DNA of 64,000 nt, taken from Nautilus pompilius. Taxonomy: Eukaryota; Mollusca; Cephalopoda; Nautilida; Nautilidae. How positions within the stretch are numbered: position 1 is the first letter of the stretch; each line of letters opens with the position of its first letter. The stretch spans positions 164,001 to 228,000 of the forward strand of contig JACATO010000688.1 in the NCBI GenBank assembly GCA_018389105.1. Reading direction: 5' to 3'. Of this stretch, positions 1 to 64,000 are shown piece by piece. The translations under genes and the position numbers were made by a program. The notes below the pieces were generated by a model that saw nothing but the letters and a program-made list of their open reading frames with translations, did no database searches and was not told the origin of the DNA.

Positions 1-348
1 TGGCAAGAGAATCAGCCATTTAAAATACTGGTAACAGTTTTCCAACAATAAGGTGCTATGGTTCTTGATTACATTTTTAAAGCAGCTATCATATGGAGGC
101 CTAAATAAAAAAGAAACAAAGTGTATGCTGATCTTAAATAATAATTATTTCTTTTTTTAATATATAAATTGTTTTTATAAATTAATTAAATCTATTGTGC
201 TATTTAATGAACTAAAAGGTAAGTAACATTCAACTATAATTCTGTACAAACCTGAAAAATTACTGTAAATGTTTTTTTTTCAAACGATATTTCTAGGCCT
301 CTGCCTCCTTTTTTTTTTTAGCTAGTGAAGAAATTATACTTGAAAACA
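1..348. other. A/T-rich non-coding DNA before the first transposon
   Basis: No gene is recognised here. The stretch is A/T-rich with homopolymer runs. A long T run followed by AG at about 310-321 looks like a splice acceptor, and 220-225 reads GTAAGT after AAG, which looks like a donor, but no open, coding-like segment connects to either of them. Confidence 0.6.
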
Positions 349-1309
349 AGGTGTCCCAAAAAAGATGTATACACACTTTTGTACATTACCATACCAAGAC
401 ATTTCATCGCTCAGTGTTCAGACATTTTCCATTCATATGAAGTACTGTATAATGCAATACCCTGCCCTGTCCTTAGATGTTTTCAGTGTTGGGCAAAAAT
501 TACTAGCATGAGAATGTCCTATGATCAGTACAAGTTATCACAAATTAGTAGTGGCAAGCTGGGAATGTAGTCAAGGTACAACGTGCATGGACATGGAAGT
601 GTCAACTGCCATCAGCAGCCTGCCTTGCAATTGCACATTTGAGAGACAAATTCAAAGCCAGAGGCATGTAAAGGCTGCTGCAGAGTAAAGAAAGGGCTGC
701 ATGTGTCGACTGAATCTGCTCACTACAAAATCCAAACATGTTTGTCAGTCTGGTACAAGCAGGTCAAGTATCCAATGGATTCTGGAGGATGTAAATTGAA
801 AACCGTGCATATTCCTCAATAAGTAGCATTGTACCCAGTGTTGAGACCGTGTACAGCAATAAAGAATTGTTTTACTAGCAAAATGGCGTTTCTCTGAATT
901 TTCAACAAGATATACAGCCATTTTTGGATGAACACTTACTGGGAAAAGGATGAAACAGTGCAGTCAAGTTGAATGCCAGCCACACTCTCCAGATCTCAGA
1001 CCATCAATTTTCTTCTTTTTCGGGCATGTTGAAGGACAAGGCAGCTGACACAAAAGCAGCCTAACTAAACTTCAACAGAGAATTGTTGATGCTTCAACAG
1101 CTGGTCCTGTAAAAATAAAATCTGCTACTGTGTTTCACTCTGTTGTCAGATGCTGCAATACCTGCATCGATGCTAATGGTAAACATTCTGAACACTGTAA
1201 TGTTTCATGTTAGAGGTGTCTGATGTATAAAGCAAAAATTCTATCTCATAGTATATCTGTTTACTAGGCTATAGGAAAGAGTTTGTATAAATCTTTTTGG
1301 GACACCCTC
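349..1309 (+). mobile_element. Decayed mariner-like DNA transposon with TIRs
   Basis: The left end (AGGTGTCCCAAAAAAGATG, from about 349) and the right end (complement reads AGGGTGTCCCAAAAAGATT, ending about 1308) form imperfect terminal inverted repeats of roughly 25 bases. Between them lie transposase remnants on the plus strand in the expected order, from the N-terminal DNA-binding part to the C-terminal tail. At about 960 bases it is shorter than a typical autonomous element of 1.2-1.5 kb, so internal sequence has been lost. It ends only about 8 bases before the Tc1 element that begins at 1317. The exact outer ends are uncertain by one or two bases because the TA duplication is not cleanly preserved. 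Confidence 0.72.
508..1213 (+). pseudogene. Broken mariner-like transposase
   Basis: This is the remnant of the transposase that would cut the surrounding element at its inverted repeats. A start at 508 gives MRMSYDQYK. In another frame, at about 553-600, the helix-turn-helix start is recognisable as GNVVKVQRAW followed by a stretch ending HLRDKFKARG. Around 900-935 the second catalytic region appears as FQQD..PFLDEHLLGKG. The third region survives as a degraded SPDL..(S)IFFF.GH at about 985-1025, followed by the C-terminal motif IKSATVFHSVV...DANGKHSEH ending at a stop at 1211-1213. Several frameshifts and stops separate these blocks, so no functional protein can be made. The family assignment rests on motif order, not on a search. 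Confidence 0.65.
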
Positions 1310-1316
1310 ATATACA

Positions 1317-1357
1317 CAGGTGCATCTCAAAAAATTAGAATATCGTGGAAGAGTTCA
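1317..1357 (+). repeat. Left outer terminal inverted repeat of the Tc1 element
   Basis: Begins CAGGTGCATCTC and pairs with 2831-2872 on the opposite strand over about 41 bases. In this family the outer repeat holds the cleavage end and an outer transposase binding site. Confidence 0.9.
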
Positions 1358-1494
1358 ATATTTTTTGTCAGTTATTTCAGAAAGTGAAAGTTGTAAATAT
1401 TCTAGACTCATTACATGTAAACTAAAATGTTTCAAGCAATTTTTTTATTTTAATTTTGATAATTACGGCCTACAGATAAAAAAAATAGAAAAAA

Positions 1495-1520
1495 GGTATC
1501 TCAAAATATTAGAATATTCC
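1495..1520 (+). repeat. Left inner direct repeat of the Tc1 element
   Basis: GGTATCTCAAAATATTAGAA resembles the outer end GTGCATCTCAAAAAATTAGAA in the same orientation. This spacing of about 180 bases from the end is typical of IR/DR-type Tc1 elements with two transposase binding sites per end. Confidence 0.75.
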
Positions 1521-1603
1521 ATTTCGAGTTTGAGTAAATCACTATTTATGCAGTATAAATACCATGAATCTCTCAGTCTGGTTCAGTACACAAAACCACA
1601 ATC

Positions 1604-2594
1604 ATGGGGAAGACTGCTGACTTGACAGTTGTCCAGAAGACACTCACTGACATCCTTCACGAGGAGGGTAAGCCACAGAAGGTCATTGCTGAAAGGGCTG
1701 GCTGTTCGCAGAGTGCTGTATCAAAGCATATTCATGGAAAGTTGACTGGAAGGGGAAAAGTGTGGTAGGAAAAGGTGCATAAGCAAGAGGGATGACCGCA
1801 GCCTTGAGAGGATCGTCAAGCAAAGCTGATTCAAGAACTTGCGGGAGCTTCACAAGGAGTGGACTGAGGCTGGAGTCAGTGCATCAAGAGCCACCACGCA
1901 CAGATGTGTCCAGGAAATGGGCTACAAGTGTCGCATTCCTAGTGTCAAGTCACTCCTGAACCAGAGACAACGTCAGAAGCGTCTTACCTGGGCTAAGGAG
2001 AAAAAGAACTGGACCGTTGCTCAGTGGTCCAAAGTCCTCTTTTCAGATGAGAGTAAATTTTGCATGTCATTTGGAAATCAAGGTCCCACAGTCTGGAGGA
2101 AGAGTGGAGAGGCACAGAATCCAAGTTGCCTGAAGTCCAGTGTGAAGTTTCCACAGACAGTGATGATTTGGGGTGCCATGTCATCTGTTGGTGTCGGTCC
2201 ACTGTTTTATCAAGTCCAAAGTCAATGCAGCCGTCTACCAGGAGATTTTAGAGCAGTTCATGTTTCTGTCTGCTGACAAGCTGATTTCCTTTTCCAACAG
2301 GACTTGGCACCTGCCCACAGTGCCAAAACTACTAGTAACTGGTTTGCTGACCATGGTATTACTATGCTTGACTGGCCAGCCAACTCGCCTGACCTGAACC
2401 CCATAGATTCTCTATGGGGTATTGTCAAGAGGAAGATGAGAGACACCAGACCCAACAACACAGATGAGCTGAAGGCCACTATCAAAGCAACCTGGGCTTC
2501 CATAACACCTCAGCAGTGCCACAGGCTGATCGCCTCCATGCCACGCCGCATTGATGCAGTGATTCATGCAAAAGGAGCCCCGACTAAGTACTGA
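1604..2594 (+). pseudogene. Broken Tc1 transposase (DD34E type)
   Basis: The protein would be a Tc1-family DDE transposase of about 340 residues. ATG at 1604 begins MGKTADLTVVQKTL and reads through the first helix-turn-helix (GCSQSAVSKHIHGKLTGR). The frame is lost at about 1755-1765, and a TGA at 1827-1829 stands where the family usually has arginine. From 1839 the second DNA-binding region and the first catalytic Asp (LFSDESKF) are intact up to about 2200. Another frame break at about 2205 is followed by a deletion of about a dozen bases near 2282 that restores the frame. The second catalytic Asp (codon 2301-2303, QQDLAPAHS) and the third acidic position (codon 2406-2408) are separated by 34 residues. 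That third residue is Asp (NPIDSLWG) where the family has Glu. The end is ...GAPTKY then TGA at 2592-2594. Confidence 0.92.
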
Positions 2595-2667
2595 GTGCAT
2601 AAATGAACATACTTTTCAGAAGTTCGACGTTTCTATATTATAAATCCTTTTTTTTAATTGATCTAAT

Positions 2668-2693
2668 GAAATATTATAATATTTTGAGATAGT
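2668..2693 (-). repeat. Right inner direct repeat of the Tc1 element
   Basis: On the minus strand this reads CACTATCTCAAAATATTATAA and corresponds to the left inner repeat at 1495-1520, completing the four-site IR/DR layout. Confidence 0.7.
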
Positions 2694-2830
2694 GGATTTT
2701 TGAATTTCATGAGCTGTAAGCCATAATCATCAAAATTAAAACAAAAAAAGGCTTGAAATATTTCACTTTGTGTGTAATGAATCTGGAATATATGAAAGTT
2801 TCACTGTTCGGATTAAATTACGGAAAAAAA

Positions 2831-2872
2831 TGAACTCTTCCATGATATTCTAATTTTTTTGAGATGCACCTG
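2831..2872 (-). repeat. Right outer terminal inverted repeat of the Tc1 element
   Basis: Minus-strand reading begins CAGGTGCATCTC and matches the left repeat, with one extra A in the A run and one substitution. Confidence 0.9.
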
Positions 2873-2896
2873 TAGATATATATATATATATATATG
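2873..2896. repeat. (TA)n microsatellite at the Tc1 insertion edge
   Basis: An almost pure TA tract directly abuts the right end of the Tc1 element. Tc1 elements insert at TA, so the tract is a natural target, or the duplicated TA may have expanded after insertion. Confidence 0.8.
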
Positions 2897-4084
2897 TTTC
2901 TTTTACATTTTTTTTTCCTTTGGCTCTAGTTTGGTTGCAGAAGATTCACTGATTATCTGTTTCCTTCTGGTAATTTCCGGTCCTTTACAATCACAATTTG
3001 TCATATTATCTGAGTTGTTTATCGCTGTATGTTCGCACTTTTTTTTAATAAAAAATAAAGCTGATTTTTGAGAATACAGAAAAAAAAATGTGTGTCTTGT
3101 GCGTGCTTGTATTCCTAATATAGAGTACCAACAGACTGTTACCCTGGTTCTTCTGACCGTAAACACTTAAATATGGAGTCAGAATGGCGTTGTATCTGAA
3201 GAATAATCATAAAACTAGCAGCAAGCAACTAATTTGTGGCTGGAAATCAAATTAAATATGACAATCAATAGTAATTATCTGGTGTTAAAGGCAGAAAGTT
3301 GTATTTTTTGGAAGCAGCACATGGAGATATCCTCTGAGCATAATACCCTGAAAAGCCAAACAAGTGAGCTTAAGAATTCCTACGGAATCTTAAGTAATAT
3401 ACAGTATGAGAAATGTTCTCGAAATAAAAATAACAAATGTATATTCACCGTCTACTGCATTTAAAAATCTGCCAAAAATAATAATAAGGTATAAATAAAA
3501 CAAAAAACAAGGTTATTTTTAATTTATCAATTAAATGTGGAATTTGTAAAACTGATGATAGAAAGCAAAAGCAAAATTCAAATTCTCGTGTTAGATCTCT
3601 AGCTACTTTGTACCCATTTTCTCTCCCTTTTGTTGATGGCACACACTTAGCACCCACATTATTACACGTTCTTCAATATAAACTAAATGTTTGCCATTTC
3701 TACTTTCTAATTTAATGACCTAGTCTGCAAACATTTCAAAATGATTTATATCTTACTGATTTCTAGCTATCTTCCATCGTCCTTGTCCTACACAACAAAA
3801 TAATCTATCACGCAATGGCTGCCATAAAGCAATTAAACAGCAATAACTTTATTATTACCCTTGCCATAATAATTTGGAAACTTGTTCTTGTAATGTGTTA
3901 GTTTGTTGTAGCAAATAAAATTAAGTACAAAGTGAAATTTTTTGTTAATACTTAATCAAGCCAGTTTCTGCAACACAGGGGGCCTCTACCATGTTTGGCA
4001 TTGAACCAAACAAGGTTTTGTGTTATGGCTTGATCTTTGTATCTGTGTGAGAACTTCCTCTAGTTTTATCATATTGGTGAACAT
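2897..4084. other. A/T-rich non-coding DNA
   Basis: No gene is recognised. The only structure I see is a short near-palindrome at 3369-3394 (CTTAAGAATTCC / GGAATCTTAAG around a TAC loop). The short open frames here have compositions expected by chance. Confidence 0.55.
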
Positions 4085-4520
4085 GAAAAAGCTGCTTTCA
4101 GATGAAAACCCAGATTGCCCAAAAGGTGCTCAACTACATTCATATCAGGACTATGGGGTACCTAGGAGAAGTGAATGCTGTTAATTCTGCTTTCAGACTA
4201 TGGTCACAAGAGATGTAGCATTTAGCATCATCCTCATCAAGAATACAAACATCTAATTTCAGTATGTCTTGTTAGTAAAGTGTAAGATGCATTTTTAAAA
4301 TATAATTGAAATATTCTTTGACGAACACCATTTCCGGCTCTCCACCATACTAGATTGCAGCCAATACCACAACTCTCCCGACATCATACCTGAATTAATG
4401 TTTAAGTTCTTCATTAGACCTTCTACAAACTCAGATGTGATCTCTATACATGGATGAAACTTTGATTTCTCTGCCCAATAACTTTGCCAAACATTCTCTG
4501 ACCAGATATTTCAGAGCATT
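4085..4520 (-). pseudogene. Very old Tc1/mariner transposase relic
   Basis: Read on the minus strand, blocks of a DDE transposase appear in the right order but in shifting frames. At about 4309-4360 there is YGGEPEMVFVKEYFNYI, resembling the hydrophobic block after the first catalytic Asp. Next comes DEDDAKCYIS at about 4212-4238, at the place of the second Asp motif, and then PHSPDMNVVEHLLGNLG at about 4107-4157, the third-acidic-residue motif SPD.N..E. The second Asp and the Glu (codon 4129-4131) are about 33 codons apart with one frame break between, compatible with a DD34E enzyme. Stops and frameshifts are frequent and no TIRs were found. This is inference from motif order. Confidence 0.45.
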
Positions 4521-5811
4521 TTATTCCTTTTGAACAGAAGAATCTTTTTATGTGATACATACTCTCTGCAGGAAATTTGATGAAGTAGAAGTTGGACTAT
4601 TCTTTGGCTCATTTCTGTTGCAGTAGTAATTCTAGCAAAAGAATTCTGATTTTGAGTGTGGACATTGCAAGTATGGTGTCACTGTTGAGGGCCTCCCAGA
4701 TTACTTTCCAATAGCTGTGGTATTTGTTCCAATGAACTTCACAATACATGGCGATAAGAAAATACCGAGAATTTTGGAAATCTGTTGTTGACTTTAACCA
4801 CATTTTAAGCATGACAACATCTGGCAAGGTAATAGTGCAAAATGATTATCTATCAGATGTACTAATGGCCATTCAAATGCAACCGGGTTGGATATAATTA
4901 CAGTAACCATTTTCCAGCTTGGTTTAAATGGAATCACCAGTGTACATAATCACACATGACGTATGTGAATTCTGATCAGATACATTAATCTATGGAGGTG
5001 GTCAAATTAAATGGAAAAACACTACAGGTGCTAGAAATTTAGTAGTAAGAAAAACCAAATAAAAAAAAAAAAAGTTTTATTGGTTGTTTGAAGTAGTTAT
5101 TAATTAAACATCAACCCACTGAATATGCACAGTAGTACTTTCTGCATGAACCTGCATATGCAGTGTTCATTAATTCTATACTGTGACTGTATTATAGTTT
5201 CAATACTCTCACAGTGTATGTATGAGGGATTTGACAGTTATAACATTAACAACTGCATCACAATTAATGCTTTGCTTTTCAATGCATGTTCTAAATTCCA
5301 ACTTTGCTTTTTGGATTCTTTATCATTTTTTTTTCCCCAGACTACTGAACAACCTCAAACATTTCATTATATTTTGCACACTGCATGTACAGAAATAGAT
5401 TCTGTACAGCATATATGGGATAACTGAAGATTTTGTGGATACCTCGCATGTTCAGGATGAGATACACATAAAAGCTAACTCTAATAATGCTAAAAGAGTG
5501 AATTCTAATGTTAGTACACAATCTGGCGTATTAGTGATAATATAATTTTAACAACAACAAAAATCTTTTGCAAAATCTAATGTTTTGCTTCTTTTTTCTA
5601 AAGAAGGGATATATTTCAAACACCTAGTTTTTGAAAATAGAGAATAGTGATGGAGTAAGTTGCTAAGGGCATATTTATTTGGCTTGGTTGCATAAAGTGC
5701 TAGAATATGATTCAATATATCCTCTTATTTGGTGAAAACTGTATTATCCACTTTAAATGAACCACAGATTCATGGCACTCAATAATAGATCTGTTTATTT
5801 TTTTTTAATAG
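4521..5811. other. A/T-rich non-coding DNA with one strong acceptor-like site
   Basis: No gene is recognised. A long T/C tract ending in CCCCAG (AG at 5339-5340) is a strong splice-acceptor shape. The segment after it is open in one frame (TTEQPQTFHYILHT...) up to a stop at about 5425-5427, with only a poor donor-like GTACAG near 5404, so I do not call an exon. The 4609-4827 minus-strand open frame may hold further remains of the relic at 4085-4520. Confidence 0.45.
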
Positions 5812-5893
5812 AAGGACACTTTCATCCGTCATCCAGATGCTAAGTGACGAGGATGGGCACCCATCAGATAATCCACTGCCAGCAGGCACAATG
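5812..5893 (+). CDS. Candidate internal coding exon, unknown gene
   Basis: The segment has the hallmarks of an internal exon. A strong acceptor (a run of about 20 pyrimidines and A/T, then AATAG, AG at 5810-5811) precedes it and ATG|GTAATA follows it (donor GT at 5894-5895). It is noticeably richer in G+C than its flanks. Skipping the first base gives one open frame of exactly 27 codons: RTLSSVIQ followed by MLSDEDGHPSDNPLPAGTM, an acidic, proline- and serine-containing peptide typical of a disordered region of an intracellular protein. Entry is after two bases of a codon and exit is in phase 0. The 90-base segment at 27313-27402 could follow in phase. I do not recognise the family, and a chance match to splice rules cannot be excluded. 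Confidence 0.4.
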
Positions 5894-6254
5894 GTAATAA
5901 ACAGCTAGTTATGGCAACAAGTTAAATGTATCATATGATATGTACACACAGGAATTTCTTGTTAAATAGCCTGAAATGATGCAAGACAAAATCCATCGAC
6001 CAGTGTAAAGCATTCAGAAAAATAGCACTAACAGACTGAGTTAGGTATGACTTGTGTTTCAATGGACCACTCACAAATAAGACGCAGGCCATGTGGGTCA
6101 AAATCCTAGCAGTGAACCAAACTCGGTGTTGAGCTTTGGAACAACACAAATGTATTGTACGCCCCTTAAGATGTCATTATAATGCATTGTGCATTTGAAA
6201 AAACAACAAAAGTTAAATGTGATTTTCTGTATTAAAAATATAAAACTAACTGCA

Positions 6255-6560
6255 CATTAATAAGTTAGGGCAGCACAGCAGTAGTCCAATGGCTAGATTA
6301 CGGACTCCTTCACCAGCTGGCCAATGGGTTTTCTTCTAGTATCCCAGTTTCCTCCCACATCCAGAAATGAAGAGCTCTAGTTAAGAACTTTTGATCGGTT
6401 TGTTCTTTGTGCTGGCAACATTTAAATCATTCACCATCTTGGAAGGACCTGGCTCCACCTCACCATGTACTATTCTGGCCAAGATTAATGATGACGTCTT
6501 CTCACAGGTGCTGTGGCTGCACAAATCCCCTTCACTGGACATTTTAAACAAGGGTCACAT
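6255..6560 (+). repeat. SINE-like element with a tRNA-related head
   Basis: The start (about 6262-6345) reads like a decayed tRNA. TAGTCCAATGGCTAGATTACGG occupies the D-arm/A-box position, CCTTCACC resembles the anticodon loop of a glutamate-type tRNA, and GGGTTTTCTTCTAGTATCCC occupies the B-box/T-arm position. A stretch with GTTTCCTCCCACATCC and an unrelated body follows. This is the usual order of a tRNA-derived SINE. I could not define the 3' end or any target duplication, and there is no second copy of the same family in the window to compare with. Confidence 0.45.
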
Positions 6561-6832
6561 AATTTAAGCATGTGCAAAAATATATATTTTGACTTATATT
6601 AAGAGCCAATTTATCTGAATATCCAACCTAACACGTGCCTGAGAGAGAAACGACTTCCCCCTTCCTGCAGAAGATGGATACCCTTTGACAACCAAAACTT
6701 AATCCACAAGAAACTAATTCAATGAAGAAGATATCACCATAGAATTGGACTTTTGAGAGGCACATTAATTTAAAAGCGAGTGAGTATACTGCACTTCAAA
6801 ATATATGCACTGTAGCTGTTAATTTAGATATA

Positions 6833-7065
6833 CAGTGGTGGCCAAAAAATTATTACATCACCAAAATAATTCATAATTTTAATCTTTTTTTCATTAGTGT
6901 AACTGAACCATACAATAACGAATGTATTATTTATGCATTTCTATTTCTGCCAATAATGAAAATATTCTATCATCAAAATAATATTGCAAAGCAAGAGTTC
7001 ACTGAAGCTCACTGCTTCATTATTCTAATGGTTGCCTCTCCACAAAAGCTTTTACAGTATTATGG
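6833..7065 (+). mobile_element. Tc1-type transposon end fragment
   Basis: After a TA at 6831-6832 the sequence begins CAGTGGTGGCCAAAAAATTA, the form of a Tc1-type terminal repeat, and continues into an A/T-rich 5' leader (to about 7065) of the kind that precedes the transposase in these elements. No transposase sequence and no matching right end follow, so it is a 5' fragment or a badly decayed copy. The right boundary is approximate. Confidence 0.5.
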
Positions 7066-8370
7066 AGGATGTTAAGTACAGAAGAAACTCTGTAAATATC
7101 ACAACCCTGACTTGATTGTACTGAAATAACATATAGTTTAAAACAAAACAGGGAGTTACAAAGTTTCTGATCAGCTACCATCACTTGAACAATTTACATG
7201 CTACATTAAGTATAGTAACAACTTTTCTAACAGATGTTCTTTTCTAATATAATCAAATTTTCCTTTTAAATTATGTTTATGCTCTGAACCTGCCAAACCC
7301 TTTTCTTTTTCTTGGAAAATCTCCATGTGCACTGTATTATTAGGATGTGGGTAAAACACTAAACCAAGGTTTTGTCATTTCTTGTTGTGGCTGCTCACTC
7401 TGAGAGTTTTCCAAGCTTAACTTGATGTCTTAAAAACAAAATTAAATATTTTCGAACAGCAGTAAGCTTAAAGCAATTACTCTTGATTTATTTTATACCG
7501 TATCAATCAGAGTACAGAAACACTATGCCACAGGCAGCCAGATTAAAAACAAATTTATAATCCCTCTTGACATAACAGGCAATAATCTTCAAGCTCGGGC
7601 AGGAGATTGAAAATGCACCAGTGCTCTATCATTTCAATTACCTTGCAGTTGAGTTGCCTAATGATGATGGTTTCCCTACACATGATGAAGGCAGACAATT
7701 GTTTTTACCAAACTCCCTGACTGGATAAAGGCTGTGCATTGATTCTGCACTGAAAGATCTATTAAGAACAGACAATAAATACCAACCTCAGATGTTTTGT
7801 TCACTCACACAAAAAGTTTGTGAGCATTTCCAGTGAGTATCTGATGAGTAAATGATGGGGAAAAAAGAGAGATTCCATCAATTAATTATTAAGCTTTTAA
7901 GGCATACTACAAGCCAGTTAGCAGGTAAAATAATTAATTAACTTATTTCAAATGCAAAAGAAAAATGGTAACTGAGCTAAAACATAACAAAACCTACTCA
8001 TACAAACATTCACTTCCTATTTTCCCTTGCCATCAATTAGATAATGCAGAACACCCATCACTAAATGTATTCCTCCATGCATCTTTTCAGAAAATATTGT
8101 AAAATTTGTATAATACCTAAAACCACAGGTATTTCAGGAATTATTTTTTCCAATACAATCCAAAAGGAGGAGGATCCTATGTAAATGCACCATTATCTGT
8201 GATATAAAGTGGAAACTGATGAGTTTGAAGCGACTTAGTGCCATGGATAAAAACGAGAAAGTTTAGGAAGAAAACAAACTTTTTTGTTTAATTTGGAAAT
8301 AATATTTAAAGTAGACATGCCTCTCTCTCTTTTTACTAAAAACTAAGTGGTTATGTTTTTAAATAAAAAT

Positions 8371-8396
8371 CATTATTATTATTATTATTATTATTT
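8371..8396. repeat. (ATT)n microsatellite
   Basis: About eight uninterrupted ATT units. Confidence 0.9.
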
Positions 8397-11300
8397 TAAA
8401 ATATCATTTTGTCAGAAACTTTCCATTGCTAGACAACGGGGCAGATAACTATTTACTTTTACGTGTTATCAAGTGAAAATTAGTTTTTTTTTTTTTTTTT
8501 TTTGTCAAAGGAATATTGATTATAATCCACTCGCAGATCTAGACTTTGGCAGTCAGCTTCCATCTATGGGAGTGCCCAAGTCACCAGCATGTCGTGTATC
8601 TAATATGATTTTGCCAACAAACAAACTTATTGATTAACCACCAAAAAAATCTCTACTCTCTGTTCAGTAAAGAAAAAGTCATTTCCAATAAAATACTAAG
8701 CCAAAATGGACAAAGCATAGGTTCCAATATATATCCCTGTAGTACACAGTAATTTGATTTCACTGGCAATTGTGTATAATTAACTGACAGGGCTAAAGGA
8801 TCATACATTCTGATGTGTAGCATGTTTTTTCATAAATCCACGAATAAAAATTTTCTAAAAAGTCAATACGACAAAACTATTTCTGGACACATTCGAGATT
8901 AAAGATAAAAAAAGAAAAACATTCTTTAAAAACAACAGAGAGGCAAAATGCAGGTTGCTTTTTCCATAACAACAGAATCAAATAAACAGCTCTACTATTC
9001 ATCAAAATTCATAAATGCTATGTTTATTTATGTTCCCAAATTTTAGACACCAAAAACCATTTTCATCATTCAACACTGTAAAGTTATTTATTGGCCATTC
9101 AAGAAGAAATATTTTGCAACATTCAAAGAGAAGAAAAAGTGGTTTACATCAAATCCATGAATGATCTGGCATGAATCATGAATGAGGAGCACAAGATCAC
9201 CATAAAATATCTACACTTCTGTTCCTCACTACTTCATCAGCATGCAAAAGACATCTTTATAATGATTGGAAAATCTGCCTCTTAAATTATTTTGGTAAGA
9301 GATTGTGTCAGTAGCTGTTAGCTGAAGACATTTATCACTGGACACAAACAAAAGGAATGAGATTATAATATGTAGCAGCTTCTGCTTTTTTTTTACCTGT
9401 ATCCTCAGCGCAAAGAACAGATTTTGCAGAGTGTCTGCCTTTTTATGAGAAGGGACAAACACCTACAGAATTAACAGTATGACAATATCTTTAAAACATG
9501 CACTGATGAACAGAAAACCAACGAACTTTTACTTTTCCCCCAAACAAAGTAAAACTGCAGAGATAAAGACAGTATGTAGTTCAAGATACAGAAAGAAGCA
9601 GCTAGTTTCATGCAAATGACAGCACCAGTTATTGTAAAAGTAAAAGGATTCAGCCGTGCTGTTCTTTAAATATAGTTATTCATTGCATAATAGATAATGA
9701 ATCCATTATAAACAGTATGGAGTGAACTAACCAGAGCCTACACGCCATACAGGAGAAATGTTGAATCAAAATCCGCTTTAAAAAAAGAAATGGGTAAATT
9801 TCCCCTCTTAGATAGCGTGCAATATACACTCATAAGTATGATAATAAACAATTTGCAATGTAAAGACCATTTCCAAACTGTTTTAAGTCTACATAAAAAT
9901 TACATCAATCATGTTTATCTGCATGTTGGAGAAAATCTCACTAGCAGACCACTACAGAAAGTCTTTCAAATAGTTTGGCTGCATATTTGTCAATTTTAAA
10001 ATCCATGAAATGATGAGAATGATAAACATGATATATCTTTTACATACTGCATGCATTCAAGGATCATTCTAACCAGGGCTGACATTGTGTCAATAAATCA
10101 GGCCAAATTCCTAAAATTATCCAAATTTGAGCTACAACCACTGAGTATATTAGCAATTTCGAATTTAAAACCACAATATCATGTACCATTAGGTTGAGTT
10201 ATGGTTGCATCATGTAAATCACCTGAAAGCAATGTTTTCTTTTGTCTATATATAAAGATAACAGAGCAGCATGTGAAATAACTAATGACCAAATTAAGAA
10301 TATTCTTGATCAGTGATAACAAATCAGCAAAAAATTTCTGTAGTTATCAATCAGTATCCTGCAATACCATTTGTAGCAGCAAAAATCAGGTGAGTAAAGA
10401 ATGTGATTTTTAGGACCTTTCTAAGAGACAATGCATCAATAATAGTCTACTATAGATTTTAAAGAAAACTAAATGCATAATTTTGTTTAAAAATTAATAA
10501 GTCAAAAAAATATACTGATAATCAGGATTTAAAAAGCAATGAATATTTACATCCCATTTTTTTTGCGTGATAATGTGAGAGGGTGCTTTAATTTTTAAAA
10601 TGCAGAATTTACCTGGGTAGGAAGAATTACCATAGCTGCCATCTTGGTTTTAGAATTTACAAGAGTTACTTTTGATGCATTAATTATAAAAGAGTAACAA
10701 AGAAAGTGCTGCTCTCTTGAATGCTAAAGAAAATTAAATGTTCCATTTGCTACATCTTCCCTTAAAAACGTGAAAGATTATGTAATCCTCAGGAAATGTA
10801 TGCTTCAGTCTGTATTTTCCAACCTATGTGATGCTCGCCATCACATCTCTGTTCCTTTAATTAATAACTTCTGAGCTGCCATCTACTGATCACAAGGCAA
10901 TCAATCCGATTAAGTGTGTTTCTATCTAGGAAGTTCCAAATCCATTTATGGATATTTCTGTAAGAAAGTAGCAAAGCCCCCAATTAATAAAACATTTATC
11001 CAGTGGACTCCAACTTATCTCTCCCCATTTTCATTCATTAATCCCTCCCCCAGCAGCCCAAGGACTATAACTTCAAGGCTACCATTTCCACAGCAAAACC
11101 ACCTATCATGCAAAACAGATCAAGTCTTTACACTTCACTGATGACATGTTATACAGGTTATTACAGAAGGCATCTTTGCCTTCTCGCATCACCGTTAACA
11201 AATGATGCATGGCATGAAGAATCATAACCTTGGGAGGATACAAATGATTCTCTCATCTGCCTCCCACTCAAAGCCTTCAGAAATATAAGAGCTTGCATTT

Positions 11301-13542
11301 ACTCGGATAGAACCATATCTCCATTTAAACATGGTACACTAAGTAATGTAAAATTTGAAATAATGAAGCTCAAAGATTTTGTGGTTGTATTAAAGATGAA
11401 GTTTGTTAATATTTAAAGATGTACTTATTTTTTTAAAGATGATTCCTCAAATTAAAAAAAAAAAATTAAATTTCTCCTATGATTAGAAATTTCCCTTCCC
11501 TCTCCAGCAAAATAATGTATAGTTTTAAGTTAGTCAGTCTACTTAACGTACTCTACTTCTGGTCTATCAGAAAAACTTGAACTGTTATTTCCCCTGAGAA
11601 GGCAAAGATTTCTAGTACAGAAAAATTGGTCTGCATTACCATGACCATGGCTGCTACTGACAGAAATGAATTTTGCAAGCACCCGGATAGATTTCACCCA
11701 GACGAAATTCTTCTCCTCTTACCCAATAGGAAGCCAGACGTTCTTCTCTCATATTCGCCTAGACACATCATTGTTAGCCATTAACATTCACCCATTTCTT
11801 CCAAAACTCTATCTAATAGTCTCCATGATAAATGTATTTACTTTCTAACAATTTATCTAAGTCATGTTTCTTTTCCTAGCTTTCTTTCTTATAATTGCAA
11901 CGACTCAAAGACTTTGTTGGTGCTTTTATCGAGAACAAACAGTTTGGTAAATATGTTGATTTATTTAAAAGAACAAAAAATTTTAAAAATAAATAAATAA
12001 AAAAAAACCAAACACTATAATGTCAGAATGGTGTTAATATTAATATTGTTCAGAGTATAATTCAAAAATTCTGTTAAAACCATAATGCATAAATATTTCT
12101 GCCAGTCAAATTTTTGAAAAAGACCAATTTCATCAAAGAAAACAAACTTCTAAAACCTATTTTGTGATATAGGATTTGCAGATTAGCAAAGACGAGACCA
12201 CACTATTTCATGAGCAAACAGTAAAGTTTACAATTATAGTTTTTTAAAACTGCTTCTGTATTTGATTGATATAAGAATTTTTCTATATTTATCTGAGTGT
12301 ATAGGCACTAAGATTTCCTCACATCTTGGGTTTCTGCCATGAAAATTCTGTGTAAACGAACTTTGCAAACATTTAATTCTATGGGTAGCAGCCATTTAAG
12401 TTTCGAAAATTTTCAAACTCCTATCAGAATGCAACATGAGACACTTCATCTTTTGTTTAATAGATAATACACATAAGATAATTCAGCTGCCAGTCTGATC
12501 CAGATTACCTCACAGGTTATTATTCAGCACTCTGAAGATATATAACCAATAAATCTTGCACAAAGCAAAGGTTTCTACAAAACATTCTCAGAAGAGATTA
12601 GGAGACAGAGCTTGAAATGATTTCAGCAATCTAAGGAATATTAGGGGTCCAGTTGCATTTCACTGAACACTGAACTTAACTTACAAGGAATTAAATGGCA
12701 ATCTTGTGAAATATAGTTTTCTTTCACTACTCTAAAGTGCTGTCAAATTAAAAAAAAAACAACAAAAAATATTTTTAAAATCCATACGAAACCGTGAAGA
12801 GGAGAAATATGATTTCCAGAAATTTCAGGGTAGAGTGTAAATGACACCCTGTGTACACACTATCCAGTCCAAGTTGTTTTTCTTTCCTTAAAAATATTAT
12901 CAGTGCAGCTACTTGTGAAGCTAAACCATAGGACAGAATTCCACAAACTGTGTTAGCAACAACCAATCACCACAAGGACTCATTGTTTTGGTACCCGTAC
13001 AGCCAGCTAATTTTGCAGCTTAATTATAAGAGAGAGTTTTAAAATCAGTACAATGGAAAACACAAAAAAAAAACATGGCCGCCACTTCCTTAACACTAAA
13101 TCTGTGTTATGATAAACTTGATGAAGTCCCAACTACCAAATACCAACCCCTGCTCAGAGATTCTCATCCACCTAAGCTACTGGGAGAAGCCACAATCTCA
13201 TAGCCCATTTACTGATCAACAATCTTTAATCTCAAATCAGGAACTCTTTTTCCTCTCATTTGTGGTGTCCATCTTTCGAAGGTCTCAATTATCCAGGTAA
13301 CTGTCTGGAGCTTGAAAATATAGTCAGCAGATCTGGTGAGTGACAGCATGCGTTTGACAGGAGAAATTAACCAACTACAAGCTCTTTAATGCAAGAACAA
13401 TGCTATCGGTATTGGGGAGCTCCCACCAGCCTAAGAATCACATCAATAAAACTGATTTTATTTAGTGGTCTTTTCTAGATAGGTTCCATATTGTATACAG
13501 TGTAAAAATTAATAATTATTTAAAAGTACAAAAGTTTGCCTG

Positions 13543-13559
13543 ACACACACACACACACC
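13543..13559. repeat. (AC)n microsatellite
   Basis: Short AC tract of eight units. Confidence 0.85.
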
Positions 13560-15924
13560 AGCGGGGTATAGATGGTTCTGTCGAGTAATTGCTGTATTTT
13601 TGTTTCAAAAATTTCACTGCCTTCATTCATTCATTCTTACTTAACAGCAGAGAAAGGGGCCTAAGTTTATATATCTGGACATTCATTTTCTTTAATTAAA
13701 CGGATACTATTACTATTTTCAGAAGTAACTAATGAGAAATTATATTATTAAGGTATGTGAATAAATAATCCTTCATTATAATTGTTGTCGTTATTATCTT
13801 TGCTATTCCATTTAACACGTTGGCCAGAACAGATGACTTCAGTCGGTAAATAAATCAAAAAAGTTGTCTAACCATCGGCATTAAAAAAAATAAATTACAA
13901 AAGGGTCTTCTGATCTGATAGCTGTAAATTATACATCCTCAGGAGAAAGGAAATTGGGCATATGAGGCGTCCAAGGGCTAAACCATCAAGAACTAATGCA
14001 ACACCAAATCATAAATGAAAAGAAAGTGCCTTTTAAGGTGTATACTCATGGGTACTATATTTTCATTTATACTAACAGCCAAGTTAATGAACAACACAAA
14101 AACCAATAATGCTGCCTGACAAACAACATTACCATAAACAGGATATCTGAGTTTGTCATTTTAAAAACTTCATCAGAATAAAGCTTTCCCCCCTTCCAAT
14201 TTCAAGCAACTGAAGGACAAATTAAAATATAAAGCAACTCTCTCTCATTCTTTCTAAAAGCATTCCCCCCCTTTCCTGTTGATCAGATGTTTCCTTAGAA
14301 ACCCTTTTTACTCAGCACCAGAAGGATAATTTTATAAAGGGAAAGTGTGGCAGCGTGGAATCGTCATGATTATTCTGGAGAAAAGTCAACCTTCGAACGA
14401 TGCAAGCACAGTAAAGAAAGGTGCAATAAAACCAATATTTCACCGTCAGTGGTGATGTTCAGCTGAACATTAAGATGACTCCCCCACCTTCATGCCACAA
14501 TCAAAGTGAAAGTGTTTCTCAAGTGTTCATTTTGAGCCATAATTGCTTAGGTCGATAGAGCATCAGTTATTCACCATGATACTTGCTTAGATTCCATCAA
14601 CGGAGATCATAATTACTGGTATAAATCCAAGATGTGAGTGCTCTGAAAGAGGTAAAATCCCACAAGCTAAAGTGAGACCAAAAATCAAAAAAAAATATGA
14701 GCAATAGAGGCCACTAAATAAGGCAACTCATTTACACCAATCATTTCTCAGCAGAATTATTTCAATATATAGATTTTAGTACAATTCAAAATTCAGCTAA
14801 GCAATTTTAAAAATACAATAATTAGCATATTTGTTAAAATCAGACGTTTTTTTGGTTTGTACAGTAAAATAAATTAGGAGAATCTTAGACTATAACTAAA
14901 GTGAGAGTAACATTTTCTTCTAGTTGTCATCTTTTCTGGCTTATATGGATGGATCACTTCCACTTAGGAAGCTGGATGACATAACAGCGAGACTGTCACA
15001 ATCACGTGGCATTCTCTTCAGGAGAACTGGCTTCTAATACAAGTAATGGAAAATGTTAACAGTAAAATTCTTCACAGACTGAGCCCACAACAAGAGAAAC
15101 CATAAGGGGGTTTCAGATTCCTCCCTATCCATCAGAACTGAAATGCAATTCTCAGAATCTCCTCCCTGCATAGTTAAAAGTGGTCCATCTGTTTCCAGAA
15201 ATACTGATGATTTTCTTTCATGAGAAGTATCATCATTGAAATAGAGCAACATATCTTTAGGTGTTAATAAAAGTGCGAAAGGCTGCGAGGAAAACAGAGA
15301 AACTAGCGAGCACTTATTATTACTCTGGGTGCACAAGCATGACATCATCAAACGTGTTTATATAACACAGAATATTCACTGACTGGTATAAAAGATTATC
15401 CAAAATAATGATAAACTTTACATTTAAAACCTGAGGCAAGAGAGTTTTGTAAAGACATCATAGTTAAAGAAAGCCCAGGTATCTAATGTATGGATCGGTA
15501 AGAAATATAAGAACTTATTGCTAATCTTTATAAAAATCTGTGAAGATACTGCCTGCCAACTAATGTCATAATGAGGCTACATCATCATTCATTGTCAATA
15601 AAATTACTGATGAAGAAGCCTAACAGCAAATAATAAAAAGCACATGATAATTAAAACATTGTCTAACCATAAGTGCAGAGAAGTGAAGAAACCCTAAATT
15701 TAATATCGTGATAGATAATAATAATAATAATAATTTAGAGCAATGCCATTGCAAAAATACATAATTAAGTAGTTAAAATGCATTAAAGAAAGGCCTGCAA
15801 TTATTTATCCTTCCTCTGGTTGTTGTTATTTTTTAAAGTTAATGATGATTAAGGTTCTAAACAGTTGTTCAGGTAAAGAAATCCAAAAAGGAAGACATAA
15901 TTTAAATAATGCAGAATTAAATGT

Positions 15925-15958
15925 AAAAAAAAAAAAAAAAAAAAAAGAGGAGGAGGAG
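15925..15958. repeat. Poly-A run followed by AGG repeats
   Basis: Twenty-two A residues (15925-15946) run straight into GAGGAGGAGGAG. This could be the tail of an old retroposed element, but no body upstream is recognisable. Confidence 0.6.
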
Positions 15959-18900
15959 ATGCACCCTAAAGAGATCTGGTCCAGAAAATCACCAGCAGAA
16001 TAGTTTAATTACTCTGAATACTTCAGGAAAAAACGACGAGTGCTAGCTGTGTCCCACTGCTGCGAGTTCATAGGGCAATTAGTGATGCAAAGAAAATCCC
16101 GACAGAGGTTACTGAGTAAGGAAACTGACATAAATCATAAATCAATCTCTTTCTACATCACCACAATAAAAAGTCAATGATCCTTTTTTCTTTCCTTTGT
16201 TCTAGAATGTTTCAAAAGTAAAATTCCGCCGAAAAATTCTTTGGCGTTATAAATAATTTTTCCTGCCATTTCTTGGGTTTGTCTTTTTTTTTTGCTTTAA
16301 TAAGGATCACCTCTCTTAACACTTTGTTTTTACCCTTTCTGGCATTCCACATTCTGAAAAGTCAATTCATCTGTAACTTTTACTCCTACTTCAACATAAC
16401 AACTGATATCTGTTTTCAAAGATGTCGATTTTCCGCAGTTTTCTTCAAGCCTTCAGAACCTGGATTCCAACCCTATTCATCATGCTGTGTGCTTGGATTG
16501 CTCCATTCCTCCATCTGTTAGAAGCCATTGAGGTGATGCAAGTAATCTAAAAACGATAGACAAGCGGCATCATCAATATTGTGGGTGATAAAATCTATAC
16601 CGGAGGATGGAGACTGTGGAAAAACTGAACTGAATTCACAGATAAATGTAGGTGCGCTCTATCCAAACAGGTTGACTAAGGCTGCGTGAGTGTAGCTCGT
16701 AGTTTGTCAAGATGGCTTACAAAATCCACAAACATGGCAGCCAACATCTTCCCACCCAGTTACTCATTCTATTATAATGAGCGACGATTAAAACATAGTA
16801 AATATCATAATGCCATATTTCCTGAGAAGATGTATAACAAATACATTCTTTTAAAATATTAAAATAACATCTTAATTTACTGTAAAAATCAAAAACTCTC
16901 TTTACTGCGTGATTGACAGTGAGAATTCCGACACCTATTTATTTAGGACAATACATCCAGCATGGTTATGTACTCCTGTGACCATTGCCTAAATGTAGAG
17001 AAGACCTTACCTGTAAAAAAGCTTTACAAAGGAAATAAAACAGAACAAATGGCTACTTACAGAACAGTACACCTTGTTACAAATAGTGCATATCTTAATG
17101 AAGATGTTACGACTCAGACTGGTCAGTCAGTCATGGTGCTGCGCATGTGTATAAATCAGACTGTCTTCCTTCCAGTTTGTTACGTGTCACCGTTTAGAAT
17201 TTTTTCAATGATTATATGATTATTCAAACAAGCATCTTATGGGATTTTTGTCATCTTCTTGGTATTTCAACAAATGAAAGAGCTTTTCCTAACAAGAAGC
17301 ATTTCTTACAGAATCTATTTTGCTTGTAAAAATTTCTCCAGTGCAGCAAGAAACCAAGTGCGAGATATCTTCCAATGGTTTAACAAATAGTTAATTAAAA
17401 GTAGAAACTCATTTATATAATTTCAGCTTAATTGCTGAAAGTAAATAAATTTTTTTTTTAAAAAAGGAAAAGTCAAATACTCCTTATAATGTTTTGTTAT
17501 TTCAGGAACTTAATAATCCGCTTTGTGTCAGTTTACTGCATTTCCAAAATATAAAAATAAGAATGAACTGATGATGAATGGGTTAATCAGAAAATAACTA
17601 GATATCAATTTACACTAAAGATCACAAATCTGAATTAGTTCGTTATCCATGACTGACACTAAAACTAAAATTATGCTTGGTACTTTTAGACAAAACCAAT
17701 CAACTCACCCACTTATTCCCTTTATCCCTGACAGCTGATAAGTTACAACAATTTCTATCCCCTTCGTCTTCAAATGGTTAACATCCATCAGAAATGCCAA
17801 CCTACTCTGGTGCCAATAACTGGAAGTATCTATCTTTTTAATTACTTTCTCTTTCATTCAGAAAACCCCATTCTTCAACAATCAGCAATAAACACCATCT
17901 CTGGGAAATTATGAAACTAACTCTGATCGCCTATTCTATCCAAATTCTATTATCACAGAAATTTTTATTTTTTTAACAAAACAATCTTAAAAAAATATAA
18001 TATGCTGATGACCTTCAGTTCTTTTGTCCTTGAAATCAAAATGCCCTTAAGAACTAATTTCAGTGAACCTTAATCTGATTGGCTGAGGAAGATCATGCAA
18101 TTAGACACAGAGCAATCATCATTTACATACAGCATACCTTTCATTATTTGTGCAAAGCCATGTTTTGTTGTTGTTTTTTAATCAGCTCCATTAACTGAAA
18201 ATGTTTAACACAGATGAAACGGATGGGAGGCAAGGCATTGCAATGCGTGGTAAATGAAACCACACCAAACTCACAATGGCTAATGATGATCTAACAAAAG
18301 ATCCTTCATGCAGCGACAATATAAAACAACTGTTCGCCCGAAATATCTTCTTTGACTTCGCAATGCCGTGAGAAAATTGCCAGGCTATGCACCACTTACA
18401 CTGGACATTTAGGAGAGGGGGGCGGCATTGAATCAACAGGAAACTGACCATAAACAAGGACGCCTAGCGAGAGACTAATCGTAGCAGCAGCTGCTAGTCT
18501 CCAAACTGGCGTGACAAGAGGCAACAACTGCACCTTTACTGCAAACACTCCATCAAAAACCAAGCTTTGAAAATCGTCAGTGCAGCAACAGTGAAACCCC
18601 CTTCTTGCCATCATCATCATCATCATCCATTATTTTTACAAATTAAGTTACAAATACTCAACATGGAAGAAATGCTAGCGAACAGTTTCAACTGGCCATG
18701 TAAAAGATTGTGCTCAAGTCAGTTTTTCTAACTATTATCATTTCTGCTAACCCTAACAGATTTTGCACATAATTCTTTTCCTTTATTACTATTCTATTGC
18801 TCACCTTTGATGGCAAAATCCAAAGAGATTGTAAGTTGGAGGTTAATTTCTCCAATGAAACAAAACGGTGCCCTACGGCCGAGCCTAACTGTGACAAACT

Positions 18901-21900
18901 TCAAACACGTCACGTAGCAGCAATATGCCAGAAATACTTTTCCTTTTATTGATTTGCATCAACCACTAGAGTTCCCAGAAGCAGCAGATAACTATCCAGC
19001 ATCTCGGAATCCATGACTACTGAAAAGATTCAGGGCTTGACGGAAGATAAAACAGCAAGAAATGTCATATCGTTCAAACTTATAAGATTTTTTTACCACA
19101 TAAAACCATAAAAGATTTAAAACCCATCAAAGTTTCCTTTGTTTTAATCCCTTTCAAAAAACAAAAAAAGGACTAAATATTTAAGCTCACATCACTTTCA
19201 ATGATTTACATCAATCATGCTTATTGATTTTATTCAATTTCAAATCATTAAAAATTATATAATAAAATATTCTATATGAATTAATAAGTATATACCTTTT
19301 ACTGATGTATGTATCGATAGAAATGGGATAAGTACAAAATAACTATTTTAGAACTGCAATTTTGCATATTACTGCAGTCTGCTGCCAAACTTGTTTTTCC
19401 TATTTAATCAGAAACTATGTATTCAAACTGATAGAGTGAGTGGTTATGGGGTTCATCTTCTGCAACCAATATATTTTATTGGGTACAGCAATGGATGTTT
19501 CCCATTTGCCAAACCCAGCTGCTGGATTTGTATCACCAATATGTGAATGATTTCTTTATCTTTTCTTCCATCATTTCACCATGGAAGTGGAAGATGAAGG
19601 ACAAAGAATCTGATTTGAAAAGTCAGATCTGCAATATTCCATAAATCTATGCCTTCGGGGTTTAACCAACTTTATTAAATTTAATGCTATATCAATTGCA
19701 GTTTTGCCGGCTCACAAAATATATTCATAATGCATTACATTTCATAGTAAATCTCAGTTTATTAAAGCTTTATCTTAAAAAGTGAGTTCTAGGTACATAA
19801 AATATTTTCTGAATTCTATAAATTGCTTTGCTGGTTCATTCTGTCTCAATAATTCATGGTTAACTGAGATGGAGACCAAGCAGATAATTGATAACAGATT
19901 TAAATGTGTCTTAAACACATGCAAAGTAAGTTTGAATTTTTTATCCCCAACAGGTACACACCGTTTATATAGATAGATGTCACACCAGGTCTGCATGCAC
20001 TGGTAAAATCATACAGTGTGTTGCTGTGCACTTCTTTATGATGACAAATTCCATCTGGATGCCATGAGGACCCTAGCCAAGTCATTTCCTGACTCCCAGG
20101 TCTGTATCAATACACAATAAACTATTGTTTATCGAATAACATGCATTTTAAACTCTCTATCTAATTCAGTCTCTCTATGCTCTCCAAAAAATTAACTCTC
20201 TTCAGTTAGGTTTATATTTTGTGTTTTTCCCCTTACACTAGTTGAAAGTGAGCTTCCATTAAGTCAGAAATACCACAGGTGTATTTCTTTTTAACATTTC
20301 ATTTTTATATTTAGCTATTACTTCATTGCAGCGTGTTTTTGTTTATTATAGAAGATCAAACACGAATACTTTCTTGATACCCATAAGAAAACAGTTTCCA
20401 AAGTGGTTTGTAGTGGTTAAAAAGTTTGGGGAACACAACCACTGGAGAGTGAGAATGCCAGAAAAACTTCATCACCAGGTGGAACCATATTCCAAGATGC
20501 ATACAGTTTATCCATCTTGCATAGGTTTCAAAGACACAAATAAATCCCATCTGCAAGAACATAACCGGAAAATAAACAATTAAAAAATGACACAGATAAC
20601 AGACAATAGCCCAGACATGCTAAATAACAGAAAAAAAAACTACGTACTACAAAAAATGCAGTTCTGTAAAACACAGCTTTCGGTCATCACGTGTATAGGA
20701 AAATGGCGCAGCATTGCAGAGATGGGTGGCTTTGATGTCCCCCCGTCTGGCTCCTATGACCATGCTTTTTAATGAACCAATAAAATACCTCCGAACCTAT
20801 CAACTCATACGTAAATATGAATCTAGGGAAATTATAACTGCGAAAGAAAATGCATAGACAAATTGCATCGTGACAAACAGAACTAAGAAATCAATAACTT
20901 TGAAGGCAGTGAATAAAATATCGTAATAGTATCTACACAGAATTTAAAATCTCCATTGATCCACAAAAACGCCTCTTTGACTTGGAAAGCCAGTAGTTTG
21001 TAAAACTTTGCTGGCGACTCTAGTATTCTGTAGGCAAACGAGGCCACTTTACCGTTCCTGGCCAAGTCTCTGTGCCACAAGGGCAGATAAGGAAAAGCCA
21101 GGGCGACTTGGGGAAGAGTTCATCACAGAATCATATTTTTTAAAGAGATCATGAAAAATGAGACATGTGATAGGTCCCTTGGGTCATTCAGAGTAGGAGT
21201 CGGCTAGTAGCACTGGTAACCAGCCAGCCCTCCTGCTTTTCAGCGTCTTGCATCCTACCTCCGCCCCGCCCCAGTTATTATTCTGGGTCCTGACTTGTGA
21301 ATGGTTAGGTACATCAAATGAATCATATATATATATATACTCAGCCACACGTGAGAGTTTATGAGAAACAACACAATACATGGCTTGTGACTACTCTGAA
21401 GTATTATTACATGATAGACTAAAAAAAGAAAATGTTATTTAGTATCTCATTGCAACCCTGAGCCCAGAATGCTCCGGTTGGTAGTTCTCCCTTCTTGGGT
21501 TGGGCCACTGCTTATATGGACAGAAGTTATGTTAAGCAGCCAGCATCTCTGTAGCTTACTGATATATTCACAGAAAAAAGAAAGAAAAATAACATTTGCT
21601 CTTAAAATTAAAGGTTTGACAATTCCTACCTACAAGGGTGGCTGAGTATTTAAAGTTAACACTGCACACTGATAAACTCTTCAGATGTGGGAGGAAACAC
21701 AACACAGCTAATTTGTGCAGAAACACCATGGCAGAAGCAAGGTTCACCAAGCCAAACCATGTCCTGTGACCTGTACAGATAACAGATGACCAGTTTTTTT
21801 TCACTCACTCAATTAAACACTGAAAAACAAAGGGGGGAGGGGACAGAAATAAAGGCATGTAGAAAGTTGTTTGAGGAAATAGTTAGCCAGTGCAGCAGAG

Positions 21901-23291
21901 TTAGGGATCCTGAAGAACTAAGGACCCAAACATCTGTAATGACGACCCTACATCACCATCCATGATGGCTACATCTGAACAGTTCAAGTGTCAACAACCT
22001 TTTAACTTTTGTTTAAAATAATGGATTCTGAATTTAAATCATTTATTTATTTAATATAACTTCTGGTTGTTGTTATCTGCCCAATATGGCCCTACATCAA
22101 GTATGGCGCTATCTGTATCTGTTCAGAAAGAGAGAGACTTAGTATTTTTTTTCTCCTTTTCAAATTTGGTTTCAAACCAGCAGTAATTGTATTAGAAACG
22201 CTACATAAATCACCTTACAAAATCATGCTACTGGTTAACTGAATAAAAATCTTATTTCTCACTTTAGATCCAAATTTACTCTCACTATTCCCAGAGATAT
22301 CATTTAATGGATTATTTGCAAACCTCAATAAACTTGTGAAAAAATTCAATATTCGGACAGTGCATATATCTTGGAATGGTGTGGCCTGCTTTCACTGTAA
22401 TTCAGACAAACCCTGTTATTTGCAAAATAAATTGTAATCATTATGAATTAGTTTATGAGAGTGAAAGAACTGCGGGGCTAAATCAAAGAAGAATAAACAG
22501 TCCTTTTCCTTGGCAATATTTAGTTATCTGACACAGCCAACCATTCTCTTCTCTCTGGTTGCAACATAAATTGGAATAATGGCCATTTTATACTGTGCAC
22601 ATAAACATCTTCTCCATAAAGTTCTTTAAGTTTATGATTTATTCCAGCAGCTCAACCTTCTTAATCTAAAGGTTTTTCCAAGAATGTGGCACCAATCATT
22701 GCAGTAGTAAAGCACAGTATTTTTTGTAATGAAATTTATTTTCATTAAAACACAGAGTTGTGGGTTAAGTCTGAGAATTCTGTTATACCCTATCGCCCTG
22801 TATCGGAAGAACTCACCTTTTCTACATTTAATTACAGAAAACTAATACTTTTGCACCGAGAACCTATCAACCACAAAAAAAAAGTGGTGACAAATTTTCT
22901 AATGAAGAAAATAAAAAGCTAAAAAAGTCAGCAATGATGTTATTTCAGACGTTTTCCTCTGATGGAGCTACGCCGTCATGACGTCTTATGATGGCCCTCC
23001 ATTCAATTCAATCTATCTGCCATTTTCACCACCACCCAGTAGATTTACAGCCAATTCTAATTTTGTAAGTAAAATACATAGATATTCATTACGGTGGATG
23101 CACACATCTGAAACTTCAAGAAATTTGAACTGTCAACTTATTTTTTAAATCAAAATATTTCGGCATCCTTTGAACGTTTCCAAAAACTAGGCATTGTCAT
23201 CTTATCTATTAGTAGAGTACATTTACTATTTCTCCATTCACAAAGGAGCATGAGTCATCACTTACAGACATCATCTGCCATAAAGCTAAAC

Positions 23292-23329
23292 AATTATTAT
23301 TATTATTATGATTATTATTATTATTATTT
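23292..23329. repeat. (ATT)n microsatellite, one interruption
   Basis: About twelve ATT units with a single G interruption near 23310. Confidence 0.9.
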
Positions 23330-23800
23330 ATATCACTTGCTTTAATGAAGTACTGCTGTGTTTTTTGTTTTTCCTATAAAAATCCTTTCAGGGCAGGTAA
23401 CTTCTGTTCACCAAATGTACAGCCAGAGTTATTTTCCTTTATAGCTGCAGTTCGGCTTGCAAAGCTTCAGTTAAAATGTTATTCGCTAGTACCCCACAAA
23501 ATCTGTGGTTTGTTTCTCACACAAAACCAAGGAAACGATTAGGTTTAAAAATCATTAGAATTTTTTTTTTTTTTGCAGTACTTTTAGATTCTAAAATAAA
23601 CAAGTGTACAAAAACACGATTCTAAAACTGGCCGAGATCTGAACATAGTGAAATAATCTAAAAAAAGTTATTCTTATTCTTCACAGAGACAGACAAAAAT
23701 CTTATGGCTGCTTTAGTGTTATCATACTTAGAATATTATTTTTTTTTCTGTTTGGAAAAAAAAGGGGGGGCCTATATCAGCATGTGTGTGTGTGGGTGGA

Positions 23801-23880
23801 GCGAGAGAGCGAGAGAGAGAGAGATGGAGAGAGAGGGGGGAGAGAGGGGAGAGGAGGAGAGGAGATGGAGGAGAGAGGAG

Positions 23881-23925
<45 letters not shown>

Positions 23926-24305
23926 GAGGAGAGAGAGAGAGAGAGAGAGAGGGAGATGGAGAGAGAGAGAGAGGAGAGAGAGAGGAGAGAAGAGAGAGGA
24001 GGAGAGAGAGAGTGGAGAGAGAGAGAGATGGAGGAGAGCGGGAGAGGGAGTGGAGAGAGATGGAGGAGAGAGAGAGAGAAAGAGATGGAGAGCGGAGAGG
24101 GAGAGATGGAGAGAGGAGAGGGAGAGATGGAGAGAGAGGAGAGAGAGGGAGGAGAGAGAGAGAGAGAGGGAGAGAGGAGAGAGAGAGAGAGACAGAGATG
24201 AGAGACGAGAGAGAGAGCGAGAGAGGAGAGGAGAGATGGAGAGAAGAGCGAGAGATGGCAGAGGAGAGAGGGAGGAGGGACGAGAGAGAAGAGAGAGAGA
24301 GAGAG
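23801..24305 (+). repeat. Long (GA)n low-complexity tract
   Basis: About 500 bases of almost pure purine sequence made of GA dinucleotides, broken by GG steps and by recurrent GATGGA words. It is preceded by a short (TG)n run at 23782-23796. Because it lacks stop codons it is open in several frames (Glu/Arg-rich on plus, Ser/Leu-rich on minus, up to about 230 codons), but these are composition artefacts and not genes. Similar tracts occur at 28373-28680 and 50256-50314. Long GA·TC tracts can form triplex (H-DNA) structures and are known to be difficult for sequencing. Confidence 0.93.
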
Positions 24306-27303
24306 TTTCACATATGAACAGGTGGAATGACAAAATAGGGTTAGAAAACCAATCCAGAAAACTAGCTAAAATGTAATGTAATTTTCTTTTGTCAAGCACA
24401 GAATTAACTTTCCTTATAATCAAATGTTTTTAATTGGCAGAAACCATCAGTGTGAATGGACCGTCAATGATGTAATTATCTTAGCTCTTGAACATAAGTG
24501 GCATCAGAAGGGAGTTAAAGAGCTCGGACCCTAACTCACAGCAAGCAGTTGGCAATAAATACAACATCTGTCACATTTGAAAATCTAAAAAAAAAAATAA
24601 ATAAATGAATAGGAAAAAATAAGTAATTCAATCTATTGAAATTCTCTGTTAAGTGAAGATAAATTCTTTGCCAAACAACTTCTTAAATAAATCATGTAAA
24701 AAAAAAAGAAAATAGTACCAACTCTAAGACCAACGGATAACTTCTAATAGTGTCTAAAATAAGTGATCATGAATTTTTTATAGCATCTAAAACCACTGAT
24801 GATCAACTTTTGATGGTATCTTAATCTTTCTTGCCAATTTTCAATATTCAAGTTATTCAAGGGACAAGAAGCCTATAACTTACACGGGGCTCTTGCTCTG
24901 GTGAAAATCTTGTGCACTGATTATCATCAAATCAATTTACAGACGGCGACGTTGCGGATTCTATAGCAGACCAATCCAGGCATTAACAACCTCGAGGCCA
25001 AAGGAAAAAAATGATTTCCTCCAATACTATCTACTCTCAACTCCAACAAATGTCCTTCTGTGCTAAAAATCAATGCCAGTTTTGTTATCCTAAAATATTC
25101 AATTACAGCAAACCTTACACTCTACAATCACTGCAGGAGGAAAAAAAAAAAGGATTTGAATGGTTTATAATATCTCTCTTTTTTTTTTTTGTATTAGGGA
25201 AAGGGAAAAGAAGTGTGGCTAACAGATCATGCCGTAGCTCAGATGGAAGGTACTGTAATATCCTCACTGGATATTCTTTAATCAGATGAGAGCGCTTAAT
25301 TGTTAAAAAAAGTATACAGAAGGTAAAGTGCCCGTAACAGCTACAAAGCAGCGGCGTCTAAACTGAAGCTAAATAAACACGTTATAGATTGATTTCTGTA
25401 TAGCATAACTCTGCTTGACGATATTGGCTTTTTATAACAGTGAACCTCGGACATATAATAAATGATGTGAGATCTCCCGAACTTTAGAAATACTGCATTA
25501 AGTCCACACAGTTAGAACGATGTCTAAAACAAGAGAGCAGGTAGGCAGGACCTGTTTTCCCAGGAGTTCCTGGGAAAAACACGAATGAAATGTGAACTTT
25601 CAGAAAACCTGGAAACTCGACCCCCTGAGCACTAATAATGACTATAGACGGCGGTGCGCAGTTCACTTTGTAGTTCTAAGGAAGTGAAAATAAAATAATA
25701 ATTGGCATTTACAAACAGTGCGCGCGCACACACACACATTGACAGGTGGATGTGGATGGATCAGAAAGTTGGAAACAGGGCTATTTAGTAAGTTTCTATT
25801 GCGTGTGTCCACTAGATTGCGTTATGACGAAGTTCAAATGATCTTATAGAAAGAAACCATGTAAATGAAAGCAAAAACATCACCAATTATTACACAAATT
25901 ATTGTCATAGGTTCTGAACCTAACTTCAATAAGACTTTAAAACACCCTGATGGTGACATTATAAAACAAACAAACATTACAATAATAATAACGGCGACGA
26001 CGACACAGAACAATAAAGCTTATTTTGTATATTGGCAGTTGTTTGGCTACTGGGACCCACTTTCAAACTCTTTAAAAGTCAGTTGGAAGCTTCTCCATTC
26101 CAGAAGGACCACATCAAAAAAAAAGAAAATTCAATAATTAATTTTGTGCCCCTTCCATTGTTCAAAGAAAATACATTCTGTAGCAAGTGACTGGCCAAGA
26201 ACTACATAGCCAAAGGTCATACAGGAAGCCCAACTGGAAATTCTCTGATACCTACCTACCTATCCAAGTGAAAAATTCCTCCCTTACACCTGCTGCCCAA
26301 TCAAACACCTGTCTACCACATGTTTCTACTCCACCATCCTGGATTGCTGTACATTTAGCTTAACTAGTTGCAGATTCAAACCATTATCTACATCACCTTC
26401 ACTCTGTAATCGCACCACTCAAATAAATTGCTCTTGCATCACTACTCTCTTGAAAATGATACAGTTTAGCAACAGCAGTGATCCATATAAACAGATTACA
26501 AACTAATTAATCTCAGGTGTGTTGGCTATAGATTTTGTTTTTGCTTAGTTCCAAGCAGTAGACTGGATTGGAGTCTCAGACAAAGTTAATCTACAACCCC
26601 CAAAATTCAAGTCATGTGTCACAACTCCTATTCTCCATTTCAGTTCACTTCCAACATCTCTCCTAAGTCAGGCTTTACATTTTCTATAGCACGAATCTGT
26701 ATTTTTTTCACACCTTAACCTTATAAACATGGAGATAATTTGCACTCGTCATCTTTTTTATTTAAATGAACAAATTTTGAGAATTAAGTTTTAGAATTTT
26801 TTTTTCCAAACTTCTGATGAGGCCAGAGATGACTGATTCCAACTCTTGTCTTTACAAGTTTACGATTTCTGCAGGTTGTTTACATTTATATTTACTTTCA
26901 GAAAAAGTGCACTTGTTAAGTGAGAATCCCTCGTCTATTAATTGCCACTTTAGCCCTAATTTAAACAGCAATCCCAGCGCAGCACAGAATTAATTAATAT
27001 AATTAGTTCAATTCCTAATAATTGGCTACAGATGAAGAACACGCACCAAACTGCTTTGTGCACACTTTCTGTAACTGTTGTGGAGCCAGGAAACATCGTC
27101 CTGATGGAACACAAACACTTAAATTTTACAAATTCCAAAACATCTATGATATAAATCCACACAACTGCCAATCTGCACATGTGAAGCTGCTGTAGCTATT
27201 TTTTTCTTCTTCTTCTTCCCCTCATTGCTGAATAAAGAGAGATCATTACAAGAAAGAAGTTTATTAACACAGATAGACAAAAAAAATCCATAAATATACA
27301 TAC
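24306..27303. other. A/T-rich non-coding DNA
   Basis: No gene is recognised. A tRNA A-box-like word (TAGCTCAGATGG, about 25234-25245) is present without a matching B box in the correct place. A mixed (GC)n(AC)n alternating tract lies at 25720-25738. The minus-strand open frame at 25484-25666 has an acceptor-like pyrimidine tract inside it but no convincing exon. Confidence 0.5.
25720..25738. repeat. (CG)n(CA)n alternating tract
   Basis: Pure alternating purine-pyrimidine sequence, GCGCGCGCACACACACAC, of the kind that can adopt Z-DNA. Confidence 0.8.
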
Positions 27304-27312
27304 CCTCTGCAG

Positions 27313-27402
27313 CCTGTTGATGCTATAACCACCACCAGCCTCCCTGATCCAGAAAGTCTACTGCAGACTCTGGTCTCTGCGAGGATTAAGCCTTCTGCTG
27401 CT
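27313..27402 (+). CDS. Candidate internal coding exon, unknown gene
   Basis: A CTCTGCAG acceptor (AG at 27311-27312) and a consensus GTAAGT donor (27403-27408) enclose exactly 90 bases, open in phase 0 as 30 codons: PVDAITTTSLPDPESLLQTL then VSARIKPSAA. The peptide has normal protein composition and no low complexity, and the local GC is higher than the surroundings. It could follow the candidate exon at 5812-5893, which leaves in phase 0. On the minus strand the same DNA also makes an exon-like unit (27304-27400, TTTACTTACAG acceptor and GTATGT donor, open as AEGLILAETRVCSRLSGSG...), so the strand is ambiguous. No family is recognised. Confidence 0.3.
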
Positions 27403-28248
27403 GTAAGTAAACCTATGCAAGGACATTATTCATCCAAATGTTTTCATGTACTTAGTGTCGCAAAGTATCATCCATGTTTAATTACAGTGTTTCTGGACAC
27501 AGCTATCTCCTTTGCTGAAATGTTCCCTAGTGATGAAAGCATTCCATTGGCTGGGCAGCCTGATGGTTGTAAAGTAGAGCAGATTAATACTTCCACTGGA
27601 AGTGTGTGTGAACACATGGGCTGGCCACTACTAATTGTTCCAGCAGGAGATGGTTGAGTGATTGAGTTGTTTTCTCCGCCCCTCTGATTGTTTCCTCATC
27701 TATCCAAAACTGGCTGATGAATGGTGGAGGCCCCAGCAGCAGTTAGATCCAGCAACAACTCTGCACACAGCTAAGGAAACAGAAGCTACTGGCCCTGGAG
27801 ACTCTGCAATGGGGTCTAGTTAATAACAGGCAGGGTGGGGGGAGGGGAGAGTTCCAGTTATTTCACTTGTGATTAGCACCAAATCAGCTGTTTAGAGGGG
27901 GATTTTCTGCTGTGGTGACATGCAGCAAAGTGTCCCGGGTCCACCCCATAATAGCAGCAGGCTCCATCAGGGTTGGATAATAAAGAGAAAGAAAGAGAAG
28001 GGCTAATAAAGAGAGATTTCTACAGGAAGAGAGAAGGCGAAAATAAAGTATCAAACAAAACCAAAGGGAAAAAAATCTAACGTGAATGTTTTTCTAAAAA
28101 GTAGAAATAATAAAAGTGTAAAAAATTAAGACATCTTTTTTTTCTAAAAAAAACAAACAAAATGGATCTAATAACATATAAAGTCAGGTGAAGTTTAAGA
28201 GAACAGGTGAGAAATGATGCTGCTCGAAAAGATAAAGAAATTATACAT
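27403..28248. other. Non-coding, locally GC-richer DNA
   Basis: No gene is assigned. GC content is higher than average between about 27530 and 27990, with G-rich words (GGGTGGGGGGAGGGG near 27834-27848), TAATTAG-like and CCAAT-like words, and no long open frame apart from 27415-27657 (80 codons, no recognisable domain). It could be regulatory DNA next to the candidate exon at 27.3 kb. Confidence 0.35.
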
Positions 28249-28680
28249 GAGAGAGAGAGAGAGAGAGAAGAGTAATGAAGAAACTACAAAAACAGTGGAA
28301 TAGGTGCAAACAGAACGAAAAAAAATGGTAGAAATGAAGAATGACAATTTAAAAAAAGGAATAGCAGACACACAGAGAGAGAGAGACATGGAGAGAGAAA
28401 GAGGATGGAGAGAGAGGGAGAGAAAAGAGAGAGATGGAGAGAAAGAGAGAGAGGTAATAGAGAAAGAGAGAGAGAGAGAGGTAGAGAGAAAGAAGAGAGA
28501 GGAGAGAGGGAGAGAGAGAGGAGAGAAAGAGAGAGATGAAGAGAAAGAGAGAGAGACGAGCGGAGTGAGAGAAAGAGAGAGAGAGAGAGAGGTAAGCGAA
28601 ATAGAGAGATCGAGAGAGGAGCGGAGAGAAGAGAGAGCTGGAGAGAAAGAGAGGTCGAAGCGAGAGAGAGAGGAGATTGC
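28249..28680 (+). repeat. (GA)n low-complexity tract, interrupted
   Basis: GA repeats begin at 28249-28270, pause for about 100 bases, then continue from 28373 to about 28680 with interruptions such as GAAAGAG, GGTAATAG and GATGGAG. Towards the right C residues begin to appear (GAGCGGAGAG, GGTCGAAGCGAG) before the sequence turns into the GC-rich block at 28681. Open frames here (197 codons plus, 169 minus) are composition artefacts. Confidence 0.9.
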
Positions 28681-29512
28681 GCGGGCGGGAGGAAGAGGAG
28701 ATGGCGAGGCGCGGTGCGCTCCGCGGGCGCGCGGAGCGCGAGAGAGGAGGGAGCAGCGGGCGAGCGCTCTGGGCTACTCTCTGGCGCTCGCTCGCGAGCG
28801 CGCTGGAGCTAGGAGGAGCGAGAGAGGGCGAGCTCCATCGCGAGCGGAGCGCCGGCATGCGCGAGAGCTGGCTCGCGCGCTGGGGCTCGAAGCCTGAAAA
28901 CGCGACTCGCTGCGCGAGCGCGGGCCGCCCGAGCGCGAGCAGCTGGAGAGAGCGCGCGCGGACAGAGCTCGCTCTCGAGCGCCTCCGCTATCGCGATGGC
29001 GCTCGCGGAGAGCCCGAGCGAGATCTGGCCTCGCGCGCGGGCGCTCTTGGCGAGAGTGGCGCTCACAGCGCGATCGCCGCTGGGGGCATCGAGCGGGGAC
29101 GCGCTGGGCGCGCTTTCTCGCCCGCGAGCTCGATGCGCGCGGTGCTGCTCTGGATCGCTCGCGGGCTCGCTCGCGCTGGCTCTCTGCCTCGGGCTCGCGA
29201 GCTGCGCGCGGCCTGGCGCTCCCGCGTAGCGAGCGCTCTGGCGCGCTCTCTTTCTGGCCGCGCGCTCGGGCTCGCCCGCCTCGCTCTCTTGTCGCGAGCT
29301 CTGGCTCTCCCTCTCTCGCGCGCGGCTGGCTCTCGCGCGGGCTCGCCCCGCGGGCCTCCCGCTCCTTTCGTCTGGCGCGCGACGCTCGCGCTCTTTCTCT
29401 CCCGCCGCGCGCTCGGCTCTCCGCGCGCGCGGGCCTCCCGCTCGCGCCGCTGGCTCTCGCTCTGGCGCCCTCGCTCGCAGCTCTTGGCCTTCCTGCTTCT
29501 GGGAGCTCTTTC
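28681..29512. other. CpG-saturated low-complexity block
   Basis: About 830 bases of extreme GC content built from words such as GAGCGCG, GCGCTCGC, CTCGCGAG and GGCTCTCGC, in an otherwise A/T-rich window. The left part is GA+CG rich and nearly lacks T. The right part is CT+CG rich and nearly lacks A. The block therefore drifts from purine-rich to pyrimidine-rich and is full of short CGCG palindromes. Long open frames (293 codons plus; 267 and 254 codons minus) exist on both strands because the word set contains few stops, so they are not evidence of genes. It may be a composite (GA)n...(TC)n inverted structure or a sequencing/consensus artefact. Confidence 0.85.
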
Positions 29513-29553
29513 GGGGGGGGGGAGTGGGAGGGGGGGAGGGGGGGGGGGGGGGG
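29513..29553 (+). repeat. Poly-G run
   Basis: About forty bases of almost pure G with a few A and T interruptions end the GC-rich block. Normal A/T-rich sequence resumes abruptly at 29554 (TATAACCCAGGG). Runs of this kind can form G-quadruplexes and are also typical of base-calling failure. Confidence 0.85.
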
Positions 29554-29769
29554 TATAACCCAGGGAGTTCCATGCAACTTACTTTTGTTTTGGTAAATAA
29601 ATGATGGGCCTATAATTTAATCCCAGGTATAAATTAAACATCAAATAGTTCAAAAGAAAATCCCAGAAGATCGATACATTAGGTTGATTCTTTTCAGTGT
29701 TGCTCATCAAGACCCGTGTTTATTTGAATAAACTACCCACTTACAGTCTGTCTAAATTGATCACCTATT

Positions 29770-29986
29770 TTTATTTTGGAGCAAGAAAGGATACTATCAG
29801 ATTTAAGACCCCAGAACTGCCTACCTTGGCAAGAAAATCCTTAGTAGAACTCTTCAGCTTTAGAGGTGAGAAGAAAGCCACAGGACAAGAAACCATGTGT
29901 CACAAAGCTACACTACCAAACCTAGCTGGGATCAAATTTGAGCACCCATCCTTTGCAGCCCAGTAACTGGGCCACTGGCTACCCAT
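29770..29986 (-). repeat. SINE-like element, minus strand
   Basis: Read on the minus strand from 29986, the head GGTAGCCAGTGGCCCAGTTA is followed by a GCTGC and, about 40 bases on, by CTCAAATTTGATCCC, which occupy the positions of RNA polymerase III A and B boxes in a tRNA-derived SINE. An unrelated body follows to about 29770. The 3' tail and target duplication were not identified, so the boundaries are approximate. Confidence 0.4.
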
Positions 29987-32900
29987 TTAAAATATCAATC
30001 CTGAGAACCTTTATAGGTAAACCGTTTGCCTGTGTAAAAGAGTTTTAACATTATCTAAAATTCTCCCACCCAGATAATTAATTAATCATGGGTACCAGAA
30101 TTTGCAAAACGGCAGAAGAAATCTGATGTTAGGGATTTAAATTTCTACTGCTAACCCTAGCCAGACAAAACCTCATCACTGAAACTTCAAAGGACTAATT
30201 TTAGAGAAACAAAGAAAACACCCATTCAAATGATACTGTCTTGGTATCTTGTAAACAAGGTTAAGCTTTTTACTGTCTTTTTAAATTGATATTTACTGAA
30301 GAAAATTATATAATGTCAGAGTAATTCACAGAGCTCTTGTTCACCAATAGTAGCCTTCTTATCATCTCTATCCAGCCACGCTGAACCAATTTCTTCTAGC
30401 CATCACTTCCGCTACTTTTTCTCACTAAACCTCCTTTCTTTCTTTTAAAATAAGAATTTAAATATGTTTTAAGCTTACAAACTCTGAAACAAATTGCTAT
30501 GAGTAATTCTAGCTAATATAAGCAATCTTCCCCAAAAATCAGCCCATCATTTACTTTTCAAGCCACTAGATATTTTTTTCAGTCCGACTCCCTTGAACGT
30601 TTTTCCATACAGATCAAAACATCCAACATGGCTAAATAAAATCCTCTAAGGAAGATGGATGCACCTATGGATCAAAGCCGTGTAATTTCTCAATGACAGT
30701 TGACAGAAATACCCTACTAGATGTGTGTTTTCACATTCCAGATTATGCAATATACAGGTGTTTATATCTGTGTGCAGTCATGCATGCGTGCATGTGTGTA
30801 TGCATGCTTGGATTACATGTTATTAACCAGTCACATTTAAGTACACTGTGCAATATCAAGAGTGACAACCTTCAGCGCACTGCTCAAGGTTCTGTAACTC
30901 AGGTAATGACTCATCTCATGCTTGATTAGCTGGATGCTTTCTCCATGATGCACAATTAATATAAATTTCAGTTTGACAGCTTCACACTGCCACAGACGAC
31001 CTCCTATCAAGTGCAACTTTCAATAACGATGTCTGGCAAAACTAGTTGATTACTTCATAAAAGATTTATAAATCTGATAAAGCATTTTCAAATCTATATT
31101 GATTTGAATCCCTCACCACCCAACCTTTCAATATTATTTCTTTCTTTCTTTCTTTCTCTTTTACACTTTCCATACAAAGATTGATCAGGCAGGAAAGTTC
31201 TTTATCAAGAGTCAAGATCCTGTTTTATGTCCTTAGCCTGCTAAAGGCATTTTTACCATAACCTTCCACAGCAAGCAGATCTATTTACTTACTATAATCC
31301 TTACAGCTGGTCCATACATTAATTATTAGACACCTATACATTGTCCAATCTTTAAACCAACAGAAATCTACTTCATCATCCAAACAAACAACGCGCAAAT
31401 TAAACTAAGATCCACACGAACAAACTGAGTTTAGACAAAATATTACGCCACAAGTAAATTATGGCACATGGAAATGATATTTTAACCTCTCTGGCATGGT
31501 TTCTTCCCTCTCTCTCTCTCCCTCCTTGATTCTGGCCACAAGGGTTCCCTGCCATATCTAAAGGGACTTTTGGTATGCCTGTTAGGTTGACAACTTTTGC
31601 ATATGCTGCAGTTGCAGGTGCTTCCTGTTCCAGATAAGAGACACAGGAACATGATCACCATGCATGTAAAAGCATTCTTAACTGAAGACCGACAAATACT
31701 TACTTAAAATATACTTAGATGTGATAGGATAAAACAATTTCTGAAAGAAAAAAAAGGAAAGGAAAAATCTAATAAAGGAATAATACTAAATAAAAGATAA
31801 AAACAAAATTGTAAGCACTGATATTTGAATGCAATGAGGATCTTTAATTAAAAATGATATTTTGTAACAGTACCTCGCATAATCATTACATGGATGTCCT
31901 GTGTTTGCTTGCATTTACATAGTTTTATTGGGCACAATATGTCCACTAAAATATAATTTTGAATTTTTCCCTACCTGAAAACTTTACTGAAACCGAAAGC
32001 ACTACAATCATCATTGTCAGGTCTCCACATTTCCTACCCACAGTTATGTCATCAAGGTTTTACCAACAGCCTTGCAACTGGACAGCTCTCTTTGCTGCTG
32101 TTCTAAACGCCACTTTTCTCACAGCTGATGAGGTTCCCTCGAGACAGAAGTGAGCCTCATCTGACATAAGCTTGTATTATTTATTGGTGGTGAGGCCAGA
32201 GTCTTTTCTAGTTCTTTGAGAACTCATGAATCCGTCTTGAGGCGCACAGCATCAACTTCGCCTGAAGAGGAGAACCCCAAAAGATGTGTCCAGAGGTTCT
32301 GGCAAAAGAAACAAAAAGACAAGGTGAAATCATCCTCTTATTTTCTTCCTCCTAAGTTTTTTCTTCATTTATCTCCACTTCTTCTAAATGTGGAAATTCT
32401 GAAAATTTTTCAATAGGTTGCATAGCGCTGTGTGGATGTAGTGTCTAATTTGGCATTTTCCAGTTAATAATTACATTTAAGACTGAAGTTTCCAAATGTT
32501 CAGAGAAACGTTTGAGCAGAAGTTGCATATTTGCCAAATTTCAAGATGGCCACCTTGTTTACTGGTCTCCTCTTCCTATAATTTCTGCTACTAGGCTGAG
32601 GACAGAAAAAAAGAAAAAAGAAATTTATATATATATATATAAATCTATATATTGATAAAATAATTTCTCTAATTTAGTCAATTTTACATGGCCCTGAGCC
32701 ATCCATCACTCTTCAGCTTTATTGAGGGTTAATTAGTTTTCTGAGAGAGGAATAACGATGCTTTTTAAAACCTGCAAAAAAAAGAGAAAAAAAACTGATA
32801 AGTGTCACGTCACCAGTGTCACTGATATCCCATTAAAATTTAATACCACGTTAAGTTATATGGAAAAAAAATGTGTATAATATATATACTGTTTTTAAAA

Positions 32901-35466
32901 GGCCAGAAAATTATTTAATGCCAGTTCTCCGATTTTTTTTGCCATTATGCAAGAACGACAAATGTAAAATGTCTTTAACAATGCAGTTAAGCAATTCAAA
33001 TACATTAGACAAGAAATGTTAAAAGGCATTTTAAAAAAAAACAACAAAAACAAAGTGAAGTTAAAAGATAATTGAAATTCTAAAGACAGAACTTAAAAAT
33101 TCTATTATACTGAGATGTCCATAATCTGAACTATCAAGAACCAATAATTACAATTCTATGAATGCAGCCGCAGGAAAATTACCTGGCTAATTGGGAGTAA
33201 TAGATGAAAATGAGACTGACTAATAACCATCTTATATATAAGACCATGTCATTTTCGAACAATAAGAAAAGTGAATGAATACCTGTATCACATCATTCAG
33301 AAAGTTCTATACAAAATAATACATTTGGTTTAAAAAGTATTTGAAAGACTGATAATTTCCTGACAAATGTGAAAATTGCCACAAGGTACAAAGGCTGCTT
33401 GCGAATCAACATAATTAATTACTTGAGGGGAACACAAGATCAGCGCTTGGAGTTTACTTCTTTTAAAATGAGATTTAATTGTTGGTACAGTGGAGAGGAT
33501 AAACACTGCTGAAAGGAAAAGTATCTCATCTGGAAACAGTGTCAAGAAGAAATACAGTGCGGGAACACGTTTATACATCTGGTCAGATGCCATCTAGCAC
33601 TCGTAGCCGAATTTTTTCCTCGGTTTTTACTTAAATCTTTGTTGTTGTTTATTTGAAAAACTTGACAGGTCCATTTTCAGTGACCACAGTCTTCTGGAGT
33701 TAACCCCTCGAAAACCCTGTTGCACTAGCAACGACACAGAAGCAAAACATTTTCCAACTTTTAGCAAAAAGCAATTTTCCTTCAAAATAATAAAAACAAA
33801 CACAAACGCTTCGAGAGTTTTGTTGCCGCTGTAACTGTGTGATTCTTTGGCATTAAATAATAATGAAAAAAAAGCAAAACAGGTGTCAGCAGAACGAGAG
33901 AGAAGAAGGGTATTTTGAAAAGCAGGGGCTCTCAACCTCTAGGATTTTGACTGGGGAGTACATTAGCTGATGGGCAGAACTGATTGATACTCTCAGAAGT
34001 AATCAGTCCGCCAAAGTAATACAGTCGCCCAATGACCAGCCAGATCTCCAGAATAATAACAGTGTAGCTCAGTGTGAGATAATCCTTTCACACATGCACA
34101 TTATTCTAGTGAAAATTAGCAAAGGTTAATTAATAATTAATACAGTGTATCAATTTACATTTAGATAAGTACGAACCTAAGATAATGTTGTCTAAAAAAA
34201 ACACAGAGAGATGACGACTTACACGCAAAAAAATACAAAGTAAAATGAAAAAAAAAAAAATTTTGTTAAAAGTATCTGTATCATCTTGTATCGATTTTAA
34301 TCTAACCGCCACTTTTTAGGAGAAAACTAATAGAAATTAAAAGTATTCCTGGAAAACTGGTGACCAATTAGTCAACCATTGGCTTGCCGGCCTTCCAAAC
34401 TCTCCTTTCTGTCGCATCAGCTTACCAGGAACAAGAATTTAATGGCGGAACTTGCAGCCAATGTTTGTAAGCTCACAGATCTTCTGTTAAAGGAATTTGT
34501 GGAAGAAAGCTGAAGGTGATGCCTCATATTTTACTTTTGGCAAGAATTTCACAACATTCTCATAAAAGACTACTTTTAAGAAATTCAAAGTTGTAGGCAG
34601 CAGTCGTTCATCAATATTGCAAATATAAATAATTTTTCTTCACATGATAGGCAATCATGCTTCAGAGAGTAAGTACTGTGTTGTATACATAGATTCAAAG
34701 TTCAACACTCTCACAGAAGAATTTCTTCTCTATTCTAGTAATGATACGCTGAATACATGGTGGGCTGATAATAGTGAAAAATACTAAATTATATACATTT
34801 ATTCAAAGTGGGTGCAGCATCCAGATGTTAGCATTCAAAAGGAAAATTTGAAGTCTGAAAAATGAAAACTGTGAATAGTGAAAGTTACTTTGGCAGAGTC
34901 ATGTGATGAAATACATTTTAGCTATAAACAGAGCAGCCATTTTGATCAACCATTCTTTAAGATAAAACAAAAGGAAATGATGTAAATTTTTAGTCTGAGA
35001 TAATAACATTTTGGTTAAGCCCCACATATAATAATATATATACAATCCTGTGGTGACTATTTAAGACAAAATATATTTTGGAGATTAAAAGCTGTCTAAT
35101 GCCAGCTCTCTAAAATGTTTAAATAATTAGGTTATTAAGAGGGCAGAAGGAACATAACTAGTCAGGTTTACAGACATTATGGGAAGACCAGACTCTATCC
35201 AGACATTTAAAATCACAGAAGATACAACTCCTCTCAGACCTAGAAACCTTGTATAAGGTGGTTTGATGATTTCTTGCCCACTTGTAATCAATACATTATA
35301 TATTTCTCAAGTGTAGGAGCGAAGTGTAATGCCTCCCACTACTTTACTAAAATTTGTCACACACACACACACACATTCAAAATTATGAGCAAATTTTACA
35401 ATAAATACTCATCTTCCTTTTTCAACTCTGTACTTAATGCATATGCATTATTACATAAAACAAGCA
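29987..35466. other. A/T-rich non-coding DNA
   Basis: No gene is recognised. It contains an alternating TGCATGCGTGCATGTG tract at 30781-30807, (TTTC)n at about 31136-31158, (AT)n at 32626-32640 and (AC)n at 35358-35375. The 33627-33935 minus-strand open frame (102 codons) has no recognisable domain and lies within the length expected by chance in such DNA. Confidence 0.5.
31136..31158. repeat. (TTTC)n microsatellite
   Basis: About five TTTC units. Confidence 0.85.
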
Positions 35467-35714
35467 TTAACCCTTTCCCTGCCAAGGTTTTGATAGCATT
35501 TTCATTAGCAGATTCACTTCTCCATTGACAGATGCTTTAGAATTCCACCCCCCCAAGGGGGCATTTGCCACATGCTTAAACTAATGATGTCCGGTGCTAC
35601 TGACCGGCCATCTATCGAGTGACACGAAAACTACCTTAGATCGGTGATCTCAGACTTTGGCAATTAGTGGGACCATTGATTGGAGATCTCCAGCTTTGAC
35701 AGGAAGAGAGTTAA
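35467..35714. mobile_element. piggyBac-like MITE with TTAA target sites
   Basis: TTAA stands at both ends (35467-35470 and 35711-35714). The ends inside it are CCCTTTCCCTGCCAAGG on the left and, on the complementary strand, CTCTCTTCCTGTCAAAGC on the right, an inverted repeat of about 18 bases with a few mismatches. The CCCTTTCCCTGCC form and the TTAA duplication are characteristic of piggyBac-group MITEs. The 240-base interior has no coding capacity and includes a CCCCCCAAGGGGGC hairpin. It would need a transposase from elsewhere to move. Confidence 0.75.
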
Positions 35715-36901
35715 AAACCATATAATCTACTAAGTGTGACACTGTCATCACGTCAAGTTTTTCATTAAAAAGTAAACTCATTTCTTTTGAAAGTAGTTCC
35801 AAAGTTAACTAAAACTGGCTGGGCCTTTTTCCCATGACTCTTCATTTTATGGCTTCCAACACAAGTGGAATGGGATTTAGACCTGCTAATTGAGAGGGGA
35901 TCACACTGTTAAGTAGTCTTTGATTCTTTTCTGGTATGGTATTATGTACTGAGTTTTGCCGTGTCCCTTTGATCATCATCTTATTGAAATATGAGCTAAT
36001 CACCTTTGTTACAATGTCCTTGATGGAATTACATAACATTGTAAAAATAGTGAGATATATCTCTAGAATTCCCATGCTGATTTATTAAGTCACTACTCAA
36101 ATAACCAGCAAAACCACCACATACTTTCAAATTTCCACTATCATGCTCAATCGTGGGACAAATGTTTTTCTTTAGTCTTTCTTCTACCATACTGTTAGCC
36201 CAGTGAGGACACTTTTTTTTATTATTATTATTACCACATCTAAGCAAGGGGTTTCTAGCTGCTACTCAGCTAACCGACCCAACCTCTCTTTATTGGAAGA
36301 GAATGAGATGCTGACTGCTGCAAATAAATTGTGGTCATTAATTGTTTATTTTTCACAAAATGGTTTGTTCTAGACCATTAAACCAGCAAACTAACTTCTT
36401 GTTTCAAGGTTTTCATTTTTCTTCCTGAGCCCTTTTAGTTCATGGCTGACCTGCAGTTTAATTAATTCTGTAAATGGTTGTCTGCGCACCATCTTGTGTA
36501 ACTCCAACTTCCTCCATAATTTTCATTGTTGATAACGGCCCTGTGACCAGTAACTCAGCCCTTCCTGTTTCATATGTAAGTTTGCTTTTAAGTATGATTT
36601 TCATCTGCCGAAAACAAAGCAATCACAATCCTTATCTATGATGATGATTAGCATTTTGAAAAGATCATAGCATAAGTTAATAATTATTCAAACTAACTAT
36701 AAGAAACGATATTGGATAAATACTATAACATCATACTTTCAATATGAATTAAATTTAACATTCATAGAAATTATTGCTAAGTTTATAATTATGCAAAAAA
36801 GTTTGATATTACAAGAAAATCATAACTAATAGTTTTTAAGTTCTGATGTGTAGTTAAACATATATTTTTGTTTCTTTTTCTTGCTTATATAATGCATTTT
36901 C
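35715..36901. other. A/T-rich non-coding DNA
   Basis: No gene is recognised. Two overlapping minus-strand open frames (35842-36075 and 36029-36247) have no recognisable motif. Confidence 0.5.

Positions 36902-36957
<56 letters not shown>
36902..36957. repeat. (AAT)n microsatellite
   Basis: Eighteen or so uninterrupted AAT units over 56 bases, the longest trinucleotide repeat in the window and likely to vary in length between individuals. Confidence 0.95.
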
Positions 36958-36958
<1 letters not shown>

Positions 36959-39900
36959 GTGTTGAAGAAATAGAGGAGAGTTTTCATATAGAGTGCTTGT
37001 AATTTTGAACATCAGTGTATATAGATTTATGGATATTCCTTAAACTTGAATATTGTGTAAAGTATGGCTATTTGCCTCATTATCATGCTGTATTATGTCA
37101 CACATGGATATTTCCAATACAAGCTACGGTGGTTTTGTGCTTCCTTATAACCACTATACTATAAATACATCCCAAACACGAGAGCATTCTATAAGGTGTG
37201 ATAACATGCTTCTGAAATCTGAGAGCCTTGTATAAGCTATTTTATCTTTTTATCAATGTATAACCACTAGATTATGCCACATGATAACAACAAATAGGAA
37301 AAGGAGTGTGCAGATGCACGCACACGTTGACTGATGCTCTTTAAATTTGAAAGAAATGTGGCAGGGGGGATAATTGCCTGCATGATCCCTGACCATAATA
37401 CTTCACCCATCAAGCATCACTCGGGCCTTATTATGTCTACATCTCTGGAACTCCCAAATGGCTTTCAGTTAACCCATTTCTCACTAAAGGTAGTTGTGCA
37501 TGAATACTCCTGCACGTTTACTCACACTACCACACTCAAAAGAATTTCAATTTTAAGTAAACATGAACACCTTAAAGCATTACCTTATATATAACCAAAC
37601 AAAGCAGATTGGCAATTTAAAAAAAAAGAAGAAAAGCAATTACTCTGACTGTTCACACAGCCCTGATTTCAAATTAAAAACTATCATATATTGATTCCCC
37701 CCGTCACCCTGGCGCTGTCTTGACATTCTAACCAAGGTGCAGCCGTAAGCGCACGACACCGCCAAACAGATGAAAGAACCGCCATGCTGCAGTAGTAAAG
37801 ATTTTCTGGCTGGAAGTTGGTCGAGACAACATCAGCGGTAAAAATGTCAAAAAGAAGATCGTCAGACTTCATCTGAACTTCAGTCTGTTTTATACAAACC
37901 AACTGTGCCGTCACAAAAGGTCTAATAATCTCCAACATCAACAGAGGATGCAGACCTCTGGCTTCTGGGCTGGCAGCGTTTTCTCAGCTCAGTCTGGTAC
38001 TTTGATTTACAATGGGCTGGCTTGAAAAAATAATACAAAAAATTTTGATACAACGATAGATTCTCGCGCAGTTGCTATAAACCAATACTGGATGGTGATA
38101 CTTATTTGTATGTTTCAGAATTATGGAACAGCGCAAAGCCCTGGCAGGTAACAAAATAAAACATGCATTATAGCCATATTTTCAACTACTTAACATATCA
38201 AAACAAACAAAAAAACCAAAATGAGGAATATTCAGACAATACATGCATTATATTTTCCATTCTACAATCATAATGTGCACTTGTGAAGAAAAGCAAGTAA
38301 CAAGAAATGTTTATTTTGATTAAGAGATGTACTATTTTGTATCTTTTTTTCTCTCTCATAATTGCACATATTTTTGTCTCTTTCATTATAAAAAAAACTG
38401 CTTACAGTTTGCGTGTTGTTATCGTGATGGTCATGGAAATGAACCTGTCAAAGACATTGAGAGTTTGGTGTAAAATAATGAGAGTGGGGTAGACAGACAG
38501 GGAGAACAAAGAGAAATGGTCTGGTAGTAATATTCTTAAGCTTAGTCCACTCTTAGTCAAACACTGTTTTATTGGTGGAAAAGTACAGCCAAAACGCAGG
38601 TACGCAGGCTTCCTTCATTACCTGCATAAGACCCATACACAACGTTTTACTTGGAAGCATGAAGTACAGGACATCAATGATTGCAAAAATCTAGCATAAT
38701 AACTTCATCTAGGATAAATCAATTAATGCATCATTGATTTAATTAGCACGTGTTTGACTATATTTTGCTTTTGCTAATGAAAGCCACTTAAAAAAAAAAC
38801 AAAACAAGCAAAAACACTGATAGCTTCTACCAAATGAATCCTTGATAAGCACAGGGTTAATCCCATTATATAAAAAAGTCAATTTTCTCGCAGTCACTAA
38901 ACCAAGTCAATGTGTGGCCCTTTATCTCTAGTGTTTTCTGATATGTTTTTTTTTTTTTTTTTAAAGACCAAAATAAAACCAGTTCCATCAATCTACTAGC
39001 ATCACATTTTCTTATTCTCAGTGTGATCTTGCGATACACCTTACTGCAGGTCCTGGAAAGCTAAGCCAAGTCAGGTACACAAAGCATCCCAGATCAGTGG
39101 TATTTCGGCTTACTGAAGAGAGAGATGGAGAAAGAAAATGATGGAACTTGTATCTTTTCATGACAGCTCCATAAATCTAACCATGGTATGGTTTGGTTGA
39201 TGCACCACTACAGACAGCAACATAATACACCATGAAAGTCAAAGATCTCCTTTTCCTCCCCTGATGATTTGTTTTACAGCCCACAAAAAGTATTATTACA
39301 TGTGAAGTTGTCACTACAGCAAGAAAAACCAGCAGCACACTGCTTAATACAATAAAATAGTAAGAACCATTGTAGTATTGTAAAGTGTAAGATGATTCAG
39401 CTTCTTTGAGGGGTACTTCAGAAGTCAGTAAATCCAATAGAAGGGTATTTTTGTTTGTCTTCTGATGGCATCTCAGCTTTATGCCAAATAAAATGACAGA
39501 AAAGCTTCCTAATAAAAGAATATTGATGTTGCTGGCCTAATGTGTGTCCATATTAACACTCAGCATGCTAAAGGTCTGGTTCAGCTTAGAATTATCTCCA
39601 AAAACTATGCAAATAACCTGTCATCACTTTCATACAAAAATAATATCCATTTCTTAGAACATTTCTGTTATGCAATGAACTTGCTTTTAGCAGCAGTGGC
39701 ACATCAAAACAATGCCAATACATAGTCAGAGTAAAGGATGACCAGCTATTTGCTTTGCCATCTGAGTTCAATAACAATAGTGTAGCTCTAGTGACCTGAT
39801 CTGCCATCAACAACAACAGTTTACTACTTAGCCAATCAGATCCAATCACACACACGCAGTTGGCAAATAAAGCACATCCATGTTTTGAGACAGCTGACTG

Positions 39901-40592
39901 ACCCCAGCTCTCCCTAACCCACTCAGCATATCTTAACTTCCTTGATTATTTTTATCATATGGACTAGAAACTTCAACATGGTCAGATTTGCACCTTGCTG
40001 TAAGATTTCTCAAAAAGGATTAGTTGACAAACCCTATAAACTCCTTTTTATTTCTGGGGTCAAGGCAGACAGGGTTTTCATCGAACAGCAAAGCAGTTTA
40101 AAAAAAAAAGTTGAGAGATGTGGAATAAAATAAACTATATGTATATGCGCATTATACAGGCTAGTAAATAAATGAAATCTAGCATTTTCAAGAGCAGTTT
40201 GCAGGACAAGCTAATTAATCACCATAAATCCATAACATTTACAATACTAACTATTTAGTTCACAGAACTCAGAAAGAAAGAATACAAACAAAACTGTGAC
40301 CAGAAAGCCGTCTCAATTGCCCTTAACATTTCAGACAGATCGTTTTGCTTGTTTCCAATCTTCCTGACAAACTATGGCCAGACAGATCTCATGTATTAGA
40401 ATTTTGACATTTTAACATTCTAAAAATTCCACATTTCCCTGCACAAAAAAAATTACTTCACGTTAGGTACATCCATCCGATAAAAACACAACAGTTTTAA
40501 AATGGTATCCAGCTAAATTAAAAAAAGAAAAGAAAATGGAAGCATTATTACTAATAATGCTATTTCAGAAAGCATTTTAAAATAAGTAAATA
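36958..40592. other. Mostly A/T-rich non-coding DNA with two weak coding candidates
   Basis: No gene is assigned. The minus-strand open frames at 37684-37941 (CpG-containing, 85 codons) and 39177-39536 (119 codons with two hydrophobic segments) are described as observations. A T run lies at about 38947-38963. Confidence 0.45.
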
Positions 40593-40594
40593 TA

Positions 40595-41167
40595 CAGGGT
40601 TATTCAAAAAGAATGAACCGATTTCATTACGCAATATTTTAATAAGGAAAAGCAATAGAAAACTCCAGGTGAGTCACAGGTATTCTACTCACAATCAAGT
40701 TTTATTTCCTGTCTTACAAGTGTTCAATGTGGCCACCACCTGCAGCACGGGCAACATCAGTGCGATAAGAGAATTTCTCCCAGATGCGTATCAGCATATC
40801 ACGGATCCACTGAGTTGATCGCTGTTGTTATTCGATGTTTAAGGTCATCGAGGTTAGTGGGTAGCGGTGGATCATAAACGCGATCTTTTACATATCTCCA
40901 TAAGAAAAAGTATGCTGCACCGTGACAACCAATTTTGTTTTCGCAAACTCGAGAATGCGGAATGCCTTTTGCTGAGGACTCGCCATTCTGAGGGTAAACA
41001 AACAACTGAATGTTGCCAGAGGAATGACGTGATTACAGCGCCCCTGTGGCAGCCAATCAAAACTTAGAAAGCTCCTCTTTCAAATGGTCACTGACTCATT
41101 CCATGATGATGCTTGAGAACTGAAGTAATGCGTCATGAAATCGGTTCATTCTTTTTGAATAACCCTG
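40595..41167 (-). mobile_element. Internally deleted mariner-like transposon
   Basis: Perfect terminal inverted repeats of 33 bases (starting CAGGGTTATTCAAAAAGAAT) bound a 573-base element flanked by TA on both sides (40593-40594 and 41168-41169). The interior, read on the minus strand, holds the first about 20 codons of a transposase joined directly to its last about 65 codons. This shows a deletion derivative in which the middle (including the first two catalytic residues) is lost while both ends are kept. The perfect repeats suggest a fairly recent insertion. It would depend on a full-length relative for movement. Confidence 0.9.
40714..40986 (-). pseudogene. Transposase remnant: N terminus joined to C terminus
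   Basis: ATG at 40986 (minus) starts MASPQQKAFRILEFAKTKL, the usual beginning of a mariner-like transposase whose N-terminal helix-turn-helix binds the TIR. After VVTVQ the reading jumps, out of frame, to FFLWRYVKDRVYDPPLPT, which lies just after the last catalytic residue in full-length relatives. One further frameshift at about 40805 separates INSVD from WIRDMLIRIWEKF. The C-terminal tail ends GGGHIEHL with a stop at 40714-40716. The DNA-binding, catalytic Asp and linker regions between these parts are missing, so the product is non-functional. The family is identified from both end motifs. Confidence 0.88.
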
Positions 41168-41169
41168 TA

Positions 41170-41756
41170 TAATAGTAACAAAAATCATTACAAGCCAACA
41201 AAGACCCATTTACTTACATTATCTGTGGAGAGAGACAGAGTCTGCAGTATTATGCAAGACAGTTGATGGAACTAACATCACAGTATAGTCCATATTTACA
41301 GTAAAAATAGCAAGAATCTATAATCCATGTTTTACCTGGCACTTTATTTATAAAATTCAAGTCAGATCCTTAATAATATTAATTATGGTATTATAAGGCC
41401 AATAAATAAAGTATCGCTAAAATTACACGGGGACAAGTAAAATAATAACCATTTTTCATTATAGGTTTTAACAATAAGGAAAAAAATTTTTTTTGATTCT
41501 TAGATACATTTGTATAAAATATTGTTAAATTTATTCTTACTAATATTATAAATTGGAAATTTAGAATTCTAAAACACTACCATGAGGAGAATAACTATTG
41601 ATTAATCCTAATTAAAAATAAAATGTCTAGCAGTTTTAGGCTGGTTAACAACATATTTTGGAACAAAGTTGACTGTTTGATGAAAATAATTTTGAACTAT
41701 GTGTTAAATATGCTTGCATTTTTTATTCTAGTTAATCTGCTACTTCATAAATTTAT
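41170..41756. other. A/T-rich non-coding DNA
   Basis: Nothing recognisable between the deleted mariner-like element and the Tc1-type end. Confidence 0.5.
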
Positions 41757-41824
41757 TATTTTAACCAGGGAGTTTAAAGCAACATGCATAGCTTAGTTTG
41801 TCCCAAACTTTTGGCTGGTAGTGT
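41757..41824 (-). mobile_element. Tc1-type transposon end fragment
   Basis: On the minus strand this starts TACACTACCAGCCAAAAGTT and continues TGGGACAAAC, the form of a Tc1-type terminal inverted repeat beginning next to TA. No transposase or opposite end was found nearby, so this is a solo end or a badly decayed copy. The inner boundary is approximate. Confidence 0.5.
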
Positions 41825-42453
41825 ATATAATGTAAAACCTTTATGCAAAGTGACAAAAACTGAAACTCAGTGAGTACGAACTCGGATGTCACTGAAAGGT
41901 GAAGAAGAGTAAAGTATGAAACATTTTGATTTTGAAAAAAAAAAGCACCAAAGAAACAGTACTTTAAAGATGCCATCTTCTTTTTAGCTCTTCTGAAGTG
42001 AGAGTAAAAATGTTATGGCGCCAAAATCCAAAGGAACCTCAACAACTTTCTTGAAGTGATGCAGACAAACTGTATGACTACATTTCTGGAGAACAATAGA
42101 GCAATGTCCAATAGCTTTTGGTTCTGCACATCTCCTAGGAAGATGGAAGCCATGCTCTTTGCAAATATATTTGCTTTGCTCACACAGCCTGTTGCCATAT
42201 AAGTAGACAGTGTAAATTACTATGTTATCACAGTTTCAGCCTAAACCTTACAATAGTGCAATATCACAACAAACTAATCCACCAGGTGTCAGTCAGGTAG
42301 GTGGGTAGGTAGTAAGCACAGATAAGATACATTGTCTATGTCATCGAAACAGAACTGCAAATAAGTTTACTGGAAAGAGGGATTAATGCTTTAAGTTGCA
42401 TTTTTTGTCCTTTCTATATCTTTATTTAGTTGCACAGTTTCAGCTAGATTTCT

Positions 42454-42714
42454 TTAACCCTAGACCTTCCTGCAATGCAATGGAAAATGAGAAATAAGTG
42501 GGAAAATACCTCTGATGCCTTAGCAGTCTTGGGCAAAATAAATTTTCAATTTTTCAATTGGTTAAAACTCCTGTTTGTATCATCCAAAGCTGATATACTG
42601 ACAACCAGTATAGTGCGTAATGTGCTTTGGGGGGGGTCACTTCACTGATGACTAGCATGCTAAGCAATTGCTGGTGGGAATCAATATAGTGAGTACCGAC
42701 AGGACTAGGGTTAA
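42454..42714. mobile_element. Second TTAA-flanked piggyBac-like MITE
   Basis: TTAA at 42454-42457 and 42711-42714 flank ends that read CCCTAGACCTTCCTGC on the left and CCCTAGTCCTGTCGG on the complementary strand at the right, a short inverted repeat. The interior is about 250 bases, non-coding, with a GGGGGGG run near 42630. The end sequence differs from the MITE at 35467-35714, so it belongs to a different subfamily. The short imperfect repeat makes this weaker than the first. Confidence 0.55.
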
Positions 42715-45700
42715 CCTCGTATACCATGTGACAGCTTAATTTCACCACATCTGTACAATGAAAAGAAACACAACAACAAAAATTTAAGATATATTTTTGA
42801 TTTGGCACCAAAACGGACTGTAATGCAGAATCTCAGATTCACTGCAGCTGATGTATGGTAATATCTTATTGCATTAAATGTATTCACTATTAAGGTGCAA
42901 TTGGTTATACTATAAATACAAAAATGTAAATGCCTAACAACAAAAAACCCATGCAAGTCAACATTCAATGCAAGACCGAACTTGCATATTTTTTTTTTTT
43001 TTTTGCACTTACTCTATTATTCTCTGAGATACCTACCCACACCTTCATGCTGCCACCTTTCCTATCCATATGGTCTTATCACATTACATTTATCATCTTC
43101 CATGAAAGTGCATCCAAGCATCCGTGCAAATGAATATGATTAAAAAACAACAACAAACTTATAGGATACAAGAAGTCTGAGGCTCCATGCTTCTGTAATG
43201 CTGGCCTGGTCATCCTTTCACAGAACATCTGTTCTTGTGGCTGGAATCAATGTCTTCCAGGTGACAGAGAACAATAGGCTAGTTTATATAACATCTGGCT
43301 GTCCTGATCACAGTTTTGCTTGTGCTAGTCCTTGAAACTCATTGTGACACATTACTAATTATGAAGTGGACAAGTGAGTCCATTCATCACATCATGTATT
43401 AACAAGCCAGCTCCCACCATCCCCAGGGCCAAAGGTTCTCACCCAGCGACATGGGCAGTTCTTGCACTTGTAAAGCCAGCATTCATTTCTCCCTGACTCA
43501 CAAATATGACTGTTGAAAATTATGAGAATTAATCTTACTACTTTGTAAATCTACTAAACTGCTGTTGGCGCAATCTTTCGGCTGATATTTGCCATACAAA
43601 ATAAGGAACAGTGGCCAGTGGAAAGATTTAAAATAAAAGGTTCCAGCATTTGTGAAAAAAGGGCAGATGGAGGGTTCTCCTTAGAACAGGGTCCAGAAGG
43701 CGGAGGAATCTTTTTTGACATACACTATGGAGATGGAGACATGAACCTCCTCCCCCTTGGAACCCTGACTCCCATCAATCTAACTTAGAAAATAACGATG
43801 TTAGATGCCTCCATACTCCTGTGACTGGACAGAATAAACAAACAAAAAACCCTTAAATAAAACAGTGTTTAACTGAACAGATGAAAGTAAATATTACTCC
43901 ATACTTTTTTCCTCATTTGATGAAATCATGGCAGAGAGTTTATATAACAAATTTGGATCAATCAAAGATATGACAAATTTAACTGCAAATAAAAAATGCT
44001 GAAGTTAGGGCAATCAATGTTGTAACTTCTAATTAATTAGTAAGTTGCACTGAGGAATTTTCGTTTAGAATAAGACAGTAGTTGCCTTGTTTTATGCATG
44101 AAGTCTAACACAGAATCACAGATAAGCTGTTGGTTTATGCAAATTCCATCTTTTATCAACTACTAGCAAATTTCTGTAGAGAAAAGAATTCTTTGAACAA
44201 TCACAATTCAGCAGTATTTACTTTTCATCAATGATGCAATAGTAATTTCTAGAATAGCAGAATTTACCAAATTTCTTATGCAACAATCCACCCTTACACT
44301 GCCACGGAGCTTGGCAACATTAACAACACAAAGAGGAGGAAGATAAAGGTATCTCATTATTATCATCATCATAATGTATCAGTACGTAAAAAAAAAAAAC
44401 AACGCAAATATATAAGGAAAAATAATAAAATTCATTTTAAATATTATACATATTCCAGTTACAACTACTTAATTTTAATCAATTAAAAAAGACAAACAAA
44501 ATAAATTCTTGCAGTGGACTTTCAATAATTCAGACAGACAGAGGGCTCAGGGAATCTCTATTGTTAAACATTAACTGTCATCACTTGAAGTGGCCTTGGG
44601 TTGATGAAGAAGGTCAGTGATTAGAAATTTTTCTTTTGTTTAAGGAATTCCATGTACTGAAGGCATGTCAGGAACTCCTGACTAACATTAAGGAATGTCA
44701 CTTCCAGCCAGTCAAGGAGATCACTACACTGCAGATTTACCTCAAACTATCTGGCAAACTGGAATGAACTTTTCGCCAAACGAGTCCAATTAACATAATG
44801 TATACTTTTACGATTTACAGTCTTGGGAAAGTAAATTAATCAGTGAAAATAGCCAATGAATAATTAATATACCACCATGGTCTCAAAATTACTGTATTTC
44901 TCCACAGCAGAACTCTCATTCTACATACATACATAGGCAAGCATTATCAAACCTAACTAATACTTGCAGCTTAAACATTTGGACAGGCAGCTGAGTGAAA
45001 AGTTGTCAATGTTCCAAGCAAACAGATACCAATTCTCCCATCGGAGTATACTACAAATGGTAGGTTGCCAGGTATTGTGTTTTTTCTTTGCTACTCTAAA
45101 ATAGAATTAAAAAATTAAAATGTATGTAAGCTCAAACAGTTAAAGAAAAAACCTAAAACTTTATTTCAACTATGATAAATTAAATACTAAGTTAGTTTAT
45201 TCTTTGAGCAAGCAAGCAGACAGAAATTAATTTTCTCATGTAGAAGCAAAGTGATAACATGCAGAGCGCTACATTTGAAAACTAAGCTCCATATTAAAAA
45301 AAAATAATGGAGGCACACGTGAAAACTGGCAGAAATTAAGCTTCAACACAATAAAGCATTCATGAAAACACTGTTCACCATTGCACATCCGCAGCTTCAT
45401 TGCATGATTGCTAGTTAGGGCCTTATATGGATGGATATATGGCATAAGTATAAAGTGCAGTGTCTAAGGTGTTTCTCTCCTGCTTATAAAATATGATTTC
45501 ACATTGTAAGAATAATGTTATTTATCCGTATCTTCATAGTACATACTCGTTTAAATACCAACACATTGACAAGACACTGTGTGAGAGAGAGTTCCTGGAC
45601 CAAAAAGGATTTTAAATATAAATATTACTTTGTTTGGCCAGGTGTGGAAATGGTTTAACTTTCTAATTTTGGTAGATTCCATTATTAGTTTTGTTTGTTT

Positions 45701-48700
45701 GGTGATCTCTGTTTTTTGTATCCGCATTCTATTTCAGCAAAAAAACTAACTATAGCATATTCAAAGTTCACAGCATTTAGAACTGGCCAAGAACAATTAG
45801 CATAACTAATATTTGTTATTATTTGAGGAAATTATCAGAAATCAAACTATAAATGAATAAAAGTGATTGTTAATAGTAACTTAGTAATCAAGTTAATACT
45901 CGTTTTTTTTCTTGTCGGAGTCTTGTACAAGCCATAATGGCCGGCCAAATGATTGGAACTTTAATAATCTGATAATCTTCTTTCTGTCTTTCTATTTTAA
46001 GAAAAACAGGACGGGGGCAGGAAGTTTAATCTTAATGTCCAGGTTAAAACAAAGCATAGTACCCATGTTGCGGTTATGTTATATTACCAGGTACCATCAT
46101 TATCTGTAACATCAGAAGAGTAAAACAAAAAAAATGAAGCGGAACATGTCAGACAGGTTTTCTACACAATGGGCTTCTTACAAGTTTTTAAATCTGTTTT
46201 CTAAACAAACATTAAAAAATAAATAAATAAAGGGAGATCAAGTTAATTCAATCCAATAGGTTTTACAATCCTCAAATACAAAGACAATGCCAGATAATAA
46301 GTTTAAAATTAAATCACTTTTTTTCTGAAATAAAAAGTCTTTTGCTAATAAAATAAGAGATGTTGCTCTACAAAACCACATGGAATATGAAAGGCGACTT
46401 AGTTTGAACAGAATTTATTCAACAAACACAAAAACAACTGACAATGTTTATTGTCACCTAGCCCATCCATAAATTGCTTTATAACTTAGGATAGTTTTAT
46501 TAAAAGCAAACAAAAAGCAATTAATTAAGAATTTTGCCAACAAACTTCATGGCATAAGCAGTATGGAACTTCATCAAACCTGAAGAATACCCACAATGGT
46601 TTTTAATGACATCATACAAGCAACTTCGCTTCACTTCCAGACAATTCATATTTACACCAATCAACCTGACTGGTGTCCTTTTATCATTCTTTGAATGAAG
46701 TCAATAACGGAAATCATAAAAATCAAGGCTTTTATTTACTTCTAATTTATTTCTCAATCCTAATTATTATCCTTTATGTTGTACAAGGCTTTTTACATTT
46801 TCCTTTATTGTCATTTCTTACATAAAAATAGTGTTTGGTCGGGATGTCAATCATGGAAATTAAAAGAAAAGAAAAACAATATTAATTAAGTAAGATCCAC
46901 ATAGAATGTTGTCTTTTGGATAGTAAAAAAACCGACTATTGTCAAACGGGTTTGTAATTCAGCCACTAATTAGCTTTAATAGAGAAAAGATTTTTTAAAA
47001 TGGTTTCTCTTCACTACATGACCATAACAGAGCTTAAAGATTTACTTCCTTTCTCCCTGATAGAATGTTGTTAATTTCCCAGAGTAAAATACTGAGAATA
47101 AAGTAAGATTTTACAAAGGAAAATAATTTTAAAATACTGGATAATGCAAAAAATTTATAATAAAATGCATAAAATGATTTTATGAAATCTAAAAAGACAA
47201 ACTATTAATTATATCAGAAGAAAACGTCAGTCTGAGAGTTTTTTGTGCATAATATGTTCACCCATAAAACAGTGATTTGTTTTGTTCAAGAAAAGAAATA
47301 ATGGCGAAAAAGATAGATTTACTCGAAGACAAATTTATCGGCATGGTATTATGTAAAACTGGTACAACAGAAATGAATGTCATTTCCTCTAGCATCTGGA
47401 TTACATCTCTTGAAAATCCATTTGGCCTGCTGTACTGTACCATTCTTGTCTGCATCTTCATTATATCCAACCTAAGACTAATCAAAAAGCAAATTTTTTT
47501 GTTCCTTTTCCTTGTCAAAATGAATTTCGTGATCTTTCTGCCATGAAATGGATAGAAAGAGAACTTCTAAACTCATTTTGGTGTCTTCTAATGGTTGACA
47601 GATTGCTGTGTGCATGTGTGTGTGTGTATGTATTTATCATATAGCAAAACATGCATCTACATCAGTTCATGCATGTGCAGCCTATAGGATATGACTGTCT
47701 TGATTGGTCAGTGTTATCTACCCCACTTATGAACTGTCGGTAACTTGAGATATTGACTGGACAAGACACCTGTTGAGTTGTTTCATTTCACTGTCACCTC
47801 CTCACTTTTGACATCTCATCTGGCACCGCTGAATTTGTGGAATAGAAGGTACATCTGCTTCTCATCCTTCCAGGTACAATGACAGATATTTGATGCTTTA
47901 GCACTCTGGAATATTTGGAACTCTCCCTGGTTGTGTAACTTGGCTAAGAGATGTCAGGGAAAATCTTTTAATGAGAGACCTGACTGCCTAACCAGCATAG
48001 ATTCCATCATTCAGCACACTGAAAAAGATAAATTCTAGAAGACAAAATGCCCATGTAAGAACCTAAAACAAGTTCAGAACAACTCTTTTTCCAAGACCGG
48101 GTTCATGTTAACTTATAAATCTCCTATAGGAATCTGCTCAGACTAAGACTTCAATGCCTTGCATGTGAGGCTCCATAGGACAGCATCTTTTTTCTTCAAT
48201 AGCTTCAGCAACAACTGTTTCTCTGTAAGAGTTCTAAGCATCCTTAAAATCTTCCATTTAACTTATCCATTACCTTTCTCACTGGCAACAGTTGATCAAC
48301 ATTTGCATCATAACCAACAGTATTTCCAACATGAAAATACTGGTCGAATTTTTCAAATCAGAAACCTTTAAAAATGTTCTTAAACCAGTGAGCATCGTTT
48401 AAAGAAATTTAATTTCAGAAAATAATCTTTGCATCACAGATAACAAACAATATTCCTATTAATCTGGAAACCAATGGTTTTCACCATTTTTTTTGGTTTC
48501 TTGTAATCCCAATAGTTACTGTCTGTAGCCATGGCTATTTCATTTGTAGCATTTGTTTTCATGTGAATTTTTAAAATAAGTAACAAGGAAGCGGCTGACT
48601 GAAAAAGAATCAGTCTAATCTTTGGCCCACTACTTCAAAATACATCATCAGTGGTACATCAAAAATGTCCCTTATCTAGGCAGGCAGTCCAAACAGTGTG

Positions 48701-50244
48701 AACTATTCCCAATGTTTCCTATGCCATCACTGTTCACATCTAAAATCATCAGGAAAAAATCCTTCAAAATCTTTAGAATTTTCATAATTTATATTTCAAT
48801 GAACACTCAACAACATAAGAAAAAATCTGCCCATTCAATGTACTATATAGTAAAACTATATGGACACCTCAAAGGAAGGTAGTAGTTTATATTTTTAGCT
48901 ACCTTATCTATTCATTCACCAATGACTATAGATGTTAGTGAGTCAACTTCAGTTGCTACTGCAGAAGTATATAGACAAAATAGCAACATTTCAAGTTGTT
49001 TTGGGGGTTTAATGGATTTAACCAATCTGTCAAAGAATACTAATTTGATTTAGAGTAAAGAGTTTCCAAAATCAGATATAAATGATGCTATAAAAGCATA
49101 ATTTTTCACGCACTATGGTGCATGAAACTCTGATAACTTAAGGAAATACAAAATATCCCTAAATATATATATATATAACTTTGTTTCAGTCGCATGATAA
49201 TGAAATATGCTTTGTACCCACAGACATAAAAATTCTTTGGACAAAGTTACAACTCCCAATCCAGTGTAGTACCTATAAAGCAAGATAGTGTGCTGCAAGG
49301 CGGACTCACAGATGTAATAACAGTTCAGTGCCATTAAACTGTTAGTAGAAAGGTTGTCCAGTGCTGAAATTCCTCAAAGACTAATGATGTATGGAGATCA
49401 ATGTTTACTCTGCTCCAGAGTATCTGCATAAAAAAACTCAAGATGGAGAATATCATCCAACAACCAACTCCTCTTTTGAAAAGAAGTCTCAGCTGAAGTT
49501 GAAAGCAGAGAAGAGAAAACTACATTCCTGAAATGAATGGTGACCTGAGGTAGTGATGAAATGTGGATGTGCCATTATCCTTAAGAGCAAACATAATCCC
49601 AACAATGGAAGCTTTGTAGTTTACCTGGTCCAAGAAAGTTAAAAATGAAATCTTTTGCTGAGGTCATGGCCAGCATCTTCTTTGATATTCACGGTGGTGA
49701 CATTTTTGCTACATACACAAACTGTTAATGATACCTACTACTTCACATTACTAAAAAAGAACATTAAAACATACGCAGGTTTCTTGAGCAAGGAAGATAC
49801 CAACCCCAACAAAACATCAGCAGTCATGAGACAACAAGGACATTTACTAAGAAAGCTCATACACTGGTAGGAAAAAAAATTTCACACTAAAAATATTTTT
49901 AAACAAGTTTCCTAAGTACTTTCTACACTTTCGATAATGCACTTACCAAAAGTTCATTACTATATAACCACTAAATTGATTTGCAGATTTCATAACACTA
50001 AAATTGTTAAATGGATTTTATTTCATTTCTTTCTTTTAAAACCAAATGTCAATTATATTTATTTAATATATCTAGATGATTAGAGTTAGAAAATAAATGA
50101 AGTACAACTGTTTACCACTTTGTACTTGCAACAACAGCTACTTCATTTTAGTTCTTAGCATACTCCATTAAAACCAGTTTTTAAAAGATGGGTGCAACTC
50201 TAGTTTACATATATCATTAATCTATCAACCTAAAAAATAAAGAT

Positions 50245-50312
<68 letters not shown>

Positions 50313-51404
50313 GGGATGCAAGTACATTGATCCACAGGTGAGTGATACTGTGCATGGCCCATGGGAAATAAAATTGTAAATTAACCGACTCGGCCATCAG
50401 AGATTTATTATTATTATTAATAAGTTTTATAGAAATTAAATTTCAATCTTAAACTTCTAAGCAATAAATACTTATGTTAGCTAACAAAGTAGTCATTTCA
50501 TGGTAAAAGTAGGAACACAGCTAAAAAAATTTGTTTAAAATAACCCTGCCAACATGATGTATGAAATTATAGCATTTAATCTAAACCAGCTTAGACCGGC
50601 CATTCATCAACTGTGAACGATGTTCCCTGCATGCACTGTAATTTGTGTTGAGATCAATATGGAGGATACTCTGGGGTCATGGCATTACTTTGAGATAAAT
50701 TATTGGTTTTCTTCTTGTATTTTTTTTAAAACCAGAAATTGGATAAACGGATCCACACATATCATATAACATTAAATGGTTATCTATTCCTGTCATTTCT
50801 ATAATTTACTTTTTTAATTATGTTTTTTTCTTCTGTTTTCTACATGTATCCTTAGTGCGCAAAATATGTTAAAAATTATTAATGTTTGGCAAAAAACAAA
50901 AAAAACTGCTCACAAAAAAGAAATAATGATAGCAATGCATCTAGCGATACGAGTCCATCTTCTGTATGTGGCGAATGCTTCAGTCATCTTACAAACTTTA
51001 CTATTTTGAACACAAAAGAGCTAAAAGTTATTTCCATCTTTTACCACAAGATAAACGAACATAAAGATTGTTTTAGCCTAACACAGGTATGAAATCCCAT
51101 TGAATACTGTAAATAAAATTTTAATATTACAATAGCGATTTCTGTTTCAAAATTTCTTTACAGAACAATGTATTTATCTGTTGAGGCTATATTACCAAAC
51201 AAACAAGAGAAGTTTGGAGGAAGCAATGATCACGTGGAATATTTTTCATTGTTTTGATAAACTTCACTTAGAATCACAGAAAAATGTCAATAGATCTTCT
51301 AAACATACCTCCATCCCTAATGCAGCTGAATTCACTTAAAAAAATTAGCAAAACATGGCTTTAATCTGAATTGATAAAGAATAACTATCATCCTACTGTA
51401 TTAC
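42715..51404. other. A/T-rich non-coding stretch
   Basis: No gene is recognised. About 43190-43510 looks like a decayed interspersed repeat in composition, but I cannot place it in a family. A strong acceptor-like tract (AG at 46000-46001) precedes an open segment at 46002-46090. A T run lies at 42981-42998. Open frames of 60-89 codons show no domain. A (GA)n tract at 50256-50314 is listed separately. Confidence 0.45.
50256..50314 (+). repeat. (GA)n tract with GATGGA interruptions
   Basis: A short GA repeat directly after a short (AT)n run. The interruption GAGATGGAGAGAG recurs twice and is the same word found in the long tracts at 23801-24305 and 28373-28680. Confidence 0.9.
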
Positions 51405-51554
51405 CATCTTCATTCACATCCAGTTTAGATATCCATATATCAGAATCCTTCTTAATGTTTACTCTGTTTGTTGTCCCAGATACATTAAGGGCAATGTGAC
51501 CGTCACAGAGACACTGACTGTGACCAGGACAAGAAGGGTTGGTTACTTTCAAAT
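51405..51554 (-). CDS. Candidate internal coding exon, cysteine-containing, unknown gene
   Basis: On the minus strand a pyrimidine-rich acceptor (CTGCTGCCTGTCAG, AG at 51556-51555) and a GTAATA donor (GT at 51404-51403) enclose exactly 150 bases. The open frame starts after two bases, runs 49 codons and leaves one base, so the exon is symmetric phase 1-1, the class common among shuffled extracellular modules. The peptide begins LKVTNPSCPGHSQCLCDGHI, continues with an N-V-S glycosylation-type site and ends KDSDIWISKLDVNED, a normal extracellular-type composition with three closely spaced cysteines. I do not recognise the family. The downstream in-frame stop lies in the inferred intron. A chance match to these rules remains possible. 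Confidence 0.35.
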
Positions 51555-54500
51555 CTGACAGGCAGCAGTAGTATATAGCATCTATAAGCTCAACTCATCA
51601 CTCGGTGACAATGGGCCAAGGTGTTTGACACAAAACTGCTCACAAACAACTAAAACATATTTCAATTCGGGTTTTAAAAAATCTAGAACAGAGTCTGTTT
51701 ATCGATTCATCTCGAGTCAGCCCGATGAAGGCGAAAAACCACCCTGAATACAAGATTTTCTGACTGACAGACACGCAGACTGCGCTGGCTAGAAAAGCAC
51801 ATTTTTTTTAAAATCTTTTTGTGGTGAATGTGTGCATGTGAAAGTTCGTGTATGCGTGCATATCTCCGAGGAGAAGGGAATGGGGTGTGGTGGCCGAAGC
51901 TGTGTAGTTAAGTAAATTATCTATTCGTTCCTTTCCTTGAACATCTGCTGTATATAAAATAGATGCTTGCATCCTTTTCTCTTATAAAAGACAATCGTAA
52001 ATAGAAACAAACACTTATTTCATAATTTGAGGGATTTTGTCCCTTTTTCCAAAGAACCCAGAACATAATAAGTTGATCTTAAAAGCCAATGGGAATAAAG
52101 AACAGACAATATCTTATGAAATACTTATGACTTCAGGTCTCTCTGTAAGATATATTTTAGGATCTCTCTCTTACACACCAAAATGGTGGTTGGAGAATTT
52201 AATAAAAAAGAATGTATATTTATAGTAATTTTTATCCTTCTTTACAAAACGATGAATAATATTGTGAGAAAGTTTGTATTAAGTGAACCAATTTCAAAAT
52301 CCCCAAGCTTCATCATCTGTTACATGATAGAGAGCATATGGGAATCTTTTTATTCCAAGCAAGTTGCATCATTTTATTCAAGTCATAATCATGATGAAAA
52401 GCAATAATCAAAAGTAATATTAATAAGTCATTTCCTGAACAGAAAATCAATTGAAGTGAAATGTTCCAAAACTAATGACATTAACTGGATGGGAGTTTGA
52501 TATTTGGAGAAAAGAAATTGATGGAATTCAGCCATCATAAGCTATAAGGAATTCGTACTACAAAAGGAGGAGGAAATGCTATATCTGTTTTAAAAGGTAG
52601 AGGCTATATTGGTCAGTCTTGTACATCATTGAAGGCCAAAACCAAAAGCAATTAAGAAACTTGAAAAAAGAGAAAAAAAGGTAGCAAAATACAAGATTAC
52701 ATGAATACAGGAAACGGGTATTTTTTGAAATCTGGTCCATTTAGTTTTTAATGCATAAGTAATAAAAATAAATAAGATGGTATATATATAAGAAAGCTAA
52801 TGTCTCAGCAAAACCAAAAGACCCAGATATTCTAAAAATGCTATCAAAAATGGTGGGGAGATTGGCCAGAAGGAAAAATACTGAATCTTTAAAATAAAAA
52901 ATGAAATAAAAAATTTTGAGAGAAAATAAATAATAGCATCTAAAGCTTTTAATGTTAAAATATTAATGCATTATACAAAGTCCACACTCCAAAGAAGCAA
53001 ATGTAACCATCAGTTTCATATACAACACCTGTATTTTTAGATATACCACTATCGAAAACACATTCAAGCCCAATTTCTTAAAGAATGGCTCACGTCACAA
53101 TTTGACAATTTAAATTTCTTTTATCTTAGGGAACATTTTGTTTGCCTGCCTCTTTTAATGGTCATCACAGAAATGCCAATAGAACCGGGGTTTATGGCTT
53201 CCAGGTCATTTCGGTAGACCTGGCATTAAAAGCAAGAGATTTCTAGAAGATTCATTACCACCACTTACGCCCCATTTGTTCCTGGATCACCCCTTAAGTG
53301 AAGAAATCAATATCGATGTCTATAAATACCGGCCGGGTAAAGGGAGATGACCAAGACAAAACCAGGCAATTGTTTTACTGATAACCTTCAGTCCTCTGGC
53401 TCCCACAGTCACAGATAAGATGGTCTAATAAATATTTGGAACTCAGAATATAGATGATACTAAAATTAATTGTCTTTCCCTCCTTTTTTTAATTTGGAAG
53501 AAAAAAATCAACTTCTTGCATCAAATACAGTCAGGCAACTATTCCTCCAGACTATTTTCTCATTTGGTAAATAAATGTAGAGATACCAGTTTTTAGTAAG
53601 ATGGCAAAAGTAAAGGTTTTTCTAGATCTGTTATCATATAATAAAAACCAGACAATGGTGACACTAAGCAACCCACACCAGCATTGCTGACAGGTAGTTT
53701 AGAGTCATCTCTGGGAAATAAACAACTAAGATGGTTTCTCTGGTGGCCTCCACCAATAAATCTGGGTGTACACTGAAAAGGCGCTGTGAGAAGTCTGTTT
53801 TTGGAAGTGGGAGGGGGAAATCATAGCACCCAGAAGAAACCTGCTCTGGTGGGCTGGTGAAGAAATCAGGCCAGGTTGGCTTGCCAAACTGAGCTGGTCC
53901 CAACAGGGATTTATCCTAGATTATTTGTATACAAATATTCTCATTTCTCCATTGTACCCGCCTAATTAGAAGCAAACAAGGAGACTAAATGAAAGTTGCA
54001 TCACATTTACATGTAAAATCGGTATAATCTATTTTAAAAGATTAGTGTACCCATATCTGGAAATGATTTCTAAAAAAAAAATCCAACATCTCCACAAAGG
54101 GCTGCTGCGTTTTCCACTGCTATTTATGGGCTATGATTTGACCAAGAATATGTAGATCCAAATAAAGTTGCCCAGCTACACAAACGGCAGTTACCATCTG
54201 GTATCATTGGTACACCGCACAATGACAGGTAGGTGAAAGTTTCCTGTATCTTGTTGTAGCTATATTTGTGTGAAATTTGGAGGGGGGGGGTTGGAATTTT
54301 TAGAACAACTACAATGAAGGCGTTTTCTGAAAGGTTGGAAAGGAAGCTGAGCACATATTTCGTCAAAGGAGCATTACAGGTATTCCTTGGAGAAGGTGAA
54401 TGACAAATTTAACCGGCTGATCTTCATTGGAAATGAGATTTTCATTTTTAAAACAAATTAATCTATTATTATTTTTTAAAGAATGTATTCGCATCAGCAA

Positions 54501-55559
54501 CTCATTTTATCACTACTTTTTATTTATTACTACCCAAGGAAGTCAGCCACGAAAAATGCCTCAGTCCAAATAAAGAAGAAATAACCCTTTTCCAAACACA
54601 GAGGGTGTAATTGACATTGACATGTCCAGGTTGAAGGCCTTGAAGGGATAGCCCACATCCCAGCTTGATACAGAGTTTATGCAGAATCACGACCAACCCG
54701 GGACATGAGTGAGCAAAGTTTGCTTTCATTTGCCAGGATCTGAGCATAGGTACAAAATGGCGATGTGTGCACGTTCAAATGAATAATCACCATCTACGAA
54801 GAGGCTGTTTCTGCGACCATAACGCAAGAGACATTTATAGAATTTGGATGCAGCCTCTGCAGAATTTTAGAATTTGTATATAATGTAGATTCGCTTCAAC
54901 ATTATTCTGTATAAATGTTGTTTTTTTAAATGCCTTTTCTTTTCTTGTATCATGCAATTTAAAATATTTTTTAGCAGGGTTAGGGTTAAAGTATAAATTA
55001 AGTTTTTTTTAGTAAAGACTTACTCGTATTTTGGTAAATTAAAACTTTCACCTGTACACCGTGGCCCTTTAATCAACGACATGTGCTCTGAACTGCTGGA
55101 ACAAATGTCACGGTTTTTTGTTGTTATTTTTTTTTAAAATCTCATAACACGGAACTCAAATACATGAAATGTCAGTCTCTGAAGGATGAATGGGAAAATA
55201 TTTATTCGTTTAATCATCTGCCACCAGCACTGTCAGCATTGAAACCATATCAGAAGTAGCACTAATAGGCATTAAAACTTTAGGGACTTCAGATTATCAT
55301 CTTCAAGTGAGGTATAACATGACAATCAAACAAGCAGATCACTAACCATGGCAACAGCAATGGTGATGTGCCAAGGATATAATAGTGAAGTGAGATATTG
55401 CAAGTGCTATTGAAGGAAGTATAGAGATTCTAAGGAAGAAGGGTCTTAATTCCCTCCCTCCAGGAATTTAAATGTTTAGTAACTGCTTAAATAAATAGAA
55501 AAGAAAAAAAAACTACAAAGACATGTGCTTACAGCTTGAGTGATGAAGCAATGAACCTG
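51555..55559. other. A/T-rich non-coding DNA
   Basis: No gene is recognised. The sections at about 53100-53460 and 54500-54850 are less A/T-rich and less repetitive than their surroundings and could be regulatory, but I have no direct evidence. Confidence 0.45.
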
Positions 55560-55940
55560 ACACTTCTGCATAGCCACCATGTTCAGTGCTAAAATGTTCA
55601 TTCCTGTTTGCCAGTGGATTGAACACATTCTCCAGCTGTTGGAGAATGAAGCTGCTGATAACTACTGCTTCAGTGATGTAGCCTTACTTAAAAATTTCAC
55701 GAACTGTTAAGAAAGGAAATGTTCAATTCCTGTAAGGCATGGCAAGATAGGGTTCCTTGTGAATGTTACTTCAACATCTGAAGTGGTCTCTCAACTGATG
55801 CCTGGTCTTCCACTGTCTTCTACCATCAAGTGAAACTGTTTCTTTAAATGTCTTCATCCAAATGATAATCGAGTTGGCAGATGGTGGATTCTTGTAATAT
55901 GCCCAAACTTTCGTTTTACTGCAGTAACCAACTTAAGTTC
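55560..55940 (-). pseudogene. N-terminal transposase relic, mariner-like
   Basis: Read on the minus strand, the helix-turn-helix region of a mariner-like transposase is visible. LVTAVKRKFG lies at about 55900-55930, followed after a frame change by YKNPPSANSIIIWMKTFKET (about 55845-55905). Next come a degraded GRP-type linker (GRRQWKTRHQLRDH), NIHKEPYLAMPYRN and FPFLTVREIF (about 55690-55720), the order expected for the two DNA-binding helices. Frameshifts and stops are present, and no catalytic domain or TIR was found. The same type of N terminus begins the deleted element at 40595-41167, so both probably belong to related families. Confidence 0.55.
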
Positions 55941-57265
55941 ATAAGCCACTTCCTGGCTGCCACGATTTTGGTTTTTTAACAGTAAAAACAGTACTAAGAG
56001 AGCTTTTAGCTTCCTTGGTAAATTAAGAATACTTCATTCACCAAACAGCATCTGTGCAAATGTTTTCAATGTCTAGAGAAACCATAGTGATGAGTGATGA
56101 ATTAATAATTCCTTGTGCACGTACTGATTCGATGTTCCATTGGTAACTAAAAGTTTCAGCAGAAAATACCTTAATTTTAAACCAAAATTAAAATAAAATT
56201 TTTAAAAAATTCCCCAAAGCCACAAAGTGCTGAAGAAAGAAAGAAATAAAAAAATAGAATAATTAAATTATTTCAAACAAAATACAAAGTTTCCAACCAA
56301 GCGAGAAGAAAAGCAGACAGACAGAGAAATAGATTCCCTGGGTGATGACAAGAGAGTACGGAAGTGTTCTCCGAAACAGGTGCGAGAATGGAAAGTGTAA
56401 GACCACACCTGCAATAAGCGTAATAACAGCCTGATGTACCTACAGAGGAATTCAAGACAGAAAACTACAAAATCCGAAGCATGTCATTTGTTAGTAGATC
56501 CTTTTCTTTTTTTCTACGATAACTATTTTCATATAATCTCAAACATTTTTTTTAACACGCGGCTTGGGGAAAAAAAAAGGAAAACGTTGAAGTAAATCCA
56601 CTGGCGCCTCCACCCAAAGAATTAAGCTGCATTCCACCAAACTAAAAAAAAAAACAACACCCGAACAGTGTACTTCAATTTTTCGCACCCGGTTAAGAAC
56701 AGATTACAGCCAGGATCTGCAGCTGCCCGTTTCTCCCCTCTTTTGTTGTTACTTTCTTTTAACCCGGTAACATTTTTATTCCTTGATCTCCACTGACATC
56801 TCCACTGCCTGAGTGCATTCATTCTTGGAAGGAAAAGAACACACACACACACACACACACCAAGTATAACTCTACATTTCTTTCTTCTCCTGCACATATT
56901 TGTTCTGAAGAACTCTTTCCTACTTTACTCCCGTCATCCAGGAAATCCATTTTTTTATCTGCTTTTCCTCTGTTTATTTTTTTTGCATCTCTTTTCCTGA
57001 TGAATCCAGCATTCATCACGAGAGAGGGGAGGGGGTGGTTGTTGGCTGTTTGGTCGGTTACAGCCGCCTTTCCAAGTCTGTTCAAGAATGCTCCGAAAAA
57101 CATTTACATTTAAATCCTGCTCACAAGTCTCGAAAATTTTTTTTGTAGATTTAAAAAAAGAAAAGAAGTAAAAAAAAAGAACAAACAGCAACAACAAAAA
57201 TTTTATCAAAAATGATTAACCGGGGCCGCTGGGTAAGTCAGCTTACTGCATCCCCATTGTGCCGC
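55941..57265. other. Non-coding DNA, possible promoter or first-exon region
   Basis: No coding gene is recognised. From about 56500 the sequence is richer in pyrimidine tracts and G/C, with (CA)n at 56839-56861, and it ends in GGGGCCGCTGG|GTAAGT (donor GT at 57233-57234). This could be an untranslated first exon on the plus strand. There is no independent evidence of transcription. Confidence 0.3.
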
Positions 57266-57655
57266 TCAGGGAAGCAAATGACAGTTACATCCGGTCATGT
57301 ATACATTTCTGGGAATTCCGTGGAAAACCAACTTAAAAATACCCACCACGACAGTTAAAGTGGTATTGTCCTGACGCAAATTAAATGGCAAGCAATTATT
57401 CCAAGAAATAGATCTTTTCATGGTAAAGTATGGTTTGATTTCCTGACTAATGCTCACAGCATACAATGCTTCACACCTAACAAATTGACTATACCAGTCC
57501 ATTCTATGATAAACACCTGCGCACAATGTTAGGAAGAAGTTCATCATCATCTTCATTGAAGCCATCTGCCACAAGCACACACACACATATATTAGTACTT
57601 TAATTTCACCAAAAATAGGAATAGTTCCATTTACTTTCTTCTCAATTTTAATCAC
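57266..57655 (-). CDS. Longest non-repetitive open frame, doubtful
   Basis: This is a 129-codon minus-strand open frame starting MIKIEKKVNGTIPIFGEIKV and ending ...TGCNCHLLP. It runs through a short (TG)n tract and has no recognised domain. A possible 49-base exon lies inside it in another frame (57517-57565, GTGGCAG acceptor and GCGCAG|GTGTTT donor), reading GFNEDDDELLPNIVR, which looks more protein-like than the long frame. By a rough estimate, about one open frame of this length is expected by chance in DNA of this composition and size, so neither reading is secure. Confidence 0.2.
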   Translation of the reverse strand: MIKIEKKVNGTIPIFGEIKVLIYVCVCLWQMASMKMMMNFFLTLCAGVYHRMDWYSQFVRCEALYAVSISQEIKPYFTMKRSISWNNCLPFNLRQDNTTLTVVVGIFKLVFHGIPRNVYMTGCNCHLLP

Positions 57656-58065
57656 AAGAAGTTTTGTTTTAAAATTATATTTCCATTAAGGGTTAAGACC
57701 TTAGACAGGCAAATAGGAAATGATGTGAACTAATATAATACCCAGAAGTATCTACACATGCAGAACGATCCACCCAAATTAAAGACAATAACATTCATTC
57801 AGAAATGAGATAAATCCATGAACCTTGTAACTGTATATGAAACCATTACAAAGAGAGAAGCGGTGCATTTGAATAAAAAAATAATAATTTTATAGACAGT
57901 TTTAATACAAACTGATAGAATTAAAGCCATTCATCAAAATGTGTCTTAAACCCGTTAAACCATATACCGATTCTGATGACAATTCTTTAAGATTATTACC
58001 AGCAACCATATTTTGTTTATAACTTCATAATTATGATTTATTTAAAAGTTAAATATGTTTAGCTC

Positions 58066-58102
<37 letters not shown>

Positions 58103-59287
58103 TCTTAATATTAATCTGTCCAAGCAAATTTAATGTGATTTCATGAGCCCACTGTGGCAGAAATTATTGACTGTGGAACAAACTATGGTGTGGCACATGC
58201 ATTCACAGCTGTTATCTTTACTGTGGCTTCAATGGTCCACAAACAATTACCAGAATAAACTGAAGGTATACTGGGTTCAACAAATGACTGATAATTTTCA
58301 GTCTGTTTTAGTTATGAATATAAGTAAAGATATCTGAATAATATGAAATATAATCAAAGAGTACTGGACTAATTTGATATCTAAAAAGCAAATAACTCCT
58401 GCAGGTTAGTGATACATATTGCATCCAAATTAATCTTATTTTTCCAGAATGGATGGTCTTCCAGCATTCTTGTAACTTCTGCAATCATTGTTGGTAATCC
58501 ATATTTTGGATCCCTCACAATTCATTATGATATACTGAAAAACTGTCAGCACATCATAAAAAAATATCATCCTTTTACAGCTCTTCATCAGTTTAGGAGC
58601 TATGAAAATATCCCCATGGAGTGAGTAAGGTCAACAACCACTATACTTCAAAATGGACCAGAGCACAGACATCATAGCACATTTCAGGACACTAACATGC
58701 TGCAGGCATGTGGGCACCCATCTGTCTGAGTGACAGTGGTGGATTACATCACGTTCACATGACAAGCATTAATTTATGACATCAACCAGCAACCAATTTG
58801 TGAGAAGTGCACTAATTTATCACAATGATAGAAAAAAGATCAGGAACATTTTCCATGCATGCTTTGTTTGTTCTTGGTGATGATATAGGAATCATACAAA
58901 TGCAAACTATACTTTCTGTTTTGGTTTTATCCAGACATCCAAAACTTGTCAACAGTTATAATTTTGAAGTTAGTTTAGTGCCTTATTTTTTGTTGTATAA
59001 GTCAATGTCACCATCAAAAGTCCAGGCTTCGAGTTATGTTCCAAATTAACTAAAATAAAAAAAAGAAATTTTAATGACAAAATGTTATTTTCTGAAATAA
59101 ACTGTAAAACTGTTATCTGAAACAGGCTACAGAAATTACTGCCTGAAACGTTTGTTGATTGGGTGAGCAGTATGCAAAATTATCCAATCAACAACAAGTG
59201 CACACTCACCAATTATGTTCTATCTAACATTTCCATTCCTAATTATGTGTATAAACGTCCTCAACAAATCCTCTACTTCATCTCAAA
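57656..59287. other. A/T-rich non-coding DNA
   Basis: No gene is recognised. A (CA)n microsatellite lies at 58068-58099. Open frames at 58143-58337, 58409-58624 and 58825-59049 carry no recognisable motif. Confidence 0.5.
58068..58099. repeat. (CA)n microsatellite
   Basis: Sixteen uninterrupted CA units. Confidence 0.95.
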
Positions 59288-59446
59288 ATGCCTCCTGTAA
59301 AGTCGCACAAGTCGTTCACAGAAACTTTTAAGCTAAAAGTTGTTAAGTTTGCTGAAGAAAATGATGATAATATGGCTGTGCACAGAAAATACAATGTCAG
59401 CAAGCACCATAGTGCGTATAAAACAGAAATTAGGTATGCAGGTTAG
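59288..59446 (+). pseudogene. N-terminal DNA-binding fragment of a pogo-type transposase
   Basis: A 52-codon open frame from ATG 59288 to TAG 59446 begins MPPVKSHKSFTETFKLKVVK and continues FAEENDDNMAVHRKYNVSK. The pattern (S/Y)(F/Y)T..FKL.VV.(F/Y)AEEN followed by A..(K/R)(K/R)YNVS is that of the first helix-turn-helix (brinker-like, psq-related) found at the start of many pogo/Tigger-type transposases and of host genes derived from them. The usual continuation (an arginine/tryptophan-rich end of the third helix, then a CENP-B-type domain and the DDE core) is absent, and the frame ends shortly after. It is most likely a truncated relic. A host exon is less likely because no donor follows. Confidence 0.5.
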
Positions 59447-62400
59447 TTAGGTCTCTGCTTGCTAACTATGCATAAGACTGGGCCAAATGAAGATGGTCAA
59501 AACTTCTGCTAACCATGTATATTGTTTCATCTGCCATCTTGATTTTATAGCTAAACATTCTGAAACAGTTTGCGATGATCTGAACCTAACTGTGAGTTTT
59601 CAGCTTTGTAATCTTCTTTTTAATCATCACTGAATAAATTGTACAAAGCATAAAAAGTAATAGGGATCCAACTTATCTATCAGAATCAGCCCCTTAAATT
59701 AGGACTGCAGAGTTTTCAGACGTGCAACCTCTATTCTCCTCGGCCAAATAGTTTCATTTAATTCTAAGGCGGGCACTCTCAGCAATAAGAATGACTTTGG
59801 GTAATTGTTTTATTTCCTGCATTAATATGAAAACAAGAAATAAACCTGCTTATTCTCTTCCCGAGGGAGTTCCCTTTGTTCCTTCCACACCAACAAATAA
59901 GACAAAAGTCCATAAGTGATTATCAAAAACAGAAATTACATAAATTTAGAAACAAATGTTGACAGGGGGTTTTAGATGGAAAGACTGACATGCAAAGTAG
60001 GAAACGTTTCCTCAGAAAGATAATTAGCAGGTAATAAGAGGCTAGAATAATAGATGGTAGTCTTTTCTCTACATTTCTTTGAAATAAGCACTCAAAACTG
60101 CACTGAATGTATTTTAATTCATATTTCCCACAAATAATCAAATTTGAAAGATAACCAGGAATTTTCCCTTCTTTGTGATTATCAGTAATAATGTTTTCCT
60201 TGTAACTTTTAAATTTTCCACTGCATTAATACAAGAAAGATTTTTTAATACAAGTATTTAAATAAATTTGCAACAGCTATTACATTAAAAAAATTGCAAT
60301 ATAAAAATTATTCGGAATTTTCTTTTCATTTCCTTTTAATGGAATGGTTCTTCCACTCTCTAAGACATCAGCAACCAAGGATACTATCCAGAAAACTAAA
60401 TAAGAAAATCCTCACGCACCAGAGACCACACAGACACACACACCCTGAATTTCCTGACCAACGTGTTTATAAAAACTGTCAAAATGGAATGACAGCAGCA
60501 TAATGAAGGATCCCTTCAGTTATTGGATCTCCAATTACTAACCCAATTAGCTGACAAGCCGCCCCCCCAAGGTTCACCAATGTGTGGTTGACTCTTCCTT
60601 CCACCTCAGCTGACAAATTCTACAGGGAGGAAGTTGTGTCCACACTCGCTCATTTCACAGATGACCAGGCCAAGGTCTCATTTCCACAGTTCATTAGGCG
60701 GCTGAACATTTGAGTCTTCCAGTTTTAATATCCCTGTTGTTTGACCCAAGCCCCAAATTGCCAATAAGCTCAGACTAAAAGGAAAAACTCTCTATTCTAA
60801 ACCAAGCCACAACGAATAATAAACTCCAATGGGACAATTCATATCGGTTAAAGATCGTGCAATTAATTGCCATCAAATGCCGAACTCAAGCTTCTTATTT
60901 CCTTAACCCAGGGCATTAATGATACATATTGATCATGCACTACACAACAGTGCAAAAGGGAGATAATTGCAGGTAAACTATCCCTAAAATAAACAGGCAG
61001 TAATTGTTTTCCTCTGTGAAAGACACTTTCCCCTTTTTGGTCCTTTGGGACACAAACCTTGGCAGTTTCTCTCTCTCTCTCTGATTCATCCTGTTGAATC
61101 ATACATTCTTAGTTTTTCTCACCTCACAGTCCAGATGAACAAATGTCTGCATTAGGTGAAACCCAAAACTGTAGCTCTGCTGAGCAGCACACAATTGTTT
61201 GTCCTTTAACTTTTCAACCAGGTGAAAATAGTAATAATTCTCTTCCTAAATTTCACTTCAAACTGTTAAAGAAGAAGTAAAATTAAATTGTATTACATTT
61301 AGGATAACCAGTACAGGTTGAAAAAAAAGGGGGGGGGTACCTAGTTCACACAAACTTAAAAGACTTACAATTCATAATCAATTTCACTTTATGACATATT
61401 TTCAGTATATCAACATTTAACAATGGCATCACACCAATATGGCTGATTCCGACATTTACTTAACTCAATGCATTCTATTTTACAGTAATAGATCTCAGTC
61501 TGCATTCTCTCCTTCACAAATTATTACAAGAAACTTAAAAATGTAAAATATCTATTAAAAAAAACACAATGTTGAATGTAGCATTCGAATATTACCACCT
61601 GGCCCAGTTTCCAGGCAGATTTTCACCAAGAAAAAACTATGATGATATTATTTTTTTATAATTTAACAGATTATAATTATTCTTATATTCTGCTTTATCT
61701 TAAAGCTTGTATTTTGTTTAAAGTTTTGTTTTTTTTTTGTCATTATAACAACTAGAGATTATTTTATCTATCTATTCTCATGACAAATGGCCTGCTATAT
61801 TGCCACAATCTATGTATTATATTTTTTTTTATCTCTCCAGCATCATCTCTTCTCTTCCCTGAAAGAAAAATTAATAGTCCTATGTTACATAATAAATGGT
61901 CAGTCACTCCTCCATTTTAGGCCTCAAGACAAACATATGTATACATTTAAATATGCAATATCTTCATAGTAAAATTAACTATTCATTCGTCATCTTTGGC
62001 TTCATCTAAGCAAATTGCAATGGTGTGTCATCAGCCTAGATTGTTCTATGCACATCACATTATTCCCAAAGCAATGTTGTTGCCAAAGATGAAGATGTGA
62101 AGTTTGCACTCTGGAAATACAGACGAAAATTAGTCCGTTTAATTTACACAAAGATGCGCACCACACGTATGATGCCAATACAGTTGGTAGATCATCAATA
62201 AATTTATCCATTAATTTTACCTTCCAAGAAAAAAAAGGTAAATAATTGCACAGTATAAAACAAAACAAATATACTGACTTCTTGCAACTGTTATCAGTTA
62301 TGCTAAATGTACCAATATTCCATACTGCATTGATTCTAAATGCTAACCATGCTACAATAAATGCACACAAAAGCTATCAAAAAAGTCCATTTGTTTGCAA

Positions 62401-62726
62401 TCATAAATATTCCCAATAAATAGCCACACTTGTTTCTTACAAGTGTTTTTGCACATGGATATCATCTATCAAAAAATTTACTTTGCAGAAGTGATGGTCC
62501 TTGATCACTGCATTTACAAATATAAAGGAAAATTAGCTAGCTGTTCAAATAAGTTGCAGCCCACTTTAAAATTACTTTCACCATCAGAGTATCTGTGCCA
62601 TCAATAAACACAAAATGTTTATTGATGACATTTGCTTATTTGTTGACACGCCTCCCTACCAATGTACACATCCCCCATAGCATCACAGGATTTTGTCTTG
62701 TCTGATAATACATTGAAAAGCAACCC
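59447..62726. other. Non-coding DNA with an enhancer-like section
   Basis: No gene is recognised. About 60480-61110 is less A/T-rich, non-repetitive and dense in words such as AATTAG, TAATTG and ATTAATG that homeodomain proteins bind. The minus-strand open frame at 62002-62370 (122 codons) has no recognisable domain. Confidence 0.4.
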
Positions 62727-62938
62727 TTGTATAGGCATGTGGTAATATATACCATGATTGTGTCAGATCATAGTTTGCAGTGCTTCTACCATTTTGGGTC
62801 TTTCTACTACAACATCAAATTTCCCCACACATTCAGTCATTCATTTGAAATTCTTGTAGCAAGCTCTGTGTATCACACCTGTGGTAGAGTTAGAATCAAG
62901 AGTTACAATGCCAAAGACAAGCTTATAGTTAGGTTTTA
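62727..62938 (+). pseudogene. Possible piggyBac transposase relic
   Basis: A 70-codon open frame carries YRHVVIYTMIVSDHSLQCFY followed, about 25 residues later, by SVYHTCGRVRIKSYNAKDK. The order resembles the part of piggyBac transposases where a V-D-x-L strand is followed by the (Y/F)xDNF(F/Y)(T/S)S strand and then by (Y/C)xCGTVR.NR. Only fragments match, the catalytic Asp in the DNF position is not preserved, and the following DNA has many stops. It is a weak, motif-based inference. It would fit the two TTAA-flanked MITEs in the window. Confidence 0.28.
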
Positions 62939-64000
62939 GCTATGCCAAACCTACAAGAATCAGCAATGTGTCGAGGAAATTTGCTATAAACTGAAAAATA
63001 ATTTGAGTGGATGCAACAAGCTAATGAGGCAGAACCAATTGTAAACCTGCCCAAGATGAAAAAGGGGCTCTGAGAGTTGGCAAAAGCTGAAATGCTAAAG
63101 TAGGTTAGCATCATTATGAATGGATTAACTCTGCATATCATGATCATGGCATGCAAATCATTAGAAAACATGTGATGCGAAAGTTGAGGCATACCACATT
63201 TTCAACTCTGCTGCCCATAGAGATTTCCATGCCATCTCTATCAGACAGAATACAACTGTTGCAAAAAAGATACCTTAACATCTGGAAGAGAAAGTGGAAA
63301 CATTCAACCACTATATATCATTGGAACATAGCAGGTAACAACTCTGTACCACTATGGAGGAGCAAAAATCCTATCTTGATAAAAAATAACTAAGCATGAA
63401 AAAGACAACGTGATAGTCAAACTCTGTATGTAGCACTTGGGGGAAACATATCTCACCTTGTTTTTTAAAAGGAAAACAAAAACTATCTGCTGCATCTTCC
63501 TGAGGAGATTTTAGTGATAATGAGGCAAAAGTGTTTGGAATTCATTTAGGGTGTACAGGACTGCAGCAATAAGAGAGAGTGTGTAGAGGCGTGCAGAGTG
63601 TCTGCAGCTCAGATGCTGCAATGATTGTTGATGGTTGCTCTTATTTAGTTCAGTCAGCTGATATATCCTTGAATTAGCTGTTTAAGCAAAACATCCAAAA
63701 GAAATGGAGTAAATGGAGAGCACATGTATATGGATGGATGGGTACATGAGAAAGCATGCCTCTACCTTAAGTATGTTTTGGATGGGGTTGTTCTAGATAT
63801 CATACAGTGCATGTTATGGAGCATGGATTCTGATTCTGACAATGATGAATCGCAGCTTCCAACATTCACATTGCAAGACTGCATATTACCAAGCACAGTG
63901 TGATAAGTGACTAAGCCTGACGTTAAGCATGAAGAATCATAATTATATTTACAGGGATTTAAAAATGTGACTCAGTAAAGTTACATCTATTGATAAAACT
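62939..64000. other. A/T-rich non-coding DNA
   Basis: Possibly a continuation of the decayed element at 62727-62938 up to about 63400 (PKMKKGL then a stop near 63050-63075 is reminiscent of the piggyBac region after the VR.NR motif), but nothing firm. From 63400 to the end I see nothing recognisable. Confidence 0.4.

What the first reader, a model, noticed from the sequence alone, without database searches (positions are those of the whole stretch)
28249..29553. GA repeat turns into a CpG-saturated block with purine-to-pyrimidine drift and a poly-G end
From left to right the sequence goes GA-rich, then GA+CG with almost no T, then CT+CG with almost no A, then poly-G, and then abruptly back to normal A/T-rich DNA at 29554. 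The window is otherwise about two-thirds A/T. One explanation is a real head-to-head (GA)n...(TC)n structure that has mutated. Another is a failed consensus over a GA·TC tract, where reads of opposite strands are merged; long-read methods are known to struggle with GA/TC tracts. A normal CpG-island promoter would not show this word monotony or the drift in A and T.
Basis: partly seen in the sequence, partly recalled or inferred. Interest (0 to 1): 0.7.

Follow-up and report, generated by a model that had tools for sequence, protein, structure and literature searches.

The report
Misread GA repeat, not real DNA
A long GA repeat in a fish-like genome appears to turn into CG-rich and then CT-rich DNA, but the change is best explained as sequencing error that builds up along the repeat (A read as C, G read as T), and the same pattern sits at other GA repeats of the same assembly.

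Summary
The block is there: clean (GA)n with ATGG interruptions (28374-28676), a CpG-saturated stretch (28677-29512), a G-run (29513-29553), then normal DNA. It is no CpG island or gene, and a head-to-head GA/TC array fits poorly. Throughout, bases keep alternating between {G,T} and {A,C} (0.75-0.80; shuffles 0.50) while composition drifts from GA through GC towards CT: what a GA register gives if A is replaced by C and G by T, base by base. Twelve further loci of the same assembly show this build. After 150-350 bp of clean GA, A/(A+C) falls smoothly from 0.98 to 0.05-0.14 and T/(G+T) rises from 0.07 to about 0.58, while the G+T share stays 0.50-0.58. All 9 loci not picked for direction decay towards the 3' end of the GA strand. 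Best reading: artefact, long reads whose calls drift inside GA tracts (swaps within two channel pairs), kept in the assembly; the platform is not proven. Against: one locus present twice, with SNP-different flanks, has nearly identical decayed sequence in both copies, which needs a shared source read or real DNA; and three other GA tracts of the contig are clean.

The parts
28251..28270 (+). short GA run before the main tract
   Evidence: read directly
28374..28676 (+). zone I: clean GA tract with ATGG interruptions
   Evidence: tandem repeat finder, period 2; A .47 G .46, alternation .80
28677..29103 (+). zone II: CpG-saturated continuation of the GA register; fitted A->C .62, G->T .16
   Evidence: alternation .76, z 10; channel fit on 28677-29100; break points 28704 and 29104
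29104..29512 (+). zone III: CT/CG-rich continuation; fitted A->C .87, G->T .37; TGG kept, mostly as CTGG
   Evidence: alternation .75, z 10; TGG 13, CCA 0; channel fit on 29101-29512
29513..29553 (+). G-run at the 3' end, meaning unclear (real G-run or misread flank)
   Evidence: read directly; tandem repeat finder
23799..24305 (+). second GA tract of the window, 507 bp, clean to its end; used as control
   Evidence: read in full; C .02, 9 CpG

Best explanation
The locus is a long (GA)n microsatellite with ATGG interruptions. Past about 28.68 kb it is misreported: the true GA register continues, but A is reported as C and G as T, base by base and more often with distance. The swaps stay inside the pairs {A,C} and {G,T}, as for an optical sequencer in which the members of each pair share a laser or colour channel. 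Inferred mechanism: a real-time single-molecule base caller (PacBio type) that keeps re-estimating signal levels. In a tract with only G and A pulses the levels for C and T have no support, so each colour's single population is split between two labels; calls recover after the tract. Such reads, few because GA tracts lose coverage, were kept in the assembly, perhaps as gap fill. Shown: register conservation, fitted swap direction, polarity, onset profile, presence at 13 loci. Inferred: that it is an artefact, the platform, adaptive drift, single-read fill.
For: Register kept through all zones. Channel fit: swaps out of A and G go mainly A->C and G->T, other swaps at most .08; successive calls nearly independent, lag correlations -.06 to .10. 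Of the models simulated, only register-keeping A->C/G->T or its TC-strand mirror gives the observed alternation and CG+GC share, and TGG/CCA favours the GA strand. TGG 12 and 13 in zones II and III against CCA 1 and 0; above an order-1 chain (4.5 and 4.6 expected, reached in .002 and .001 of runs); CTGG replaces ATGG (before TGG: A in 67 of 79 in clean parts, C in 73 of 116 in decayed parts). Same build at 12 further loci, polarity 9 of 9 in loci not picked for direction, smooth pooled onset. Exit zones like flank DNA with A called C in 3 of 10 blocks looked at. Illumina HiSeq swaps A/C and G/T most, pairs sharing a laser (PMC3334598, passage); HiFi coverage fails at A/G- or T/C-rich tracts (PMC7545148, PMC10234299, passages).
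Against: L034 and L035, with flanks differing at 8 in 5003 and 16 in 4969 bases, share most of the decayed sequence exactly, so independent noisy reads are excluded there. Three other GA tracts in 278 kb of the contig are clean, the 507-bp one to its very end, so distance alone does not cause decay. The simple channel model underpredicts TGG (1.8 and 1.2% against 2.8 and 3.2%) and overpredicts TA+AT in the window. Against plain shuffles TGG is only 1.3-1.4 SD high. The matrix fit alone cannot tell GA from TC strand. Seven of ten blocks show no recoded exit zone. The directional pattern also has 36 hits in reversed order, not examined. PacBio's colour pairing is recalled, not found in the library. 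No raw reads seen.
Confidence: 0.7

Rival explanations
1. An artefact of another kind gives the same recoding: another optical platform, a fixed (not adaptive) calling bias, or a consensus or polishing step acting on few reads.
For: Platform and pipeline are unknown; the patches that differ between L034 and L035 show some later local rewriting.
Against: A fixed bias would not give a smooth onset over some hundred bases; simulated strand mixes fail.
Confidence: 0.2
2. Real DNA: polar GA arrays whose 3' parts have taken A->C and G->T transversions in register at many loci, by an unknown mutational process.
For: The decayed part is identical in most of its length in two copies with SNP-different flanks.
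Against: Per-base independence, smooth onset after 150-350 bp at 13 loci and an almost constant G+T share; whole patches differ while the rest is identical; exit zones that look like ordinary flank with A called C in 3 of 10. From recall, vertebrate mutation favours transitions and CpG decay.
Confidence: 0.04
3. Consensus merged from reads of opposite strands.
For: GA and CT words in one block.
Against: Register, CG+GC share, TGG/CCA and lag statistics do not fit the simulated merges.
Confidence: 0.03
4. A real head-to-head (GA)n...(TC)n array, mutated in the middle.
For: L034 and L042 come close to plain CT.
Against: Second part keeps TGG, not CCA; in the window G stays at 0.33 in the right part; only weak inverted repeats between the halves (at most 32 nt, 73-81% complementary).
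Confidence: 0.02
5. A CpG island or GC-rich gene or contaminant.
For: CpG observed/expected up to about 1.35 and GC up to 76% in 500-bp windows; frames of 90-317 codons, stop to stop, are open across it.
Against: No Pfam match in 5 frames across it, no plasmid match, no Rfam match in the window; the register, which a 64% GC phage lacks.
Confidence: 0.01

Closest known systems
PacBio HiFi coverage loss at GA/TC tracts (HiCanu, PMC7545148; gaps study, PMC10234299; T2T-CHM13, PMC9186530; passages seen)
   Same: Same kind of tract and trouble for long reads
   Different: Those passages describe missing coverage, gaps and wrong repeat counts, not a register-keeping recoding of bases
Illumina same-laser swaps A/C and G/T (PMC3334598, passage)
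   Same: Same base pairs swapped
   Different: Short reads with scattered errors; cannot by themselves yield decayed stretches of up to about 1.8 kb with a smooth onset
Nanopore miscalls of telomere repeats (mentioned in PMC13195165, passage)
   Same: A repeat is systematically called as something else
   Different: Other repeat and platform; that passage says the miscalls are not seen in PacBio reads. From recall, nanopore substitutions lean to transitions, which would not keep this register

Membership tests
Vertebrate CpG island / promoter | High GC and CpG observed/expected | tested here: met
   GC up to 76%, CpG o/e up to about 1.35 in 500-bp windows
Vertebrate CpG island / promoter | Sequence without a dinucleotide register of a neighbouring microsatellite | tested here: not met
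   Alternation .76 against .50 in shuffles, as in the adjoining GA tract; high-GC phage control at most .594
Head-to-head (GA)n/(TC)n array | Second arm with reverse-complement interruptions (CCAT) | tested here: not met
   Zones II and III: TGG 12 and 13, CCA 1 and 0; 13 loci: 117 against 10
Opposite-strand consensus merge | Mixed registers or runs of GA and TC | tested here: not met
   Simulations against observed values
Same-channel base-call swaps (A/C, G/T) | Substitutions confined to the two pairs | tested here: met
   Channel fit; register
Same-channel base-call swaps (A/C, G/T) | Reads came from an optical platform with that pairing | not testable with these tools
   Assembly unnamed, no raw reads; PacBio pairing recalled only; searches listed nothing on it
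HiFi GA/TC coverage-loss site | Low or one-sided read coverage | not testable with these tools
   No reads available

The most novel reading that the evidence does not exclude
The blocks are real: GA arrays at many loci of this fish-like genome undergo a polar, register-keeping A->C and G->T conversion that starts 150-350 bp into the array and runs to its 3' end, a mutational or editing process without a precedent known to me.
Probability: 0.04. Interest if true: 0.95.

Novelty: not a real feature. Interest (0 to 1): 0.4.

Why it matters
The blocks look like CpG islands with open reading frames and could be annotated as promoters, genes or GC-rich islands. They have a sequence-only signature ({G,T}/{A,C} alternation above about 0.7 with high CpG, next to a GA tract), so long-read assemblies can be screened for it without raw data. 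If the adaptive-caller idea is right, it also offers a testable cause for part of the known trouble with GA/TC tracts. In the unlikely case that the blocks are real, they would be a new kind of mutation.

Tried and rejected
Gene, CpG island or contaminant: no Pfam, plasmid or Rfam match. Strand merge and inverted array: see the rivals. Transitions, A>T/G>C swaps and uniform noise: do not keep the register. TA/AT depletion in the window (14 against 27 expected): not seen in most of the other blocks, dropped as a clue. A second copy of a flank with a different fill: the 1201-bp stretch left of the block and the exit flank of L028 gave only themselves. The exit flanks of L026 and L025, the pattern GTATTGACGTCATATC, the reversed directional pattern and the block itself as query did not complete, so the source of the patches in L034 and the nature of the 36 reversed hits stay open. 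The raw hit count (4388) is no measure of enrichment: the tool's control, the pattern read backwards, has 4690 hits, as that pattern has the same register; what counts is the clustering and what the fetched loci show. L034 and L035: hoped for as independent copies; the near identity does not separate a shared read from real DNA. Paper searches listed no title on this recoding; I saw passages of seven papers, so this is no proof of absence. L032, fetched as a candidate, has no GA block and is not among the 13. In one search the span of L042 was overestimated; one search uses block ends set by hand and lengths typed.

Full report
What is there. The window lies in contig C664 (496,853 bases) of an unnamed 727.6-Mb assembly in 2558 contigs. 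Two adjoining open frames at 1830-2594 match Tc1-type transposase domains; that and the look of the DNA suggest a fish, which is inference. Around the finding the order is: a short GA run, about 100 bp of ordinary DNA, a GA tract with ATGG interruptions (28374-28676), a CpG-saturated stretch (28677-29512), a G-run (29513-29553) and ordinary DNA. The best composition break points are 28704, 29104 and 29514.

The register. In zones I, II and III the share of neighbouring bases on different sides of the split {G,T}/{A,C} is .80.76 and .75, against .50 in shuffles; purine/pyrimidine alternation is at its shuffled level in all three, and strong/weak alternation is high in zone I but only slightly raised in II and III (z 2.4 and 2.0). 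So the GA beat goes on, with A or C on one beat and G or T on the other. A hidden GA tract seen through a free 4x4 substitution matrix is fitted by A->C .62 and G->T .16 in zone II and .87 and .37 in zone III, with other swaps out of A and G at most .08; its likelihood is about that of a free order-1 chain. Successive calls are nearly independent (lag correlations -.06 to .10). Simulated strand mixes, transitions, A>T/G>C swaps and noise do not reproduce the statistics. The A->C/G->T model reproduces composition and alternation roughly but underpredicts TGG and overpredicts TA+AT.

The strand. The matrix fit cannot tell GA from TC (difference at most 1 log unit). The interruption words favour GA: clean tracts carry ATGG, and zones II and III carry TGG 12 and 13 times (8 and 12 of them CTGG) with CCA 1 and 0. 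That is above an order-1 chain (4.5 and 4.6) but only slightly above plain shuffles (8.7 and 9.4, SD 2.5). In simulation the TC-strand mirror predicts TGG .2-.3% and CCA 1.5-2.1%; observed TGG is 2.8-3.2% and CCA 0-.24%. Over 13 loci it is 117 TGG against 10 CCA, although loss of A also lowers CCA. Three of the four CCA of L034 lie at or in patches where its copy L035, with one CCA, reads otherwise.

More than one locus. A 14-base pattern of the mush has 4388 hits in the genome. The control, the pattern read backwards, has 4690, which is expected as it keeps the register, so the count proves nothing; but many of the 100 listed hits are clustered. I fetched nine places from that list, mostly clusters (several isolated (CG)7-type hits on it were not fetched): eight are GA-led blocks of the same build, one (L032) is not. 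With the window, nine of nine decay towards the 3' end of the GA strand. A directional pattern, (GA)7 then mush 250-279 bases on, has 124 hits against 36 in reversed order (hits, not loci; the reversed ones were not examined). Four more loci came from that directional list (L034/L035, L040, L041, L042) and add nothing on direction. Pooled over the 13 loci, A/(A+C) runs .93.98.97.88.75.63.50.32 in steps of 50 bp and then .30 down to .05-.14; T/(G+T) goes from .07 to about .58; the G+T share stays .50-.58. The clean lead is 150-350 bp (mean 253) and does not clearly scale with the decayed length (Spearman .25, p .41). How many blocks the genome holds was not counted.

Exit. In three of ten blocks looked at (L026, L027, L028, zones chosen by eye) the 80-190 bp after the tract have lost the register but not the shortage of A: A/(A+C) .07-.12 against .65 in normal window DNA, and C-runs of 4 or more at 3.3-5.8 per 100 bp, where normal DNA has .09 and normal DNA with A called C at 80-90% would have 2.8-3.4. 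The other seven show no such zone. The window ends in a G-run, which I cannot decode.

Evidence that cuts the other way. L034 and L035, 601 kb apart on C2008, have flanks with 8 mismatches in 5003 and 16 in 4969 aligned bases, and the nearest flank differences lie about 0.46 and 0.27 kb from the block. Yet the decayed block is identical but for four patches and three one-base indels. If each copy had its own noisy read they should differ throughout. I take it that both were filled from the same read or consensus and patched differently later; real DNA shared by two alleles or duplicates would also give the identity, though not readily the patches. Further, in 278 kb of C664 a scan found seven stretches of high alternation: this block, three GA tracts without decay (one is the 507-bp tract of this window, read in full) and three short others. 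So decay is no automatic result of distance; tracts that better reads cover may have been called correctly.

How it most likely works. Swaps within {A,C} and {G,T} are the mark of optical sequencing in which those pairs share a laser (Illumina HiSeq: PMC3334598, passage). Short reads alone cannot make a 1.8-kb decayed stretch, and HiFi reads are known to lose coverage at A/G- or T/C-rich tracts (PMC7545148, PMC10234299, PMC9186530, PMC9668749; passages). From recall, PacBio instruments also read G/T and A/C in two colours; three library searches gave nothing to confirm it. A caller that keeps updating its signal levels would, in a tract with only G and A, lose the reference for C and T and split each colour into two labels. 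That predicts in-pair swaps, per-base independence, a relaxation over some hundred bases and a lag at the exit. The first three are seen; the lag is seen in three of ten blocks. It does not explain by itself the clean 507-bp tract. I put about 0.93 on an artefact of some kind and about 0.5 on this cause.

Verdict. A well-defined, recurrent artefact with a sequence-only signature; worth a note to assemblers and annotators, not a biological feature.

Noticed in passing
L034 and L035 (G000:C2008:589801-593200 and 1191301-1194700): The same locus occurs twice, 601 kb apart on one contig, with 0.16-0.3% flank mismatches: retained second haplotype or recent duplication. In patches L034 has GACGT/CCAT words that L035 lacks.
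   Followed up: partly
window 1830-2594 (+): Two adjoining open frames matching Tc1/Tc3-type transposase domains (PF01498, PF13358).
   Followed up: no
window 23799-24305; C664:73481-74060; C664:270601-270960: Three GA tracts of the same contig without decay; why these are called cleanly and the longer one not is open.
   Followed up: partly
window 29513-29553: 41-base G-run closing the block; could be a real G-run or a misread flank.
   Followed up: no
L026:1712-1865, L028:1441-1520, L027:691-880 (minus strand): C-rich exit zones that look like ordinary flank DNA with A called C.
   Followed up: partly
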